From NCBI GenBank assembly GCA_903896015.1, contig CAITWF010000078.1:1-64000 (forward strand): DNA of 64,000 nt, given 5' to 3'. A program made the translations under genes and the position numbers. Numbering within the stretch: the first letter of the stretch is position 1; each line of letters opens with the position of its first letter. Of this stretch, positions 1 to 64,000 are shown piece after piece. The notes beneath the pieces are model-generated. The model ran no database searches and had not been told where the DNA came from. It worked only from the letters and a program-made list of their open reading frames with translations. The stretch comes from an uncultured Opitutia bacterium. Its GTDB lineage: Bacteria > Verrucomicrobiota > Verrucomicrobiia > Opitutales > Opitutaceae.

Positions 1-121
1 ATCAACGTGGCGCTCGTTGTATCCGGTGCAATCCCGGAGGCCAATCGCCGTTTCCGCTGTTCGGACGGTGTCGTTAGGCTTTCGTTGCCTCTGCTCCCAA
101 ACGGGCACGTGCAATAAAAGC

Positions 122-823
122 CTATGGTTTTACGAACGGTTGGAAGGCGAGAATCGGCTGCGACCAGTCGGCCACGCCCAGATCGTCAATGCGCGGCTGC
201 GCGGCGAGTTCGGTCCACCACGCGTGCAGCGGTGCGAGTTCGTCCCAACCGGCCTCCACCTCGAGGCGGTGTCCGCGGAGGAATTTTTCCCATTTCTCGG
301 GATGCGCGACGATCTCGCCGGTGGCTTGGGCGACGGCCAGCTGCGTCTGAGGCGGCTTGAACGCGTTGGCTGCTGCGCTGGCTTTCGCGTAACGCATCAG
401 GAGACGGTAGCTCGCCTCGTCGCCGGGGAGCGCGGGCGAGAGTTCGTCCATCGTAAGCGGGCGGCGCACGGCGGGATCATCCCAGCAGAGGTAAACGAAC
501 GCCACGAGCAGGCCGAGCGTGAGCGCACTGAGCTGCGGCCCGCGCAGCCAGCCGCGCCGGTTGCAGAAGATCAGCGCGCCGATTGGCGCGAGCACGGCGA
601 CGGCGAGCGTGACGAAGAGCGCCGCGCCGGAAGAAGTTTTTTGCTCCCACACGAGTGGACCGAGGCTCTCGCGCACGACGGGCACACTCGTGGCGACGGC
701 AAGCAAGCCGAGGAGACTCAACGCGAGGGCGAGGGCGGCGATGGCGGTCGCCCGGAAAAAGCGCGACGCAAACGAAGGGGCAGCCGGCGCAACGCCGGGC
801 GGGGTGGGCGCGGAATTGTTCAT
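122..823 (-). CDS. Hypothetical small membrane protein
   Basis: 233-residue protein of unknown function, read from ATG at 823. Residues about 20-45 form a hydrophobic helix rich in Ala and Leu, and two more hydrophobic stretches follow at about 65-85 and 95-112, so it is probably an inner-membrane protein with a soluble C-terminal half. The C-terminal part has Trp-rich segments (EKWEKFLRGHRLEVEAGW). Codons extend further upstream, but the ATG just before the Pro/Ala-rich N-terminus leaves room for a promoter shared with the divergent gene at 932. I do not recognise the family. Confidence 0.7.
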   Translation of the reverse strand: MNNSAPTPPGVAPAAPSFASRFFRATAIAALALALSLLGLLAVATSVPVVRESLGPLVWEQKTSSGAALFVTLAVAVLAPIGALIFCNRRGWLRGPQLSALTLGLLVAFVYLCWDDPAVRRPLTMDELSPALPGDEASYRLLMRYAKASAAANAFKPPQTQLAVAQATGEIVAHPEKWEKFLRGHRLEVEAGWDELAPLHAWWTELAAQPRIDDLGVADWSQPILAFQPFVKP

Positions 824-856
824 GGGGAGAAGCGGGGATGCGTGGGTGTGTAGCGC

Positions 857-897
857 CGCAACGCTTGCGAAGAAAGTGCAATCGCGCAGGCTTGCAC
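857..897. promoter_or_regulatory. Candidate operator pair in divergent promoter
   Basis: Two inverted repeats with the same half-site lie between the divergent genes: CGCAA-CGC-TTGCG at 857-869 and GTGCAA-N10-TTGCAC at 876-897. Half-sites of the form (T/C)GCAA...TTGC(A/G) resemble LacI-family carbohydrate operators, which would fit the saccharide-type genes that start at 932. No regulator gene is adjacent, so this is only a sequence-level suggestion. Confidence 0.3.
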
Positions 898-931
898 GGA
901 CGTGGGGAGAAACGGAGGCTGACGTCACCCC

Positions 932-2776
932 ATGAAAACGATCGCGCAAATCGGAGCGCTCGGAATTTTTTGCGCCGCAACCGTGCTCGCGGCGACGCCG
1001 CGTTGGACCGGCAATCCGTCGCTCGGCGCGCGCGAACTCGAACAGCAGTGGTCGCTCGTCGCGGATCAAAGCCGCGCGATGCCGATCCGCGGCGTGCTGC
1101 GGTTTGCGGTCGAGGCCACGGGGCTCGACTGGCACCCTGAGCGTGTCGCGACGGCGCTCACCCGGGCGCGCGCGTTGCAGGATCTCGATCCGGCGAGCGC
1201 GACGTTCGGCAACTTCCACTGGGTTGGCAGTCAGCCGGAGGTGGTCGATCTCAACGCGGTGGAGTTTGCATCGCAGTTGATGGGCTTCTTGCGCCGGGCC
1301 CAGGATAACAAATTAGCGCCGGCCGCGCGGCAGCAGCTCGATGCGTTGATGACTGATGCGGTTGCCGGCCTGCGCAGCCACGTCGTGAAGATCGAGTATA
1401 CGAACATTTTTGTCATGAAGTGTTGGGGCCTGATCGCGATCGGCGAGGCGCTCGGACGTGCGGAGGTGGCAGACGATGGCTATCGGCGGTTCGACGACTG
1501 GGTGCGTTTCACGGCGCAGCACGGGATCGCGGAATATGGCGCGGTGACCTATTACGGCATCGATCTTGATTCGCTCGCGATGATCGCGCGGCTCGCGGGT
1601 CGCGCCGATGCGCGGGCGAAGGCGGAGCGCGCAATCCGGCTGTTGTGGACCGATGCGGCGGCGAACTGGTGGGCGCTGGGCGATCGACTCGGCGGGACGA
1701 ACGCGCGGACGTATGACTATCTTTTCGGGACAGGCTACTTCGAGGCGCATACGTGGACGGCCGGGTGGCTGCGCGCGCGGCCCGAGTTGGAGGGCGCCGG
1801 CTGGCTCTCGGGCGCGCGCGAAAACCTGACGACTTTGCGCGATGCGGTGATGCTGCCGCCTCCGGCGGAGTGGACGGAGGCGATCCGGGCTCAGGTGCCG
1901 CGCACGGTCGTGCAGAGTTGGGGCGATCGGCCGGAGCAGGTGGCGGTGAACTGGATCGGGCGCCACGTGAGCCTCGCGTCATCGGGAGCCTCGCACAGTC
2001 GCGACGAGCGGACGCTCGTGGCAAATCTCGGCGACTCGCCTTCGATCCCGCAGCTCATGCTCGTGATGGATGGTCGCGGCGATCCATACGGCACGAAAAA
2101 AACCGTGGGCGGGAAGGCGCTTCACCTTACGCCGTTCGTTGCCACCGTGCAACGCGGTCCGGAAATTCTGCAGGTGCTCTCCGACGATCCGCTCGCTGTG
2201 GGAACTCGCGCCAAGCCGGGTGAACTTTCCCGCTTCCTCACGCACTTCACCGTGCCCGCGGCGGCCCAGCTTTGGATCGGCGACACGCGAACGGAGCCGG
2301 GCACGCCGGAAAAGCCGGTGATCGTGCCGGCGGGGGCGGCGGTGTTCGTGCGGCTCGGCGATGCGGTGATCGGATTGCGCGTGCTGCTCGCGACGACGAT
2401 CGCGGGCGAACCGGCGCCGCTGCATTTTATCGCGGATGAAAAAGGTGGCGTCGCGCGGCGGCTTACGGTGGTACATGGCACGTCCGAGCCGCACGGTCGG
2501 GCCACGCTGGCGGTGTTTTTGCGCGCAGCCGAAGGACTCGACGATGCGGCGTTTGCCGCGTGGCGGAAAAATTTCTCGACCGCGCCAGCGATGGCCAAGC
2601 TTTCCGGTGATCGGATTGGCGCCGAGGTGGTGGGCGAGAAGGGCTCGCTGCGCATCGAAGCCGACGTCGCCAAGGGCGAGCGACGTGTGCTTGCGGGTGG
2701 CGAGGCGCCGGCGCTGCTCAGTGTGAATGGCCGTGACGTCGGGCGCGAAGTCATGCAGGAATTCTCGCCTCGTTAA
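932..2776 (+). CDS. Secreted toroid-type protein, possibly polysaccharide-active
   Basis: 614 residues with a signal peptide (about 1-20, cleavage after VLAA). The N-terminal 300 residues are helical and rich in Trp/Tyr/Gly motifs (FIVMKCWGLIAIGEALGR-like, YDYLFGTGYFEAHTW), as in alpha/alpha-toroid polysaccharide lyases and unsaturated glycuronyl hydrolases. The C-terminal 250 residues look like beta-sandwich. No catalytic residue can be fixed by eye. The stop is 10 bp before a sodium/solute symporter start, and that pairing is typical of saccharide-degradation units in Verrucomicrobiota and Planctomycetota. Function as lyase or hydrolase is inference. Confidence 0.6.
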   Translation: MKTIAQIGALGIFCAATVLAATPRWTGNPSLGARELEQQWSLVADQSRAMPIRGVLRFAVEATGLDWHPERVATALTRARALQDLDPASATFGNFHWVGSQPEVVDLNAVEFASQLMGFLRRAQDNKLAPAARQQLDALMTDAVAGLRSHVVKIEYTNIFVMKCWGLIAIGEALGRAEVADDGYRRFDDWVRFTAQHGIAEYGAVTYYGIDLDSLAMIARLAGRADARAKAERAIRLLWTDAAANWWALGDRLGGTNARTYDYLFGTGYFEAHTWTAGWLRARPELEGAGWLSGARENLTTLRDAVMLPPPAEWTEAIRAQVPRTVVQSWGDRPEQVAVNWIGRHVSLASSGASHSRDERTLVANLGDSPSIPQLMLVMDGRGDPYGTKKTVGGKALHLTPFVATVQRGPEILQVLSDDPLAVGTRAKPGELSRFLTHFTVPAAAQLWIGDTRTEPGTPEKPVIVPAGAAVFVRLGDAVIGLRVLLATTIAGEPAPLHFIADEKGGVARRLTVVHGTSEPHGRATLAVFLRAAEGLDDAAFAAWRKNFSTAPAMAKLSGDRIGAEVVGEKGSLRIEADVAKGERRVLAGGEAPALLSVNGRDVGREVMQEFSPR

Positions 2777-2786
2777 CCCCGACCCC

Positions 2787-4301
2787 ATGACCCCTTTGCT
2801 CGCGACGTTTACGCCGCGCACCCTTGCGTGGCAGGATTATCTTTTCATCGCGCTGTATTTCGCGATCAATCTGGGCATCGGCTGGTGGTGCGCGCGCCGG
2901 AAAAAAACCTCCAGCGGCGAATTTTTCCTCGGTGGCAACCGGGTTGGCTGGATCGCGATGTCGATCAGTTTCTTTGCAACGTCGACGAGCAGCATCAGCT
3001 TCATGGCGCTGCCGGCGCGCACGTATGGATCGAACTGGCTCTCTTTCGGCTCAGCGCCGGCGCAGGCGTTCGCGGGGGTGCTGACGGGCATCGTGTTCGT
3101 GAACCTCCTGCGGCGGCTCAACCTCACCACGGTCTTCGGCTATCTGGAGAAACGCTTCGATCGGCGCGTGCGCCTGCTCGGTGCGGGGCTCGGCGTGCTG
3201 CTCAAGGTCGGCGGGCGGATGAGCGTCGTCATGCTGCTGCCGGCGCTGGCGCTGTCGACCGTCACGGGGCTCAACGTGTTTGTGAGCATCGGGCTGATGG
3301 GCGTCGTCACGACCATTTACGCGATGGAGGGCGGTTTCGAGGCGGTGATTTGGACGGATGTGATGCAGGTCGGTGTGACGATGGGCGGTGTGGCGATCGC
3401 GTTTTATTTTCTGGCGAGCGGGGTGAACGGCGGGCTCGGCGGCATTGTGCATGCCGGTGAGGCGGCGGGAAAATTTCACATGGTTTCTTGGGCGCCGAAC
3501 GTGAGTGAGCCGACCGCGTGGGTGTTTATCGGGATGTTTTTCGGCCACATCTTCACGCAACTCGGCGATCAGCCGCAGATGCAGCGGATGCTGGCGGCTA
3601 CGGATGCGGCGGCGGCGCGGCGCACGGTGGTCACGGGCAATCTGATCGGCTGCGTGGGCTCGTTTATCTTTTTCTCGGTGGGCACGTCGCTGTGGGCGTT
3701 CTACCACGCGCATCCCGATCGGCTGGCGGACGGCGTGCCGCAGGACGCGATCTTTCCCTACTTCATCGCGAACGAGCTGCCGCACGGCGTGGTCGGGCTG
3801 ATCATCGCGGGGCTGTTCGCTGCGGCGATGGGGGCGCTCAGCAGCGCGCTCAATGCGACCGCCGCCATCATCGTGACGGATTTTCAGGCCGAGCTGAAAC
3901 CCGGCGCAACTCCTGCGCAGCAGGTGCGGCTGGCGCGTCGGGCGACGCTGATTTGCGGCGTAATCGCGACCGGTATGGCGTTCTGGCTCGCATCGCGCGA
4001 TGTGAAATCGCTGTGGGACGCCTACCTCAATCTCACCGCGCTGATCGGCGGCGGATTTCCGGGCGTGTTTGCCTTAGGGTTGCTGACGCGCCGCGCAAAC
4101 GCGTGGGGCGCGATGATTGGCGCGGTCGCGAGCATTGGCGTGACGTTGGCCGTGCAAACTCTCACGACCACGAACGCGTTTCTCCAGGTCTTCGTGGCGG
4201 TCAGCTCATGCTTCGTGATTGGTTATGTTGCGAGCCGGTTGCTCTCCGGCGCCGCCGGCAAAAAAGATCTGCGCGGGCTGACTTTGTGGGATGCGGTTTG
4301 A
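2787..4301 (+). CDS. Sodium/solute symporter (SSS family)
   Basis: 504 residues from ATG 2787, directly after the secreted protein gene. It has about 13 hydrophobic helices and the SSS signatures: an early helix LFIALYFAINLGIGWWCARR, SGEFFLGGNRVGW, SISFFATSTSSISFMALPA near residue 75, and GLFAAAMGALSSALNATAAI around 355. The family couples inward Na+ flow to uptake of sugars, sialic acids, amino acids or similar. The upstream neighbour suggests a sugar or uronate released by a secreted enzyme. The substrate cannot be read from sequence. It converges with rsmE. Confidence 0.88.
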   Translation: MTPLLATFTPRTLAWQDYLFIALYFAINLGIGWWCARRKKTSSGEFFLGGNRVGWIAMSISFFATSTSSISFMALPARTYGSNWLSFGSAPAQAFAGVLTGIVFVNLLRRLNLTTVFGYLEKRFDRRVRLLGAGLGVLLKVGGRMSVVMLLPALALSTVTGLNVFVSIGLMGVVTTIYAMEGGFEAVIWTDVMQVGVTMGGVAIAFYFLASGVNGGLGGIVHAGEAAGKFHMVSWAPNVSEPTAWVFIGMFFGHIFTQLGDQPQMQRMLAATDAAAARRTVVTGNLIGCVGSFIFFSVGTSLWAFYHAHPDRLADGVPQDAIFPYFIANELPHGVVGLIIAGLFAAAMGALSSALNATAAIIVTDFQAELKPGATPAQQVRLARRATLICGVIATGMAFWLASRDVKSLWDAYLNLTALIGGGFPGVFALGLLTRRANAWGAMIGAVASIGVTLAVQTLTTTNAFLQVFVAVSSCFVIGYVASRLLSGAAGKKDLRGLTLWDAV

Positions 4302-4320
4302 ACCGGTCCGGCGGACCTGA

Positions 4321-5046
4321 TCAGCGCATCCAGCCGAGGCGTGATTGCAGAATAGCAACGGCGCCCGTGATGGCGGTCTCGGCGCGCAGCACCCGGTGAC
4401 CGAGGTGGGCGAGGGTGAATCCATGCGCGCGCAACGCCGCGCGATCGCGCGCTGACCAGCCGCGCTCCGGGCCGATGGCGAGCACAACGCGCCCGTCGTC
4501 GCCCAGCGGAGACTCGCCCAGTGCGAGCGGCGATTCGTAGTTGTCGAGCGCGAGCCGCGTCGGATTTTTTTCAAGCGAGGTGAGTGCATCGTCCAGTTTG
4601 CGGCCGTGCGAAATGTCCGGCAGGCGCGTGTCGAAGGCCTGCTGCGCCGCGTCGACGAGGTGACGGCGCCATTCGCCGGACGACCAGAGCGAGCTTTGCG
4701 CGTAACTCGGCTCGCTTTTCTCGGTTGCGACGAAATGGACGGCGCTGACACCGAGTTCGGTCGCTGCGTGCAAAATCTTTCGCACGGTCTGCGGGCGCGG
4801 GAGGCCGACGAGCAGCGTGATTGGCGTGAGCGCGGGGGTGGTATGGGTGTCCCACGCGAACGCGAGCCCGATCGATTCGGCGTTCACAGCGGTGACGGTG
4901 GCTTTGCCGCGCGGGCCGTTGATGAGCCCGGTGTCGACGGTGTCGCCGACCTTGCGGCGCAGCACATCGACGATGTGGGCCGCGCGCGAATCGCCGCGCG
5001 GGAGTGGGGAGTGGGTTTCGGAGGGTTCGAACAGGATCAGATTCAC
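4321..5046 (-). CDS. rsmE: 16S rRNA (uracil-1498-N3)-methyltransferase
   Basis: 241 residues, GTG start. RsmE methylates N3 of U1498 in the decoding region of 16S rRNA using S-adenosylmethionine. The C-terminal SPOUT fold carries the expected knot motifs: LLVGLPRPQTVRKILHAATE at 78-97, IGPERGW at 191-197, and LGHRVLRAETA at 215-225. The N-terminal part is the small PUA-like RNA-binding domain. Length matches the family. The next gene upstream, an M50 peptidase, is divergent. Confidence 0.93.
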   Translation of the reverse strand: MNLILFEPSETHSPLPRGDSRAAHIVDVLRRKVGDTVDTGLINGPRGKATVTAVNAESIGLAFAWDTHTTPALTPITLLVGLPRPQTVRKILHAATELGVSAVHFVATEKSEPSYAQSSLWSSGEWRRHLVDAAQQAFDTRLPDISHGRKLDDALTSLEKNPTRLALDNYESPLALGESPLGDDGRVVLAIGPERGWSARDRAALRAHGFTLAHLGHRVLRAETAITGAVAILQSRLGWMR

Positions 5047-5211
5047 TTCGGAGTTAGACTACGAATCCCGACCATGGTGTCGCGCCGTTTTTCGCGCGCG
5101 ACCGACGCCGCGACCTCTTTCACGGTTTGTTTAACGATGGGGTTGGCCATGCGTGCGTCATCGATCGTGCTTGCCGAAGTGCGCGCGTCCGGTGGGATCG
5201 ATGAACGCCGC

Positions 5212-6051
5212 ATGGATGATCCAACCCTCGCCCCCACGCCGATCACGCCGGTGCCGGAAAAACCCACCCGGTGGCAGCGGTTCACCAAAGCGCTCGGGCC
5301 CGTGGGCGCGGTGCTCGCGACCTTCGCAAATTTCTTTGGGAAGCTCAAGTTCCTGCTGCTGCCGGTCCTGAAATTTGGCCTTCCGATCCTGAAGACGGGC
5401 GGGACGATGATTCTCTCGATCTGGGTCTACGCTTTGAACTGGGGCTGGCCGTTTGCCGCCGGGTTCGTGCTGCTGATTTTCGTGCACGAGTGCGGTCACC
5501 TGATCGTCGCGCGGCAGTTCGGGCTCAAGGTGAGCGCGCCGATGTTCATCCCCTTCATGGGCGCGTTCATCGTGCTGAAGGATCAGCCGCGCAACGCGTG
5601 GATGGAGGCATGCGTGGGCATCGGCGGGCCGCTACTGGGATCGCTCGCGGCGATGCTGTGCGGCGCGGTTTTCATCTTCACGCGGCAGCCGATCTTTCTC
5701 GCGCTGGCCTACTCGGGATTTTTCCTGAACCTCTTCAACCTCGCCCCGATCGGCATGCTCGACGGCGGGCGCGTCACCACGGCGATCTCACGGTGGCTTT
5801 GGGTGGTGGGGCTCGTGGTGTTGGGTGCGATGATTTATGCGCGCCCGAATTTTCTACTCATCCTGATTTTGGTTTTGTCGTTGCCGCGGGTGTGGTCGCT
5901 ATTTCGTGCGAAATCTGAGGACGAGCAGCGCTACTTCGAGGTCACGCGCGAGCAGCGCGCGACGATGGCAGTGCTGTATTTCGGACTCGTGGCGTTGCTC
6001 GTATATGGGATGCATTGGGCGCACATTGCTCCGCAATCGCTCGGGACGTAA
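5212..6051 (+). CDS. M50-family membrane metalloprotease
   Basis: 279 residues from ATG 5212; in-frame ATGs at 5137 and 5149 would add 21-25 residues. The zinc motif HECGH (residues 92-96) sits in a hydrophobic helix. The third-ligand region, the LDG motif NLAPIGMLDGGR, is at about 177-187, as in site-2 proteases and related M50 peptidases. Four to five helices are visible, plus a cytoplasmic tail (AKSEDEQRYFEVTREQ). The family cleaves transmembrane substrates inside the membrane. No PDZ domain is present, so it is not a standard RseP. The substrate is unknown. Confidence 0.85.
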   Translation: MDDPTLAPTPITPVPEKPTRWQRFTKALGPVGAVLATFANFFGKLKFLLLPVLKFGLPILKTGGTMILSIWVYALNWGWPFAAGFVLLIFVHECGHLIVARQFGLKVSAPMFIPFMGAFIVLKDQPRNAWMEACVGIGGPLLGSLAAMLCGAVFIFTRQPIFLALAYSGFFLNLFNLAPIGMLDGGRVTTAISRWLWVVGLVVLGAMIYARPNFLLILILVLSLPRVWSLFRAKSEDEQRYFEVTREQRATMAVLYFGLVALLVYGMHWAHIAPQSLGT

Positions 6052-6092
6052 CGGCGGACGAGAGAAGGGTGCGTGTTGTGTTGCGACTTGAC

Positions 6093-6110
6093 CGTCGCCG
6101 GCCGGCGACG
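6093..6110. promoter_or_regulatory. Perfect 18-bp palindrome upstream of tRNA-Gly
   Basis: CGTCGCCGG/CCGGCGACG is an uninterrupted perfect palindrome between the peptidase stop and the tRNA. A TTGACC hexamer overlaps its left edge (6088-6093). It has no T tract, so it is not a standard terminator. It may be an operator or an RNA hairpin. Confidence 0.3.
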
Positions 6111-6128
6111 AAGAGTTCCGCACGCTTC

Positions 6129-6202
6129 GCGGGCGTAGTTTAGTGGTAAAACTCCAGTTTTCCAAACTGGCCTCGAGGGTTCGATTCCCTCCGCCCGCTC
6201 CA
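6129..6202 (+). tRNA. tRNA-Gly(TCC)
   Basis: A 74-nt cloverleaf including an encoded CCA. The acceptor arms GCGGGCG (6129-6135) and CGCCCGC (6192-6198) pair fully. The anticodon stem CCAGT/ACTGG encloses the loop TTTCCAA with anticodon TCC, and the T arm contains GGTTCGATTCC. The anticodon reads GGA and GGG glycine codons. Confidence 0.97.
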
Positions 6203-6352
6203 GTTGTTCCGGTGCCAGAAACTAGCCCGCCTCGGCCGGCGGCCATCAATCGGACTGATCGGCACAAACCTAAGTGTTTCTCACGGGAAATTTACGCGGG
6301 CAGAATCGGAAATGAGGTTGCGGGAGACGGACGGGCGCGTTTCTATCCGCGC

Positions 6353-7534
6353 ATGGCATTGCTCACCTCCGCGTCAGCTGGTTCGGCCCAGTCAGCACGA
6401 TCCGACTCCCCTCAGAAAAAAGGCCCCAACGTCAAGGCCGCGCAGGCGCTCGCGAAGCAGAAGGCGCTCGAGAAAAGGTCCAAGAGTTACAAGCTCCCGA
6501 TGGGAGAACTCGCGATTTTCACCCAGCAAATCGCCTCGCTGCTCGCCGCCGGCCTGCCGCTCGTGCAGTGTCTTGAAGCGTTGCAGGATCAGACGGAGGA
6601 TCCGGTTTTCCGCATCGTCATCCGCGATGTTCGGGCCGACATCTCGCAGGGCAACTCCTTTTCCTCGGCGGTCCGGAAATTTCCAAATTCCTTCAACACC
6701 CTCTTCGTCTCGATGGTGGAGGCCGGTGAAGCGTCGGGTGGCCTCGCGGAAATCCTGATGAAGGTCGCCGGCTACTTCGAGTCAACCGTGAAGCTGACCA
6801 AGAAGGTGAAGTCGGCGATGACCTACCCGATCGCGGTCATCGGTCTCGCGATCGCGCTGGTCAACGTGCTTCTGATTTTCGTGATCCCGGTGTTCGCCGC
6901 GATGTTCAAGGACTTCGGCGCCAAGCTGCCCGCGCCCACCCAATTCCTGATCGACCTCTCGAACTTCATGAAGGCGTGGTGGTGGGCGATCGGCCTCACC
7001 GCCTACGGCATCTATTGGGGTGGGGGCAAGTTTGTCGCCACGCCCAACGGCCGTCGCACAAAGGACAAGTTCCTCGTGAAGGCGCCCATCTTCGGCAACC
7101 TCGTCCACAAGATCGCGCTGTCCCGCTTCTGCCGCACCTACGCGACGCTCATCCGCTCCGGCGTGCCGATTCTCCGCACGCTCGAAATCGTCTCCGCTGC
7201 GTCGAACAAAGTGCAGATTGAGGATGCCTGTGAAGAGATCGCGAAGCACGTATCGCAGGGCGGCCAGGTCTCCGAAGTGCTCGCGGCCAACGAATTTTTC
7301 CCGCCGATGATGAAGCACATGGTCAAGGCGGGTGAATCCACCGGCAACGTCGACGGTATGATGACCAAAATCGCGGACTTCTACGACGTGGAGTGCGAGG
7401 CGACGGTCTCTGCGCTCACGTCCCTCATCGAGCCGATGCTCATCGTCTTCCTCGGTGTCGTCGTTGGCGGCATCGTCATGGCGATGTTCCTGCCGATCTT
7501 CCAACTCGGCGCCGTCGCCGGCGGCCTGCAATAG
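6353..7534 (+). CDS. pilC: Type IV pilus inner-membrane platform protein PilC
   Basis: 393 residues from ATG 6353. It has two T2SSF domains, marked by FTQQIASLLAAGLPLVQCLEAL (about residues 60-80) and FCRTYATLIRSGVPILRTLEIV (about 260-280). Three membrane helices are visible: two mid-protein and the last one, MLIVFLGVVVGGIVMAMFLPIF, at the C-terminus. PilC/GspF is the inner-membrane hub on which the extension ATPase PilB and retraction ATPase PilT act. Two PilT-type ATPases are encoded at 53-55.5 kb. The next gene, 67 bp downstream, encodes a receiver protein. No pilin or pilB is in the window. Confidence 0.9.
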   Translation: MALLTSASAGSAQSARSDSPQKKGPNVKAAQALAKQKALEKRSKSYKLPMGELAIFTQQIASLLAAGLPLVQCLEALQDQTEDPVFRIVIRDVRADISQGNSFSSAVRKFPNSFNTLFVSMVEAGEASGGLAEILMKVAGYFESTVKLTKKVKSAMTYPIAVIGLAIALVNVLLIFVIPVFAAMFKDFGAKLPAPTQFLIDLSNFMKAWWWAIGLTAYGIYWGGGKFVATPNGRRTKDKFLVKAPIFGNLVHKIALSRFCRTYATLIRSGVPILRTLEIVSAASNKVQIEDACEEIAKHVSQGGQVSEVLAANEFFPPMMKHMVKAGESTGNVDGMMTKIADFYDVECEATVSALTSLIEPMLIVFLGVVVGGIVMAMFLPIFQLGAVAGGLQ

Positions 7535-7601
7535 GCGCGCGCGACGCGCTGTTTGACAACCCGCTCCGCCGCCCGGAACGTCGCCGCTCCGTCTTTCCGC
7601 C

Positions 7602-8858
7602 ATGCCTTCCGTCCTCATCGTCGACGATCTCGTGTCCATCCACGAGATGCTCGACGCGGTCATCCAGCCGACGGGTTTTGCGACGTCGTTTGCGACCGAT
7701 GGCGAGAAGGGTCTCGCGCGCTACAAAGCCGACAAGTTCGACCTTGTGCTCGCCGACATCGACATGAAGCCGATGGACGGCATCACGCTGCTCAAGCAGC
7801 TCAAGCTCTACGACCCGAACTGCGTCGTCATCATCATGACGGCCTATGCCTCAACCGAAAGCGCGATTCAGGCCCTGAAGTTTGGCGCGTTTGACTACCT
7901 GCAAAAACCCTTTCGCGTCGACGAACTGATCGCCACGCTCCGCCGCGGCATCGAGTTTCGGAAATTTCAGGCCGAGCGCGCCGCAGCCGGCCCGGCCAGC
8001 GGGGTAAAATCCTCCGACATTGAAGGTCGCCTGATCGGCAAGAGCGCCAAGCTCGTGAAACTGATCACGCAGGTCAAAAAACTCGCGACGGTTCGCACGC
8101 CCGTGCTGCTGATCGGCGAGAACGGCACTGGCAAGAGCGCCGTGGCCGAGATATTGCACCTCGCTGGTGGTGGGGCGGACAATAACCTTATCCGCATTGA
8201 TTGCTCGCTCAGCAACGAGGCGAATTTTCGTGACGGCCTCATCGGCCAGAACGGCGAGGGCGGCGGGTGGGTGAAGCAGGCGAAGGGCGGCACGCTCTAT
8301 CTGCAACACCTCCAGTGTCTCACTGAGTCGGTGCAGAAGGAACTCGTCAGCGTGCTCCGCAACACCGCGCACGGCTTCCGCCTCGTCTGCACCACCAGCG
8401 AGGATCTCGAAAAACTTTCCGACGAAGGCAGGTTTCACGACGAGCTTTTCTACCGCGTCGCCTCGCTGCCGGTGCAGATGCCGCCGCTTCGAGATCGCAC
8501 TGAGGATATCCCGCTCCTGGTGAAACACTACGCCGCGCAGGCGACGAACCCGCTTTTCGATGCAAAGCTGATCGAGTTCACGGACGATGCGCTCAGCGTG
8601 ATGGGCGCCTACCACTGGCCCGGCAACCTGACCGAGTTGCTGCAAGTCGTCACAAAAATTGCCGCGACGACCGAGACTCGCGTCGTGACCTCTCAGCAGC
8701 TCCCTCTCCGCTTGCGCGAGCTCAAGCACTGGCCGACGCTCACCGAATTCCTCGCCGGCCAGGAGAAGCAATACATCGATCACGTCCTCACGACCTGCAA
8801 GGGCGACAAAGCGGCCGCCGCCAAGGTGCTCGGCGTCGACGTCAGCAAGCTCGGGTGA
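7602..8858 (+). CDS. Receiver protein with degenerate NtrC-type ATPase domain
   Basis: 418 residues. An intact receiver (residues 1-120) has acidic pair D8/D9, phosphoacceptor D52, MTAY and QKPF. A sigma-54-activator-like AAA+ domain (about 145-390) keeps Walker A (GENGTGKS) and FHDELFYRV, but has lost the rest. The GAFTGA loop is replaced by GQNGEGGG, the Walker B Asp-Glu is replaced by LYLQHLQ, and the sensor-II Arg is lost (WPGNLTEL for WPGNxREL). The C-terminus stops inside the Fis-type helix (KGDKAAAAKVLGVDVSKLG). It is unlikely to activate sigma-54 RNA polymerase. Position beside pilC suggests a role in pilus control, which is inference. Confidence 0.85.
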   Translation: MPSVLIVDDLVSIHEMLDAVIQPTGFATSFATDGEKGLARYKADKFDLVLADIDMKPMDGITLLKQLKLYDPNCVVIIMTAYASTESAIQALKFGAFDYLQKPFRVDELIATLRRGIEFRKFQAERAAAGPASGVKSSDIEGRLIGKSAKLVKLITQVKKLATVRTPVLLIGENGTGKSAVAEILHLAGGGADNNLIRIDCSLSNEANFRDGLIGQNGEGGGWVKQAKGGTLYLQHLQCLTESVQKELVSVLRNTAHGFRLVCTTSEDLEKLSDEGRFHDELFYRVASLPVQMPPLRDRTEDIPLLVKHYAAQATNPLFDAKLIEFTDDALSVMGAYHWPGNLTELLQVVTKIAATTETRVVTSQQLPLRLRELKHWPTLTEFLAGQEKQYIDHVLTTCKGDKAAAAKVLGVDVSKLG

Positions 8859-8891
8859 ACGCAGACTGACTCGTTGGTGGCGGCGTCAGGT

Positions 8892-10076
8892 TCAACGCAC
8901 CCACAGCACCGGCTGACGGATCGGGTAGTTGCGGATGATCTCCTCGACGCGGGGATCAGGGTTCAGCTTTTCCCACGTCGCGAGCCACGCCTCGTTGCCC
9001 GCCGCTAGCGCACCGAAGATCAGGCAGGGCTGGCGCACGGGCCAGTCGTCCCAATACATCACGTCGGGCTTTACCGACTCCGAGGTGGCCACTCCGCCTT
9101 TTTTCGCGACGACGTCGTGGCGCGCCGTTTTCAGCCAGAGGTCTTTGTCGGCGATGAGCGGGGCGAGCCACGCGACGCCGCGCACGAGGTTGCGGCCGTC
9201 GGGCAGCGACCACGTCATCAAATTTTCTTGGGGCGTGGAGCACACGACCGCGAGAGCCGTCATCACATCGAGATTGAAGATCGAATAGCCGTAGGGCTTC
9301 GTGCGCGCGAGTTCCTGCGGAAAACTTCCGTCGGCCGCCATCTGGTTCGGCAGCAGGACTTCTTTCAGGCGTGTCCGGGCCGCGGCGAGTTTTTCGGCGT
9401 TGCCGGTGAGGTGGGCAAAGCACGCGATCTGCAGCCACGCGCATGTCCCGTGGTTGTTCTTCGCGTTGCTCTCGTCGACGCCGTAGGGGTGCGTCGTCAT
9501 CCATGCGAGGTAATCGCGGAACCACACCGTCACCGCTGCTTCCTCGTCTTTCGGAAATGTCTTCGCTCCGCGCAACGCTTCGATCCCAAGCGCGACCTCG
9601 GCGAGATGCAGCGTGTCGATCACGCCGATGCTGCGGCCGGTGAAGCGACCCTTGATCGCCTGCGAATAGAGCAGGCTCGCGTTCATCTTCGTCTCCGGAG
9701 CCACAAACCACGCATGCAGATGCTGGACGGCGCGGACGGCAAATCTCTCGTCGTGGGTGAGCTTGTAGGCGGCGGCGAGCGCATCGAAGGTGCGGCCAAA
9801 CGCGAGCAGCGCCTGCCGGTGGGCGACGAAGTTGTCCGGATTCGTCATGCCGTCGCGTTGGATGTAGGGCGCGCCGGGATCCTTGGGGTCCGGCCACCAG
9901 TAGTCTCCATCCGACGAAAAATCGTGGGGCCCGCCCGCGCTGCGCGGATTGCGTGCGGCGGTGACTGTTTTGACCTCGACCACGAGGGCCGCCGCAGCCT
10001 GCGCGATGACGCGTGGCTTTTCGTAGGCGGCAAGATCGAAGGCGGGGAGGGCAGCGAGGGTAAGGAGCGCGAGCAT
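8892..10076 (-). CDS. Alginate-lyase-family secreted protein
   Basis: 394 residues from ATG 10076; an in-frame TTG at 10124 would add a basic n-region (MPKRRG) and give a better signal peptide. Motifs match the alginate_lyase domain (PF05426): [19 protein letters not shown] (about 58-76), a [22 protein letters not shown] segment, and the [13 protein letters not shown] active-site-type motif around 200. The family includes beta-eliminating lyases acting on uronate polymers in the periplasm. The actual polymer is not known. It is divergent from carB. Confidence 0.78.
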
Positions 10077-10228
10077 GGGGTTGTAAGCTGGCCTCAATCT
10101 GGGGCATCCCCTGCGCTTCGGCAAGGACCGGCCCAGTTGTATCGTTGAGCAGCGGTTTCCTGCGTCACCGGGCGTTTCCCGCTTGCCGCGCGTTTGGCCG
10201 CTCTCAACCCTCGCCGAAATCTGCGCCC

Positions 10229-13471
<3,243 letters not shown>

Positions 13472-13495
13472 CCACGGGCGCGCTACGAACCTGCC

Positions 13496-14473
13496 ATGCT
13501 CGCGATTCGCATTCACGAAACCGGTGGCGCAGAAAAACTCCGCGCGGACGAGGTGTCGGTGCCGACGCCCGGCGCGGGTGATATTCGGTTTCGCGTTGAG
13601 GCGGCGGGGCTCAATTTCATCGATACCTACAAGCGCAGCGGACTCTACGCCGTGCCGCTGCCGCACACGCTCGGGCAGGAAGCCGCGGGTGTCGTGACTG
13701 CGGTCGGTGCGGGCGTGGCGGATTTCAAAATCGGCGATCGGGTCGCGAGCGCGTCGGTCAACGGCGCCTATGCGGCCGAGGCCCTCGCGCCGGCGGCGCA
13801 GACCGTGCGCGTGCCGGACGGCGTGAACTCGCAACTGGCGGCCGCTGTGCTGCTGCAGGGCATGACGGCGCACTACCTCGCGTGCGCCACCTGGCCGCTC
13901 AAAGCCGGCGACACGGCGCTCGTGCATGCGGCGGCCGGTGGCACCGGACTGCTCCTTGTGCAGATCGCGAAGCTGCGGGGCGCGCGCGTGTTCGCCACCG
14001 TCGGCAGCGAGGCGAAAGTCGCGCTCGCGCGGGGCGCGGGGGCGGATGAGGTATTCAACCTCGCCGCCGATAGCTCAAAGAAATTTAACGAGGCGGCGCG
14101 CGCGTTCACGGGCGGGAGTGGTGTCGATGTCGTGTACGATGGCGTGGGCAAGGAGACGTTTGAGGGCTCGCTTGCGAGCCTGCGTCCGCGCGGGCTGCTC
14201 GCGTCGTTCGGCAACGCCAGCGGCCCAGTGCCGCCGTTTGCGCCGCTTCTGCTCTCGCAGAAGGGCTCGCTGTTTTTCACCCGGCCGACGCTCGCGCACT
14301 ATGTCGCGACGCCCGCCGAGCTGCGCCAGCGCAGCGGCGATTTGTTCGCGTGGATCGCGACGGGTGAACTCAACGTGCGTGTGGGCGCCACGTTTCCGCT
14401 GACCGCCGCCGCCGACGCGCACCGCGCGCTCGAGGGGCGCGGGACGACGGGCAAGGTTTTGCTGCTCCCCTGA
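13496..14473 (+). CDS. Zinc-independent quinone oxidoreductase (MDR superfamily)
   Basis: 325 residues. Motifs of the quinone oxidoreductase branch of medium-chain dehydrogenases are clear: GLNFIDTYKRSGLYAVPLPHTLGQEAAG near 35-62, the NADPH-binding AAAGGTGLLLVQIAKLRGA around 143-161, and VDVVYDGVGKETF. Structural zinc cysteines are absent, as expected. The enzyme would reduce quinones or other conjugated carbonyls with NADPH in the cytoplasm. The gene lies 24 bp after carB and 6 bp before purU, so the three may share a transcript. Confidence 0.88.
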   Translation: MLAIRIHETGGAEKLRADEVSVPTPGAGDIRFRVEAAGLNFIDTYKRSGLYAVPLPHTLGQEAAGVVTAVGAGVADFKIGDRVASASVNGAYAAEALAPAAQTVRVPDGVNSQLAAAVLLQGMTAHYLACATWPLKAGDTALVHAAAGGTGLLLVQIAKLRGARVFATVGSEAKVALARGAGADEVFNLAADSSKKFNEAARAFTGGSGVDVVYDGVGKETFEGSLASLRPRGLLASFGNASGPVPPFAPLLLSQKGSLFFTRPTLAHYVATPAELRQRSGDLFAWIATGELNVRVGATFPLTAAADAHRALEGRGTTGKVLLLP

Positions 14474-14479
14474 TTCGCC

Positions 14480-15334
14480 GTGGAAACACCTGGCACGTTG
14501 ATCGCGTTGTTACACGGCCCCGACCAGACGGGTCTCGTGGCGCGCGTGGCCGGCTGGATCTTCGAGCGTGGCGGCAACATCCTCCACGCAGATCAGCACC
14601 GGGATCGGGAGGCGGGAATTTTTTTCCAGCGCATCGAGTGGGAGCCAAAGGGCGGCGACGCCTCGGCCGACACGGCGGCGTTTTATGAATTCGCCGCATC
14701 GATCGGCATGAACGCCCGCGTGCTTTCGTCGGCGCAGCGCGCTCGGGTGGCGCTGTTCGTTTCGAAGGCCGATCATTGTTTTCACGATGTCGTGCTCCGC
14801 TGGAAGGAAGGCGAGCTGCGGTGCGATCTCGTGGCGGTCGTCAGCAACCACGCCGACCTCGAAGGCATCGCGCGAGGTTACGGGATTCCGTTTCATCACC
14901 TGCCGGTCACCGCCGACACAAAGGCCGCGGCCGAGGCAAAGCAGGTCGCACTGCTCAAGACGCTCGACATCGATCTCGTGGTGCTCGCGCGCTACATGCA
15001 GGTGTTGTCGGCGGATTTTCTGCAGGCGTTCGGCAAACCGGTGATCAACATCCACCACTCGTTCCTGCCTGCATTCGCGGGCGGCAAGCCCTACCATCAG
15101 GCGCATGCACGCGGCGTGAAGCTCATCGGCGCAACCGCGCACTACGCGACGCGCGATCTCGATGAGGGCCCGATCATCAATCAGGACGTGGCCCGCGTGA
15201 CGCACCGCCACGGCGTCGACGACCTCATCCGCAAGGGCCGCGATTTGGAGAAGACCGTGCTCGCGCAGGCGGTGCGCTGGCACCTTGAGGGGCGTGTGCT
15301 GGTTTACGGGAACAAGACGGTCGTCTTCGACTGA
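14480..15334 (+). CDS. purU: Formyltetrahydrofolate deformylase
   Basis: 284 residues with a GTG start 6 bp after the oxidoreductase stop. PurU hydrolyses 10-formyl-THF to formate and THF, balancing one-carbon pools and supplying formate for PurT. The N-terminal ACT domain (LLHGPDQTGLVARVAGWIFERGGNI) precedes the formyltransferase fold. The catalytic region has the substrate loop YMQVLS, NIHHSFLPAFAGGKPY with the catalytic His, and ATAHYATRDLDEGPIINQD with the catalytic Asp. The length is normal. Confidence 0.93.
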   Translation: METPGTLIALLHGPDQTGLVARVAGWIFERGGNILHADQHRDREAGIFFQRIEWEPKGGDASADTAAFYEFAASIGMNARVLSSAQRARVALFVSKADHCFHDVVLRWKEGELRCDLVAVVSNHADLEGIARGYGIPFHHLPVTADTKAAAEAKQVALLKTLDIDLVVLARYMQVLSADFLQAFGKPVINIHHSFLPAFAGGKPYHQAHARGVKLIGATAHYATRDLDEGPIINQDVARVTHRHGVDDLIRKGRDLEKTVLAQAVRWHLEGRVLVYGNKTVVFD

Positions 15335-15425
15335 GTTCTGACCAGAAAGCCGCTGATTTTCCGGCATGGACAGCGGGGCGGGGTTTTGTTCTCTTCGCCG
15401 GTTCCAAGACAAACATCCCTCGCGC

Positions 15426-16166
15426 ATGACCACGCCCGCTACTCCTTCCAGCCCGAAACCCGCCGCCGACGATCGCAACCTCGTCGCCGTCGATGCCGCC
15501 ACCGCCGTCGGCCTTGAGGAGAAGCTGCACGTGTTCTGGCAGAAAAACGGCGTCGCCGTTCTTGTGCTCTGCGGCCTCGTGCTCCTCGGTATCATCGCCA
15601 AGGGCGGCTGGGATTATCTCAACCGCCAGAAGGAGCTCGACGTCGAAAAGGATTACGCTGCCGCCACGACGCCCGAGGCGCGCAAGGCCTTCGCCGCCGC
15701 GCATCCCGAGCACAGCCTCGCCGGCATTGCGCAACTTCGTCTCGCGGACGACGCTTATGCCGCGGGCAAATTCGCCGACGCGCTCGTGGGCTACGAAGCC
15801 GTGCAAAAGACGCTTCATGGTGGACCGCTCGCCGCACGCGCGAAGCTCGGCGCCGCACTCGCGAAAATTTCCAGCGGCAAGGCCGCTGACGGCATCGCCG
15901 AGCTAAAAGCGCTCGCGGGCGATCCGAGCCAGTTCAAAGGCGTGCGCGCCGAGGCGGCCTACCAACTGACGAGCCTCGCGGCCGATGCCGCCAACGGCGC
16001 CGACGTCCAGAAATTTGCCGACCAGCTAATGTCGATCGATCCGCAGAGCGCTTGGGCGCAGCGCGCGATCACGTTGCGCGCGATGTATCCTGCCGCTCCC
16101 GCGCCGACGCCGGCGAAGAAAGACACCGCCGCAGCGGCCATGGGTGTGGCGCTTCCGGGTAAGTGA
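15426..16166 (+). CDS. Membrane-anchored TPR-like protein
   Basis: 246 residues from ATG 15426. One transmembrane helix (about 42-60, VAVLVLCGLVLLGIIAKGG) follows a cytoplasmic N-terminus, then a helical-repeat region (about 65-215) rich in Ala with TPR-like units (AQLRLADDAYAAGKFADALVGYEAVQ). The layout resembles YfgM-type proteins, which assist the Sec translocon. The Pro/Ala/Lys tail is low-complexity. Transcription ends at the strong hairpin just downstream. Confidence 0.72.
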   Translation: MTTPATPSSPKPAADDRNLVAVDAATAVGLEEKLHVFWQKNGVAVLVLCGLVLLGIIAKGGWDYLNRQKELDVEKDYAAATTPEARKAFAAAHPEHSLAGIAQLRLADDAYAAGKFADALVGYEAVQKTLHGGPLAARAKLGAALAKISSGKAADGIAELKALAGDPSQFKGVRAEAAYQLTSLAADAANGADVQKFADQLMSIDPQSAWAQRAITLRAMYPAAPAPTPAKKDTAAAAMGVALPGK

Positions 16167-16195
16167 GCCGAGACTCGCTCCAATATTTTTACGCA

Positions 16196-16231
16196 AGACG
16201 CCCGCCGGTTTCTGGCGGGCGTCTTTATTTT
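16196..16231 (+). terminator. Rho-independent terminator
   Basis: An 11-bp perfect stem, AGACGCCCGCC / GGCGGGCGTCT, with a 7-nt loop is followed by TTATTTT. It ends the transcript of the TPR-like gene. Confidence 0.9.
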
Positions 16232-16268
16232 CGAGAGCGAATGAGGTTCTCAGGGATATTTGGCGTCT

Positions 16269-17426
16269 TATACAAATCGCCGTTAATAATTAGACTTTAT
16301 GTTGGAACGCCAGCGTTTACTCCGTCGAGCAGCCAGCCGGTGCCAATCAGGTCCGCGACGCGGGTCTTGTCGGTGCGCCAGGGCCGCAGCGCCGCGAGCA
16401 GGTGATCTTCCAGTCGGCGCAGGCTCGGATAGAGGCGGTTGCAGATACGATCCTTGACGATGTCGCCGAGTTTCTCGACGGGGTTGAGTTCCGGACTGTA
16501 GGGCGGCAACGGCAGCAACCGGACATTCTTCGGCAATCGGGGATCGGTGGTCGGCAGGTGGAATCCCGCCTGGTCTTGGATGACGACATGCAGCGCTGCC
16601 GGCTCCGTGGCGCCGAGCTGCTGGAGAAACAACGCATGCACGTCCTGATCGATGCACGGGGTGAACAGCAATTCGAGCCGGTTGGCACCGTCGACTTCCA
16701 TCGCCTCGTGCAGATAGCCCCACTGATAGCGTGTCGCATACGGCGCATGCACGCGGACTCCACGTAAACCCCAGGTTCGGCGGATGACGGGCAGCAAACC
16801 GTAGCGGTGTTCGTCAAGCACCCACAGACGCACGGGCTGGCCGGCTTGCTGGGCGGCGCCGGCGATCGCTTCCAGTTTGGCCGGCAGTTCCACTTTGAAT
16901 AAGGCCGCCTTCGCGGGATCCTTTTTTGCGTGGCTCTTGCGGGGCACCTTCAGCTTTCCGCCGAGCCGGCGCAGCACCTTGCGGACGCCACTCTCGGTAA
17001 GCGTCTTGCGAGTACGTTTCTTGATCCACGCTTGCGCGTCCTTTGCCCGCCGGAACTTGCCGGCCGCCAACTGCTCCAGAAACTCCGTTTGCACCGCGCC
17101 GCGCACCACCGGCCGATTGCCCGGCGCCTTGCCTCGCTGCAGCAACGCGACCACACCCCCGGCGACCAATTTATCCCGATACGTGAAGACCGTCTGCCGG
17201 GAGACATCGGCGATCTTCATGATCTCGGCCACGGTCAGCTCGTGCTGCGCGATGAGTCGCACCACCAGCAGGCGCCGCCGCGCCCAGTCCGGTTGGGTCT
17301 CGGCCCACGCCGTCTCGACCTGCGCCACCAACTCTTCCCCCAGTTTCGGTAAGGTTCTCGCCATGCCTATTGGTACCCGAAATCACCCGTCTTGTATAGT
17401 CCTATTATCACGGGCCTTTGGTATTA
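16269..17426. mobile_element. IS630-family insertion sequence
   Basis: About 1.16 kb containing one transposase gene. The outer ends carry imperfect inverted repeats of about 30 bp. The left end reads (TA)TACAAATCGCC..TTAATAAT.AGACT, and the reverse complement of the right end reads (TA)ATACCAAAGGCC..TGATAAT.GGACT; about two thirds of positions match. TA dinucleotides at 16269-16270 and 17425-17426 fit the TA target preference of the family. The element sits between the terminator of the TPR-like gene and the 3' end of the Ig-repeat gene, disrupting neither. The exact outer bases are uncertain by 1-3 nt. Confidence 0.75.
16297..17364 (-). CDS. IS630-family transposase
   Basis: 355 residues, apparently intact. 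An N-terminal helix-turn-helix (about 40-62, TVAEIMKIADVSRQTVFTYR) precedes a winged-helix linker and the DDE catalytic core. The catalytic residues read as D184 (LDEHRYG), D264 (VIQDQAGFH) and E297 (SPELNPVEKLG), with the YSPELNPVE motif diagnostic of IS630/mariner-type enzymes. The enzyme cuts and rejoins the element ends at TA targets. There is no frameshift, unlike many IS630 copies that are split in two frames. Confidence 0.92.
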   Translation of the reverse strand: MARTLPKLGEELVAQVETAWAETQPDWARRRLLVVRLIAQHELTVAEIMKIADVSRQTVFTYRDKLVAGGVVALLQRGKAPGNRPVVRGAVQTEFLEQLAAGKFRRAKDAQAWIKKRTRKTLTESGVRKVLRRLGGKLKVPRKSHAKKDPAKAALFKVELPAKLEAIAGAAQQAGQPVRLWVLDEHRYGLLPVIRRTWGLRGVRVHAPYATRYQWGYLHEAMEVDGANRLELLFTPCIDQDVHALFLQQLGATEPAALHVVIQDQAGFHLPTTDPRLPKNVRLLPLPPYSPELNPVEKLGDIVKDRICNRLYPSLRRLEDHLLAALRPWRTDKTRVADLIGTGWLLDGVNAGVPT

Positions 17427-17446
17427 GCGCCTGCCGCAAAGAACGC

Positions 17447-20400
17447 TCACGGCGACGACTCGTAGATCTCGACCAACGTAACTCCGGTGCCGATTGACGC
17501 GCCGCTCGCACTGACTTGGGCCGTGTAGGCACCGGGATCGAGGTAGAGGAGCATCGATGCGTCGAGGCTCGTCGCGCCTAGCGCGAAGGCGCCGGCGTTG
17601 GCGGCGGCGGTCCGAATGAGCGCGGCGTCGGCGTCGCGGAACCAATCGTCATTCGTCTTAACGGCAGTGTTGCCGCGGAAGAGCGTGAGCGTCGGATTGG
17701 AGAGCGCGCCGGCAACGCCGAACGCAGTGAGACCGGGACCGATGCCGCGAATGAGCACGCGTTGTGGCGCGATGCCGTTGATCACGAAACCCGCGATGAG
17801 CGGTGCGCCGGGCACGACGGGGCTGCGCGCGGAGAGATTCGTGAGGCGAATCGCGCCGGGGGCTTCGCCGGCGGCGAGGACTTCGTAGATCTCGACGAGG
17901 GCGAGGCCGCTCGGGTTGAGTGAGGCGGCGGCGGCGGACACTTGCGCGGTATAGGCGCCAGGCGCGAGTGTGAGGAGGAGCGCGGCGTCAGCGCTGCCAG
18001 GGCGGAACGCGAACGCGTTGACGCTCGCGGCGGCGGCGGCGATCGCCGTAGCGCTGGTGGGCGAGGTGGACCAGTTGTCGTTTTGCGCGGCGATTGCGCT
18101 CCCACGGAAAAGCGTGAGCGCGGGATCGTCGAGGGTGCTGGGGAGGTTGAAGGGCGCGGCTGCGAGCGCAGGCCCGGCGGCGCGGATGAGGACTTGCTTC
18201 GACGTGGCGCCGGTGATGACGAAGCCGGCGATAAGCGGAGCGCCAGGCACGACGGCGCCGCGCGCGGAGAGGTTGGCGAGGTGCTCGGTGCCGGCTAGCG
18301 CATCGGCCGCGCCGGTGCTGGCGGCGCGCGTGCCGGCGAGGGTCGCACCGAGCCCGGGCGCGGTAGCGGCGAGGGTGCCCGTGGTGTCGTTGACGGTGCC
18401 GGTCAGCGTCACGGTCGCCGCGGCGGCGGCGATGGGAGGCGCGGAGTTTACGTCAGAGCTGAGCGTCGAAAGCGGATCGCTGATCGCCGCGCCGGCGACG
18501 GTGGGCGTGATCGTGAGCAAGAAATTTCCCGCGAGATCGATCGAGAAGACGGTGGCGACGAGCGCGGTCTTGAGGCCGGGGAGGTAGCCGAGGAATACGC
18601 CGGTGCCGTTGGCGCGGACGTAGAGGGCGAAGTCGCCGCTCGCGCCTGAGAATTTTCCGAAATACGTGCCGCTGAAATCAGGCACGGCGACGGTGAGCGC
18701 GGCGACCGTGCTCGTCACGGTTCCGAGTATATTAGTCACGACGACATCGTAGCGCGCGGCGTCGGGCGCGCTGACGTTGACGAGCGTAAGGGTGTTGGAG
18801 ATGGCGCCGGGAATCGCGACGCCGTTCTTGCGCCACTGGAGCGCGGGCGTGGGGAAGCCGGCGACCGTGGCGGAGAACGTGACGGTCGCGCCGGCGTTGA
18901 CGCTCTGGCTCACGGGCGGCGTGACGATCACGGGCGCGGCGCGGACGTTGAGCTGAGCGCTGGCGCTGGCGGTGCCGCCAGAATTGGTGGCGGTGATGGT
19001 GTAGTGCGCGGCGTCGGCAAGTGTTACGCTGGGGAGCGTGAGCGTGGCACCGGTAGCGCCGTTGATCGCGACGCCGTCCTTTTGCCACGACCACGTAGGC
19101 GTCGGCGTGCCGATCGCGGCGGCGGAAAACGTGACTGTGACGCCGGCGTTGACGGTTTGATCGACCGGCGAGGTGAAGAGGAACGGCGCGGTGCCGCCGC
19201 TCACAAACGTGAACGTCTGGTCGACAGTGGGGGCGGCGTTGAAGGTGGTGGAGTTGCCGGCCTGAGAGGCGCGCACGATAACAGTGGAGCCGAAGCCGGT
19301 AAGCGTGGCGCCGCTGAGCGAGGCCGCGCCCGATACGAGCGCGTAGCTGACGGGCAGTCCGGAGCTGGCCGTGGCGGTGAGCTTTACAGATGTCCCGGCT
19401 GAATAGAAGGCGGCGGGTGTGGCAAAGCTGATCGTCTGATCCTTTTTCGCGACGGCCAGCGCGGCAGAGGGACTGATTAGGCTGCCGCCGGAATTGGCGA
19501 TGGCGACATCGTAGTTGCCAGCGTCAGCGATCGCGGCGCCGTAGATTGTATAGGTGCTATTGGTTGCACCACTAATCGCGACGCCGTCTTTGCGCCACTG
19601 AAGCGTGGGCGTGGGCGAGCCGGAGACGGCGATCGAAAGAGAAACAACTTCACCGACAGAAACCGACTGCGCTAGCGGTGCGGTGGTGACGGCCGGCGCG
19701 GTCGAACCCGAGGCGCCGCTGATGACGAGGGTCGCTGAACCCGAGCCCTGATGCTCGGAATCAGTTGTGGTGGCAGTTACAAGATAGTAGCCGGGGTTGG
19801 TCGGACCCGTTGAACTTGTGGCGTAAAATGTGCCACCGATGCCGGTATAGGTGATGGAGCCGAGCGTCGCGCCAGCCGGCGTCGCTATAGCTGTCGCCAT
19901 GTGGGGATTGCCATCGTAGCTTGCGGCTAGGTTGGAAAACCCGATGGTGATGGCGATGGGATTGACTGTCAGGGCGGCAGACGAGGAGCTCACAAAGCCG
20001 ACGTCATCAGAGACCACGACGTTGTAACTCCCGGCATCAGTGGTAAGCACGCTCGGAATGGCTAGTGTGGAACTTGTGGCACCAGCAATCGCTGAGGTGC
20101 CCTTGAGCCATTGGTAGTGGAGCGTGCCGGTGCCGGTGGCCGATACGGAAAACGAAGCGGATTGCCCCGATATGCACGTGAGAGCGGCCGGCTGAGTCGT
20201 GACGCTGACGACAGGGCCAACTGAGATGGTAAAGTTGTCGATCGCGAACGTGTCGCGGGTGCCGCCCGTGGTGGTGGCTGTGAGCGCGGCGACGCGCAGC
20301 CACACGTTACTCTGGTTGTTCAGTGCGACGCCAAAAGCGGACGAGGTGACACTGACCGTCGTTGCACCGAAGACACCGGGATCGTTGAAGGTGGCGATGG

Positions 20401-21409
20401 TCGACCATGTCGTCGGACTCGGTCCGACCGCCGACTGCAACAACCACGTGGTGGCGTTGGCCTGTTCTGAAAGGATTTGAGCGGAGAACGAAATCGCGGA
20501 AACGTTGAGGCCGGGCGTCGCGAAATTGAAACCGAACGCGGCGCCGGGATCGCCGAAGCTGGTATTTTGACGGACTCCGATTGCGCGATTGACGTAGGCG
20601 GCCTGAGTTGGAGTTGAGTCGGTGGAGCTCACACCGGGATTTAGTGCGGAGGCAACATTGCGGAAATTTCCGCCCGTATCGTTCCATGGATCCGTGGTGT
20701 GTACTAAGGACGAGATTGCGGAAACGTCGGTGCCGAGTGCGGACGCCGCGGCGCCGGTGAAGACGTGCCATCCAGCGGGTAGCGCAATCCCAATGCCGTC
20801 AAAATTCTGCGTGTAGGTGGAGGTGAGCACGGTCGGGCTTGCTGCCGTCACGACGAGATCGGTGGCGAGAGTGGACGGGGGAACAGGCGCGGTGGTAGCA
20901 GGATTGTTGTTGGCGTCACCGGCCTGAGTCGCCCGAATCGCTACGGGCGAGGTATCGGCGATGGTAATTGTCGCGTTGTTCGTGCCGGTGGCTGTCGCGT
21001 TGCCACTTGCGATCGCGAAGCGCACGGTGCCGCCGCCGGTTGCCGTCGCGCTGACCGTGAAAGGCACGCCGACCTGCGGCACGTAGCTGGCTGCAGTGGT
21101 GAACGTGATGGTCTGCGCTTCCGGCGCGATGACGAGAGTTCCGGTGGTCGAGCCGGTGAATGTCGGATCGGTGATAGTTGCGATGACCGTGTAGCTCCCG
21201 GCATTGGTGGGCGGGCTGTTGGTCTGCCCGTTATAGGTAATTGCAAAGCTCAGGCCTGCCGGTGCGGTTGTTCCGGTGACTGCGTGTGCAGTTCCGTCGA
21301 ACACAGCGCTTAGCGATGCTGAATTCAGGGTGATCGTGGCGGGTGCTTGTGCCCGCACTACACTCGCCAAAGCCAACAAGCAGCTCAGTAGGAACATGGC
21401 GCGACGCAT
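17447..21409 (-). CDS. Giant secreted Ig/MBG-repeat surface protein
   Basis: 1320 residues from ATG 21409 (ATG 21397 also possible), with a signal peptide ending VVRA|QA at about residue 20. In order: an MBG-like domain (about 22-100); a Thr-rich beta domain; a jelly-roll-like unit beginning TQNFDGIGIALPAGW and ending IDNFTISV; a first Ig-like domain; a second MBG-like domain; three more Ig-like domains with the C...W(R/L)K(D/N)GVAI.GA and DAG.Y.V..(T/S)N pattern; an FSGTYFGKFSG beta domain; and two C-terminal copies of an NLSAR...LVEIYE domain. It is probably cell-surface or exported. No enzyme signature is seen. Base composition matches the neighbours. Confidence 0.85.
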   Translation of the reverse strand: MRRAMFLLSCLLALASVVRAQAPATITLNSASLSAVFDGTAHAVTGTTAPAGLSFAITYNGQTNSPPTNAGSYTVIATITDPTFTGSTTGTLVIAPEAQTITFTTAASYVPQVGVPFTVSATATGGGTVRFAIASGNATATGTNNATITIADTSPVAIRATQAGDANNNPATTAPVPPSTLATDLVVTAASPTVLTSTYTQNFDGIGIALPAGWHVFTGAAASALGTDVSAISSLVHTTDPWNDTGGNFRNVASALNPGVSSTDSTPTQAAYVNRAIGVRQNTSFGDPGAAFGFNFATPGLNVSAISFSAQILSEQANATTWLLQSAVGPSPTTWSTIATFNDPGVFGATTVSVTSSAFGVALNNQSNVWLRVAALTATTTGGTRDTFAIDNFTISVGPVVSVTTQPAALTCISGQSASFSVSATGTGTLHYQWLKGTSAIAGATSSTLAIPSVLTTDAGSYNVVVSDDVGFVSSSSAALTVNPIAITIGFSNLAASYDGNPHMATAIATPAGATLGSITYTGIGGTFYATSSTGPTNPGYYLVTATTTDSEHQGSGSATLVISGASGSTAPAVTTAPLAQSVSVGEVVSLSIAVSGSPTPTLQWRKDGVAISGATNSTYTIYGAAIADAGNYDVAIANSGGSLISPSAALAVAKKDQTISFATPAAFYSAGTSVKLTATASSGLPVSYALVSGAASLSGATLTGFGSTVIVRASQAGNSTTFNAAPTVDQTFTFVSGGTAPFLFTSPVDQTVNAGVTVTFSAAAIGTPTPTWSWQKDGVAINGATGATLTLPSVTLADAAHYTITATNSGGTASASAQLNVRAAPVIVTPPVSQSVNAGATVTFSATVAGFPTPALQWRKNGVAIPGAISNTLTLVNVSAPDAARYDVVVTNILGTVTSTVAALTVAVPDFSGTYFGKFSGASGDFALYVRANGTGVFLGYLPGLKTALVATVFSIDLAGNFLLTITPTVAGAAISDPLSTLSSDVNSAPPIAAAAATVTLTGTVNDTTGTLAATAPGLGATLAGTRAASTGAADALAGTEHLANLSARGAVVPGAPLIAGFVITGATSKQVLIRAAGPALAAAPFNLPSTLDDPALTLFRGSAIAAQNDNWSTSPTSATAIAAAAASVNAFAFRPGSADAALLLTLAPGAYTAQVSAAAASLNPSGLALVEIYEVLAAGEAPGAIRLTNLSARSPVVPGAPLIAGFVINGIAPQRVLIRGIGPGLTAFGVAGALSNPTLTLFRGNTAVKTNDDWFRDADAALIRTAAANAGAFALGATSLDASMLLYLDPGAYTAQVSASGASIGTGVTLVEIYESSP
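17450..18295 (-). repeat. Tandem C-terminal domain duplication in the Ig-repeat gene
   Basis: Two copies encode about 147 (17855-18295) and 135 (17450-17854) residues. Both share NLSAR...VVPGAPLIAGFVI.G, VLIR..GP.L, LTLFRG, ND.W, LDPGAYTAQVS or LAPGAYTAQVS, and LVEIYE. I associate this module with the C-termini of secreted Verrucomicrobiota proteins, where it may serve anchoring or export. That association is from memory and not checked. Confidence 0.8.
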
Positions 21410-21598
21410 TCGCAGGATCAACCAAAGTGGAGGGGCGATGTCCACGCCAGCGTTGCAAAAATTACGTGCAGGCGTGGGAGGCGCGGTCGAAATATGGTTC
21501 AGTTCGGGCATTCGGCGCTCACTCAGCGTTTCTTTAATCGAGATCTACGGCGCGCGGGAGTTGACAGTGCGCGGCGGGGCGCGTCCCATGCCGGGTCT

Positions 21599-21675
21599 CG
21601 GGGTGTAGCTTAGCCTGGTAGAGCGCCTGGTTTGGGACCAGGAGGTCGCAGGTTCGAATCCTGTCGCCCCGACCA
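21599..21675 (+). tRNA. tRNA-Pro(TGG)
   Basis: A 77-nt cloverleaf with encoded CCA. The acceptor CGGGGTG (21599-21605) pairs with CGCCCCG (21665-21671) including one G-T. The anticodon stem CCTGG/CCAGG encloses TTTGGGA, giving anticodon TGG. The T arm contains GGTTCGAATCC. Confidence 0.97.
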
Positions 21676-21792
21676 TTTTTTGCCCGATGCACGGGCGGGC
21701 TTTTGTGCGCGCCGTCCCTCGGGGAATGTGAATAATCTCTGCTTGCTTCGCCTGCGGATTCTCCTTCTTGTGACCCCTCGAACTTCTCATCC

Positions 21793-22314
21793 ATGGACAC
21801 CATTTCTCGCGAAAACAACAGCATGCTTCCGGTCGGCGGCATCATCGTCGGCGTGATCGGGCTGCTGCTCGGCGGCTACTCGGCTATCAGCCTTTCCAAG
21901 GTCAACAAGACCCTCGCTGATCATCAGGTTAAGATCGACAAGGTCGATGGCATCGAGGCTCAGGCTGGTGCCGCCGCCGCGAGCGCCGACAAGGCGAAGA
22001 GCGACATCCTCGCGCTCCAGCGCTCCACGCAGGCCGCGTTCGACCAGCAGGTCGGCCCCGCGCTCGCAACGCTCCGCGAAGACGTGACCAAGATTCAGGA
22101 GTCGCTCAAGAAGCCTGCTCCGGTCGCCGGCAAAAAAGGCGGCGGCCCGGTGGTCGCCGGCCCCGGCGAATACGTTGTCAAGGCTGGTGACACGGGCGCC
22201 AAAATCGCCCGTGCACAGGGCTGCTCCATCTCCGATCTCGTTGCCGTGAACGCCGGAGTGAACTTCGGCAAGCTCCACCCGGGCGACAAGATCAAGCTGC
22301 CCGCCAAGAAGTAA
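21793..22314 (+). CDS. Membrane-anchored coiled-coil LysM protein
   Basis: 173 residues. One transmembrane helix (about 12-32, LPVGGIIVGVIGLLLGGYSAI) is followed by an Ala/Lys/Asp-rich coiled coil (about 35-105), then a Gly-rich linker and a C-terminal LysM domain (about 124-171: EYVVKAGDTGAKIARAQGCSISDLVAVN...LHPGDKIKLP). LysM binds peptidoglycan N-acetylglucosamine, so the protein probably bridges the inner membrane and cell wall. It is monocistronic, with a terminator directly downstream. Confidence 0.88.
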   Translation: MDTISRENNSMLPVGGIIVGVIGLLLGGYSAISLSKVNKTLADHQVKIDKVDGIEAQAGAAAASADKAKSDILALQRSTQAAFDQQVGPALATLREDVTKIQESLKKPAPVAGKKGGGPVVAGPGEYVVKAGDTGAKIARAQGCSISDLVAVNAGVNFGKLHPGDKIKLPAKK

Positions 22315-22340
22315 TTTCCCGTCGCCCGACGGATTGCAAA

Positions 22341-22376
22341 ATGCCTCCTCGCCTCGCGGGCGCGGAGGCATTTTTG
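22341..22376 (+). terminator. Rho-independent terminator after the LysM gene
   Basis: The stem ATGCCTCC / GGAGGCAT is 8 bp perfect, with a GC-rich loop, followed by TTTTTG. Confidence 0.85.
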
Positions 22377-22389
22377 TTTCACCTGTTGC

Positions 22390-22971
22390 ATGAGTGACGA
22401 AAAAAAATCCGCGCCTGCGCGCTGGGAGAAGCTTGGCGAGAAATCGGTCGCGCAAACGCGGGTGCTTGAGCTCACGAGCGTGCGCTACCGGCATCCTTCG
22501 CGGGGCACGGAGCGCGACTTCGTCGTCGTGCGCGCGCCCGACTGGGTCAACGTCCTCGCGCTCACGCGCGACGGGCACCTCGTCCTCGTGCGGCAGTTTC
22601 GCTTCGGCATCGACGCGTTCTCGCTCGAGATTCCCGGCGGCGTGATGGAGCCCGGCGAAGATCCAATCGAAGCGGGAATGCGCGAGTTGCGTGAGGAAAC
22701 GGGCTTCGTCGGAAAAAATGCGCGCTTGCTCGGCAGCACGCATCCGAATCCCGCGATCCAGTCGAACCGCTGCCATTTTGTGTTTGTCGAGGACGCCGCA
22801 CGCACGGAGGCGCTTGAGTGGGACGCGGATGAGGAGATCGAAATCACCATGCTCCCGGTGGCCGACGTGCTGGCGCGCGCACGCAATGGCGGCATCACCC
22901 ACGCCCTCGTGCTCAATGCCTTGTTTCTCTTCGAGCCGTACTGGCGGGCGCGAAGCGGAGCGAGCGTTTGA
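22390..22971 (+). CDS. Nudix hydrolase, ADP-ribose pyrophosphatase type
   Basis: 193 residues. The complete Nudix box, G-x5-E-x7-REL-REE-x-GF, runs from GGVMEPGEDP to REETGF at about residues 78-101, and supplies the Mg2+-binding glutamates. The layout around it (VRQFRFGIDAFSLEIPGG before, HPNPAIQSNRCHFVFVEDA after) matches ADP-ribose/NDP-sugar pyrophosphatases. It would hydrolyse a nucleoside diphosphate linked to another moiety. The substrate is not certain. It is followed 43 bp later by the adenylate-forming enzyme. Confidence 0.88.
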   Translation: MSDEKKSAPARWEKLGEKSVAQTRVLELTSVRYRHPSRGTERDFVVVRAPDWVNVLALTRDGHLVLVRQFRFGIDAFSLEIPGGVMEPGEDPIEAGMRELREETGFVGKNARLLGSTHPNPAIQSNRCHFVFVEDAARTEALEWDADEEIEITMLPVADVLARARNGGITHALVLNALFLFEPYWRARSGASV

Positions 22972-23014
22972 CTAAACCGCCCGCTCCGCTTACCTGACGC
23001 TCTCAACTTCCCAC

Positions 23015-24274
23015 ATGACCGCGCCTGTTTTCGCCAACGATCCCGCCGTGCTCGGTGCCGCCACCAACGGCCACCTACCCGCGCCACTGGAGCAGGAGGT
23101 GCGGAAGATCTACGCGCGCAGTCCCCTCTACGGGCAGCGTTTTCCGCTGCACAATGATCCGTTGCAGTGGTCGTGTTATCGCGAAATACCGGCGCTCTCG
23201 AAGAAGGAAATCGTCGAGCGCGGGCATCAGGCGTTCTTCGCCGACTACGCTGCGATCGAGCGCGGGTTTGCAGCGAAAAAATTCGAATACGAGCACACCG
23301 GTGGCACCACGCAGGCTCCGATGACGGTCGTGATGGAGGACGGTTGGTGGAACGCGCAGACCGAGCGCGCGTATCTCGCGTCGCCGATCCTGCGGCAGTT
23401 CACGGGACGCAAGTATCGCAAGTGCGTCCTCGCGCCCGTCGGCTGCTCGAGCAACCTGTGTCCCTACGAGGATCACCCGTTCCCACACCGCTATTTCGAC
23501 GGCGTCGTCTACCTGAATCTCTCGAGCGATCCGTTCTCGTTTCCTGAGGCGGAATGGGATCGTATCGTGCTCGAACTGCAGGCCACGCAGCCCGAGGTGA
23601 TCGAGGGCGAGCCGGTGTATCTCTCGCTGCTGGCGCGCGCGGCGAAGAAGCGCGGCGTGAAAGTGCCGAGCGTGAAGGCCGTGATCCTTACCTACGGCAA
23701 GGCGAGCACGCAGCACGGCGCCCGCATCAATGAGGTTTTTCCCGCGGCGCAGGTCGATCTTTACGGTTCGACGGAGGCGGGCTATTTGTTCGTCGGCGAG
23801 GCGTTCAAGGACAACTCGCGCGTGATCGATGCGAACGCGTTCATCGAGCTCGTGCCGTGGCGTGCGGCGTTGCAGGAGGTTTTCCAAATCTACGTGACTA
23901 CGCGCGATCGCGAAGCGATGCCGCTGCTGCGCTACCACACGGGCGACATCGTGCAAAAATTTCCCACCGGGTTCCGGCTGCTGGGCCGCGAGGGCAATTT
24001 GTATTTTCGGCCGGACGGATCGCTGGTGTCGCCGACGGACATCGATGCGGCGCTGCCGGCGGACTTCGCGTGCTGGCACTACTCGCTCGTGCAGACCGGC
24101 GAGACACGCTGGGACTTTCATTACGTCGCCGACGCCGGGGCGGACCACGCCCAACTCGAGGCCGCGCTCGCATCCTTGATCGGCGGCGGGGCGCGGGTGG
24201 CGGCGTTTCGGAAGAAATTCATCGCGCCGGCGGCGAGTGGAAAGTTTGCGCTGCTGAAGCCGCTGGCGAAATGA
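23015..24274 (+). CDS. PaaK-like adenylate-forming enzyme
   Basis: 419 residues. The ATP-binding loop EHTGGTTQAPM (about 94-104), the adenine-site motif DLYGSTEAGYLF (about 248-259) and RYHTGDI (about 305) identify the phenylacetate-CoA-ligase/CapK branch of the AMP-binding superfamily. It is close to that branch's usual 400-450 residues. Such enzymes activate a carboxylate as acyl-AMP and pass it to CoA or another acceptor. Nothing nearby reveals the acid. It lies between the Nudix gene and sdhC, but a 139-bp gap suggests that sdh has its own promoter. Confidence 0.8.
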   Translation: MTAPVFANDPAVLGAATNGHLPAPLEQEVRKIYARSPLYGQRFPLHNDPLQWSCYREIPALSKKEIVERGHQAFFADYAAIERGFAAKKFEYEHTGGTTQAPMTVVMEDGWWNAQTERAYLASPILRQFTGRKYRKCVLAPVGCSSNLCPYEDHPFPHRYFDGVVYLNLSSDPFSFPEAEWDRIVLELQATQPEVIEGEPVYLSLLARAAKKRGVKVPSVKAVILTYGKASTQHGARINEVFPAAQVDLYGSTEAGYLFVGEAFKDNSRVIDANAFIELVPWRAALQEVFQIYVTTRDREAMPLLRYHTGDIVQKFPTGFRLLGREGNLYFRPDGSLVSPTDIDAALPADFACWHYSLVQTGETRWDFHYVADAGADHAQLEAALASLIGGGARVAAFRKKFIAPAASGKFALLKPLAK

Positions 24275-24413
24275 CGGCGGGGCGCGCCGGCCTTCTCAAA
24301 AAGGTTAGGCTCCCTAATGACACGGGCGGGCAAATGCGCGCGCTTTACATCGGTGGACGGTTGGCCGATTTTCTGCCTGCGTTGCGTTCCGACCCCTCCT
24401 GCAAACTTTTGCG

Positions 24414-25181
24414 ATGAACATCGTAGGCTCCTTCTTTTACTCCTCGATCGGCCGAAAGATCATCATGGCCGTCACCGGCGTGATCCTGATCGGCTTCGTG
24501 ATTGGCCACCTCGTGGGCAACCTCCAGATCTTTCAGGATCCGGACCACATCAACGGCTACGGGCAGTTTCTCCACAGCCTGGGCGCGCTGCTCTGGGTGG
24601 CGCGCATCGTGATCATCGTGAGCGTGGTGCTGCACATCTGGGCGGCGACGGTGCTGACGCTTGAAAACAAAAAGGCACGCGGCGGCGACTACGGCTTTAA
24701 AAACACCATCCGCGCCACGATCGCGTCGCGCGCGATGCGTTGGACCGGTTACATCGTGCTGGCGTTTCTGATTTATCACCTCGCCCACTTCACCCTCGGG
24801 GCCGCGCAGACGGCCACCTACAAGGAGAACCTCAAGCATTACACTATGGTCGGTGATTACCGCGTCGCGGGTTTCCTCGTGGTTAAGGCGGGCACCGAAG
24901 TGCTAGACGTGCACTCGATGGTGATCCTCGGGTTTCAAAACCCGATCGTTTCGCTGTTCTACATCGTGGCGGTCGGGCTCCTGAGCCTGCACTTGCTGCA
25001 CGGCATCGACAGTCTCTTCCAAACGCTCGGCCTGCGTTCGGAAAAATGGTCCGGCGTGCTGCGCAAACTCGCGGTGCTGTTTTGTGCCGCCTATTTCTTT
25101 TTCAACCTGATGATCCCCGCCTCGGTGCTGCTCGGGCGACTCCAACCCCGCGTCGCGAGCGTCGCCACCGTCACCAAATAA
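24414..25181 (+). CDS. sdhC: Succinate dehydrogenase cytochrome b558 subunit
   Basis: 255 residues with five hydrophobic helices, the single-subunit diheme b558 type used by Bacillus, Bacteroidetes and others in place of separate SdhC and SdhD. Candidate heme-ligating histidines lie in helices: GHLVGNLQIF, VLHIWAATVL, YHLAHFTLG and LHLLHGIDS. It anchors the complex and passes electrons between quinone and the Fe-S subunit. The sdhA start follows 9 bp later, giving order sdhCAB. Confidence 0.93.
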   Translation: MNIVGSFFYSSIGRKIIMAVTGVILIGFVIGHLVGNLQIFQDPDHINGYGQFLHSLGALLWVARIVIIVSVVLHIWAATVLTLENKKARGGDYGFKNTIRATIASRAMRWTGYIVLAFLIYHLAHFTLGAAQTATYKENLKHYTMVGDYRVAGFLVVKAGTEVLDVHSMVILGFQNPIVSLFYIVAVGLLSLHLLHGIDSLFQTLGLRSEKWSGVLRKLAVLFCAAYFFFNLMIPASVLLGRLQPRVASVATVTK

Positions 25182-25190
25182 TTTTTCGCC

Positions 25191-27113
25191 ATGGCAACGC
25201 TCGACTCCAAGATTCCCTCCGGTCCGCTCGCTGACAAGTGGCGCAACCACAAGGCGAACATCAAGCTCGTCAACCCCGCCAACAAGCGGAAATACGAGGT
25301 GATCGTCGTCGGCGCCGGCCTCGCGGGTGCGTCGGCCGCGTCATCGCTTGGCGATCTTGGCTACAAGGTGAAGTGCTTTGTGTTTCATGACAGCCCGCGC
25401 CGTGCGCACTCGATCGCCGCGCAGGGCGGCATCAACGCCGCGAAGAATTATCAGAATGACGGCGATAGCGTGCACCGCCTTTTCTACGACACGCTCAAGG
25501 GCGGCGACTACCGCGCGCGTGAGGCCAACGTCCACCGCCTCGCGGAAGTTTCCGTCAACATCATCGATCAGTGCGTCGCGCAGGGCGTGCCGTTTGCGCG
25601 CGAATATGGCGGCCTGCTGGCGAACCGCTCGTTCGGCGGCGCGCAGGTGAGCCGCACCTTTTACGCGCGCGGCCAGACCGGCCAGCAGCTTTTGCTCGGC
25701 GCTTACTCCGCACTCTCGCGCACGATCGGCCAGGGCCTCGTTGAGATGCACACGCACAGCGAAATGCTCGACCTCGTGATCGTCGACGGTCAGGCGAAAG
25801 GCATTATCGTCCGCGATCTCGTCACCGGAAAGATCACGCGCCATGCGGCCGACGCTGTCGTGCTCGCGACGGGCGGCTACGGCAACGTCTTCAACCTCGC
25901 GACCTATGCGCGCGGTTCCAATGCCACCGCCATCTGGCGCGCCTACAAGCGCGGCGCGTGCATTGCGAACCTGTGCTACACCCAGATTCATCCGACCTGC
26001 ATTCCGGTCAGCGGCGACTACCAGTCGAAGCTCACGCTGATGTCGGAGTCGCTCCGTAATGACGGCCGCATCTGGGTGCCCAAGAAAAAGGAAGACGCGA
26101 AGAAGGATCCCAACTCCATCCCCGAGGCTGATCGCGATTATTACTTGGAGCGGATGTATCCCTCGTTCGGCAATCTCTGCCCGCGTGACATCGCCTCCCG
26201 CGCTGCGAAGCGCGTGTGCGACGAAGGTCGCGGCGTCGGCCCCACCGGACTTGGCGTTTACCTCGACTTCGCCGACGCGATCAAGCGGCTCGGCGAAAAC
26301 GGTGTGCGCGAGCGCTACGGTAACCTCTTTGACATTTATCACGAGATCACCGCCGAGAGCGCCTACAAGGTGCCGATGCGCATCTTCCCCGCCGTGCATT
26401 ACACGATGGGCGGCTTGTGGGTGGACTACAATTTGATGTCGAACGTCCCCGGCCTCTTCGTGCTCGGCGAGGCCAACTTCTCGGATCACGGCGCGAATCG
26501 CCTCGGTGCGAGCGCGCTCATGCAGGGCCTCGCGGACGGCTATTTTGTCATTCCCTACACGATCGGTGATTACCTCGCCGGCCAGAAACCCGGCTCGCGT
26601 CCGAGCACTGATCGGCCCGAGTTCAAGGCGGCCGAAGACAACGTGACCGCGATGACAAACCGCCTGCTCTCCAGCAAAGGCAAGCACCCCGTCAGCTATT
26701 ATCACAAACGCCTTGGGAAAATCCTTTGGGAATTCTGCGGCATGGCCCGCACCAAGGAGGGCTTGGAGAAGGCGCTCAAACTCATTCCAGAGTTGCGCGA
26801 AGAGTTTTGGAAGGACGTCCTCGTGCCCGGTTCCGGCGACACGCTCAATCAATCCCTCGAGCAGGCCGGCCGCGTGGCCGACTTCCTCGAACTCGGCGAA
26901 CTCATGTGCCGCGATGCGCTCACGCGTGAAGAGAGCTGCGGCGGTCATTTCCGCGAGGAACACCAATTCCCCGACGGCGAATGCAAACGCGACGACGCCA
27001 GCTTCGGCCACGTCGCCGCCTGGGAATATCAGGGCGAGGGCAAGACGCCGCTCCGCAACATCGAACCGCTCAACTACGAGTTCACGAAGATGAGTGTCCG
27101 CAACTACAAATAA
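25191..27113 (+). CDS. sdhA: Succinate dehydrogenase flavoprotein subunit
   Basis: 640 residues, full length. The FAD-binding [13 protein letters not shown] is at about 41-53, and H73 in [11 protein letters not shown] is the covalent FAD attachment site. TGGYGNVF and the active-site region ([27 protein letters not shown]) are present. It oxidises succinate to fumarate, or the reverse, on the cytoplasmic face. The sequence resembles the non-classical subunits that pair with a b558 anchor. It is second in the sdhCAB operon. Confidence 0.96.
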
Positions 27114-27130
27114 GCCGAACCCTCCCCGCC

Positions 27131-27946
27131 ATGGTTGCCGAAAATACTTCCTCTCGCTCTCTCAGCATTACGCTCCGCGTCTGGCGCCAAGCCGGGCCGA
27201 CCCAGCCGGGCAAATTCGTCGACTATCAGTCGAAGGATCTCAGCCCGAACATGTCGTTCCTGGAGATGCTCGACGTCGTGAACGACGAACTCACGCTCAA
27301 GGGCGAGGAGCCGATTGCGTTTGCGCACGACTGCCGCGAAGGCATCTGCGGCACCTGCTCTTGCACGATCAACGGCAAACCGCACGGCCCGGGCAAGGGT
27401 GTCGCGACGTGTCAGGTCTACATGCGCGCGTTTCGCGATGGCGATGTCGTCACCGTTGAGCCGTTCCGCGCCGCCGCGTTTCCGGTCATCAAGGATCTCA
27501 TCACCGATCGCAGCGCGTTCGACAAAATCCAGCAGGCGGGCGGCTTCATCACCGCGCGCACGGGCTCAGCGCCCGAGGCGAATGGTCTGCCCGTGCCAAA
27601 GCCCGATGCCGATCTGGCGATGGATGCGGCGGCGTGCATCGGCTGCGGCGCATGTGTCGCGGCGTGCAAGAACGCGAGCGCGATGCTCTTCGTCGCTGCG
27701 AAAGTTTCCCACCTCGGCCTGCTCCCGCAGGGTCAGGCGGAGCGCGACCGGCGCGTGCTATCGATGGTTTCGACGATGGACGCGCTCGGCTTCGGCAATT
27801 GCACCAACCAATACGAGTGCAGTGCCGCGTGCCCAAAATTGATCACGCACGATTTTATCGCGCGCATGAACCGCGATTACCTCGGCGCGTCATTGCGCGC
27901 GGCGTTCAAGCCCGAATCCGCCGCCTCGGGCGGTGGCGCGGGCTGA
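27131..27946 (+). CDS. sdhB: Succinate dehydrogenase iron-sulfur subunit
   Basis: 271 residues from ATG 27131, 17 bp after sdhA. The [2Fe-2S] ligands are in [16 protein letters not shown] with a distal Cys (ATCQ). The [4Fe-4S] cluster is in [14 protein letters not shown], and the remaining cluster ligands are in [13 protein letters not shown]. It carries electrons from SdhA to the cytochrome b subunit. A strong terminator follows 28 bp after the stop. Confidence 0.96.
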
Positions 27947-27974
27947 GCGGCGCGCAGCGTGTGATTTCCTTTTC

Positions 27975-28003
27975 GGCGCGGCCAAGTCGGCCGCGCCTTT
28001 ATT
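27975..28003 (+). terminator. Terminator of the sdhCAB operon
   Basis: A perfect 9-bp stem, GGCGCGGCC / GGCCGCGCC, around AAGTC is followed by TTTATT. Confidence 0.9.
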
Positions 28004-28052
28004 GTAACTTATCGCGGCCGGCCGAGTTCTCATGGCAATCAATCCACCGACC

Positions 28053-28262
28053 ATGAAAATCCTTTCCCTCCTCGCGGTTATCGCCATGTCCTGCGCGTTC
28101 GTCGCCCTTGTGCCGCTGAGCTTCGAGGCCATTCTCTCGGTGGGATTCGCCGCCGGTCTCATCGGCATCGCGATCGCTGACTATACGAAACCTCGCCGAG
28201 CCATCGCGGAGAAATATTCCGTTTACGCGCCACGTTCCGAACAACTCCGGCTGGCGGCTTGA
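28053..28262 (+). CDS. Small hydrophobic protein, unknown function
   Basis: 69 residues from ATG 28053 (76 from ATG 28032). Two hydrophobic helices (ILSLLAVIAMSCAFVALVPL and ILSVGFAAGLIGIAIADY) are followed by a basic then mixed tail (TKPRRAIAEKYSVYAPRSEQ). It lies between two terminators, so it appears to be an independent gene. The first helix could be read as a signal peptide. No family is recognised. Confidence 0.65.
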   Translation: MKILSLLAVIAMSCAFVALVPLSFEAILSVGFAAGLIGIAIADYTKPRRAIAEKYSVYAPRSEQLRLAA

Positions 28263-28282
28263 TCCCCGCTGGCGGGCACTGG

Positions 28283-28330
28283 ACGGCTCCCGCGCTCCCA
28301 GCGTGGGAGCCGTTTCGCTTTAGAAAACCG
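28283..28330 (+). terminator. Terminator after the small hydrophobic gene
   Basis: The stem ACGGCTCCC / GGGAGCCGT is 9 bp perfect, with a GC-rich loop, then TTCGCTTT. Its 3' flank overlaps the end of the opposing small ORF, so it could serve both strands. Confidence 0.75.
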
Positions 28331-28472
28331 AGAGCGCCTTGGCGCTTTCGAGCACGATCCACGCGGCGCCGCCAGCGAGTGCGAACTTTAGCGCGGTGCG
28401 CATCCACTTGCGTCCGCGGAGCATCGTATCGTGCAGATCGGTGTCGAGCGACTTGCGGTTGCTCGACGCCAT
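28320..28472 (-). CDS. Possible small membrane protein
   Basis: 50 residues from ATG 28472; the frame is open up to 28640. A basic N-terminal half (SNRKSLDTDLHDTMLRGRKW) is followed by one hydrophobic helix (ALKFALAGGAAWIVLESA). The stop falls inside the terminator of the convergent gene. There is no good ribosome site, so existence is uncertain. Confidence 0.4.
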   Translation of the reverse strand: MASSNRKSLDTDLHDTMLRGRKWMRTALKFALAGGAAWIVLESAKALSVF

Positions 28473-28670
28473 GAAGCTCACGAATCGCGGATCGCGAAAC
28501 TTGCCACGACGATCGCGCGCCATCCCGGAACGCAGGGTCGGGCGGTGGCAGAAGTTGAGCAGGGCGCGGAGCACAGATCGCATCACGAACTTTGGAGTCG
28601 TTTTTTCAAGGCGAAACCCGCTAGCGTCGCCGGCTTTCACGTCATTTTACATTCGCCCGCACCCGCTCCC

Positions 28671-29975
28671 ATGCACCACTTCCGTTACACTGGCCCGAAT
28701 CTTCACTGCGAGTCCGTCGATCTCGCCGAGGTCGCGCGCCTCTACGGCACGCCCACCTACGTCTACAGCGCCGCGACGATGGCGGACAACTACACCCGGC
28801 TCGCGCTCGGCCTGACGGGCCTTGACGTGCAGCTCTGCTACGCGATGAAGGCCAACTCCAACATCGCCGTTCTCCGCCACTTCGCGAACCTTGGCGCGGC
28901 CTTCGATCTCGTGAGCGGCGGCGAACTACGGCGCGTGCTCGTCGCCGGTGCCGATGTGAAGCGCAGCGTGTTTGCCGGTGTCGGCAAGACCGAGGCCGAG
29001 ATCAAGTTGGCGCTGGAGAACGAAATTTTCTCGTTCCACGTCGAGAGCGAGCCCGAGCTCGCGCGGCTCAACCACGTCGCCGGCAAACTTGGCGTGAAGG
29101 CACCGATCGCGATCCGCATCAACCCGGACGTCGATGCCCACACCCACGCCAAGATCACGACGGGGAAGAGCGACAACAAGTTTGGCATCCCGCTCAAGTT
29201 CGCCGCCGCCGCCTACGAGGCCGCCTCGAAATATCCGAACCTCCAGCTCAAGGGCGTGCAGATGCACATCGGCTCGCAGCTCACCGAAGTCGGCCCGTTC
29301 GTCGAGGCGGTTGAGAAGGTCGCGCCCTTCGCCGCGGAGCTGAAGGCGAAGTATGGCATCACCTATTTCTCGATCGGTGGCGGCATCGGCATCGTCTACA
29401 AGGATGCGCTCGCGAGTGGCGCCGCCGCTTGGTGGGATGCCCAGCCCGCCGGCTCGCGCCCGCTCACGCCGGAAGCCTACGGTGCCGCGCTCGTGCCGCT
29501 GCTCAAGCCGCTCGGCCTCAAAATTCTCCTCGAGCCCGGCCGCTTCATGGTCGGCAACGCTGGCGTGCTCCTCGCGCGCGTCGAACACCTTAAACGCGGT
29601 GCCGGGAAGAACTTTCTCATCGTCGACGCGGCGATGAACGATCTCGTGCGCCCCGCGATGTATGAGAGCTATCATGAAATCGTCCCGCTCCAGCGCGACA
29701 CCTCGCGCCGCGCCCTCGTGGCCGATGTCGTCGGTCCAATCTGCGAGAGCGGCGACTGTTTTGCCAAGGATCGCTCACTCCAGGAGGTCGGCGAGGGCGA
29801 GCTGCTCGCCTTCATGAGCGCGGGTGCTTACGGCTACGCGATGGCGAGCCGCTACAACACGCGCTCCATGGCCGCCGAGGTGCTCGTGAAGGGCAGCGCG
29901 TTCGAGCTGATCAACGCGCGCGAGTCTTTCGAGCAGATCGTCGCCGGGGAAAAGATTCCGGCCTTTTTGAAATGA
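28671..29975 (+). CDS. lysA: Diaminopimelate decarboxylase
   Basis: 434 residues from ATG 28671. LysA converts meso-diaminopimelate to lysine with pyridoxal phosphate. K60 in LCYAMKANSN is the PLP lysine. GGGIGIVY holds the cofactor phosphate, EPGRFMVGNAG binds substrate, and the CESGD motif supplies the catalytic cysteine contributed across the dimer. ATG 28671 is preferred because the family begins just before a YGTPTYVYS motif, seen here at 25-33. Confidence 0.95.
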   Translation: MHHFRYTGPNLHCESVDLAEVARLYGTPTYVYSAATMADNYTRLALGLTGLDVQLCYAMKANSNIAVLRHFANLGAAFDLVSGGELRRVLVAGADVKRSVFAGVGKTEAEIKLALENEIFSFHVESEPELARLNHVAGKLGVKAPIAIRINPDVDAHTHAKITTGKSDNKFGIPLKFAAAAYEAASKYPNLQLKGVQMHIGSQLTEVGPFVEAVEKVAPFAAELKAKYGITYFSIGGGIGIVYKDALASGAAAWWDAQPAGSRPLTPEAYGAALVPLLKPLGLKILLEPGRFMVGNAGVLLARVEHLKRGAGKNFLIVDAAMNDLVRPAMYESYHEIVPLQRDTSRRALVADVVGPICESGDCFAKDRSLQEVGEGELLAFMSAGAYGYAMASRYNTRSMAAEVLVKGSAFELINARESFEQIVAGEKIPAFLK

Positions 29976-29977
29976 GG

Positions 29978-30065
29978 ATCAGGGAAGGTGGCACGCCGGA
30001 AACCGGGAACGGCCCGTCGTGCTGCCTACCTGATTTCCTGCGTTCCACCTTCCTGGTTTTCTGAT
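29978..30065. repeat. Long imperfect inverted repeat between lysA and gpsA
   Basis: The left arm ATCAGGGAAGGTGGCACGC (29978-29996) is mirrored by GCGTTCCACCTTCC (30040-30053) and CTGAT (30061-30065): 13 of 14 inner pairs plus 5 outer pairs across a 7-nt bulge. The 43-nt interior has further pairing potential (GCACG/CGTGC). It may be a REP-like or RNA-level element; it has no terminal T tract. Confidence 0.5.
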
Positions 30066-30077
30066 TCAGTCCCGGGC

Positions 30078-31076
30078 ATGAATTTCGCAGTCATCGGTGC
30101 CGGCGCCTGGGGCACGGCTTTTGCGCTGCACCTTTCGCGGCTCGGCCACGCGGTCTCGCTGGTGCCTCGTCGAGCGGAGCAAGCTGTCGCGATCACGGAG
30201 TCACGCGAGAACCGCGACTATCTCCCGGGTGTGCCGCTGCCGTTCGAATTGCGCGTGACCTCGGATGGGTCGGCCGCACTCGCCGAGGCCGAGGTCGTCT
30301 TACTCGCGTGCCCGGCGCAGGCGTTGCGCGAGACGTGCGCACGGCTGCGTGGCGCGGGCGTGGCGAAGGCACGCTTGATCGCGAGTTTGGCCAAAGGGCT
30401 GGAGACCGGCACGCACCTGCGCCCGTCTCAAATTATTGCGGAGGCTTTTCCGGGAATCGGGGTGGGCGTGCTGACGGGTCCGAGCAACGCGCTCGAAGTG
30501 GCGCGGGGTCAGCCGGCGGCCATGGTGCTGGCGACGAATCTGCCCTTGATGACCGAGGTGCAAGCGGCGGTCAGCGGCGCCACGCTGCGCGTTTACACGA
30601 GCGATGATCTCGCGGGCGTCGAGTATGGCGGCTGCCTCAAAAATATTTATGCGATCGCGGCGGGCTGCTGCGACGGACTGAAGTTGGGCGACAACACCAA
30701 GGCCGCGCTCATCACGCGTGCGCTCGCCGAGATGGTGCGCGTCGGCGGCGCGCTCGGCGCCCGGCCGGAGACATTTTACGGCCTCAGCGGCTTCGGCGAT
30801 CTGATCGCGACATGCTATGGCGGCTGGAGCCGCAATCGTGAATTCGGCCAGCTCATCGGCGAGGGCCGCGCCGTCGCCGAGTTGCTCGCACACCGCAAGA
30901 CGGTCGTCGAAGGTTACCATACGACCAACTCGTTCCACGGCCTCTGCGCTGATCGCGGGATCGACGCGCCGATCCTGCGCGAGACGCATGCGATTCTTTT
31001 CGCCGGTAAGTCGCCGGCCGCCGCACTCAACGCGCTGATGACCCGCGGACTGAAGCGCGAGACGGTGGCGGGGTAG
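30078..31076 (+). CDS. gpsA: Glycerol-3-phosphate dehydrogenase [NAD(P)+]
   Basis: 332 residues from ATG 30078. GpsA reduces dihydroxyacetone phosphate to sn-glycerol 3-phosphate for phospholipid synthesis. The Rossmann motif GAGAWGTA is at 7-14. SLAKGLE precedes the substrate region GPSNALEVARGQPA, and the catalytic lysine is in YGGCLKNIYAIAAG. GLSGFGDLIATC and EGYHTT are also typical. Length is normal. Confidence 0.96.
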   Translation: MNFAVIGAGAWGTAFALHLSRLGHAVSLVPRRAEQAVAITESRENRDYLPGVPLPFELRVTSDGSAALAEAEVVLLACPAQALRETCARLRGAGVAKARLIASLAKGLETGTHLRPSQIIAEAFPGIGVGVLTGPSNALEVARGQPAAMVLATNLPLMTEVQAAVSGATLRVYTSDDLAGVEYGGCLKNIYAIAAGCCDGLKLGDNTKAALITRALAEMVRVGGALGARPETFYGLSGFGDLIATCYGGWSRNREFGQLIGEGRAVAELLAHRKTVVEGYHTTNSFHGLCADRGIDAPILRETHAILFAGKSPAAALNALMTRGLKRETVAG

Positions 31077-31151
31077 GGTGGCTTATCCTGAAGTCGCTGT
31101 CTCGGCGCGTGCAAAAATTGCAGCGGCACGTTGAGGATTACGCGCCCTGCC

Positions 31152-32927
31152 TCAGTGCCCCGCCCCTGGCGCGTGCTCTTCGATGTATTCCTGCTTGAGC
31201 CCGAGCTGTTCGGGCGCGTGCAGCACAAGCATCTTCATCCGGATGTCAGCCGGCACCGAGGGCGCGGTCGCTTTGGAGACGACGACCATCAGGATAATTG
31301 AAAGCGGCATCGTCCAGATGGCGGGCTGTTCGGCGAGGATGCGCAGCAGTGGGTGATAGGCCCAGAAGTCGGCAAGGTTCACCTTGCCGATGTCGCCCAG
31401 AATGATCGTGCCAGTGCACGCCAGGGCGGCGAGGCCGCCGCCGAGCATGCCAGTCGCGGCTCCGGTCATCGTCATGCCGCGCCACCACACGCTCATGAAG
31501 AGCAGTGGAAAATAACTCGAAGCCGCGATCGCGAACGCCTGGTTCACCATGAAATTGATCTGGAGCGTCTCGACCTGCGACCCGAGCACGATGGCGATCG
31601 CACCGATCACGATTGCGCCGATCTTGAACATGAAAAGCTTTTCCGCGGGCCGCGCGTTGGGACGCAACATCCGGCCGTAGATGTCGTGCGCGAATGCCCC
31701 GGTCATCGACACGAGCAGCCCGCTGAACGTGCTCATGAACGCGGCGAACGCGCCCGCGCACGTGATGCCGCTCATGATCGAACCGAGCACGCCGCCCACC
31801 GCGCGCGGCAGTTCCAGCACGACCTTGTCGGTGCCCTTGGCCCCGACGCCGGTGTAGAGATCGGGGGCGAGGTTGCGACCGAGCACGCCGAAGATCGGCG
31901 GGAAAACGTAAAACACGCCGATGAGAATCATCACCCACATTGTCGTGCGCTTGGCTGCGCCGCCGTCGGGGTTCGTGTAGAAGCGCACGAGGATGTGCGG
32001 CAGGCCCGCGGTGCCGCATACGAGTGCGATGATGAGCGAATAGGTGTAGAGCAGGGAGTAGGGTTTTTGGTGCTCGGCGAGGAAGGCGGCACGTTGCTCA
32101 GCCGGAAGTTTTGCTGCGGCGGCGCCGACCGCTTTGGTCGTGAGCGGCCCGAACGGCGCGATCCACTTCGTGTCGGGCGGGGCCTTTTCGACGAGCGGCT
32201 TGCGGGCGATTTCAGTTGTGGGCGCGGCGGTTTCGCCGGGTGCGGCGTTGGCACCGAGGTGGCCGTTATAAAACCCGAAGACCGCCATCAGCACAAACAC
32301 CGGCACGCTGATCGCGAACATCTTAATCCAATACTGAAAAGCCTGCACGAGCGTGATGCCCTTCATGCCGCCGAGCGAGACGTTGAGCGTGATCACTGCG
32401 CCGACGAGCGCGACACCACCCCAGTAGGGCATGCCGGGAAAAATATAGGCGAGCGTGACGCCCGCGCCCTTCATCTGTGGCATCGTGTAGACGAAGCCGA
32501 TGAACAGCACGAAGCAGACCGCGATTTTCCGAAACAGCGGTGAGTCGTAGCGACCTTCGGCAAAATCCGGAATCGTGTAGGCCCCGAAGCGGCGCAGCGG
32601 CCCGGCGATGAACAGCAGAAGAAAGAGATAGCCGCAGGCGTAACACACGGGATACCACAACACGTCGTAGCCGCTCGCCATGACCATGCCAGCGATGCCC
32701 ATGAACGACGCCGCCGAGAGATACTCGCCGGAGATCGCGGAGGCGTTCCAGCCGACCGAGACCGATCGCCCGGCGACAAAAAAGTCGCTCGCGGTCTTCG
32801 ATTGTTTCGCCGACCAGAACCCCATCCCGATCGTCACGACGACGGTGATGAAAGCGAAAGTGAAGATCCACGGATCGACGCCGCCGAGAAACGCGAGCGC
32901 GGGCGCGAGGAGGGAGAGGGAGTTCAT
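31152..32927 (-). CDS. actP: ActP-type acetate/cation symporter
   Basis: 591 residues and about 13 helices of the SSS family. Sequence features follow the acetate permease branch: SDFFVAGRSVSVGWNASAISGEYLSAASFMG (about 47-77), MPQMKGAGVTLAYIF and GTAGLPHILVRFYT. A hydrophilic insert of about 75 residues follows the helix ending FGFYNGH, as seen in some ActP relatives. The preceding DUF485 gene ends one base before this start (TAA-C-ATG). The yjcH-actP pairing strengthens the call. Likely substrates are acetate, pyruvate or propionate. Confidence 0.88.
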   Translation of the reverse strand: MNSLSLLAPALAFLGGVDPWIFTFAFITVVVTIGMGFWSAKQSKTASDFFVAGRSVSVGWNASAISGEYLSAASFMGIAGMVMASGYDVLWYPVCYACGYLFLLLFIAGPLRRFGAYTIPDFAEGRYDSPLFRKIAVCFVLFIGFVYTMPQMKGAGVTLAYIFPGMPYWGGVALVGAVITLNVSLGGMKGITLVQAFQYWIKMFAISVPVFVLMAVFGFYNGHLGANAAPGETAAPTTEIARKPLVEKAPPDTKWIAPFGPLTTKAVGAAAAKLPAEQRAAFLAEHQKPYSLLYTYSLIIALVCGTAGLPHILVRFYTNPDGGAAKRTTMWVMILIGVFYVFPPIFGVLGRNLAPDLYTGVGAKGTDKVVLELPRAVGGVLGSIMSGITCAGAFAAFMSTFSGLLVSMTGAFAHDIYGRMLRPNARPAEKLFMFKIGAIVIGAIAIVLGSQVETLQINFMVNQAFAIAASSYFPLLFMSVWWRGMTMTGAATGMLGGGLAALACTGTIILGDIGKVNLADFWAYHPLLRILAEQPAIWTMPLSIILMVVVSKATAPSVPADIRMKMLVLHAPEQLGLKQEYIEEHAPGAGH

Positions 32928-32928
32928 G

Positions 32929-33246
32929 TTACCGCGCCTCCTTCGCCTTGCGCACCGCGGCGACTTCTTCGTTTTCCAACGCGATCGATCGCTGGATGAA
33001 CAGCCACGAAATCACCCACACGAAAGGGAAAAACAGCACGCCGAGAATTAGCCAGCTGAGCGTGAAGCCGCCGACGCGCGTGGCCATCAGCGCGGGCGCG
33101 AAATAATTCAGGAGCGGCATTCCGAGCAGCACCGCGAGGAATGTCGCGGCGCACGTGGTCGAAAGGGCAAGTTGCCGGCGCATGAGCGAGCGGAGAAACG
33201 ACTCGCTGTGCACCGCGTCGTCGGCGGGCGGGTTGGGGTGGGACAT
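32929..33246 (-). CDS. DUF485 membrane protein (YjcH-like)
   Basis: 105 residues from ATG 33246. Two membrane helices (STTCAATFLAVLLGMPLLNYF and LSWLILGVLFFPFVWVISWLF) and the basic/acidic tail are typical of DUF485 proteins. These accompany ActP-type symporters and may be accessory subunits. It is translationally coupled to actP. It is divergent from the sigma-factor gene across 192 bp. Confidence 0.85.
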   Translation of the reverse strand: MSHPNPPADDAVHSESFLRSLMRRQLALSTTCAATFLAVLLGMPLLNYFAPALMATRVGGFTLSWLILGVLFFPFVWVISWLFIQRSIALENEEVAAVRKAKEAR

Positions 33247-33438
33247 GCGAGGTGCAGAATGGAAACGTCGCCCAGCCTGACAAGGATCGTTTGTGGCGCG
33301 GCCTGCGGACACTCCGACGGCGCGCCGCCGATTTGCGCCGAAAACACCATCCCGGCTCACCGCCGTTTTGCGCCATTTTTGGGCGGGTTCGTCCCACGCG
33401 CGTTGGCGGGGAAAGTTTCGCGGGATGGAGTGGCGGTC

Positions 33439-34110
33439 GTGAAATCCAAGTGTTCCGCGCTTTCCGTCAACCGCCCTCCCTCGATTAGCACGGCGCTCGA
33501 AGTTTCTGCGCGCGCCGAGTTGGTTGTCCTTGTGCGCCGTGCCCAGACTGGCGACATGGCCGCACAATCCGAACTCATCCGCCGCTACACCGTGCGCATC
33601 TCGGCCTTTGTGCGGCCCATTATCTCCCAGCCGAGTTCCGTGGAGGACGTGGTGCAGATGGTGTTTATCAAGATGAGTCGCCGCCTCTCGTTGCTGCGCG
33701 ATCCGGTGACGTTTGAGTCGTGGCTCTTCGCGCTCTCACGCAACACTGCGCTCGATTTTATCCGCCGCCGCAACTGCCGCCCGGTCACGATCGCGGACGA
33801 CGGGGAATTTCACGGGGCGCCCGACCCGGCCAACAGCGAGAAGATGTTCAACGAGATCATGGAGGCGCTGGAGCACGCGCTCGTGCGCCTCAGCCCGAAG
33901 GATCGCAACCTCGTCACGCACATTGTGCAGGGCAACAGCTACCGCACCGCCGCCGCGCGCGAGGGCCTGAGCGTCGGTGCGGTGAAAGTCCGGCTCAACC
34001 GCGTGCGGCCATTCCTGCGCGTGAGCGTCGGCGAAGCGATCGGGCTGACGCTGCCCGTGGAGACGACGACGAAGTGGCGCCCGCCCCCGCGCGGTCGCCT
34101 AGCAGCGTAA
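33439..34110 (+). CDS. ECF-type RNA polymerase sigma factor
   Basis: 223 residues from GTG 33439, chosen because GGAG at 33427-33430 gives an 8-nt spacing. Earlier starts would fuse a low-quality reading frame. Region 2 spans about 27-100 (ELVVLVRRAQTGD, VEDVVQMVFIKMSRRL, FESWLFALSRNTALDFIRRR). Region 4 spans about 140-195 (ALVRLSPKDRNLVTHIVQGNSYRTAAAREGL, VGAVKVRLNRV). No anti-sigma gene is adjacent. It is divergent from the actP operon, but no shared site is seen. Confidence 0.85.
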   Translation: MKSKCSALSVNRPPSISTALEVSARAELVVLVRRAQTGDMAAQSELIRRYTVRISAFVRPIISQPSSVEDVVQMVFIKMSRRLSLLRDPVTFESWLFALSRNTALDFIRRRNCRPVTIADDGEFHGAPDPANSEKMFNEIMEALEHALVRLSPKDRNLVTHIVQGNSYRTAAAREGLSVGAVKVRLNRVRPFLRVSVGEAIGLTLPVETTTKWRPPPRGRLAA

Positions 34111-34163
34111 ATAGGGGCCGCCTCGCACATGCCCCGTTGGACGGGCGCGGACGAGCCGCGCCC

Positions 34164-34928
34164 CTACGCGAAGCGCAGTCGCTCCTGCATTTCGCGCAGG
34201 CCGCGGGTGAGAGTGAGCTTCGTGCCGTCGGCCAGAATGACGACATGCTCGTCGTTGAAGGCGGGCTCGACGTGGTGAATGCGATCGACGTTGACGAGGG
34301 CGCTGCGGTTGATGCGAAAAAAATCCTTCGGCGAGAGCTGGCTTTCGAGCGACGTGAGCGTTTCGCGGAGCACGTGGTTTTCCTTGCCGGCGTGTAGCAC
34401 GAGATAGTTGCCCGACGCCTCGATCCAGTCGATTGCCGTGGTCTTTACGAAATGGACCTTGTCGCGATCGCGGACGGCGATGCGGGCGAGGTATTCGGGC
34501 TTGGCGGCGCGCTCCTCGAGCAGCGCGAGGATGCGTTGCGATGCGTCGTCCCCGCTGGATTTCTTTGAGGCGAATTGTGTGCGGGCGCGTGCGACGGCGG
34601 ACTTGAGGCGCGCGGGCTTGAATGGTTTTAGCAGGTAATCGAGCGCGTGAATTTCAAAAGCTTTCACGGCGTGCTCGTCGAAGGCCGTGACGAAAATCAC
34701 AGCGGGCAGCGGCGCGGCGATCTGCGCGAGGGTCTGGAAGCCGTCGAGCTCGGGCATCTGGATGTCGAGGAAGAGCAGGTCGGGGCGCTGCTTCTTCACG
34801 GCGGCGACGGCCTCGCGGCCGTTGGTGCACTCGCCAAGAATTTCGAGATCGGGCTCGATGGCGAGGAGCGTGCGCAGGCGTTCGCGGGCGAGCGGCTCGT
34901 CGTCGACGATGAGGGCGGTGAGATTCAT
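34164..34928 (-). CDS. LytTR-family response regulator
   Basis: 254 residues. The receiver domain (1-120) has D9/D10, phosphoacceptor D55 (LFLDIQMPELDG), VTAFDEHAVKAF and LLKPF. A C-terminal LytTR DNA-binding domain (about 145-250) has VHFVKTTAIDWIEASGNYLVLH and FFRINRSALVNVDRI. Such regulators bind DNA as dimers through beta strands. Its start overlaps the stop of the kinase gene by 4 bp (ATGA), the usual arrangement of a cognate pair. Confidence 0.93.
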   Translation of the reverse strand: MNLTALIVDDEPLARERLRTLLAIEPDLEILGECTNGREAVAAVKKQRPDLLFLDIQMPELDGFQTLAQIAAPLPAVIFVTAFDEHAVKAFEIHALDYLLKPFKPARLKSAVARARTQFASKKSSGDDASQRILALLEERAAKPEYLARIAVRDRDKVHFVKTTAIDWIEASGNYLVLHAGKENHVLRETLTSLESQLSPKDFFRINRSALVNVDRIHHVEPAFNDEHVVILADGTKLTLTRGLREMQERLRFA

Positions 34929-36412
34929 GACGCGGGTGTTGCCGATGGCGGCGTGGTCTTGAACGGTAGCGTGATCTCGACGCGCAGACCACCCTCGGGT
35001 GGCGTGATTAAATCGAGTTTGGCAGCGGCGCCGTGAAGGGCTTGGAGGCGGACCTCAGTGTTGGCGAGGCCGATGCCGCGGCGGGCAGAGAGTTGATCGG
35101 CAAAGAGACCGACACCGTCGTCGGCGACCGCAAGCGTGAGGGTTTGCGCGGTGGCGCGGGCGGTGATCGTGATCGTGCCGCCCGTGCCGCGGGGCTCGAG
35201 GCCGTGGCGGATTGAATTTTCCGCGAGCGGCTGGAGCACGAAGGTTGGGACGAGTGCGGCGGTCACGTCCGGGTCGATGTCGCGGACGATTTTCAGGCGA
35301 TCGCCGAGGCGGGTTTTCTCGATGGCGAGGTAGCGATCGATCAGTTCGAGTTCGCGGCCGAGCGGGACCTCGTGATCGGTCGTGAGGAGCGAGAGGCGGA
35401 GGAGATCGCTGAGATCGCCGATCAGTTCGTCGGCTTGATTGGCATCGCGGTGGACGAGTGTGGAGATGGCGTTGAGGGTGTTGAAGAGGAAGTGCGGCTG
35501 GAGCTGGAGGCGGAGCGCGTCGAGCTTGGCGCGGGTGAGTCTGGCGGAGAGTTCGACGGCCTGAAGATCGCGCTCCTTGGCGCGGCGGTAGAAGCCGAGC
35601 GCGTGCGCGGCGCTGAGCACGATGAGATAAATCGCGAGGCCGAAGTTGCCACGGAGCGCGAACGGGCCGAACGCGCCGAAGAAATCGCGGCGCAGATTGT
35701 TGAGGAAGGCGGGCTCCGGGTTGTTGGGACCGCCGGGAAACCCTTTGCCGCGGCCACCGGGACCGCCGCGGCCGAATTTACCGTCGGGTCCATCGGGACC
35801 GAAACGATCGCCGGGGCCTTTGCCGTCAAACAGCGGGCGCGAGCGGCTGAAAAATGCGTCGCGGGTCGGGCGATCGGAGCTGCCCGGCTGGGCGTCGGGC
35901 GTACCGGGCGGTTCGCCGAAGCGGCGGAAACTCGGGCCGTCGTCGGTCCCGTCGTGACCGAAAGCGCGAAAATTTTGCGGGCCGCTGCGGCCGTCGGGCC
36001 GTGTGAAGGGAAACGCGTTGGCCGAGATCCAGAGACAGAGTGTCATGCACGCCAGGCCAGCGACCGCATGAATGGGCACGCTGCGGAGCAGATGGCCGCG
36101 CTCGAGAGGAAATTTGCGCGCGAGTATAAATATGGGGGGCGTGAGCACGGCCCACGGGAGCCAGTTGACGGCGGCGATGCCGAGCGCGCCGGACCATTCG
36201 AAGGGCCCTGCGAGCACCAGCAGTGCGGCAAAGGCAAACGTGAGCGCGGCCCACAGCGCAGCTTGGAGCGCGAAGAGCGCGAGCGGGCGCAGGATGCGGC
36301 TGGGGGCGGAGAAGCGCACGGGGCGAGGGTGTGAAGTCGAAGCGGAGGGGCTCAAGGTCGAAAGCGGGTGGCGCGCGCCGCCGAAAGCGTAGAGGCGGCG
36401 TCCGCGAACCAC
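34925..36412 (-). CDS. LytS-type sensor histidine kinase with Gly/Asp/Pro-rich loop
   Basis: 495 residues from GTG 36412; GTG 36319 (VRFSAPSRILRPL) is equally plausible. Four membrane helices are visible. Between helices 3 and 4 lies a loop of about 100 residues rich in Gly, Pro, Asp, Arg and Phe (RFGPDGPDGKFGRGG-type runs), probably exposed outside the membrane. The kinase part is the His_kinase type: LRLQLQPHFLFNTLNAISTLV with the phosphorylated His, and an ATPase domain with PLAENSIRHGL and ADDGVGL. Its partner regulator is the next gene. The secreted DGT-repeat protein lies 63 bp upstream on the same strand. Confidence 0.88.
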   Translation of the reverse strand: MVRGRRLYAFGGARHPLSTLSPSASTSHPRPVRFSAPSRILRPLALFALQAALWAALTFAFAALLVLAGPFEWSGALGIAAVNWLPWAVLTPPIFILARKFPLERGHLLRSVPIHAVAGLACMTLCLWISANAFPFTRPDGRSGPQNFRAFGHDGTDDGPSFRRFGEPPGTPDAQPGSSDRPTRDAFFSRSRPLFDGKGPGDRFGPDGPDGKFGRGGPGGRGKGFPGGPNNPEPAFLNNLRRDFFGAFGPFALRGNFGLAIYLIVLSAAHALGFYRRAKERDLQAVELSARLTRAKLDALRLQLQPHFLFNTLNAISTLVHRDANQADELIGDLSDLLRLSLLTTDHEVPLGRELELIDRYLAIEKTRLGDRLKIVRDIDPDVTAALVPTFVLQPLAENSIRHGLEPRGTGGTITITARATAQTLTLAVADDGVGLFADQLSARRGIGLANTEVRLQALHGAAAKLDLITPPEGGLRVEITLPFKTTPPSATPAS

Positions 36413-36475
36413 ATCACGGGCGCCGCCGTTGCGACTATGCGCTGACTCTTCCTACCACAAATTTCTGGCGTGAAC

Positions 36476-36913
36476 TCACCCGCCGGTGGGCGGAGGGCCG
36501 CGATGACCTCCGGGACCGCCGGCGGGCGGACCCGGCGTAAGATCGACGACGTGGCCGTCGGGCAGGGTGTAGGTGCCATCGGCGTTGGGCTCCACGGTCG
36601 TGCCGTCCGGGAGTGTGATAGTGTCGTCGGAGTTTAGCGTGAACGGCGGGCCGGGCGGATGAACGTTTGTCGGGTCAATGACGGTGCCGTCGGGCAGGGT
36701 GATTGTGCCGTCGGCGTTGACGGTGGGGGCGGGGAGCACGGTGCCGTCGGGCAGCGTGACCGTGCCGTCGGCATTGGCGGTGCCGGGCGGCGGGCCGCCA
36801 TGCGGGCGACCGGCGGGCGGCGTGGTCGTGGTGTTGCCCGTGGTCTGGGCAAAGGCGGCAACGCTCGCGATCAGCGCTAGGCCGGCAGTGAAGAGGCGGA
36901 GGGAGTTTTTCAT
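36476..36913 (-). CDS. Secreted DGT-repeat protein
   Basis: 145 residues with a signal peptide (about 1-22, ending AAFA|QTT). The mature protein has four near-identical units of the form NADGT(V/I/Y)TLPDGT(V)xxxP at residues 47-61, 66-81, 94-109 and 110-125, flanked by Pro/Gly-rich segments. It contains no cysteine. Asp-Gly-rich repeats suggest turns and possibly cation binding, but no known domain is recognised. It lies directly upstream of the LytS-type kinase, which itself has a Gly/Asp/Pro-rich outer loop. Confidence 0.75.
   Translation of the reverse strand: MKNSLRLFTAGLALIASVAAFAQTTGNTTTTPPAGRPHGGPPPGTANADGTVTLPDGTVLPAPTVNADGTITLPDGTVIDPTNVHPPGPPFTLNSDDTITLPDGTTVEPNADGTYTLPDGHVVDLTPGPPAGGPGGHRGPPPTGG
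36539..36775 (-). repeat. Four tandem DGT repeats
   Basis: Four units of about 15-16 codons encode N(A/S)D(G/D)TxTLPDG(T/H)... The second and third units are spaced by a Pro-rich insert. At the DNA level the plus strand shows repeated GTGCCGTCGGGCAG and GTGCCGTCGGCGTTG blocks. Confidence 0.85.
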
Positions 36914-37115
36914 TTTTGATTGCGGATTTTGGATTGCCGGAGGGAGCGCGACTGGCAGAAAGCGCGTCCGGGATGGCAGTGGTGATAGCGCGCGTGGTCG
37001 CGAGGCCGACGCTTCTGGGACGAAGCGGAGGAAAAACGTCGCGAACGCTCGGCGCGCGGGGGCGATGCCGCGTTCGCCGATTGCTTCGTAGGGCCGTTCG
37101 CCCCAGAGTGCCGGG

Positions 37116-38984
37116 ATGCGGTTGCTGAACGAATGGATGGCGCGGCTCGACGAGGCTTACCGCGGGCAGCCGTATTTCGTCGGCCAGAAGGCGCGGCTGC
37201 TGGTGGCGTTTAGCGTGCTGATGCTGCTGTTCGTGCCGATTAACCTCGCGAAACTGCTCTTGGTCCAGCCGCCGCATTTGCCGGAACGCATGCTCTTCTC
37301 GCTGTTTATCGCAGGCACGATGATGTTTGCGCTGCGCAAAAATTTTCGCGGCCGCTGCGAGGCGGCCGGCAACGGCGCGGCGCTCGCGCTGGCCGGCGTG
37401 ATGCACGGCAGTGTGCTGCTGCTGCCCGTCTACGAGGAGCCTCTCAGTGCGGCGATCCAGCTTGTGGTGATCGATTTTGTGCTGCTGCTGTTCGCGCTCG
37501 TGTTTGCGTCGTGGCGCGTCGCGGTCGCTGTGCTCGTGATGATGATGGCGGGTAACACGGCGCTATATTTCAAGGCGCTGCACCGCACCGATGCGCCGGG
37601 CTCGATCGCGTTTGCGGCCGATACGCTGCTGCGCGACGGCTCGATCGCGGTGAGCCTCGTATTTGCGCTCGGGCTGACGCTGGCGCGGCTGATCGAGGCG
37701 GCGCACCGGCGCAGCGAGGAGGCGTTGCGGCAGACGAGGCTCGTGAACGAGAATCTCGAGCGCCTCGTCTCCGAGCGCACCTGCGAGCTGGAGGCCGCGA
37801 CGCGCCAAGCGAACGCCGCCTCGCGCGCGAAGAGCGAATTTCTCGCCAACATGAGCCACGAAATCCGCACGCCGCTCAACGGCATCATTGGCTCGGCCGA
37901 TCTGTTGCAGCACCGCGCGGATGTGCCGGAGGCCGCGCGCGAGCACGTGCGGCTGATCGCGGAGTCGGGCGATCTGCTGGTGCGGCTGCTTGGCGACATC
38001 CTGGATTTTTCCAAAATCGAGGCGGGCCAGCTCGCGCTTGAGCAGCAGCCGTTCGAGCTGGCGGCAGTCGTGGCCGACACCGCCGCGATCGTCGCGGCGA
38101 AGGCGACGGCGAGCGGCGTGCAATTCGAGAGCCGCGTCGCAGCGGAGCTGCCGCGGCAGGTCGAAGGCGACCGTTACCGGCTTCGGCAGGTGCTGCTCAA
38201 CCTCATCTCGAACGCGATCAAGTTTACGCCCGCCGGTGGCCGCGTGTGGTTGACCGTGGAGGCCTCGGCGCCGGGAGCGAGCCCCGCGCCGGTGCGCTTT
38301 GCCGTGCGCGACACCGGCATCGGCATCGATCCGGCGGTTCGAGCACAGATCTTCGAGCGCTTCACGCAGGCCGACTCCTCGACGACGCGGCGCTACGGCG
38401 GCTCCGGCCTCGGCCTCGCGATCAGCGCGCAACTCGTGCGGCTGATGGGCGGCAAGCTCGAGGTCGAGAGTGCGCCCGGCCAGGGCTCGGTGTTTTTTTT
38501 CTCGTTGCCGCTGCGCTCTGCCGCGGTCGCGAAGGAGCCGAAAAGCGGGCCCGCGCGCGGTGCGACTCAACTCGGGTGGCGCGTGCTCGTTGCCGAGGAC
38601 AACGAGGTCAACCGCAAGATCCTCGCGGTCCAGCTGCGTCAGCTCGGCTGCCCGGCCACGATGGTGGAAGATGGCGCGCAGGCGCTGGCGTCGTTGCAGC
38701 AGGCGCCGTTGCCCGACGTGATTCTGATGGACTGCCACATGCCGGTGCTCGATGGCTGGGAAACCGCGCGCCGCCTGCGCGCGTGGTCGGCGGACGCCGA
38801 TCCGGTGCGGCGTCAGGCCGCCGCCCTCCCGATCATCGCGCTCACGGCCGCGGCGTTGCCGGAGGAGCGGGCGCGTTGTCTCGCGGCGGGGATGAACGCA
38901 TTTCTCGCGAAGCCGCTCAAGGTGGCCGAGCTGGAGCACGCCTTGCGCGCGGCGATCCCGGTGGCGGATCACCTGAAGAACTAG
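37116..38984 (+). CDS. Hybrid sensor histidine kinase/response regulator
   Basis: 622 residues. About six membrane helices occupy residues 28-195 with little exposed sequence, so it probably senses a membrane state or small molecule. A short coiled coil (196-238) leads to the HisKA domain, H248 in [11 protein letters not shown]. The ATPase domain has [17 protein letters not shown] and [12 protein letters not shown]-terminal receiver carries D539 ([10 protein letters not shown]) and AKPL. Phosphate would pass from H248 to D539 and on to a separate HPt protein such as that at 48425. It stands alone between genes of opposite strand. Confidence 0.93.
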
Positions 38985-39445
38985 GCGCGCGCGGCGGAAA
39001 AGAGCTCCGCGATCTTCTGCGTGCGATAGTCGAAGATCGATTCGACTTCGCGCGCGACCCACAGGCGCTCCGCGAGCCAGCCCGCCGGACCCCAGCCGAC
39101 CGCGTAGGTCACGCGATCGGTCATGGTCACTCCGCCCGGCGCCGGCGCGAAATGGTGTTCGTGGTGCCAGAGCCGGTAGGGCCCGAGGCGCTGTTCATCG
39201 ACAAAATATTCGCCTTCGCGCACGTGGGTGATCTCGGTGAGCCAGCGCGTCCACAGGCCCGGCAACAGCCCGATGCGATACTCGATCACCTGACCGGCGA
39301 ACATCCGTGGCGGAATCTCGCTGATGATTTGGAAACGCAGCCGGGACGGTGTGAGCGCGTCGAGGTTGCGCGGCGTGGAGAAAAATTCCCAGACGAGCGC
39401 GGGCGCGGCCGGGATAAATTGCTGGCGGTAGAGCTGGCGGACCAT
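38981..39445 (-). CDS. SRPBCC-family ligand-binding protein
   Basis: 154 residues from ATG 39445. The sequence follows the cell-division-inhibitor-like SRPBCC group (COG4276): an initial strand [11 protein letters not shown], helix [19 protein letters not shown], and a late segment [30 protein letters not shown]. The fold forms a hydrophobic pocket. Ligand and role are unknown. It overlaps the last 4 bases of the hybrid kinase on the opposite strand. Confidence 0.75.
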
Positions 39446-39559
39446 GGCGGAGACGAGAATCAATCCGAGCCCCGGCGCAAGGGGTGGGGAGGGGTTTGGC
39501 GTATCTTTACTTAGCAAAAATCTTTTGCCGATGGGGCGGGGCCGCCGAAGTTGGGGGAG

Positions 39560-40492
39560 ATGGAATTGTCCGAGACGACTCTGGGCCACTTGCGCGACGA
39601 GGCTTACGCCTACCTCGCGGAGGAGGCGTTGCGCGGAAAGCTCGCCGACCTTGAGCAGGAGCGCGCCAAGGTCGCGAGCACGCGGCCGCCGTTTGGCCTG
39701 CTCGCGGGGCGGGAGCGGCGCGAGGCGTTTGCGCGTTCGATGAGCGTGGTCGACGAAAGCGAAGCCGGTTTGCGCGATCGGCTCACGCAGCTCGGCGGGA
39801 TCGCGGCGTGGCTGCGGCCTGCCATTCGGGCCGATGTCTCGACCTACCTCGCCAGCGTCAGTCCGGACTATTGCCAGCAGTTGCAGATCCTTGCGCGCAT
39901 CGACGATTGGGATCGCGCCAGCCTGCATGTGCCCGAGCTGCTGCTGGCTTTTGCACGCGATCTGCGGGCGGTGCGGCGCGCTCTGGCGCCCGACAAGAAG
40001 GCGCACTCGCTCGTCGCCTATGAAATCGGCGCGCTGCGCGAAAGCGCCGAGCGGCTCGCCGCGCTGCAAGCCGAGCTGAGCCTGATTGAGCGGGCCGCAC
40101 GCGTGCTGGCGACAGAGGATGTCGCCGCGCAGCTCGCGTTTCCCGAATTGCCCAATCTCCAGCGCGCCGCGTGGGTGACGCGGCTCGCCGTCATCCCGCC
40201 GGAGCAGGCGCAGGCGGATGTGGCCGGGGCCGAGGAAGAAATCCGAGCGTTTCTCGCGCGTCCGGACGAGAGCCGGCGCGCCGCGCTGCAATCCATGCGG
40301 GACGCGTGCGCGGCGCACGCCGAGCGTGTGCTCGATGGCTATTGGGAGCAGTTGCGCGCGCACGCCCGCGCCCACTACGTCGAGGCGCGCGACGTCGACG
40401 ATATCATCGCGATGTTGCGCGATCGCTACGTCGATGCCGATTTGCGGCGCCAGCAGGTTTCCCAAAACATCGATCCGCTGGCGTCGTGGTAG
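39560..40492 (+). CDS. Helical protein of unknown function
   Basis: 310 residues from ATG 39560; a TTG at 39551 is an alternative, and the GGGGGAG run between them sits too close to the ATG to serve it. The protein is almost entirely helical and charged, with long Ala/Arg/Glu stretches and no membrane segment or signal peptide. The N-terminal part (about 1-75) looks like coiled coil. The mid-region has Trp-containing turns (ARIDDWDRASLHVPE). I do not recognise a domain. Confidence 0.65.
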   Translation: MELSETTLGHLRDEAYAYLAEEALRGKLADLEQERAKVASTRPPFGLLAGRERREAFARSMSVVDESEAGLRDRLTQLGGIAAWLRPAIRADVSTYLASVSPDYCQQLQILARIDDWDRASLHVPELLLAFARDLRAVRRALAPDKKAHSLVAYEIGALRESAERLAALQAELSLIERAARVLATEDVAAQLAFPELPNLQRAAWVTRLAVIPPEQAQADVAGAEEEIRAFLARPDESRRAALQSMRDACAAHAERVLDGYWEQLRAHARAHYVEARDVDDIIAMLRDRYVDADLRRQQVSQNIDPLASW

Positions 40493-40514
40493 CGTCAGTC
40501 ACGGGCTTCGCCCC

Positions 40515-40775
40515 TCAGCGGGAGTGAACGCGCACCCGATCGAGTTCGAGCGACGTGGCGCGCAGCTCAGTCGCGAGGCTCGCGATCATGTCGTTATCCC
40601 AGTTTTCGCGCTCGGCGCGGAGGAGGCGCTCGCGCAACCAGGCCTCATGCAATCGGAGGCGCTCGACATCGGCCGCACTGTGCGCGCCGCCAGAGTTGCG
40701 CGTCTGAATCGACGCGGCCACGTAGACGAAAACGCACACGGCAAGAACGAGCAAAACGGCGAGAGCTTCGGGCAT
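40515..40775 (-). CDS. Small single-pass coiled-coil membrane protein
   Basis: 86 residues. An N-terminal helix (ALAVLLVLAVCVFVYVAA, about 4-22) is followed by a charged amphipathic coiled coil (about 35-86, LRLHEAWLRERLLRAERENWD). It resembles small membrane-anchored accessory proteins but has no recognised family. It converges with the helical protein gene, 22 bp away. Confidence 0.65.
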   Translation of the reverse strand: MPEALAVLLVLAVCVFVYVAASIQTRNSGGAHSAADVERLRLHEAWLRERLLRAERENWDNDMIASLATELRATSLELDRVRVHSR

Positions 40776-40904
40776 GGGACGAACTGGGAACGCCGGCAGC
40801 GTGGCGAAGTTGGGCTGCCTGGCGAGCGTGCCGAGAACTTTTCGGAGGGTTATTCCAAAAAATCGGTGGGCACAGTGAGGTGGCTTATCGGCGGCGGACG
40901 GCCG

Positions 40905-41921
40905 TCAGCTTTTCTGCGCCACGAGTTTTGGCCCGCGGCTTTTTGCGACCGTGATGATTGCGACGGCGCCGATGATCACGGTGGCGGCGAGCGCGATGCG
41001 CGGCGTGAGCGGCTCGTTGAGCACCGCCCAGCCGAGGATGACGGCGACGACGGGGTTGACGTAGGCGTAGGTCGACACGCGCGCCGGCGTGCTGTGTTTT
41101 AACAGCCAAACGTAAATCGGAAACGCAAGCAACGAGCCCGCGAGCACGAGGTAGGTCCAGGCGACCCACGAGCGTGCGCTAATGGCGGCGACGTGCAGCC
41201 GCGCGCTTTCGCCGACGAGGAGGCCGGTGAGTGTCATCACCACGCCGCCGCAAATCATCTGGAGCGCCGCGGCCATCATCGGCTCGGCCCCACTTTTCGC
41301 ATGCTTGCTGAAGAGCGATCCAGCCCACCAACTCGCGCTGGCGAAAAGCAGCGCGCAAACGCTTAGCGCCGGCGGTTGTGTTCCGACCGGCAACGCGCCG
41401 GGTCCGAGCAAAATGAAAAGTCCGCCGAGCCCGACGCCTAGCCCGAGCCATAACGCGACCGTCGGCTTCGTGCCGCCGGGCCGCAGCCACTCCATGAGGA
41501 TCATCATCATTGGCGACGCGCCGAGAATGAGGGTCGTCAGGCCGGATGGCACCGTCTGCTCGGCCCACGCGACGACAGCGTTGCCACCGAGCAACAAACA
41601 CGTGCCGATGATCGCGTGATCGCGCCACTGGGCGGGCGTCGGCCACGCGGCGCCACGGAGTTTGAGCGCGACGAACAGAATCGGCCCCGCAAGCAGAAAG
41701 CGCCCGCCCGCCATCAGGAACGGCGGCATCGTTTCCACGGCGATACGAATGCCGAGATACGTACTGCCCCAGATCACGTAGATCGCGAGGAAACCGAGGA
41801 GGAGGGCGGTGCGGGAGGGAGGGTGGGGCACGAGGGGGAGGGACGCGGAGAATGGGAGCGAGGGAGACGGAGCGAGGTGAGATTCCGGCGCGGAAAATTT
41901 ATCCGATGCGGTCGACAGCAT
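40905..41921 (-). CDS. EamA-family (DMT) exporter
   Basis: 338 residues from ATG 41921. Ten hydrophobic helices form two EamA repeats, starting at LLGFLAIYVIWGSTYLGIRIAV and at LSVCALLFASASWWAGSLFSKH. The family exports amino acids, metabolites or toxic amines (RhtA, YedA types). It is the last of three same-strand genes after the MocR regulator and GNAT. MocR-type regulators are often linked to EamA exporters, so export under MocR control is a reasonable inference. A Pro/Ser-rich 35-residue N-terminus is unusual. Confidence 0.87.
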   Translation of the reverse strand: MLSTASDKFSAPESHLAPSPSLPFSASLPLVPHPPSRTALLLGFLAIYVIWGSTYLGIRIAVETMPPFLMAGGRFLLAGPILFVALKLRGAAWPTPAQWRDHAIIGTCLLLGGNAVVAWAEQTVPSGLTTLILGASPMMMILMEWLRPGGTKPTVALWLGLGVGLGGLFILLGPGALPVGTQPPALSVCALLFASASWWAGSLFSKHAKSGAEPMMAAALQMICGGVVMTLTGLLVGESARLHVAAISARSWVAWTYLVLAGSLLAFPIYVWLLKHSTPARVSTYAYVNPVVAVILGWAVLNEPLTPRIALAATVIIGAVAIITVAKSRGPKLVAQKS

Positions 41922-41946
41922 TATGTCAGGAGCGATCGCGCGCGGG

Positions 41947-42468
41947 TCAGGGCAGTTCTTTATAGTAAACCACCGTGTCGATGAGCGAACCGTCGGGATT
42001 CGCGGCGAAACGTGGGATGACGCCAACGCGCGTGTAGCCGGCTCGGTCGTAGAGGCCGAGGGCATTGCCGGACGCGCCGCTGTCGAGCACGATGAGCGGG
42101 CGACCATGAGCGAGCGCGGCGACTTCTGTGGCACGGATGAGCGCCGCGCCGAGGCCGCGCCGGCGGTGCGAACGATGCACGAGAAGTTTTTGCAGCTCAG
42201 CGCGGTGGCGGCCGTTGGGCTGCGGTGCTAGCGCGAGTTGCACGCTGCCGACGATCCGTCCGGCGTCGCGGGCGACGAACACGAGCCGCTGTCCCGAGGC
42301 TGCACCGGCGAAAACGCCCGACCAGAACGCTTTCACTTCATCCTCGCCGAGCGGCAGCATGAATCCGATCGACGCGCCCCCTTCGACGACGTCGCGCATC
42401 AACGCCGCAAGATCGGCGAGATCCGCGGCGCTCGGTGGGAGGGTGAGCGGTTCGATCGGCGGGGTCAT
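41947..42468 (-). CDS. GNAT-family N-acetyltransferase
   Basis: 173 residues from ATG 42468, 7 bp after the MocR stop. The acetyl-CoA loop HRSHRRRGLGAALI (about 98-111) and the upstream strand LQKLLVH are typical. The C-terminal GLYDRAGYTRVGVIPRFA matches enzymes that acetylate small amines. The position between a MocR regulator and an EamA exporter suggests joint handling of an amine or amino acid. The substrate is unknown. Confidence 0.85.
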   Translation of the reverse strand: MTPPIEPLTLPPSAADLADLAALMRDVVEGGASIGFMLPLGEDEVKAFWSGVFAGAASGQRLVFVARDAGRIVGSVQLALAPQPNGRHRAELQKLLVHRSHRRRGLGAALIRATEVAALAHGRPLIVLDSGASGNALGLYDRAGYTRVGVIPRFAANPDGSLIDTVVYYKELP

Positions 42469-42475
42469 GCGTTGA

Positions 42476-43918
42476 TCAGAGCTGCCTTTTTGCCAGCTCG
42501 CCAAGTGTGCGCAGCGAGGTTTCGACACTGTCGTTCCACGGTAAGCCGCAGTTCATCCGCAGACAATTCCGGTAGCGATCCTTCACGGAGAAAAGCGCGC
42601 CGGGTGCAGTGCAAATTTTGTGCTTCAGGCCGTCGCGGTAGAGTTTCAGCGAGTCGACGCCCGGCGGCATTTCGATCCAGAGCACGAAGCTGCCCTCGGG
42701 CCGGCTGATGCGCGTGCCCTCCGGGAAATGCCGCAGGATCGCCTGCGAGAACAGGTGGAGCTGGTGGTGATAGGCGCGCCGGATCGAGCGGAGGTGGTGA
42801 TCGTAGCCGCCGTTGCGGAGAAAATCGGAGACGGTTTTCTGCAACACGACGGGCGTGCCGAGCGTGTTGGTGAACTTGAGTCGCTTCACGCGCTCGAGGT
42901 AGCGGCCGGGCGCGCACCAGCCGACGCGCAACGAGGGCGCGAGCGTCTTGCCGAACGAACTGCAAAGCAGCACGCGACCGTCCGTATCCCAAGCTTTGAG
43001 CGGCTTCGGACGCCGTTCGCCGAAGTGGAGATCGCCGTAGATGTCGTCCTCGATGATCGCGACGTCGAACTCGGCGCAGATTTTGTAGAGCTGCTCCTTG
43101 CTCGGATCGGGCATGCACGAACCGAGCGGGTTGGAGTAGCTCGGCATGACCATGAGCGCCTTCACGTGGTTGTTTGCGAACGCGTCACGCGTGGCGTCGA
43201 GACAGATGCCGGTGCGCGGGCCGGTGGGGATTTCAACGACGCGGAGGTTCAGGCTCTGGATCGCCTCGAGAAAACCGAAGTAGGTGGGCGTCTCGACGGC
43301 AACGGTGTCCCCGGGCTTCGTGACCGCGCGCAACGAAAGGTGCAGCGCTTCGGCGCAACCGATCGTGATGACGAGTTCGTCGTGCGCGAGCGGGCAGCCG
43401 GCCTGCAAATAGCGCCGCGCGATTTCACGAGCGAGTGGATCGTAGGCCCAGTTCATAGCGTAGCGCCCGAGCAGCGCGGGATCATTGCGGCCGACCGCGG
43501 CGAGGATCCGGGCGAGTTTCTTCGTGGGGAACAGCGAGTGGTGCGGGCAGGCCGCGCCGAACGGCACGTAGCTCGGATCGGTCGCGAGGGTGAGCACCTC
43601 GGCGGTGAGATCGTTGACACCTACGGCGCTGGGCTTCGCCATGGGCTTGGCCATGCGCGGCTCGGGCGTGTCGGTCGGGAGCCGCGGGCGCACATAGTAG
43701 CCGGACTGCGGCCGCGCCTCGATCCAGCCGCGGTTTTCCAACACGGTGTACGCTTGGAGCACCGTGGAGATCGAGACGTCGCGCTGCATCGACATGCGGC
43801 GGACGGACGGCAGCCGGTGGCCGGGGCGGAGCGTGCCTTGCTCGATCAACAATTCGAGGGAACGCGCGAGCTCGACGTAGAGCGGCGCGGGCGCGGGGGC
43901 AGTGAGCGTCTGGATCAT
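42476..43918 (-). CDS. MocR-family regulator (GntR HTH fused to aminotransferase)
   Basis: 480 residues from ATG 43918. The N-terminal GntR winged helix (about 10-78) has LYVELARSLELLIEQGTLRPGHRLPSVR and STVLQAYTVLENRGWIEARPQSGYYV. The rest is a fold-type I aminotransferase domain with PSYSNPLGSCM, IEDDIYGDL and the PLP lysine in SSFGKTLAPSLRVGW. MocR proteins use a PLP adduct as an effector sensor and usually control a neighbouring gene. The GNAT and EamA genes follow on the same strand, so it may autoregulate them. Confidence 0.9.
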   Translation of the reverse strand: MIQTLTAPAPAPLYVELARSLELLIEQGTLRPGHRLPSVRRMSMQRDVSISTVLQAYTVLENRGWIEARPQSGYYVRPRLPTDTPEPRMAKPMAKPSAVGVNDLTAEVLTLATDPSYVPFGAACPHHSLFPTKKLARILAAVGRNDPALLGRYAMNWAYDPLAREIARRYLQAGCPLAHDELVITIGCAEALHLSLRAVTKPGDTVAVETPTYFGFLEAIQSLNLRVVEIPTGPRTGICLDATRDAFANNHVKALMVMPSYSNPLGSCMPDPSKEQLYKICAEFDVAIIEDDIYGDLHFGERRPKPLKAWDTDGRVLLCSSFGKTLAPSLRVGWCAPGRYLERVKRLKFTNTLGTPVVLQKTVSDFLRNGGYDHHLRSIRRAYHHQLHLFSQAILRHFPEGTRISRPEGSFVLWIEMPPGVDSLKLYRDGLKHKICTAPGALFSVKDRYRNCLRMNCGLPWNDSVETSLRTLGELAKRQL

Positions 43919-44087
43919 GGGAGCGGTGGGAGGGCGGAGACGGTAGCGGATCGGACGGTGCGGAGGCAGACGTAGCGGGCGGAGTTTGCGACCGGCACAG
44001 TTGGAGCAAAGATGAAAGTGTGACCATGACAATTGGGGATGGGCCCATGCGTTGACAGCAGGGCGGGATTGCGGCGGGCTGCGCGCG

Positions 44088-44663
44088 ATGGATGAGGAGC
44101 AGCAGGAATTTTCCCGATTGGTCGGCGCGGTGCTCGTGCGGTTCTACGCGCAGAACGCCCGAACTCCACCGCCCGGCCCCGAGTTGGCCGCATTCGGCGC
44201 CCGTCTGGGGGCAATCGTCGCGGAGCGCGGGTTGCCACGGCCGCTGGCGGCGCACGAGCGCGGCGCGCCGGGCGAAATGAGTGACGAGAAGTGTGCGCCG
44301 CTGGTCGCGGCAGCTCTGGGCGGTGCGACGGACGAATTACTGGCGACGGCGGCGAAGCAACTCGTGAAGGCGTGTTTTTATCCCGAGTTCAAGACCTGTC
44401 GCGATTCGTGGTGCGAGGTGGCGGCGGACGGCGCGTGCCGGCGGCAGGAGCTGGCGCGGGTGTGCGGGCGGGTGAGCGGCACGCATTGCGTGGATTGTCC
44501 GCATTGGGTCGCGCTGACGCCGGCGCAGAATGAAAAGATGCTGGCGAAGCGCTGGCACGCGCGGGGGGCTGAGCTCGTGGAAAATCGCGGCGTGTTTTTG
44601 CCGGAGGATTTTCGCGCGCTGCGCCGGTGGCTGCATGCGCGGGCGCGCGCGCCGCGAAAATAA
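44088..44663 (+). CDS. Cysteine-rich protein of unknown function
   Basis: 191 residues from ATG 44088. Eight cysteines cluster in the centre (69, 96, 104, 109, 117, 126, 134, 137), with GTHCVDCPHW giving a C-x2-C plus His. This suggests a zinc or Fe-S site. The flanking regions are helical and soluble. No domain name can be given. It is divergent from the MocR gene and converges with the second V4R gene. Confidence 0.7.
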   Translation: MDEEQQEFSRLVGAVLVRFYAQNARTPPPGPELAAFGARLGAIVAERGLPRPLAAHERGAPGEMSDEKCAPLVAAALGGATDELLATAAKQLVKACFYPEFKTCRDSWCEVAADGACRRQELARVCGRVSGTHCVDCPHWVALTPAQNEKMLAKRWHARGAELVENRGVFLPEDFRALRRWLHARARAPRK

Positions 44664-44682
44664 TTGCGGCGCGGGACGTGAT

Positions 44683-45327
44683 TCAGGCTTTCAACCGCGC
44701 GACGATTTCACCGGCGGCCTTGAGCCCGAGCAGCGGTCGGATCGGATCGAGACGCTCGGCGGACGTGATGACGAAGGTGCAGTGCGGCGCTCCGAGGCGG
44801 GCGCAGCCAATCTCGATGCAGCCGAGGGCCTGGCCGCTGACGGCTTCGAGGAAGCCTTGGAGAAATCCCGCTGGCAACGCATCGGCAAACTCGGTGCCGG
44901 ATTCGAGCGCCGCAACGAAGGCGCTGTGTTGCAGGCGGGCGATGACGAGGCCGTGCTCGGCGGCGTCGGTGAGATCGGCGGTGAGCAGTCCCCAGCCCTG
45001 AGCCTTGAATTGCCGCGCGGCGAGCGCGAGGCACGCCTCCAGCGGCTGATCGGTGAGCACGGGCTGACCGAGACGCGTGAGTTCGAGATCGAGCGTCGTG
45101 GCAAAGGCGTGACCGGCCGTGATGCCACCGGCGTGTTGCATGGCCGGCCAGGCGCCGGGTTTGTCGGCGTGAAACACAGCGTGCACGGCTTGCAAGAATG
45201 TCGAGGCGGCAAACACGATCCGCGAGCCATCGGCGACGAGGGCGACGCCGGCCGCCGGGTCGAGGCGGGGACCGCGACTTTCGAAGAGGCGGCCGAAGGG
45301 GGAGGCGGATTCGCCGGGCGGTTTCAT
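44683..45327 (-). CDS. V4R-domain protein (second of tandem pair)
   Basis: 214 residues from ATG 45327, overlapping the first V4R gene by 4 bp. The C-terminal V4R (4-vinyl reductase-type) domain (about 145-187) carries C175-x7-C183 in IGCARLGAPHCTF. The N-terminal half aligns with its neighbour: GWGLLTADLTDAAEHG here and GWGACVFDLSEHGK there, both followed by a similar LQHSA / LRHSA. V4R domains are ligand- or metal-binding modules in signalling and BchJ proteins. The Cys/His near 148 of the neighbour is missing here, so ligand properties may differ. Confidence 0.75.
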   Translation of the reverse strand: MKPPGESASPFGRLFESRGPRLDPAAGVALVADGSRIVFAASTFLQAVHAVFHADKPGAWPAMQHAGGITAGHAFATTLDLELTRLGQPVLTDQPLEACLALAARQFKAQGWGLLTADLTDAAEHGLVIARLQHSAFVAALESGTEFADALPAGFLQGFLEAVSGQALGCIEIGCARLGAPHCTFVITSAERLDPIRPLLGLKAAGEIVARLKA

Positions 45328-46025
45328 TTCTTCCAGGGGATTTTCGCGGCCTTGGCCGAAGCAGCCGGAGCGGCGGGCTTCGGATCGAGGCTGAGGCGGC
45401 GAATGGCCTCGTGCGCAAGGCCGGACTGACGGGCGGTTTCCGCGCGATCGATCAGGGGGCCGGGGCCGACGATGAAGCGACAGCAGGCGTGGCCCAGGGC
45501 GGTGCACTCGGTCTCGACGGCGTGGCTTTCCGTGCGATCGTAGAAGCTGAGCGCGCCAGCGAAGAGGCCGGCGTAGAGGTGGCACACGGGCGCGTTGACC
45601 TTGGCGTCACGGGAGGCGGCAGCGGCGGCGCTGTGGCGAAGTTCGACGAAGAGGAGACGTTTGCCGTGCTCGGAGAGATCAAAGACGCATGCGCCCCAGC
45701 CGGCGGCGGCGAACGGCGCGGCCCAGCGTTCGAGCACGAAGGGCGCGTCGAGATGCCAGAGGTCGCGCTGGTCTGAGGGGTCGAGCTCGGCGCGGAGGCG
45801 GGTGTGAAGGTGGAGCATTTCCTGCAGGCCCCATTCGTAGCCGGCGCGATAGAGGACTGGACGGAGGGTCTCCGGGCTTTCTCCGGGGAGGCCGGCGTGC
45901 AACGCCTGCATTACGGCTGCGGGCAGCGCGACCACACGGCGATCGTCCGGCGTGTGCAAAGCGCCTTCCGCGGGGCGGGAACGGATGAAATCCTGCGTAG
46001 TGGCACTGGAGGCGCGATCAGACAT
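45324..46025 (-). CDS. V4R-domain protein (first of tandem pair)
   Basis: 233 residues. The V4R domain (about 145-187) is clear: VCHLYAGLFAGALSF with C148/H149, then ETECTALGHACCRF with C174 and C181/C182. The Cys-x7-Cys spacing equals that of the downstream gene. The N-terminal 140 residues are soluble alpha/beta. It and its neighbour are diverged full-length paralogs joined by an ATGA overlap. They lie 147 bp downstream of the pseudo-NtrC gene on the same strand, suggesting one unit. Confidence 0.83.
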   Translation of the reverse strand: MSDRASSATTQDFIRSRPAEGALHTPDDRRVVALPAAVMQALHAGLPGESPETLRPVLYRAGYEWGLQEMLHLHTRLRAELDPSDQRDLWHLDAPFVLERWAAPFAAAGWGACVFDLSEHGKRLLFVELRHSAAAAASRDAKVNAPVCHLYAGLFAGALSFYDRTESHAVETECTALGHACCRFIVGPGPLIDRAETARQSGLAHEAIRRLSLDPKPAAPAASAKAAKIPWKK

Positions 46026-46172
46026 TCAGCGGCGGCAAGGCGGAGGGAGGAGATGTGGTGGGCGTCGAGCGGATGCGATCCGCGCGAACTCATCTAGCGT
46101 GTCAATCGGCCTGCACAGACACAAGGCGATTACGCAAACTTACGGCAATTCCCTCACCGGCGGGAGACGTGC

Positions 46173-47600
46173 TCAGGAGGCGAGCGCGGCACCGACGTGC
46201 GCGAGCGAACTCGCGAGGCGCTGGCCGAAATCATAGGCCTGCGTGGCGGGGCGAAACACGCTGCGTGCGCTGAGCGCGGGAGTCGTTGTCGCGGGGAGCT
46301 CGATGATTTTGACCGGCTGGGCCGGGGCGACGGGCAGAACGGTTACGGCCTTCGCGGGGGCGGGCGCCTTTTCGCTCGCGCGGTGATGGGCGGCGAGCGT
46401 CTCGACGTCGATATTCTGATCGCGCGAGGCGCGGGCGGCGGCGAGGAGCAAGCGGGAGAGTTGCGCGTAGTTGCCGGGCCAATCTTGGTTTTCGAGCCAG
46501 CGGGCAGCTTCGGCAGTGAGCGTGAAGGCCGCGGGAGCGTTGAGGGCGATGCGGTGTTCGGCGAGCAGTTGGGCGGCGTTGGCGAGGATGTCGGCGCGCA
46601 GTTCGCGGAGGGCCGGGACGGTGAGCGAGAGCGAACTAATTTTATAGTAGAGCGTCTCGTCGAAGCGGCCGGAGTCGGCGAGTTCGGAAAGATTGGCGGC
46701 AGCGGCGAGGATGACGCGGAAGCGGCGGGCGAAGGGTTGAAACACGTCGCGACTGGTGACGAGGTGCTCGAGGGTTTTCTGTTGCGCGGGGGTGAAGGTC
46801 TCCACGCCGGTAATGATGAGGGTGCCTGCGTCAGTCGAGAGCAGCGTGGGCGCGAGCGCCTCGATGAGGTGGCGGGTGTCGAACTGCGCGGCATCGCACA
46901 CCATGATCGGACCTTCGCGGAACATGGAGGTCTCGGCGAGATCGCGGGCGAGCGGCTCAAAGGGACTGCCGGTTTCGCCTTGGAGGAGGAGCACAGCGCG
47001 GAAGTCGCGGACTTTCCAGAGGCGGTGGCTGAAATCGCGAAATGCGGCCGAGGAGCCGAGAAAATAGCGGGGCTTGTAGGCGAGGTTGTCGAGCGCGGGC
47101 TCGAGCGCGGCAGCCACCGGGGCCGGGGCGAGCGGCGAACTGGAGCTGCCGCGGCGCGCGGCGGGCAGCGGAGAATTGGAGCCGCGACCGGCCGCACCGT
47201 CCTTGCCGGAAGGGCGGTTTAGTGTCTCGTTGATCTTTTCGAGAAGAATTTTCGGATTAGCCGGTTTGTTGAAGATGCCGGAGACGCCCTGGCTGCTGAG
47301 CTGGATGGCGAGTTCGAGGGTGAGAGAGCCGGAGACGAAGATGACCGCGATTTGGGGGAGAAGCTTGCGCAGCTCGTGCATGAAGGCCTGACCGTTCATG
47401 CCGGGCAGTTCGTAGTCGATTACGGCGAGGTCGTAGTTTCGGCCTTTGGCGGCCGAGAGCGCGGACTCCGGATGCTCATGCGCGGAGATTGCGTAGCCGG
47501 CTTGGCGCAGCAGCAGGCTCTGCATCTCGCGGAAGACCGAGGAGTCTTCGACAATGAGCACATGCGCGCGCGCTGACTTGGGCTGGAGGATGTCGCTCAT
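46173..47600 (-). CDS. Receiver protein with inactive NtrC-like ATPase domain
   Basis: 475 residues from ATG 47600. The receiver (10-125) has D19, phosphoacceptor D62 (VIDYELPGMNG), SGS and NKPA. A Ser/Ala/Pro-rich linker (about 128-165) leads to an NtrC-like AAA+ remnant. Walker A is broken (LLQGETGSPFEP), Walker B is absent (GTLIITGVETFT), GAFTGA is absent, and WPGNYAQL lacks the sensor-II Arg. The C-terminus is Pro/Ala-rich with no helix-turn-helix. It cannot bind ATP or contact sigma-54 in the normal way. It is probably a phosphorylation-controlled adaptor. Confidence 0.85.
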   Translation of the reverse strand: MSDILQPKSARAHVLIVEDSSVFREMQSLLLRQAGYAISAHEHPESALSAAKGRNYDLAVIDYELPGMNGQAFMHELRKLLPQIAVIFVSGSLTLELAIQLSSQGVSGIFNKPANPKILLEKINETLNRPSGKDGAAGRGSNSPLPAARRGSSSSPLAPAPVAAALEPALDNLAYKPRYFLGSSAAFRDFSHRLWKVRDFRAVLLLQGETGSPFEPLARDLAETSMFREGPIMVCDAAQFDTRHLIEALAPTLLSTDAGTLIITGVETFTPAQQKTLEHLVTSRDVFQPFARRFRVILAAAANLSELADSGRFDETLYYKISSLSLTVPALRELRADILANAAQLLAEHRIALNAPAAFTLTAEAARWLENQDWPGNYAQLSRLLLAAARASRDQNIDVETLAAHHRASEKAPAPAKAVTVLPVAPAQPVKIIELPATTTPALSARSVFRPATQAYDFGQRLASSLAHVGAALAS

Positions 47601-47753
47601 CGGGCAGTCCCCACCCAGCTTGATTGCGCGGCCACGCGGCCGGATCGACGGGACAATGTGTGCTTGAATTCTCTCATGGGGATTGTCAGACGATTCATAG
47701 TATCCAACGCGGTCCGTCCCAGCATCCGTAATTATGCGGAGATTTGGCGGGCA

Positions 47754-48419
47754 ATGTTGCTTACCTCCGTGCCAGAAAAAAATCAGCGAAATCTCCGCGT
47801 CGTGGTCATCGAAGACGAAACGATGTTTCGTCAACTGATCCTGCTGACGCTCGGCAAGGTGAAGGCTCTCACCGTTATTGGCGAGTTCGGCCTCGGCAAG
47901 CCAGGCCTCCAGTTTTGCCTCCGCGATAAGCCCGACATGCTTGTTGTCGACCTCATGCTGCCGGACCTTAACGGCATGGAGATCGCGCGCGAGGTGCGGA
48001 AGGCGCTGCCCGAAACAAAAATTCTGGTGATCACCGCGCATCCCAGCGAGCGGTTGCCGGCTGACCTGATGGCGCTCGGCGTGAACGGCTACGTCGACAA
48101 AACCGAGCCGATCGAATATGTGCTGAGCGCGGTCGAGACGGTGCGCGCGGGCGGAATGTTTTTCGCGAGCAAGGTGCGGGGCAAGGTCGGCGCGCTCGCA
48201 GTGCAGCGCAAGCCGATGGATGTGCCGCTCACCGAGCGCGAAATCGAAATCGCCCGCCTTGTCGCGCGCGGTCAGATGTCCAAGGAAATCGCCGCGACCC
48301 TCAATCTCAGTGTGCGTACGGTCGAAAAGCACCGCGCGAACATCATGGAGAAGATCGGCGTGCGCGAAGTGGCTAGCCTGACTCGCTGGTGCATTCAAAC
48401 CGGCCTCGTTGAGGATTGA
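47754..48419 (+). CDS. LuxR/NarL-type response regulator
   Basis: 221 residues from ATG 47754. The receiver (15-130) has E20/D21, phosphoacceptor D66 (VVDLMLPDLNG), ITAH and a VDKTE lysine. The C-terminal LuxR-type HTH (about 158-215) reads LTEREIEIARLVARGQMSKEIAATLNLSVRTVEKHRANIMEKIG. It is divergent from the pseudo-NtrC gene across 153 bp, and its stop is 5 bp from that of the convergent HPt gene. Confidence 0.93.
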   Translation: MLLTSVPEKNQRNLRVVVIEDETMFRQLILLTLGKVKALTVIGEFGLGKPGLQFCLRDKPDMLVVDLMLPDLNGMEIAREVRKALPETKILVITAHPSERLPADLMALGVNGYVDKTEPIEYVLSAVETVRAGGMFFASKVRGKVGALAVQRKPMDVPLTEREIEIARLVARGQMSKEIAATLNLSVRTVEKHRANIMEKIGVREVASLTRWCIQTGLVED

Positions 48420-48424
48420 GCACT

Positions 48425-48763
48425 TCACGCGCCGATGAAGGCGCGAAGCGGCGGAGCAATCTGATCAAAATCCGCCTGGATCGCGGCGAGATCTGCGGGC
48501 GTAAGGTCGGCGCCGGTGGGACCTTCAAGGCGTTTTTCCAGCTCGGCCATCCGTTGGGACAATCCCATCGCCCCCATCAGCCGCGCGTTGCTTTTCAAGC
48601 TATGCGCGATCCGATGGCGATTTGCGCGGTTTCCCCCGGCGAGCTCTTTCAGTGAGACGGGAAAGTCGCGCAGGAATGTTTGGGTGAGTGTCCGCACGTT
48701 GTCCTCGCCGAGGACGGAGGCGAGTTCGGCGAGCGCCTCATTGGGCGGCGGCACGTTTGACAT
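48425..48763 (-). CDS. Free-standing HPt phosphotransfer protein
   Basis: 112 residues from ATG 48763, entirely a helical-bundle HPt domain. H54 in RIAHSLKSNARLMGA is the phosphorylated histidine. The FLRDFPVSLKEL helix before it and the QRMAELEKRLE helix after it fit the family. It would carry phosphate from the receiver of a hybrid kinase (37116 or 49428) to the receivers encoded alongside. Confidence 0.9.
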   Translation of the reverse strand: MSNVPPPNEALAELASVLGEDNVRTLTQTFLRDFPVSLKELAGGNRANRHRIAHSLKSNARLMGAMGLSQRMAELEKRLEGPTGADLTPADLAAIQADFDQIAPPLRAFIGA

Positions 48764-48841
48764 GCTGTGCAAAAGCGCACGAGTCGGGGGCACTTCGCAA
48801 AACAAAAATGCCTTGAAAATTATTTCCGTCGGCCCCGACCA

Positions 48842-49321
48842 TCAGGCGTAGCGCGCGAGTGCCGGGCCCGTCAGTCGGCAGATTTGCCACTCGGACATCC
48901 GTCGTGCGCCGATCGATTCGTAGAACGCAATCGCGGGGGCATTCCAGTCGAGCACGCTCCACTCCATGCGGCCGCAGCCGCGGGTGTTGGCGAGTTGGGC
49001 GAGGTGGAGGAGCAGAGCCTTGCCGATGCCGCGGCCACGAAATTCGGGCTTCACGAACAGGTCCTCAAGGTAGAGACCGGGTTTCGCGAGAAACGTCGAG
49101 TAGTTGAAAAAATACAGAGCAAAGCCCGCCGGCGCGTCGCCGGCGAACGCCAGCACGCAGTGCGCGATGGGCACGCCATCTGCGGGAAAGAGCGTGGCGC
49201 GCAGCTGCGCCTCGTCGGCGGTGACTTCGTCGGCGAGTTTTTCGTAGTCGGCGAGCGCGCGGATGAACGCGAGGATTTGCGGCACGTCGGCGGCCGTGGC
49301 GGGACGGATGAGTGGGTGCAC
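48842..49321 (-). CDS. GNAT acetyltransferase, SSAT-like
   Basis: 159 residues from GTG 49321, chosen because the family begins just before an IRPATAADVPQIL motif. Upstream codons would overlap the divergent kinase start. The acetyl-CoA loop VKPEFRGRGIGKALLLHLA (about 90-108) and WSVLDWNAPAIAFYESIGA are typical of the spermidine/thialysine acetyltransferase branch. ATP-independent transfer of acetyl to a small amine is expected. The specific amine is unknown. Confidence 0.85.
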   Translation of the reverse strand: MHPLIRPATAADVPQILAFIRALADYEKLADEVTADEAQLRATLFPADGVPIAHCVLAFAGDAPAGFALYFFNYSTFLAKPGLYLEDLFVKPEFRGRGIGKALLLHLAQLANTRGCGRMEWSVLDWNAPAIAFYESIGARRMSEWQICRLTGPALARYA

Positions 49322-49427
49322 GGCGCGAGCGGCGCCCACCCATGCGGCAAAGTCAAGCGGCGGGTGCGCGCGGGCTTTGTCCCTCGACAAAGGGAAATGC
49401 GCTGCGTTTTGTCGCGTCGACTTCCGC

Positions 49428-52427
49428 ATGCGTCTGCCCCCTTCCGAGCTGCCCCCTTTCCGGCCTTTCTTGGCGCTTGAGAGTCACGGGGTCGGGTATG
49501 GAGTCATCGCCCTGGTGGCGGGGCTCGGCCTGGCTGTGGGCTGGGTGCTGATGCGCCGGCTCGCGCGGCGCACGGAGCAGTTGCACCGGAGCGAGGAGCG
49601 CTGGCGCACGGTCTTCGAACACGCGGGCGTCGTCATGTTCGAGGAGGATTTTACCGAAATCGTACGGGAATTTGCGGCGCTGCGCGCAGCTGGAGTGAGC
49701 GATCTGCGCGCCCACCTGGCGGCGCACCCGGCGGAGGCGGTGGGGTGGTTTCGATTGATGCGGGTCGCCGCGGCCAACCGCGCGACGTTTGATCTGCTCG
49801 GCGGCGGCGATTTGCCGGGGATGAATGCGGCGATCCGGGCGTTTGCGCCGACGGCGCCGTCGGAGGCGTTCGTCGAAAAAGCCGTCATGCTGTGGGAGCG
49901 TCGGACGACGATCACCCTGCAGACCGGAATCACGGGGCTCGACGGCGTGCGACATTTCGGGCTGATGCAGTGCGCGGTGCCGACCAACAAAGGGCGCCCG
50001 GACTTTGCGCGCGTGCTCGTCGTGTTCACCGATTTCAGCGCGCTGCGCGAAAGCGAGGAACGTTTCCGTGAACTCTTCGACAGCGCGATCGAAGGCGTCT
50101 ACGAGGCCTGCCCCAAGGGCGCATTTCGCCGCGTGAATCCGGCACTGGCCCGCCTGCTTGGCTACCCCGACCTCGGGGCATTGCTGGCGCTCACGCCGGA
50201 ACAGGTCGCCCAACTTTACGTCGCGCCGGGCCGGCGCGACGAATTTTTCGCCGCGCTCGGCGCCGGCGACCGGGTGATGGACTTCGAGTCGGAAATTCGC
50301 CGGGCCGACGGCGCGACCGTATGGATTCAGGAAAACGTCCGCGCCGTGCGCGGCCCGGAGGGCGCGCTGCAGCGTCTGCAGGGCTTCGTCTCGGATATCA
50401 CTTTGCGCAAGCAGGCGGAGGAGGCCGTGCGCGCGAGCGAAGCACGCTACCGCATGCTGTTCGAGAACTCGCCGGTCGGCATCGTCGAACTCAACTCCCT
50501 TGAAACACTCGCGCAAATCGATCGGCTCCGTGCGTCGGGCGTCACCGACCTCGCGGCGTGGATGGCGGCGGAGCCCGCCGCCGCGCAGGCGATGATCTTT
50601 CACCTCCCGATCACGGCGATGAACGCCGCCGCGTTGCGGCTGGTGGGCGCGCAGACGGTCGACGAGGCCCAGGGCGCGTTGCCCCGCATCTTCGGTCCCG
50701 AGGCGATTGCGCTGCGGCGCCACGCGCTCCTCGAATACTGGGCCGGGCGCGACGGGGTCGAAGGCGAAACGCCGCTCACCTCGCTCGACGGCGCGGTCCG
50801 CCGTGTCCACGTGCGCTGGTGGATGCCGCAGATCGCGGGCCGGCCGCTCGGCGAGCGCACGCAGCTCGCGCTGGTCGACATCACCGCCGGTCGCGCCGCC
50901 GAAACTGCGCTGGCTGCCGAACGTGCCCGCCTTGCCGTCACGCTGCAGGCGATGACCGAATCGGTCATCACGATCGATCCGGCGGGGGTCGTCCAGTTTC
51001 TCAACGAGGCCGCGGGCCGCCTTACCGGCTGGGAGCCCGCCGCCGCCGTCGGCCGCCCGATCGACGACGTTTGTCGGCTCACGGACGAAAAAAAATCCCG
51101 CCCGATCTTTGCGCCCGTCGCCTCCGCGCTCGCCGCGGCCCGGCCGATCGACTTGCCGCCGCACACCCTGCTCCACCCCCAGGCCGGCGCGCCCCGCGCG
51201 GTCGAGGGGCGTTGCGCCCCGATGCACGATCCAACGGGCCGTGGGCTCGGTGCGGTGCTTGCGCTGCGCGACGTCACGGAAAGAAACCGCTTCGAAATTG
51301 AAATGATCCGCGCCTCGAAACTTGAGTCTGTCGGCCTGTTCGCCGGCGGCATCGCGCACGATTTCAACAACCTCCTCTCGGTCATCCTCGGCAACCTCAC
51401 GCTCGCGCTGCTCGATGAAAAAACCGCCGCGGCTGGCGGCCGCTGGCTGCGGGAGGCGGAGCGTGGCACGGTGCGCGCGCGCGAACTTACGCAGCAGCTG
51501 CTCACGTTTGCCCGCGGCGGTGAGCCGGTGCGCAGCGCGATCTCGCTCGGCGAACTCGTGCGTGAGGCGGCGGAGTTTGCGCTCCACGGTGCCAATGTGC
51601 GCTGCGAATTCGATCTCGCGCCGGACGCGCAGCCGGCCGACGCCGACAAGGGTCAGATTGGCCAGGTCGTGCAAAATCTCGTGATTAACGCCACCCAGGC
51701 GATGCCCGACGGCGGCACGATTCGTCTCAGCCTTTGCAACGAACAACTCAGCGCCGGCGCCGTGCCGCCGCTCGCCGCGGGCGATTACGTGCGGCTTGTG
51801 ATCGCGGACGCCGGTTGCGGCATCGCACCGGAAAATCTCCCTCGCGTCTTCGAGCCGTTTTTCACCACGAAGGAGCACGGCACCGGCCTCGGCCTCGCGA
51901 CCGTTTATTCGATCGTTCAAAAACATCAGGGGCACATCACCGTCGATTCGGAGCCGGGCCGCGGCACCGCCTTTCGCATCTGGCTGCCGGCCGCGCGCAC
52001 CGCACCGGTGGAGCCGCCCGCGACCGCCACGCCGTTCGGGCCGCTGCGCGGCCGCGTGTTGTTCATGGACGACGAGGAGCCGATTCGCGCGATGACACGC
52101 TCGCTGCTCGAGCGGCTCGGGCTCGAGGTGGCGCTCGCGCACGATGGGGAGGAAGCGGTGCGGCAATTCGCCGCCGCACGCGCCACCGGCCAGCCGTTTG
52201 ACGTCGTGATTGTCGATCTTACCGTGCCGGGCGGGAAAGGTGGCGCCATGGCGATGACCGACATCCTCCAGATCGATCCGGCGGCGCGCGGTATCGTCTC
52301 CAGCGGCTATTCCAGCGATCCGATCATGGCGGACTTCGCGGCACACGGCTTCCGCGGCAGCGTGCCGAAGCCCTACAAGGTGGCCGATTTCGCGCGCACG
52401 CTGCGTGAGGTGCTCAAGCAACCGTGA
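49428..52427 (+). CDS. Multi-PAS hybrid sensor histidine kinase
   Basis: 999 residues from ATG 49428. One membrane helix (about 22-42) is followed by four PAS-like sensor units. Units one and three share an inserted helical motif (LRAxGVxDLxAxxAAxPAxA), indicating duplication. Units two and four are standard PAS/PAC segments. The kinase core is of the GGIAHDFNN type, with H644, NLVINATQAMP, DAGCGI and HGTGLGLATVY. A C-terminal receiver carries D930 (IVDLTVPGG). It is largely cytoplasmic, so the cue is probably internal. The next gene starts with overlapping or closely spaced codons. Confidence 0.92.
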   Translation: MRLPPSELPPFRPFLALESHGVGYGVIALVAGLGLAVGWVLMRRLARRTEQLHRSEERWRTVFEHAGVVMFEEDFTEIVREFAALRAAGVSDLRAHLAAHPAEAVGWFRLMRVAAANRATFDLLGGGDLPGMNAAIRAFAPTAPSEAFVEKAVMLWERRTTITLQTGITGLDGVRHFGLMQCAVPTNKGRPDFARVLVVFTDFSALRESEERFRELFDSAIEGVYEACPKGAFRRVNPALARLLGYPDLGALLALTPEQVAQLYVAPGRRDEFFAALGAGDRVMDFESEIRRADGATVWIQENVRAVRGPEGALQRLQGFVSDITLRKQAEEAVRASEARYRMLFENSPVGIVELNSLETLAQIDRLRASGVTDLAAWMAAEPAAAQAMIFHLPITAMNAAALRLVGAQTVDEAQGALPRIFGPEAIALRRHALLEYWAGRDGVEGETPLTSLDGAVRRVHVRWWMPQIAGRPLGERTQLALVDITAGRAAETALAAERARLAVTLQAMTESVITIDPAGVVQFLNEAAGRLTGWEPAAAVGRPIDDVCRLTDEKKSRPIFAPVASALAAARPIDLPPHTLLHPQAGAPRAVEGRCAPMHDPTGRGLGAVLALRDVTERNRFEIEMIRASKLESVGLFAGGIAHDFNNLLSVILGNLTLALLDEKTAAAGGRWLREAERGTVRARELTQQLLTFARGGEPVRSAISLGELVREAAEFALHGANVRCEFDLAPDAQPADADKGQIGQVVQNLVINATQAMPDGGTIRLSLCNEQLSAGAVPPLAAGDYVRLVIADAGCGIAPENLPRVFEPFFTTKEHGTGLGLATVYSIVQKHQGHITVDSEPGRGTAFRIWLPAARTAPVEPPATATPFGPLRGRVLFMDDEEPIRAMTRSLLERLGLEVALAHDGEEAVRQFAAARATGQPFDVVIVDLTVPGGKGGAMAMTDILQIDPAARGIVSSGYSSDPIMADFAAHGFRGSVPKPYKVADFARTLREVLKQP

Positions 52428-52477
52428 GCAACGCGCGGAGGTTTGCGTTTGCCGGGATGAGCCTCATCGTCTCGCGC

Positions 52478-52918
52478 ATGAAAGTTGTTCTCCGGATCGC
52501 CGCGCTTGCGGTGGCTCTCATGTTTGCGCTGAGCACGGTGCGCGCGGCCGATGACGGCCCGCACGCGAGCAAACCCGAGGTGCGCCGCGAAATCGTCGCG
52601 GTAATTGACGCACAGCTCGCGGCGTTTCGCGCCGGCGACGTCCGCAAGGCCTACAGCTATGCTTCGACGGATCTGCGCGCACAAAAGCCGATCCAGGCCT
52701 TTGCCGCGATCGTGCAGGACAATTATCCCGAGATTTGGGCGAACGCGCGCGCCGAGTTCGGCCTCGTGCGCGACGACGGCGCGACGGCGACGCTGCTCGT
52801 GCACGTCTACGGCAAGGACAGCGACGCCTCCTACGACTACACGCTCGTGAAGGAGCGCGCCGGCTGGCGGATCGCCGCCGTGCTGCGCCACGCGCCGAAG
52901 CAGAGCGACAAAATGTAA
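52478..52918 (+). CDS. Secreted DUF4864-type protein
   Basis: 146 residues from ATG 52478, with a signal peptide (about 1-23, cleaved after TVRA). An in-frame GTG at 52424 overlaps the kinase stop (GTGA) and might couple translation, but the signal peptide fits the later start. The mature part follows the DUF4864 pattern: IDAQLAAFRAGDVRKAYSYAS, a YPEIWANARAEFG segment and a final beta sheet with WRIAAV. Function is unknown. Placement suggests a periplasmic partner of the kinase, which is inference. Confidence 0.75.
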   Translation: MKVVLRIAALAVALMFALSTVRAADDGPHASKPEVRREIVAVIDAQLAAFRAGDVRKAYSYASTDLRAQKPIQAFAAIVQDNYPEIWANARAEFGLVRDDGATATLLVHVYGKDSDASYDYTLVKERAGWRIAAVLRHAPKQSDKM

Positions 52919-52923
52919 GCGAT

Positions 52924-53002
52924 AGACGGGTTAAGAAGGAAGAAAACGGGCGGCCTGCGTGTTGGCCTTGGTTCTCCTTTATTAATTTTTCCTTCTCCGT
53001 CT
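52924..53002. terminator. Bulged inverted repeat between convergent genes
   Basis: AGACGG-gtta-AGAAGGAA (52924-52941) is mirrored by TTCCTTCT-CCGTCT (52989-53002): 14 pairs with a 4-nt bulge, enclosing CGGCC/GGCC and a T-rich segment. It lies between two convergent genes, so a bidirectional terminator is the simplest reading. Confidence 0.5.
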
Positions 53003-53004
53003 TC

Positions 53005-54081
53005 TCAGTGCCCGCCCTCGAGATCGCCGGGTTGAAGCAGCGCGGCGAAGGAGGCCTTCACCGCAGCCTTCATGTAAGCTTCCTTCGCCTCGATCGTGCC
53101 GTCCTTCACGCGGTTCATGAGACTGTTGTCCATCGTGATCATGCCGTCGCCGCCGCCGCTCTCGATGATCGTCTTGATGTTGGAGATCTGGCCGCTGCGA
53201 ATCGTGTTGGGCAGCGCCTCGTGCGTGAGCAAAATCTCGTGCACGGCGCAGCGGCCCTTCGGGATTTTTTTGCAAAGGAGCTGGGCGACGACGCCGGCGA
53301 GACAGCTCGAGAGCATCACGCGCACCTGATTCTGCTCTTCGGCGGGAAACGTGTTGATGATGCGGTCGACGGTTTTCGCGGCGTTGTTGGTGTGGAGTGT
53401 GCCGAATACGAGCATGCCCATCGAGGCGCAGCCGAGCGCGAGCTTGATGGTTTCCATTTCACGCATTTCACCGAGAAGGAGAATGTCGGGATCGTGACGC
53501 ATCGCGCCCTTCAGCGCGGCGGCAAACGACGCCGTGTGCTCGCCGACCTCGCGGTGGACGATGACGGATTTCTTCACCGGATGCACAAACTCGATCGGGT
53601 CCTCGATCGTGATGATGTGGCGCGCGAGGTTTGTGTTAATGTAATCGATCATCGCGGCGAGCGTGGTCGATTTCCCGGAGCCGGTCGGGCCAGTGACGAC
53701 GACGAGCCCTTGATCGAGATGGCAGAGCTTCTTCAGCGACTCGGGCAGATTTAGTGTCTCGAACGAGAGAATCTTCGCAGGAATCTGGCGGAAAACCGCG
53801 GCCTGGCCCCAGTGGTTGTAGAGGTAATTGCCACGGAAACGCGCGATGCCGGGAATCTCGTGCGCGAGATCGAGGTCCTTGCGATCAAGGAAATCGAGCC
53901 AGCGTTTCTCGGGGCAGATCTCCTTGAGGAGCGCCTCCATGGTTTTCGCGTCGAGCGGCTTGTCGCTCATCGCCTTCAACGTGCCGGAAGCGCGCGTCTT
54001 CGGCGGCAGCCCGACCGTGAGGTGCAGATCGGATCCACCCAGTTCGAGCATTTGTTTGAGGAGAGCGTCGATGGCAGCCAT
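53005..54081 (-). CDS. pilT: Type IV pilus retraction ATPase PilT
   Basis: 358 residues. The N-terminal PAS-like domain (GGSDLHLTVGLPP, about 15-27) and the secretion-ATPase core are present: Walker A GPTGSGKS (about 130-137), the Asp box IITIEDPIEFVH, Walker B ILLLGEMREMET, and the His box TLHTNNAAKTVDRI. PilT hexamers depolymerise pilin at the PilC platform, powering twitching and DNA uptake. It lies 3 bp after the longer paralog. Confidence 0.93.
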   Translation of the reverse strand: MAAIDALLKQMLELGGSDLHLTVGLPPKTRASGTLKAMSDKPLDAKTMEALLKEICPEKRWLDFLDRKDLDLAHEIPGIARFRGNYLYNHWGQAAVFRQIPAKILSFETLNLPESLKKLCHLDQGLVVVTGPTGSGKSTTLAAMIDYINTNLARHIITIEDPIEFVHPVKKSVIVHREVGEHTASFAAALKGAMRHDPDILLLGEMREMETIKLALGCASMGMLVFGTLHTNNAAKTVDRIINTFPAEEQNQVRVMLSSCLAGVVAQLLCKKIPKGRCAVHEILLTHEALPNTIRSGQISNIKTIIESGGGDGMITMDNSLMNRVKDGTIEAKEAYMKAAVKASFAALLQPGDLEGGH

Positions 54082-54084
54082 GGG

Positions 54085-55533
54085 TCAGGAAATTTTCGCC
54101 TTCAGCACGCGGTTGCTGATGTTCGCGTTGGCGACCTCGGCGGAGATTTTCTTCTCCTGCCACAGGCCGTAGACCACATTGTCCATGAGACACATTCCTT
54201 CCTTCACGCCGGTCTCCATCGTATTGCGGAGGCCGGTGGTTTTGCCTTCGCGGATGAGGTTTTGAATGGCGGTGTTACTGACGAGGATCTCGCAGGCGAG
54301 CACGAGGCCGCCGTCGATGCCCGGGAGGAGTCGTTGGCAGACCACGCCGCGCAAACTCTCGGCGACGCTCGCGCGAATCTGCGTTTGCTGCGCGGGCGGG
54401 AAGACGTCAAGGAGGCGATTGAGCGTGTTGGAGGCGTCGCTCGTGTGCATCGTGCCGATGACCAAGTGGCCGGTCTCGGAGGCGCTGATCGCCATCTCGA
54501 TGGTTTCGAGATCGCGGAGTTCGCCGATGACGATGACGTCGGGATCTTCGCGAAGCGCGCCTTTCAGGGCGGTGAAAAACGACTTCGTGTGCACGCCGGC
54601 CTCGCGTTGCGTGACGTTGCAGCCCTTCGCCGGCTGCACGACCTCGATCGGGTCCTCGACGGTGATGATGTGATCGGTGCGGTTCGTGTTGAGGTAGTCG
54701 ACCATTGACGCGAGCGTGGTGGTCTTGCCGGAGCCGACGGGGCCGGTGATGAGGATGAGCCCGTTGTGGTAGGACAGCATCTTCATGAGCGTCGCGTTAT
54801 GCTTGGCGAAGCCGAGTTGCTCGAGCGAACGCGTCTCGGCGGGCACCATGCGATACGCGCCGGCCGCGCCGTTCTTGTGAAACATCAGGTTCACGCGGTA
54901 GCGATCAGTGGCGCTGAGCGCCAACGCGTAGTCCAAGTCCTTTTTTTCCAGGAAGTTTTTTTTCTGGTCCGCCGTGAGCAGCGCGACGTTGAGCCGAAGC
55001 GCATCCTTGTCGGTGAGCACGTAGTCGGAGAGATAGGCGAGCGCGCGGTTTTTGCGGACGAACGGCCGGGCGTTGGTCGAGAGGTGGAGATCGCTTGCGC
55101 CATAGTGGGCGGTGGCTTTCAGGAGTTCGCGCATCGCGGAGGCGAGTGCGTCGTCGGCGAGCGTGGCGACGGTTTTGAAATCGAAGTTCGGCGCGGCGCC
55201 CGTGGCCTTCGGGCCGGAGGGTCGGGAGGGCGTGGCGGCGACGTTGATGCTGGCGTGGCCGGCGGGGCCGGCCTGCACGACGGGCGGAGCGTCATCTTCA
55301 TCGTCGAACGGATCGTTGGCGGGCGGGCCTTTTTCGCCTTTCGCAGTGGCGAACTCGGCGATTTTCTCGAGCTTCTCGACGTCGCTCACGATCGCCGAGT
55401 CGATCAGCTCCTGCGCGAACGCCATAAGGTCGGGATCGGCACCGAGCTTGGCGCGGAGTTGGAGCGCCTGCGGGCGGGTGAAGAGGCCTTGATCGATGCC
55501 GAGGCGGGCGAGCCAGCGGGTGTCGTTGTTCAT
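54085..55533 (-). CDS. PilT/PilU-like ATPase with N-terminal extension
   Basis: 482 residues from ATG 55533, about 120 longer than PilT. The extension has a helical domain (1-70) and an acidic, Pro/Ala-rich linker (NDPFDDEDDAPP). The core carries ASDLHLSTNARP, Walker A GPVGSGKT, IITVEDPIEVVQ, Walker B VIVIGELRDLETIE and TMHTSDASNTLNRL. It probably acts as an accessory retraction ATPase like PilU. It is the first gene of the pair. Confidence 0.9.
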   Translation of the reverse strand: MNNDTRWLARLGIDQGLFTRPQALQLRAKLGADPDLMAFAQELIDSAIVSDVEKLEKIAEFATAKGEKGPPANDPFDDEDDAPPVVQAGPAGHASINVAATPSRPSGPKATGAAPNFDFKTVATLADDALASAMRELLKATAHYGASDLHLSTNARPFVRKNRALAYLSDYVLTDKDALRLNVALLTADQKKNFLEKKDLDYALALSATDRYRVNLMFHKNGAAGAYRMVPAETRSLEQLGFAKHNATLMKMLSYHNGLILITGPVGSGKTTTLASMVDYLNTNRTDHIITVEDPIEVVQPAKGCNVTQREAGVHTKSFFTALKGALREDPDVIVIGELRDLETIEMAISASETGHLVIGTMHTSDASNTLNRLLDVFPPAQQTQIRASVAESLRGVVCQRLLPGIDGGLVLACEILVSNTAIQNLIREGKTTGLRNTMETGVKEGMCLMDNVVYGLWQEKKISAEVANANISNRVLKAKIS

Positions 55534-55639
55534 GCGCGCAAAGTGGGGAGCGCGTGGACATTGGCCGCGCGCTTCGAGCAAGCCAAGCGCGAAGGCGCGC
55601 GTCCCGCGAAGAATGACAGCGCCGGCGAGCGGGCGGCGT

Positions 55640-56416
55640 TTACAGGCGCGTCAGCCGCAGCGCGATCCCGTCGGGGTCGCGTTGCGTTTTTTCCTCGGCG
55701 CCGCTGCGGGCGAAGACGGCTTCGGCGAGGCCGAGCGCGGCGGGCGGTTGCGGTGCGCGCGGGTGGCCCCAGGAGTTTAGGCCGAGATGATGGTGGTAAC
55801 CGTCGGCAGCGAGAAAACGCGCGCCGGGATAACTGCCCTGCGTGAGCGTGACGCCGAGGTTGTCGCGGTAAAATTTTTCGCTGCGCGCCAGATCGGTCAC
55901 GCGCAGGTGCAGGTGGCCCCAGGTCGCACCGGCGAGCGGAGCATCGGGCGCGGGTTTCGCCTCGGCGAGGAGCGAGGGGAGGTTCAGTGGCTGCGTGACC
56001 ATCGCGACTTCACCGCCGGCGGAGAAGGGCCAGGTTTCGCGCGCGCGATCGGAGTAGAATTCCAGGCCGTTGCCGTCGGGATCGGAGAAGTAGATCGCCT
56101 CGCTCACTCCGTGATCGGAAAAGCCATCGAATTCGACTCCGCGATCGGCCGCGACGCGCAGCCAGCCGCCGAGGGCAGCGCGCGACGGGAAGAGCAGTGC
56201 GGCGTGGAAAAGCCCGGCGGCGTCGCGCGGCGCGGCGGGCGCGGCGCGATCTTCGTCGAGCACGAGGATGGACGCGGAATTTTTTTCGGTGGCGAGCTCG
56301 GCGTGTGTGGTGGTTTGCGCGAGGACCACGAACCCGAGTTTGCTGGCGTAGAAATCGACGCTGCGCGCGAGGCCGGCGACGCGGAGACGGATGGAGGCGA
56401 GGTGCAGCGAGTTCAT
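55640..56416 (-). CDS. Two-domain VOC-family protein (glyoxalase/dioxygenase type)
   Basis: 258 residues with two vicinal-oxygen-chelate repeats: SIRLRVAGLARSVDFYASKLGF at the N-terminus and GHLHLRVTDLARSEKFYRDNLG at about 165-187. Metal-ligand candidates are FHAALL (His), GNGLEFY (Glu) and GHLHLRV (His). The layout resembles CatE-type catechol 2,3-dioxygenases. Ring cleavage or a different VOC reaction remains open. It follows the azoreductase on the same strand, so both may handle aromatic or quinone stress. Confidence 0.8.
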   Translation of the reverse strand: MNSLHLASIRLRVAGLARSVDFYASKLGFVVLAQTTTHAELATEKNSASILVLDEDRAAPAAPRDAAGLFHAALLFPSRAALGGWLRVAADRGVEFDGFSDHGVSEAIYFSDPDGNGLEFYSDRARETWPFSAGGEVAMVTQPLNLPSLLAEAKPAPDAPLAGATWGHLHLRVTDLARSEKFYRDNLGVTLTQGSYPGARFLAADGYHHHLGLNSWGHPRAPQPPAALGLAEAVFARSGAEEKTQRDPDGIALRLTRL

Positions 56417-56426
56417 GGAGTGCGTT

Positions 56427-56498
56427 TCAATTTTGTTCGTTGCTGTCCCACGCGGTGAACGCGATCAAGCAAACGAGGATGGTAGTGATGGCGATCAT
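56427..56498 (-). CDS. Possible 23-residue membrane microprotein
   Basis: MIAITTILVCLIAFTAWDSN followed by three residues would be a single hydrophobic helix with a short polar tail. Its ATG lies two bases after the azoreductase stop (TGA-CC-ATG), and its stop is 10 bp before the VOC gene start. The tight placement is consistent with translational coupling. It could also be chance. Confidence 0.35.
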   Translation of the reverse strand: MIAITTILVCLIAFTAWDSNEQN

Positions 56499-56500
56499 GG

Positions 56501-57130
56501 TCAGGCGGCGCGGGCGAAGTGGGCGACGGCGGCCTGCGCTTCGGTGAGCGCGGTGCTGCGGGTGGTCGCGTCGGCGCCCTGGCTGTGCGCGTAGACGAAC
56601 TCGACGTCGGTGATGCCGATGAAGCCCAGGACGGCGCGGAGGTAGGGCTCGAGGAAGTTGTAGGCGCCGCCGGGTGTGCCGGGCCGGAAATCGCTGCCGC
56701 TGGTGACGAGGATGAGCGCCCGCTTGTTTTTCGCCAGGCCTTCGAAGCCGCTGGCGCTCTTCGCAAAGGTGCGGCCGGCGCGGACGATCTGATCGATCCA
56801 GGCTTTGAGCGCGGCGGGAAGAGAGAGGTTGTAGATGGGGGTGGTGATGACGAGTTGGTCGGCGGCGAGGAGTTCGTCGACGAAGGCGTTGCTCACGGCG
56901 ATCGCCTCGCGGGCGGCGGGCGACTGCGATTCGGCGGGCGCGAAGGCGCCCTCGACCCACGCTTCGCTGACGAATGGCGGCGGGTTGCGGCCGAGGTCGC
57001 GCGTGACGACTTGCGCGGACGGATTAGCGGCGCGGAAGGCCACGAGAAAATCGATGCCGAGCCGACGGCTTTGAGAACGTGAGCCGCGGGGACTGGCGTC
57101 GAGGTGAAGGAGGGTGCTGGTTGAGTTCAT
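56501..57130 (-). CDS. azoR: FMN-dependent NADH-azoreductase
   Basis: 209 residues from ATG 57130. The flavodoxin-like fold has the FMN phosphate loop (LLHLDASPRGSRSQSRRL, 7-24), TTPIYNLSLPAALKAWIDQIVRAGRTF around 95-121, and VTSGSDFRPGTPGGAYNFLEPYL. AzoR enzymes reduce quinones and azo compounds with NADH and protect against electrophile stress. A candidate Rrf2-type operator lies 15 bp upstream of the start, and the Rrf2 gene is immediately upstream. Confidence 0.92.
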   Translation of the reverse strand: MNSTSTLLHLDASPRGSRSQSRRLGIDFLVAFRAANPSAQVVTRDLGRNPPPFVSEAWVEGAFAPAESQSPAAREAIAVSNAFVDELLAADQLVITTPIYNLSLPAALKAWIDQIVRAGRTFAKSASGFEGLAKNKRALILVTSGSDFRPGTPGGAYNFLEPYLRAVLGFIGITDVEFVYAHSQGADATTRSTALTEAQAAVAHFARAA

Positions 57131-57145
57131 GGCGGACGAGTATTT

Positions 57146-57164
57146 TGTATCAATTATGGTTACA
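57146..57164. promoter_or_regulatory. Candidate Rrf2 operator before azoR
   Basis: TGTATC-AATTATG-GTTACA: six-base arms with five matched pairs and a 7-nt spacer, 15 bp before the azoreductase ATG. The same arrangement precedes the rrf2-type gene (57625-57643). Confidence 0.55.
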
Positions 57165-57182
57165 ATTAGGCGGAAAAATTTT

Positions 57183-57617
57183 TTAGTGTTTGCCGGTGCA
57201 GACGGGTCGGAGCTGCTCGTGCACATCAGCGAGCGACACGCGGGCGAGCTCGGCTTCCATGCCGGCCTGCGCCTTCACGTAGACGCCCTGGAGGATGTTG
57301 CTGATTTTGGCGCCGACGGGACATTTGTGATTCGGCGCGAAGTGATCGAGGCCTCGCTGCGGTTGCGGTTCCACGGCGCGGTAGACGTCGCGCAACGATA
57401 TGTTTTGTGGCGTGCTGGCGAGCGTGAAGCCGCCGTTTGCGCCTTTGGTGGCATTGACGAGCCGTGCCTTCACAAGGGCCGAGAGGAGGCGGCGGATAAC
57501 GACCGGGTTGGTATCGACGCTCGCCGCGATCTCCGCGGACGGCACGGCGGCTCCCGCGCGGTAAGCGAGGTAGGCGAGCATGTGCACGCTGGCGGCGAAG
57601 CGGGTGTTTCCGGTCAT
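57183..57617 (-). CDS. Rrf2-family transcriptional regulator
   Basis: 144 residues. An N-terminal winged helix has AYLAYRAGAAVPSAEIAASVDTNPVVIRRLLSALVKARLV and GANGGFTLA. It lacks the three-cysteine cluster of IscR/NsrR. It has one Cys in HKCPVGAKI (about 98) and one near the end (PVCTGK), as in YwnA/thiol-type members. A redox-active single Cys is plausible. It lies upstream of azoR on the same strand, with matching inverted repeats before both genes. Confidence 0.88.
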   Translation of the reverse strand: MTGNTRFAASVHMLAYLAYRAGAAVPSAEIAASVDTNPVVIRRLLSALVKARLVNATKGANGGFTLASTPQNISLRDVYRAVEPQPQRGLDHFAPNHKCPVGAKISNILQGVYVKAQAGMEAELARVSLADVHEQLRPVCTGKH

Positions 57618-57624
57618 GGCTTAA

Positions 57625-57643
57625 TGTAACTAGAGGTGTTACT
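57625..57643. promoter_or_regulatory. Candidate Rrf2 operator before the regulator gene
   Basis: TGTAAC-TAGAGGT-GTTACT, with a perfect GTAAC/GTTAC core and 7-nt spacer, ends 7 bp before the rrf2 ATG. Binding there would block initiation, giving negative autoregulation. Confidence 0.55.
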
Positions 57644-57750
57644 CTTTCCCCTCTTGTCAAGAGTTGCGTGCAGTAGAGGAGCGGGGCGGGCCATATCCGG
57701 AGTTGCAATGGCAACGCTTTCCACGACTCTGGCAAGTTCACACACCTTTC

Positions 57751-59397
57751 ATGCTGAAGAAAATTTTTGCGAAGCTGCGCGAGTCGATCTCGCCCTCGCG
57801 TCCGTCGAAGCCCGCCTCCTCCGAGGGCGGCAAACATTCCGGTCACGCCAAACCGCACGCCGCGCCCCATCGGGGCGAGGGCCGATCGCCCGAGCGCGGT
57901 CAGGGTGGCGGTGGACGGTCGCAGGGCGCGGGCCAGGGTCGCTCCGGCGCGCAAGAGCCGCGCGGCGGCAGTCACAGCTCCAGTTCGCAGGGCCGGCGAG
58001 ACGATCGGGGCCCGCGCGGAGACCGCGGCGGTCAAGGCAGCCACGGGGGACGCGGTTTGCAGTCTCGTTCCGGCGGCGGTCCTGCGCATGGGGAAAAGCG
58101 CGAGCGCCCGATGATCGACAAAACTTTTGATCATCCGCGCACGACGGACGTTAAGCCGAAGGAGCCAGTCAACGTGCCGAAGATGGACACTGCGTTTACC
58201 GCGCTCGGCCTGAGCGACGCGCTCGCGTTCGGTGTGCAGGAAATGGGCTACGTGACGCCGACGCCGATCCAGGCGCAGGCGATTCCAGTTGTGCTCAAGG
58301 GCGGCGACGTGATCGGTTCGGCGCAGACGGGCACGGGCAAGACGGCGGCGTTCGCGCTGCCGATTATCCAGCGGCTCGGTGGACACGGTGCGCTGCGCGT
58401 GCTCATTCTTGAGCCGACGCGCGAACTCGCGTTGCAGGTCGAGGAGGCGTTTCAAAAATTTGCCAAGTTCACCGACCTGCGAGTGACAATTATTTACGGC
58501 GGCGTCGGCTACGGCAAACAGGAGGACGACCTCCGCCGCGGCGTGGACATCGTTGCGGCCACGCCCGGACGTCTGCTCGATCACCTTGAGCGCGGCAACC
58601 TCACGCTCGACAAGATCGACATCCTTGTCCTCGACGAAGTCGATCGGATGCTCGACATGGGTTTCCTCCCGGATGTGAAGCGCATTGTGCAGAAATGTCC
58701 GAAGGCGCGGCAGACCTTGTTTTTCACCGCGACTTTGCCGCCCGAGCTCGAGCAGCTTGCCGGCTGGGCGTTGCGCGATCCGTTGAAGGTGGAGATCGGC
58801 CGCGTGCGCTCGCCGGCCGAGACGATCTCGCACGCGTTTTATCCCGTGGTCGCGTCGCAGAAATTCGATCTGCTGCAACTGCTGCTCGAGCGGACGGATT
58901 TCAAGAGCGTGCTGATTTTCACCCGCACCCGGATGGGCGCTGATCGCATCGCGCACCGGCTGCAGGCGAAGGGTCACACGGTTGGCGTCATGCACTCTGA
59001 TCGAAATCAGCGTGAACGCATCGAGGCACTGGACGGTTTCAAGTCCGGCAAATACGAGGTGCTGTGCGCGACGGACATCGCGGCGCGTGGTCTCGACATC
59101 GCGGGCGTCTCGCATGTGATCAATTACGATGTGCCGGAAAACGCCGAGGACTACGTGCACCGCATCGGCCGCACCGTCCGGGCGCAGAACACGGGTGACG
59201 CCTTTACGCTTGTGACCGAGGAAGACGTCCGCGACGCGCGCTCAATCGAGCGCTACATGGGCGTGACCGTGGAACGGAAAAAACTCGAGGGCTTCCCCTA
59301 TATCTACTCTGCGCTGTTCGATGAGAAAGCGCTCGCGGAGACGGTCGCAGCGGCGGCGAAACCGGTGAGCCGGTTGCACCGCGGCATGCGGCGTTAA
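57751..59397 (+). CDS. DEAD-box RNA helicase with N-terminal RGG tail
   Basis: 548 residues from ATG 57751. Residues about 15-115 are low-complexity Gly/Arg/Ser/His with many RGG/RGD-like steps, placed at the N-terminus rather than the usual C-terminus. The helicase core follows: Q motif (PTPIQAQAIP), motif I (AQTGTGKT), PTREL, TPGRLLD, motif II as DEVD in place of DEAD, motif III SAT replaced by TAT (FFTATLP), ARGLDIAGV and HRIGRTVRA. It is RhlE-like. It probably unwinds RNA in ribosome assembly or decay. A palindrome CTCTTG-T-CAAGAG lies about 90 bp upstream. Confidence 0.92.
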   Translation: MLKKIFAKLRESISPSRPSKPASSEGGKHSGHAKPHAAPHRGEGRSPERGQGGGGRSQGAGQGRSGAQEPRGGSHSSSSQGRRDDRGPRGDRGGQGSHGGRGLQSRSGGGPAHGEKRERPMIDKTFDHPRTTDVKPKEPVNVPKMDTAFTALGLSDALAFGVQEMGYVTPTPIQAQAIPVVLKGGDVIGSAQTGTGKTAAFALPIIQRLGGHGALRVLILEPTRELALQVEEAFQKFAKFTDLRVTIIYGGVGYGKQEDDLRRGVDIVAATPGRLLDHLERGNLTLDKIDILVLDEVDRMLDMGFLPDVKRIVQKCPKARQTLFFTATLPPELEQLAGWALRDPLKVEIGRVRSPAETISHAFYPVVASQKFDLLQLLLERTDFKSVLIFTRTRMGADRIAHRLQAKGHTVGVMHSDRNQRERIEALDGFKSGKYEVLCATDIAARGLDIAGVSHVINYDVPENAEDYVHRIGRTVRAQNTGDAFTLVTEEDVRDARSIERYMGVTVERKKLEGFPYIYSALFDEKALAETVAAAAKPVSRLHRGMRR

Positions 59398-59413
59398 GCC
59401 ATGACGGCGGCGA

Positions 59414-60073
<660 letters not shown>

Positions 60074-60160
60074 TCAGAGCTACGCGCGGCGAAATGAAAC
60101 ACAACGCGATTCGTGGCCGATGTCACCGAAAGCAGGCTGGCGAAAATCCCGCCGGTGCGC

Positions 60161-60189
60161 TTGACTATATTCCAACAACGGAATATGGA
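60161..60189 (+). promoter_or_regulatory. ars promoter with embedded ArsR operator
   Basis: A -35 hexamer TTGACT (60161-60166) and a weak -10 TATGGA (60184-60189) are 17 bp apart. Between and across them is the perfect inverted repeat ATATTCC-AACAAC-GGAATAT (60167-60186), a form typical of ArsR/SmtB sites. Repressor binding would occlude polymerase. The predicted transcription start falls at about 60196-60197. Confidence 0.7.
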
Positions 60190-60196
60190 TAGCGGC

Positions 60197-60574
60197 ATGA
60201 AGCTGGTGAAAATCTATGAGTGCCTGTGCGACGCGACGCGGCTGCGCATCCTCAGCGTCCTCGGACAAGGCCCGCTCTGCGTCTGCCATTTTCAGGAAAT
60301 TCTGCGTGAGCCGCAGGTAAAGATTTCGAAGCACCTCTCCTATCTGCGGACGCGCGGACTCGTCGTCTACGAACGGGTCGGCAACTGGATGGTTTACGAG
60401 CTTCCCGCGAAGCCTTCGCCCGAGTTGCGCGCCAACCTGGCGTGCCTGCAGGACTGCGCCCGCGAGGACGCTGTGTTTCAGCGCGATCTTGCGCGGCTAA
60501 AAAAACTCGCGCCCAAGTTCGCCGAGACGAGCCCGTGCTGCGGTGGCGCCTGCGCACCGGCGGCGAAGAAATAA
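60197..60574 (+). CDS. arsR: ArsR-family arsenical-responsive repressor
   Basis: 125 residues from ATG 60197; an in-frame ATG at 60185 lies inside the operator. A winged helix (about 10-85) has LCDATRLRILSVL, PQVKISKHLSYLRTRGLVVYER and the wing GNWMVYEL. Candidate As(III) ligands are C28 and C30 in LCVCHFQEIL, matching the ELCVC motif of classical ArsR. A C-terminal CCGGAC adds three further cysteines. It heads the arsR-arsC-DUF6428-acr3-arsN unit. Confidence 0.93.
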   Translation: MKLVKIYECLCDATRLRILSVLGQGPLCVCHFQEILREPQVKISKHLSYLRTRGLVVYERVGNWMVYELPAKPSPELRANLACLQDCAREDAVFQRDLARLKKLAPKFAETSPCCGGACAPAAKK

Positions 60575-60580
60575 ATTTCC

Positions 60581-61099
60581 ATGAACCAAACCCAGCCGCA
60601 ACCCCTCAAGGTTCTTGTCCTCTGCACGGGCAACTCCGCCCGCTCGATCCTCGGCGAGTATTTGTTGCGGGCGATCGGGCGCGGGCGCTTCGAGACGTTT
60701 AGCGCCGGCTCGAAGCCGACCGGCCGCGTGAATCCGCTCGCGATTCGCGTGCTGCGGGATAAATACAATCTCGACGCGAGCGGCGCGCGCTCGAAGTCGG
60801 CGGAGGAATTTCGCGGCGTGAAACTCGATCTTGTGATCACCGTCTGCGATCACGCGAAGGAAGCGTGCCCGGTCTGGCCGGGCGTGCCGGTGCTCGCGCA
60901 TTGGGGTTCGCCCGATCCGGCGGCGGTCGAAGGCACCGAGGAGCAGAAATACTGGTCGTTCGTGCAGGTGGCGTCGCAGATCGCGCGGCGCGCGGAGCTG
61001 CTGTGCGCGTTGCCTGTGGCCAAACTGCTCGACGCCGCGGCGGTGAAGGCCATCGGCGAACAGGAAAAACTCGCGGACGAGCCGGCGATGAAACGCTGA
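60581..61099 (+). CDS. arsC: Thioredoxin-coupled arsenate reductase
   Basis: 172 residues, 6 bp after arsR. It belongs to the low-molecular-weight phosphatase fold. The P-loop is CTGNSARS with catalytic C15. The redox relay cysteines C89 and C96 are in TVCDHAKEACPVWPG, as in the Staphylococcus pI258 type. It reduces As(V) to As(III), which the ACR3 pump exports. The C-terminal helix is somewhat longer than the family's usual 130-140 residues. Confidence 0.93.
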   Translation: MNQTQPQPLKVLVLCTGNSARSILGEYLLRAIGRGRFETFSAGSKPTGRVNPLAIRVLRDKYNLDASGARSKSAEEFRGVKLDLVITVCDHAKEACPVWPGVPVLAHWGSPDPAAVEGTEEQKYWSFVQVASQIARRAELLCALPVAKLLDAAAVKAIGEQEKLADEPAMKR

Positions 61100-61134
61100 G
61101 TACTCTCTCAAAACACACCGACCCTGATCGAACC

Positions 61135-61617
61135 ATGAACTTAAACGAACTGAATGCCGCGCTCGCCGCCGTCCGCCCCGCCGCTCATGTGCGCATCGCG
61201 CTTCCCGATGGCGGACGTGTGCCGGATCATTTTCATGTGACGGAGGTCGGCCACATCCAAAAAAACTTCATCGATTGCGGCGGGAAACGCCGCGCGGCGC
61301 GGGCCTGCCTGCTGCAGACTTGGATGGCGAGTGGGCGGGACGACGGCCACCGGCTCACGGTCGATCGGTTTCGCAAGATCCTCGCGATCACTTCGCCGCT
61401 CTTTGCGGACGAGGCACTGCCCGTCGAAGTCGAATACGAGGATGGAATCATCTCGCAGTTTCCGCTTGAGGGCGTGACGGAAGGCGCCGACGGGATTTGG
61501 CTGCGCCTTGGCACCAAGCACACCGATTGCCTCGCCCGCGAAACGTGTGGCGTGAGCGACGGTGGCGAGGGCTGCGGCTGCGGCGATCCGGACCGGAAAA
61601 CTGCCGCGTGCTGCTGA
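61135..61617 (+). CDS. DUF6428-like protein of the ars operon
   Basis: 160 residues from ATG 61135. Distinct motifs are [21 protein letters not shown] (about 28-48), [16 protein letters not shown] and [13 protein letters not shown]. The C-terminus ends in a Cys-rich tail (CLARETC, EGCGCGD, AACC). Proteins of this type recur in ars operons but their role is not established. The Cys tail could bind arsenite or thiols. One base separates its stop from the acr3 GTG, so the two are translationally coupled. Confidence 0.8.
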
Positions 61618-61618
61618 C

Positions 61619-62674
61619 GTGAACCCCGCACTGAAGAAGCTTTCATTCCTCGATCGCTACCTGACCGGCTGGATTTTTCTGGCGATGGTCGCGGGGGTGC
61701 TCGCGGGCCGGTTTGTGCCCGCACTGCCGAAGCTGCTCACGGCGTGGAGTGTCGGCACGACTTCCGTGCCGATCGCGGTGGGACTGGTTCTAATGATGTA
61801 TCCTCCGCTCGCGAAGGTGCGCTACGAGGAACTGCCGGATGTGTTTCACGACAAGAAGGTGCTCGGGCTCTCGCTCGTGCAAAACTGGCTCGTCGGGCCG
61901 TTGCTGATGTTTGCGCTCGCGGTGATTTTTCTGCGCGATCGGCCGGAGTATTTTGCGGGACTGGTGCTCATCGGCCTCGCTCGTTGCATCGCGATGGTGA
62001 TCGTGTGGAACGATCTCGCGGGCGGCAGCCGCGAGTATTGCGCGGGGCTCGTCGCGGCGAATGCGCTCTTCCAGGTTTTCTTTTTCGCACCGATGGCGTG
62101 GCTTTTCCTGAAAGTGCTGCCACCGCTTGTCGGCGTGGATCTCGGCGAACTCGATTTGTCGGCCGTGACAATCGGGGCGGTGGCGAAGAGCGTGTTCATC
62201 TATCTCGGGATTCCGTTTCTCGGCGGATTGGCGTCGCGGTTTGGGCTGCGGCGTGGGACTCGCATCGAATGGTATGATAAGAAATTCCTGCCCGCGATCG
62301 GACCGATCACGCTCGTCGCGCTGCTTTTCACGATTGTGGTGATGTTCAGTTTGAAGGGTGAAACGGTGCTGCGGATTCCCCTCGATGTGCTGCGGGTCGC
62401 GCTGCCGCTCGTGGTTTATTTTGGGATCATGTTTTTCGCGACGTTCTGGATGAGCGTGCGCGCGGGGACGGATTATTCGCGGGCGGCGACGCTGGCGTTT
62501 ACGGCGTCGGGCAACAATTTCGAGCTGGCAATCGCGGTGGCGGTCGGAGTGTTCGGAATCGCTTCGGGGGCGGCGTTTGCCGCGGTGATTGGTCCGCTGG
62601 TCGAGGTGCCGGCTTTGATCGGGCTCGTGACGGTTGCGTTGCGGTGGCGCGACCGCTTGAGTGCGGCGCCATGA
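61619..62674 (+). CDS. acr3: ACR3-family arsenite efflux pump
   Basis: 351 residues from GTG 61619, with ten hydrophobic helices. The conserved fourth-helix cysteine C123 in [16 protein letters not shown] is essential in characterised ACR3 proteins. The late motif [18 protein letters not shown] holds the conserved Glu. The pump exports As(OH)3 or arsenite by proton exchange. It overlaps the next gene by 4 bp (ATGA). Confidence 0.95.
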
Positions 62675-63180
62675 ACATTGACGGGATGACGGCGGCCGAC
62701 TGGCTGCAGGTGGCATCGATTTATGCCGAAGGAATCGCGACGGGTTATGCGACCTTTGCACCCGCGCCACCCGCATCGTTCGCCGATTTCGCCGACGGGA
62801 AACTCATGGAGTGCGCCTGTGTCGGCCGGGACGGCGGAACGGTGCTGGGCTGGGCGACGCTCGCGAAGGTTTCCGATCGGTGCGTTTACGCCGGAGTGGC
62901 GGAGGTTAGCATTTATGTGGCGACGGCGGCGCGCGGGCGCGGGGTGGGCGGTGCGCTGATGCGCGGGCTCGTCGCGCGCGCGGACGCGGCGGGCGTGTGG
63001 ACGCTGCAGGCGGGAATTTTTCCGGAGAACACCGCGAGCCTGGCGCTCCACGCGCGGCACGCCTTTCGCGAAGTCGGCCGCCGTGAGCGGCTCGGCAAGA
63101 TGACGCACGGCCCGCGCGCCGGGCAGTGGCTCGATGTGATGTTGCTCGAGCGGCGCAGCGCGGTGGCGGGGTGCGATTGA
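62671..63180 (+). CDS. arsN: ArsN1-like GNAT acetyltransferase
   Basis: 169 residues, overlapping acr3 by 4 bp. It is of the phosphinothricin-acetyltransferase type: [19 protein letters not shown] near 20-38, [21 protein letters not shown] with the acetyl-CoA loop (about 78-99), and [35 protein letters not shown]. ArsN1 enzymes acetylate arsinothricin or phosphinothricin. The ars-operon context supports that over antibiotic-unrelated GNATs, but the substrate is not shown. Confidence 0.85.
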
Positions 63181-63247
63181 ATCCGCCGGGCGGCGGATAA
63201 AAGTTGGGGTTGAAAGTGGAGCGCCACGTGCGAGCGTGACCTTTCGC

Positions 63248-63847
63248 ATGAAACTCGACATCCCGCCGGGCGATTTCGCCGGCTACATTTTTGATCTGGA
63301 TGGCACGCTCGTCGACACGATGCCGTTGCATTACCGGGCGTGGGACGAGGCGATGCGCGCGGTCGGGTTGAAGTGTCCGCTTGACGAGGAGTTGTTCTAC
63401 TCGCTGGGCGGCGTGCCGACGATGAAGGTCGCCGAGTTGATCGCGCAGCACTACGGCCTCGCGATCGATCCGCTGAAAGTTTTTCACCACAAGGAGTCGT
63501 TGTTCACGGCGCTGCAGAAGGACGCGAAGCTGATCGAGCCGGTGGTGGCGTTTGCGCGCGAGGCCGCTAAGACCCATCCGGTGAGCATCGCCTCGGGCGG
63601 ACCGCGCTACATCGTGCGCGAGATGCTGCGCCTCGCCGGACTGGCGCCGCTTTTCCCGGTCGTGGTGACGCCGGAGGACGTGGTGCACGGCAAGCCGGCA
63701 CCGGACATGTTTCTGCTTGCGGCGAAGAAGATGGGCGTCGAGCCGGCGAAGTGCCTCGTGTTCGAGGACGCCGAGCCGGGCATGCGCGCGGCGGAGGCGG
63801 CCGGGATGCGCTACGTGAAGGTGCCGAGCCGGAAGAAGCAGGGTTGA
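63248..63847 (+). CDS. HAD-superfamily phosphatase/phosphomutase
   Basis: 199 residues from ATG 63248 (GTG 63236 also in frame). Motif I FDLDGTLVDTMPLHYRAW has D16 as nucleophile and D18 as acid. Motif II is IASGGP, motif III lysine is in HGKPAPD, and motif IV is FEDAEPGMRAAEAAGM. The helical cap follows motif I. Among HADs it most resembles beta-phosphoglucomutase-like or fructose-1-phosphatase (YqaB) proteins. The substrate is uncertain. Confidence 0.88.
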   Translation: MKLDIPPGDFAGYIFDLDGTLVDTMPLHYRAWDEAMRAVGLKCPLDEELFYSLGGVPTMKVAELIAQHYGLAIDPLKVFHHKESLFTALQKDAKLIEPVVAFAREAAKTHPVSIASGGPRYIVREMLRLAGLAPLFPVVVTPEDVVHGKPAPDMFLLAAKKMGVEPAKCLVFEDAEPGMRAAEAAGMRYVKVPSRKKQG

Positions 63848-63854
63848 GCGCGGG

Positions 63855-64000
63855 CTACTTGGGATCGTCGTAGCGAAAAATCGTGACCGTCTCTCCGACG
63901 GTGAGCTTCGCGGTCGCGGCGGCGTCGCCGTAGTTGCGGGCAAGCCAGAAGAAGCCGTCGGCGTTCGGGAAGGCGACCCACTCGCCGCGTTTCACGCTGG
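63855..64000 (-). CDS. C-terminal end of an unidentified protein (partial)
   Basis: The last 48 codons run off the window edge and end in TAG at 63855-63857. The visible part reads ...GEWVAFPNADGFFWLARNYG and ends VTIFRYDDPK. It has a beta-rich look with aromatic residues. The family cannot be named from this much. It converges on the HAD gene with 7 bp between stops. Confidence 0.55.
   Translation of the reverse strand, partial: SVKRGEWVAFPNADGFFWLARNYGDAAATAKLTVGETVTIFRYDDPK

What the first reader, a model, noticed from the sequence alone, without database searches (positions are those of the whole stretch)
44683..47600. Tandem V4R paralogs behind a pseudo-NtrC receiver: possible new signalling unit
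Three same-strand genes encode a phospho-receiver without transcriptional output, then two full-length paralogous V4R proteins joined by an ATGA overlap. The paralogs share C-x7-C, but only the first keeps the C148/H149 pair. V4R domains are known as ligand- or metal-binding sensor modules, usually fused to regulators. Here they are separate, paired and beside a phospho-adaptor. The diverged pair suggests a heterodimer. A LuxR regulator and HPt next door would complete a phosphorelay.
Basis: partly seen in the sequence, partly recalled or inferred. Interest (0 to 1): 0.6.

Follow-up and report, generated by a model that had tools for sequence, protein, structure and literature searches.

The report
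Bilin-cluster protein pair beside phosphorelay genes
Two sister sensor-type proteins that elsewhere sit in pigment (bilin) gene clusters have, in some Opitutaceae-type bacteria, lost the pigment genes and become a compact unit with a disabled regulator protein beside a phosphate-relay pair, which makes the unknown job of this protein pair easier to test.

Summary
In detail: receiver plus degenerate NtrC-type AAA (46173-47600), V4R_A (45324-46025) and V4R_B (44683-45327), minus strand, beside HPt and a NarL-type regulator. The order is conserved: of 36 V4R loci in named genomes, 20 are of this type, all with HPt, NarL and the receiver gene. In 200 family genomes the 14 with a strong receiver-protein match all have V4R_A. 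Cassette-less 'empty sites' exist. But the V4R pair itself is not new. It descends from the paired V4R proteins of pre-PcyA/BBAG bilin clusters (PMC10151467; cyanobacterial relative slr0144-slr0149): type II clades 100/100 and 100/99. Bilin globin, bilin reductase and heme oxygenase were not found in these genomes. V4R_A keeps C-E-C-C metal-site positions in 34 of 34; V4R_B has D-E-C-C in 19 of 19 of this type, 3 of 15 of the other. A 16-bp element marks the divergent promoter. Best reading: an exapted, bilin-free V4R sensor/adaptor pair acting in trans on a phospho-receiver scaffold. New variant of a known kind; ligand, heterodimer and phosphotransfer untested.

The parts
46173..47600 (-). 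REC-psiAAA: receiver domain with intact phospho-site, degenerate sigma54-activator AAA domain (no Walker A lysine, no GAFTGA seen, no HTH match), Pro/Ala linker, conserved C-terminal tail
   Evidence: Pfam; 20-sequence alignment: E18 D19 D62 S90 K112 invariant; Walker A position reads G208-x2-G211-x2-F214; tail F449 R450 F458 R461 L462 invariant
45324..46025 (-). V4R_A: stand-alone V4R protein with C148/E171/C174/C182 metal-site positions
   Evidence: Pfam V4R 4e-11; invariant 34 of 34; AlphaFold2 mean pLDDT 88.1; best solved folds are MopR/PoxR/DmpR sensor domains
44683..45327 (-). V4R_B: diverged V4R paralogue with D149/E172/C175/C183 variant site
   Evidence: Pfam V4R 4e-8; D, E, C, C each in 19 of 19 type II rows, all four together in 3 of 15 bilin-type rows; AlphaFold2 mean pLDDT 88.5, best solved fold MopR
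47601..47753 (.). divergent promoter region between REC-psiAAA and NarL; holds the conserved element at 47723-47738
   Evidence: 20 of 20 type II regions within 1 mismatch of CATYCGTANNNNTGCG (17 exact), 8 of 8 cassette-less NarL upstream regions at 2-4 mismatches; one exact match in the own genome. The NarL start in the window is uncertain; 47754 is one ATG candidate, by comparison with relatives' start codons
47658..48419 (+). NarL/LuxR-type response regulator (true start probably further in), neighbour in all 20 type II loci
   Evidence: Pfam Response_reg 3.9e-17 and GerE 1.7e-17; 20 of 20 loci, in L086 only a 44-residue fragment
48425..48805 (-). HPt phosphotransfer protein
   Evidence: Pfam Hpt 9.6e-8; 20 of 20 loci
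44052..44663 (+). P3: Cys/His-rich protein of unknown family on the other flank of the cassette; also beside heme oxygenase in two bilin-type genomes
   Evidence: no Pfam hit; C116, H145, C146, C149 in 19 of 19 sequences, window included; next to NarL in 7 cassette-less loci; next to heme oxygenase in G177 and G178

Best explanation
The unit is an exapted pair of V4R proteins from a bilin (pre-PcyA/BBAG) gene cluster, now without bilin enzymes, that works in trans with a receiver protein. Most likely V4R_A and V4R_B form a Bet3-like dimer, probably a heterodimer, each with a structural metal site and a hydrophobic pocket; ligand or redox state of the pair sets how it binds REC-psiAAA, which is a phosphorylation-gated scaffold without ATPase or DNA-binding output; the state of this complex tunes phosphate flow through HPt to the NarL-type regulator, which is the transcriptional output and may act on the conserved element in the divergent promoter. 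Shown: gene unit, descent, no bilin genes found, intact receiver residues, degenerate AAA, metal-site residues, conserved promoter element. Inferred: metal, heterodimer, ligand, docking on REC-psiAAA, phosphotransfer, NarL as the DNA-binding partner.
For: Conserved order: 20 type II loci among 36 V4R loci; 13 of these 20 appear, by contig and coordinates, to be the same genomes as G handles, so the two surveys overlap. In 200 family genomes strong REC-psiAAA matches (E below 1e-60; 14 genomes) all have V4R_A, and V4R_B was seen in all 14 (in G153 on another contig); the other 2 of 16 V4R_A genomes have bilin-type loci. In genera g7 and g26, among the 18 members shown by name, V4R_A and strong REC-psiAAA agree in all 18 (9 with both, 9 with neither). 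Empty sites: P3 and NarL are neighbours in L118, L120, L121, L122, L127, L128, L129 (gaps of about 140 bases or less, but about 620 in L122); in L123-L126 NarL, HPt, REC-psiAAA and V4R are all missing at the site. Tree: V4R_A/V4R_B split 100/100; each type II set is one clade (100/100, 100/99) nested in bilin-type V4R of Opitutales. Metal-site positions aligned by profile search to MopR and PoxR, folds agree (Z 17.6 to MopR). BBAG, bilin reductase and heme oxygenase not found in the 14 type II genomes. A REC-psiAAA is also the last gene of one bilin-type operon, L091. Bet3 relatives form heterodimers (2j3r, 2c0j). Promoter element.
Against: No complex was modelled and no partner is known. The wider neighbourhood (MocR, EamA, PilT) is often conserved too, so proximity to NarL/HPt alone proves little; NarL and HPt occur without the cassette, so they do not need it. 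Walker-less REC-psiAAA relatives exist in 7 family genomes (8 stretches) with no V4R, P3, NarL or HPt match beside them. The L091 REC-psiAAA sits on a very long branch and its orthology is unsure. REC-psiAAA and V4R_A are 63-274 bases apart in 19 relatives, 147 in the window, so one transcript is not shown; the sigma70 pattern scan found none and terminator matches were at the chance level. L086 (G031) has a stop inside V4R_A, a frame change in REC-psiAAA and only a NarL fragment, with V4R_B open. G006 has NarL and HPt with neither P3 nor cassette. Two type II loci (L086, L099) have no P3 at the site although the contig goes on.
Confidence: 0.5

Rival explanations
1. The V4R pair keeps its ancestral job as a tetrapyrrole (heme or porphyrin) carrier or chaperone rather than as a sensor, and REC-psiAAA only tethers it.
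For: The pair descends from clusters that make and bind bilins (PMC10151467). The slr0144-slr0149 cluster is linked in print to photosystem assembly and repair (PMC10151467, section 7). V4R_A shows some fold likeness to H-NOX heme proteins, Z about 7.
Against: Heme oxygenase, bilin reductase and BBAG were not found in type II genomes, so bilin made by this route is unlikely; tight linkage to a receiver points to signalling. By the tool's own note a Z under 8 may be only a common arrangement.
Confidence: 0.2
2. V4R_A and V4R_B are two separate homodimers with separate tasks; the neighbourhood is kept for co-regulation only.
For: The two clades are old and diverged; spacing between the genes varies from -14 to 317 bases; the DmpR sensory domain is an interlocked homodimer (PMC7264223, passages); in L086 V4R_A has a stop while V4R_B is open.
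Against: Of 36 loci found with V4R_A, 34 have V4R_B and the other 2 (L102, L103) end at a contig edge; loci with V4R_B alone would not have been found by this search. Bet3 paralogues heterodimerise (PDB titles).
Confidence: 0.15
3. REC-psiAAA and the V4R pair are unrelated neighbours held by general synteny of a slowly rearranging region.
For: MocR, EamA, GNAT and PilT neighbours are often conserved too.
Against: The cassette comes and goes as a block between P3 and NarL inside genera while neighbours stay; 14 of 14 joint presence in 200 genomes; conserved element at the cassette promoter and not upstream of 8 cassette-less NarL genes.
Confidence: 0.1

Closest known systems
Pre-PcyA/BBAG bilin gene clusters with paired V4R proteins, clades A and B (Rockwell, Martin and Lagarias 2023, PMC10151467), including cyanobacterial slr0144-slr0149
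   Same: One member of each of two V4R clades; the window pair nests inside the bilin-type sequences collected here; in 9 of 20 type II loci the small gene hyp5178 is kept after V4R_B; P3 sits inside or near 4 Opitutales bilin-type clusters (L085, L089, L092, L097).
   Different: No ferredoxin, BBAG globin, Ser/Thr kinase or bilin reductase at the locus, no heme oxygenase in the genomes tested; a receiver-psiAAA gene precedes the pair; NarL and HPt adjoin; V4R_B has a full D-E-C-C site.
DmpR/MopR/PoxR phenol regulators (V4R sensor fused to NtrC-type AAA); XylR is recalled as a further member
   Same: V4R sensor fold and the zinc-ligand positions (DmpR ligands in PMC7264223, passages); an NtrC-type AAA domain is encoded beside it.
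   Different: Separate proteins; AAA without Walker A lysine and GAFTGA; a receiver domain is added; no DNA-binding domain found; two different V4R chains.
TRAPP Bet3 family (PMC2253512, first part of the text read)
   Same: Same fold class (Z about 11-12); paralogues that pair as heterodimers.
   Different: Vesicle-tethering proteins; the four-residue metal site was not looked for there.

Membership tests
V4R domain proteins (PF02830) | Pfam V4R match over the curated cut-off | tested here: met
   43.2 and 33.8 bits against 31; fold match to MopR, PoxR, MJ1460
Pre-PcyA/BBAG bilin cluster | one V4R of each of two clades, related to those of the cluster | tested here: met
   tree of 70 sequences; that A and B here equal the paper's clades A and B was not checked, its supplement was not read
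Pre-PcyA/BBAG bilin cluster | bilin-binding globin (PF00502) in cluster or genome | tested here: not met
   own genome and G025 shown with 0; over cut-off only in G177 and G178 of 200 family genomes, both of the other locus type; one weak match in G081. Most no-match rows are not listed by name
Pre-PcyA/BBAG bilin cluster | ferredoxin-dependent bilin reductase (PF05996) | tested here: not met
   own genome and G025 shown with 0; over cut-off only in G177 and G178 of 200; weak matches in G002 and G051
Pre-PcyA/BBAG bilin cluster | heme oxygenase (PF01126) | tested here: not met
   0 of 14 type II genomes, 2 of 2 bilin-type genomes, 0 of 4 cassette-less genomes. Unrelated heme oxygenase families were not searched
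DmpR/MopR-type V4R sensors | four zinc ligands C-E-C-C | tested here: met
   V4R_A 34 of 34, aligned to MopR and PoxR in the alignments shown (the DmpR alignment was not printed). V4R_B has D in place of the first C. Metal itself not testable
DmpR/MopR-type V4R sensors | V4R fused to active AAA and DNA-binding domain | tested here: not met
   separate genes, AAA degenerate, no HTH match
NtrC-type enhancer-binding proteins | Walker A lysine, GAFTGA loop, HTH | tested here: not met
   Phe in place of the Walker A lysine in 20 of 20; no HTH match; GAFTGA absent by reading the alignment
Receiver (REC) domain proteins | acidic pair, phospho-Asp, Ser/Thr, Lys | tested here: met
   E18 D19, D62, S90, K112 invariant in 20 of 20
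His-Asp phosphorelay | phosphate transfer between kinase, HPt and receivers | not testable with these tools
   HPt, NarL and one hybrid kinase (49263-52427) by Pfam; a second hybrid-kinase-like frame at 37116-38984 by reading only. Transfer needs biochemistry

The most novel reading that the evidence does not exclude
A bilin-cluster V4R pair has been turned into a stand-alone, metal-stabilised heterodimeric sensor of a tetrapyrrole or other hydrophobic molecule that speaks in trans to a phospho-receiver scaffold, that is, a DmpR-type sensor-to-AAA contact split over three proteins and gated by phosphorylation. By extension the V4R pair of BBAG clusters and of the cyanobacterial slr0144-slr0149 cluster would be the signalling core of those clusters, with a Ser/Thr kinase beside many bilin-type pairs and a His-Asp relay here.
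Probability: 0.3. Interest if true: 0.75.

Novelty: new variant of a known kind. Interest (0 to 1): 0.55.

Why it matters
In the papers seen here, what the paired V4R proteins of bilin and photosystem-assembly clusters do is not settled. This locus is a natural dissection: the pair survives without the bilin enzymes, globin, ferredoxin and Ser/Thr kinase of its relatives, but with a receiver protein. That favours a signalling role and gives a small, bilin-free system in which partner, ligand and metal can be measured. It also shows a receiver protein with a degenerate AAA domain conserved as a partner of V4R proteins, in contrast to the fused V4R-AAA regulators of phenol degradation.

Tried and rejected
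Single-sequence PDB searches with P0001 and P0002 gave nothing useful; the profile search did. BchJ together with V4R: no paper held. V4R with Opitut: 3 papers, listing and abstracts only, none on this locus by title or abstract. The BBAG search matched 69,259 papers because the short term is loose; of the 12 listed, the 2023 paper and one with a single mention are relevant. So 'not found in print' rests only in an open-access library, and supplements were not read.

Idea that the V4R genes are a recent tandem duplication: rejected, the A/B split has 100/100 support and separates both locus types (root drawn at the midpoint). Idea that V4R_B has simply lost its metal site: rejected for this locus type (19 of 19 with D, E, C, C). 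Idea that the 4-base ATGA overlap matters: rejected, not conserved. Idea that the PilT neighbourhood ties the unit to pili: not supported, PilT neighbours also occur in cassette-less loci (L125, L126, L127). Orthology of the L091 receiver protein: unresolved, long branch. The conserved element was defined from the same 20 promoter regions in which it was counted, so that count is partly circular; controls are the 8 cassette-less regions (2-4 mismatches, nearest 2 in L119 and L129), mononucleotide shuffles (2 of 1000 within 1 mismatch) and the genome scan, where the pattern read backwards gave 5 matches in 18 genomes against 19 for the pattern. The V4R_B model was not re-aligned with VIA-align.

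Of the 15 comparison stretches, 7 show P3 beside NarL; the other 8 are L119 (NarL, HPt, no P3), L123-L126 (P3 without NarL or HPt), L130 (P3 contig of the type II genome G031), L131 (P3 without NarL) and L132 (P3 contig of the bilin-type genome G178). Only matches to the chosen query proteins were looked for in the gaps.

Rows dropped: A4 omits L086 (stop inside), L103 and L109; A5 omits L088 (cut by the contig end), and L102 and L103 (no V4R_B); the V4R tree kept proteins over 180 aa, so L086 V4R_A and L088 V4R_B are out (70 rows with the window pair); A3 omits L086.
Full report
CHECK. Pfam gives a receiver domain, a sigma54-activator-type AAA domain and lid for the first protein, with no helix-turn-helix match, and one V4R domain for each of the other two. 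The V4R proteins are paralogues (30% over 175 columns, E=1e-10) and the only V4R matches in the genome. HPt and a NarL-type regulator are adjacent.

CONSERVATION. A scan of named genomes with a V4R_A alignment gave 36 loci (records of the window's own genome may be left out by the tool). Gene orders, judged by matches to chosen query proteins, fall into two types. Type II, the window type, 20 of 36, all with Verrucomicrobia or Opitutae-type record titles: HPt, NarL divergent and REC-psiAAA in 20 of 20, then V4R_A, V4R_B (19 of 20; L102 ends first), hyp5178 in 9 of 20 and P3 on the other strand in 14 of 20 (L081, L088, L093 and L102 end at a contig edge; L086 and L099 lack it). L086 is damaged: a stop inside V4R_A, a frame change in REC-psiAAA and only a NarL fragment. 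Thirteen of the 20 appear, by contig and coordinates, to be the same genomes as G handles. Type I, 16 of 36, in Opitutales/Opitutaceae, Methylococcaceae, Lysobacterales, Wenzhouxiangella, Thiomargarita, Comamonadaceae and Sericytochromatia records: ferredoxin (15 of 16), V4R_A, phycobilisome-type globin (15 of 16; L103 ends first), V4R_B (15 of 16), Ser/Thr kinase (14 of 16) and bilin reductase (10 of 16). Two of these (L089, L095) are the genomes G177 and G178, whose clusters were also read gene by gene.

WHAT TYPE I IS. It matches the pre-PcyA/BBAG clusters of PMC10151467 (abstract, section 7 and found passages read): Fe-S protein, BBAG globin, two V4R proteins of two clades, bilin reductase, often heme oxygenase, with a cyanobacterial relative at slr0144-slr0149.

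DESCENT. In a maximum-likelihood tree of 70 V4R proteins the A and B sets split at 100/100. Type II A is one clade (100/100) and type II B one clade (100/99), each inside type I; the sister of type II B is the Opitutales type I locus L085 (98/99), whose order V4R_B-hyp5178-P3 also recalls type II. The placement of type II A next to Opitutales type I is weaker (81/89). L111_B has a very long branch. So the window pair is a derived remnant of a bilin-type cluster, most simply by one event.

LOSS OF BILIN GENES. In the 200-genome family sample, BBAG and bilin reductase exceed the cut-off only in G177 and G178, the two type I genomes; weak matches below cut-off were seen in G081, and in G002 and G051. 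Heme oxygenase (PF01126): 0 of 14 type II, 2 of 2 type I, 0 of 4 cassette-less. In both type I genomes heme oxygenase lies next to P3.

CO-OCCURRENCE AND EMPTY SITES. V4R_A matches 16 of 200 family genomes at E<=1e-5. P0007 matches 27 of 200 at E<=1e-20, 14 of them below 1e-60; these 14 are all among the 16, and the other two V4R_A genomes are type I. The 13 weaker genomes hold more distant receiver-AAA proteins, some with and some without the Walker lysine, and have no type II V4R. In 7 of 15 comparison stretches P3 and NarL are neighbours with no match between them; HPt is present in 6 of these 7, and the gap in L122 is about 620 bases. Four genomes of genus g26 lack NarL, HPt, REC-psiAAA and V4R at the site (L123-L126; L123 is a short contig), and none of the four is in the NarL list at E<=1e-45. 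Close NarL relatives are common without the cassette (99 of 200 at E<=1e-45), as is P3 (55 of 200). In a 387-genome phylum sample only 3 genomes had V4R matches to the A4 profile at E<=1e-8, the own one, one of the family and one of the order.

REC-psiAAA. Twenty type II sequences keep E18, D19, D62, S90 and K112. Phe replaces the Walker A lysine in all 20, and the Walker B region is altered. A variable Pro/Ala linker is followed by a conserved tail with F449, R450, F458, R461 and L462 invariant. A REC-psiAAA is the last gene of the type I operon in L091 (E=7e-39), and very degenerate ones follow the type I clusters in L089 and L095. This suggests, but does not show, that the partnership is older than type II, because the L091 branch is too long to place. 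The nearest stand-alone relatives, in 7 genomes of g41 and g44, also lack the Walker lysine and have no V4R, P3, NarL or HPt match in the 8 stretches fetched.

METAL SITE. V4R_A: C148, E171, C174, C182 in 34 of 34 (14 type I, 20 type II). A profile of these 34 hits chains of MopR (1.4e-5), PoxR (3.6e-4) and DmpR/CapR (4.6e-4); in the printed alignments, of MopR and PoxR, the four residues face C, E, C, C. DmpR zinc ligands are given in PMC7264223 (passages) as Cys151, Glu172, Cys177 and Cys185; the cysteine spacing fits V4R_A, while the glutamate number there differs by two from the position aligned here. MopR and PoxR ligand numbers are recalled. V4R_B: D149, E172, C175, C183 in 19 of 19 type II but all four together in only 3 of 15 type I (L085, L092, L104; counted from the rows). 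So the second site is kept or rebuilt mainly in type II. Predicted folds are confident (mean pLDDT 88.1 and 88.5); best solved neighbours are MopR, PoxR and DmpR, Z 17.6, rmsd 3.6 over 186 residues for V4R_A, with the Bet3 family at Z about 11-12.

PROMOTER. The divergent REC-psiAAA/NarL region carries a conserved 16-bp element: within 1 mismatch in 20 of 20 type II regions (17 exact; 19 relatives and the window), best 2-4 mismatches in 8 of 8 NarL upstream regions without the cassette, 2 of 1000 shuffles within 1 mismatch. An exact scan of 18 genomes finds it at this locus in 12 of 13 type II genomes (G128 has it with one mismatch, as L082), once only in the own genome, and never at NarL in the 5 others. 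The protein that binds it is unknown.

MECHANISM. See Best explanation. The pair most likely is a metal-containing sensor or adaptor dimer that acts on REC-psiAAA in trans, with NarL as output. The steps from fold to function are inference.

NOVELTY. V4R pairs are known; their bilin-free, receiver-coupled form was not found in the papers searched. New variant of a known kind.

Noticed in passing
L089:10601 frame (also L085, L091, L092, L095, L108, L110, L113): The Pro-rich protein between V4R_A and the BBAG globin in type I clusters carries 2-6 copies of a short FFxxLPW-like motif (8 of 14 type I loci scanned have at least 2): a possible docking scaffold, no Pfam match in the one scanned.
   Followed up: partly
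window 44052-44663; G177 and G178 heme oxygenase neighbourhoods: P3 is a Cys/His-rich protein without Pfam match, in 55 of 200 family genomes, next to heme oxygenase in both type I family genomes and next to NarL in 7 cassette-less stretches; C116, H145, C146, C149 in 19 of 19 sequences.
   Followed up: partly
L054-L060, L067: Stand-alone receiver proteins with Walker-less AAA domains in genera g41 and g44, a further family of NtrC-type receivers with dead AAA domains and no V4R neighbours.
   Followed up: partly
L079:11592-12191 and 8 more type II loci: hyp5178, a small unnamed gene of bilin-type clusters, survives after V4R_B in 9 of 20 type II loci; there is no room for it in the window.
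   Followed up: no
L089:2921-8728: A 1936-aa protein with no Pfam match precedes the ferredoxin and V4R_A genes in a type I cluster of Opitutales; similar long frames occur in other type I loci.
   Followed up: no
window 53005-54081: PilT-type ATPase with a second PilT-like gene beside it in many relatives, near the site with and without the V4R cassette.
   Followed up: partly
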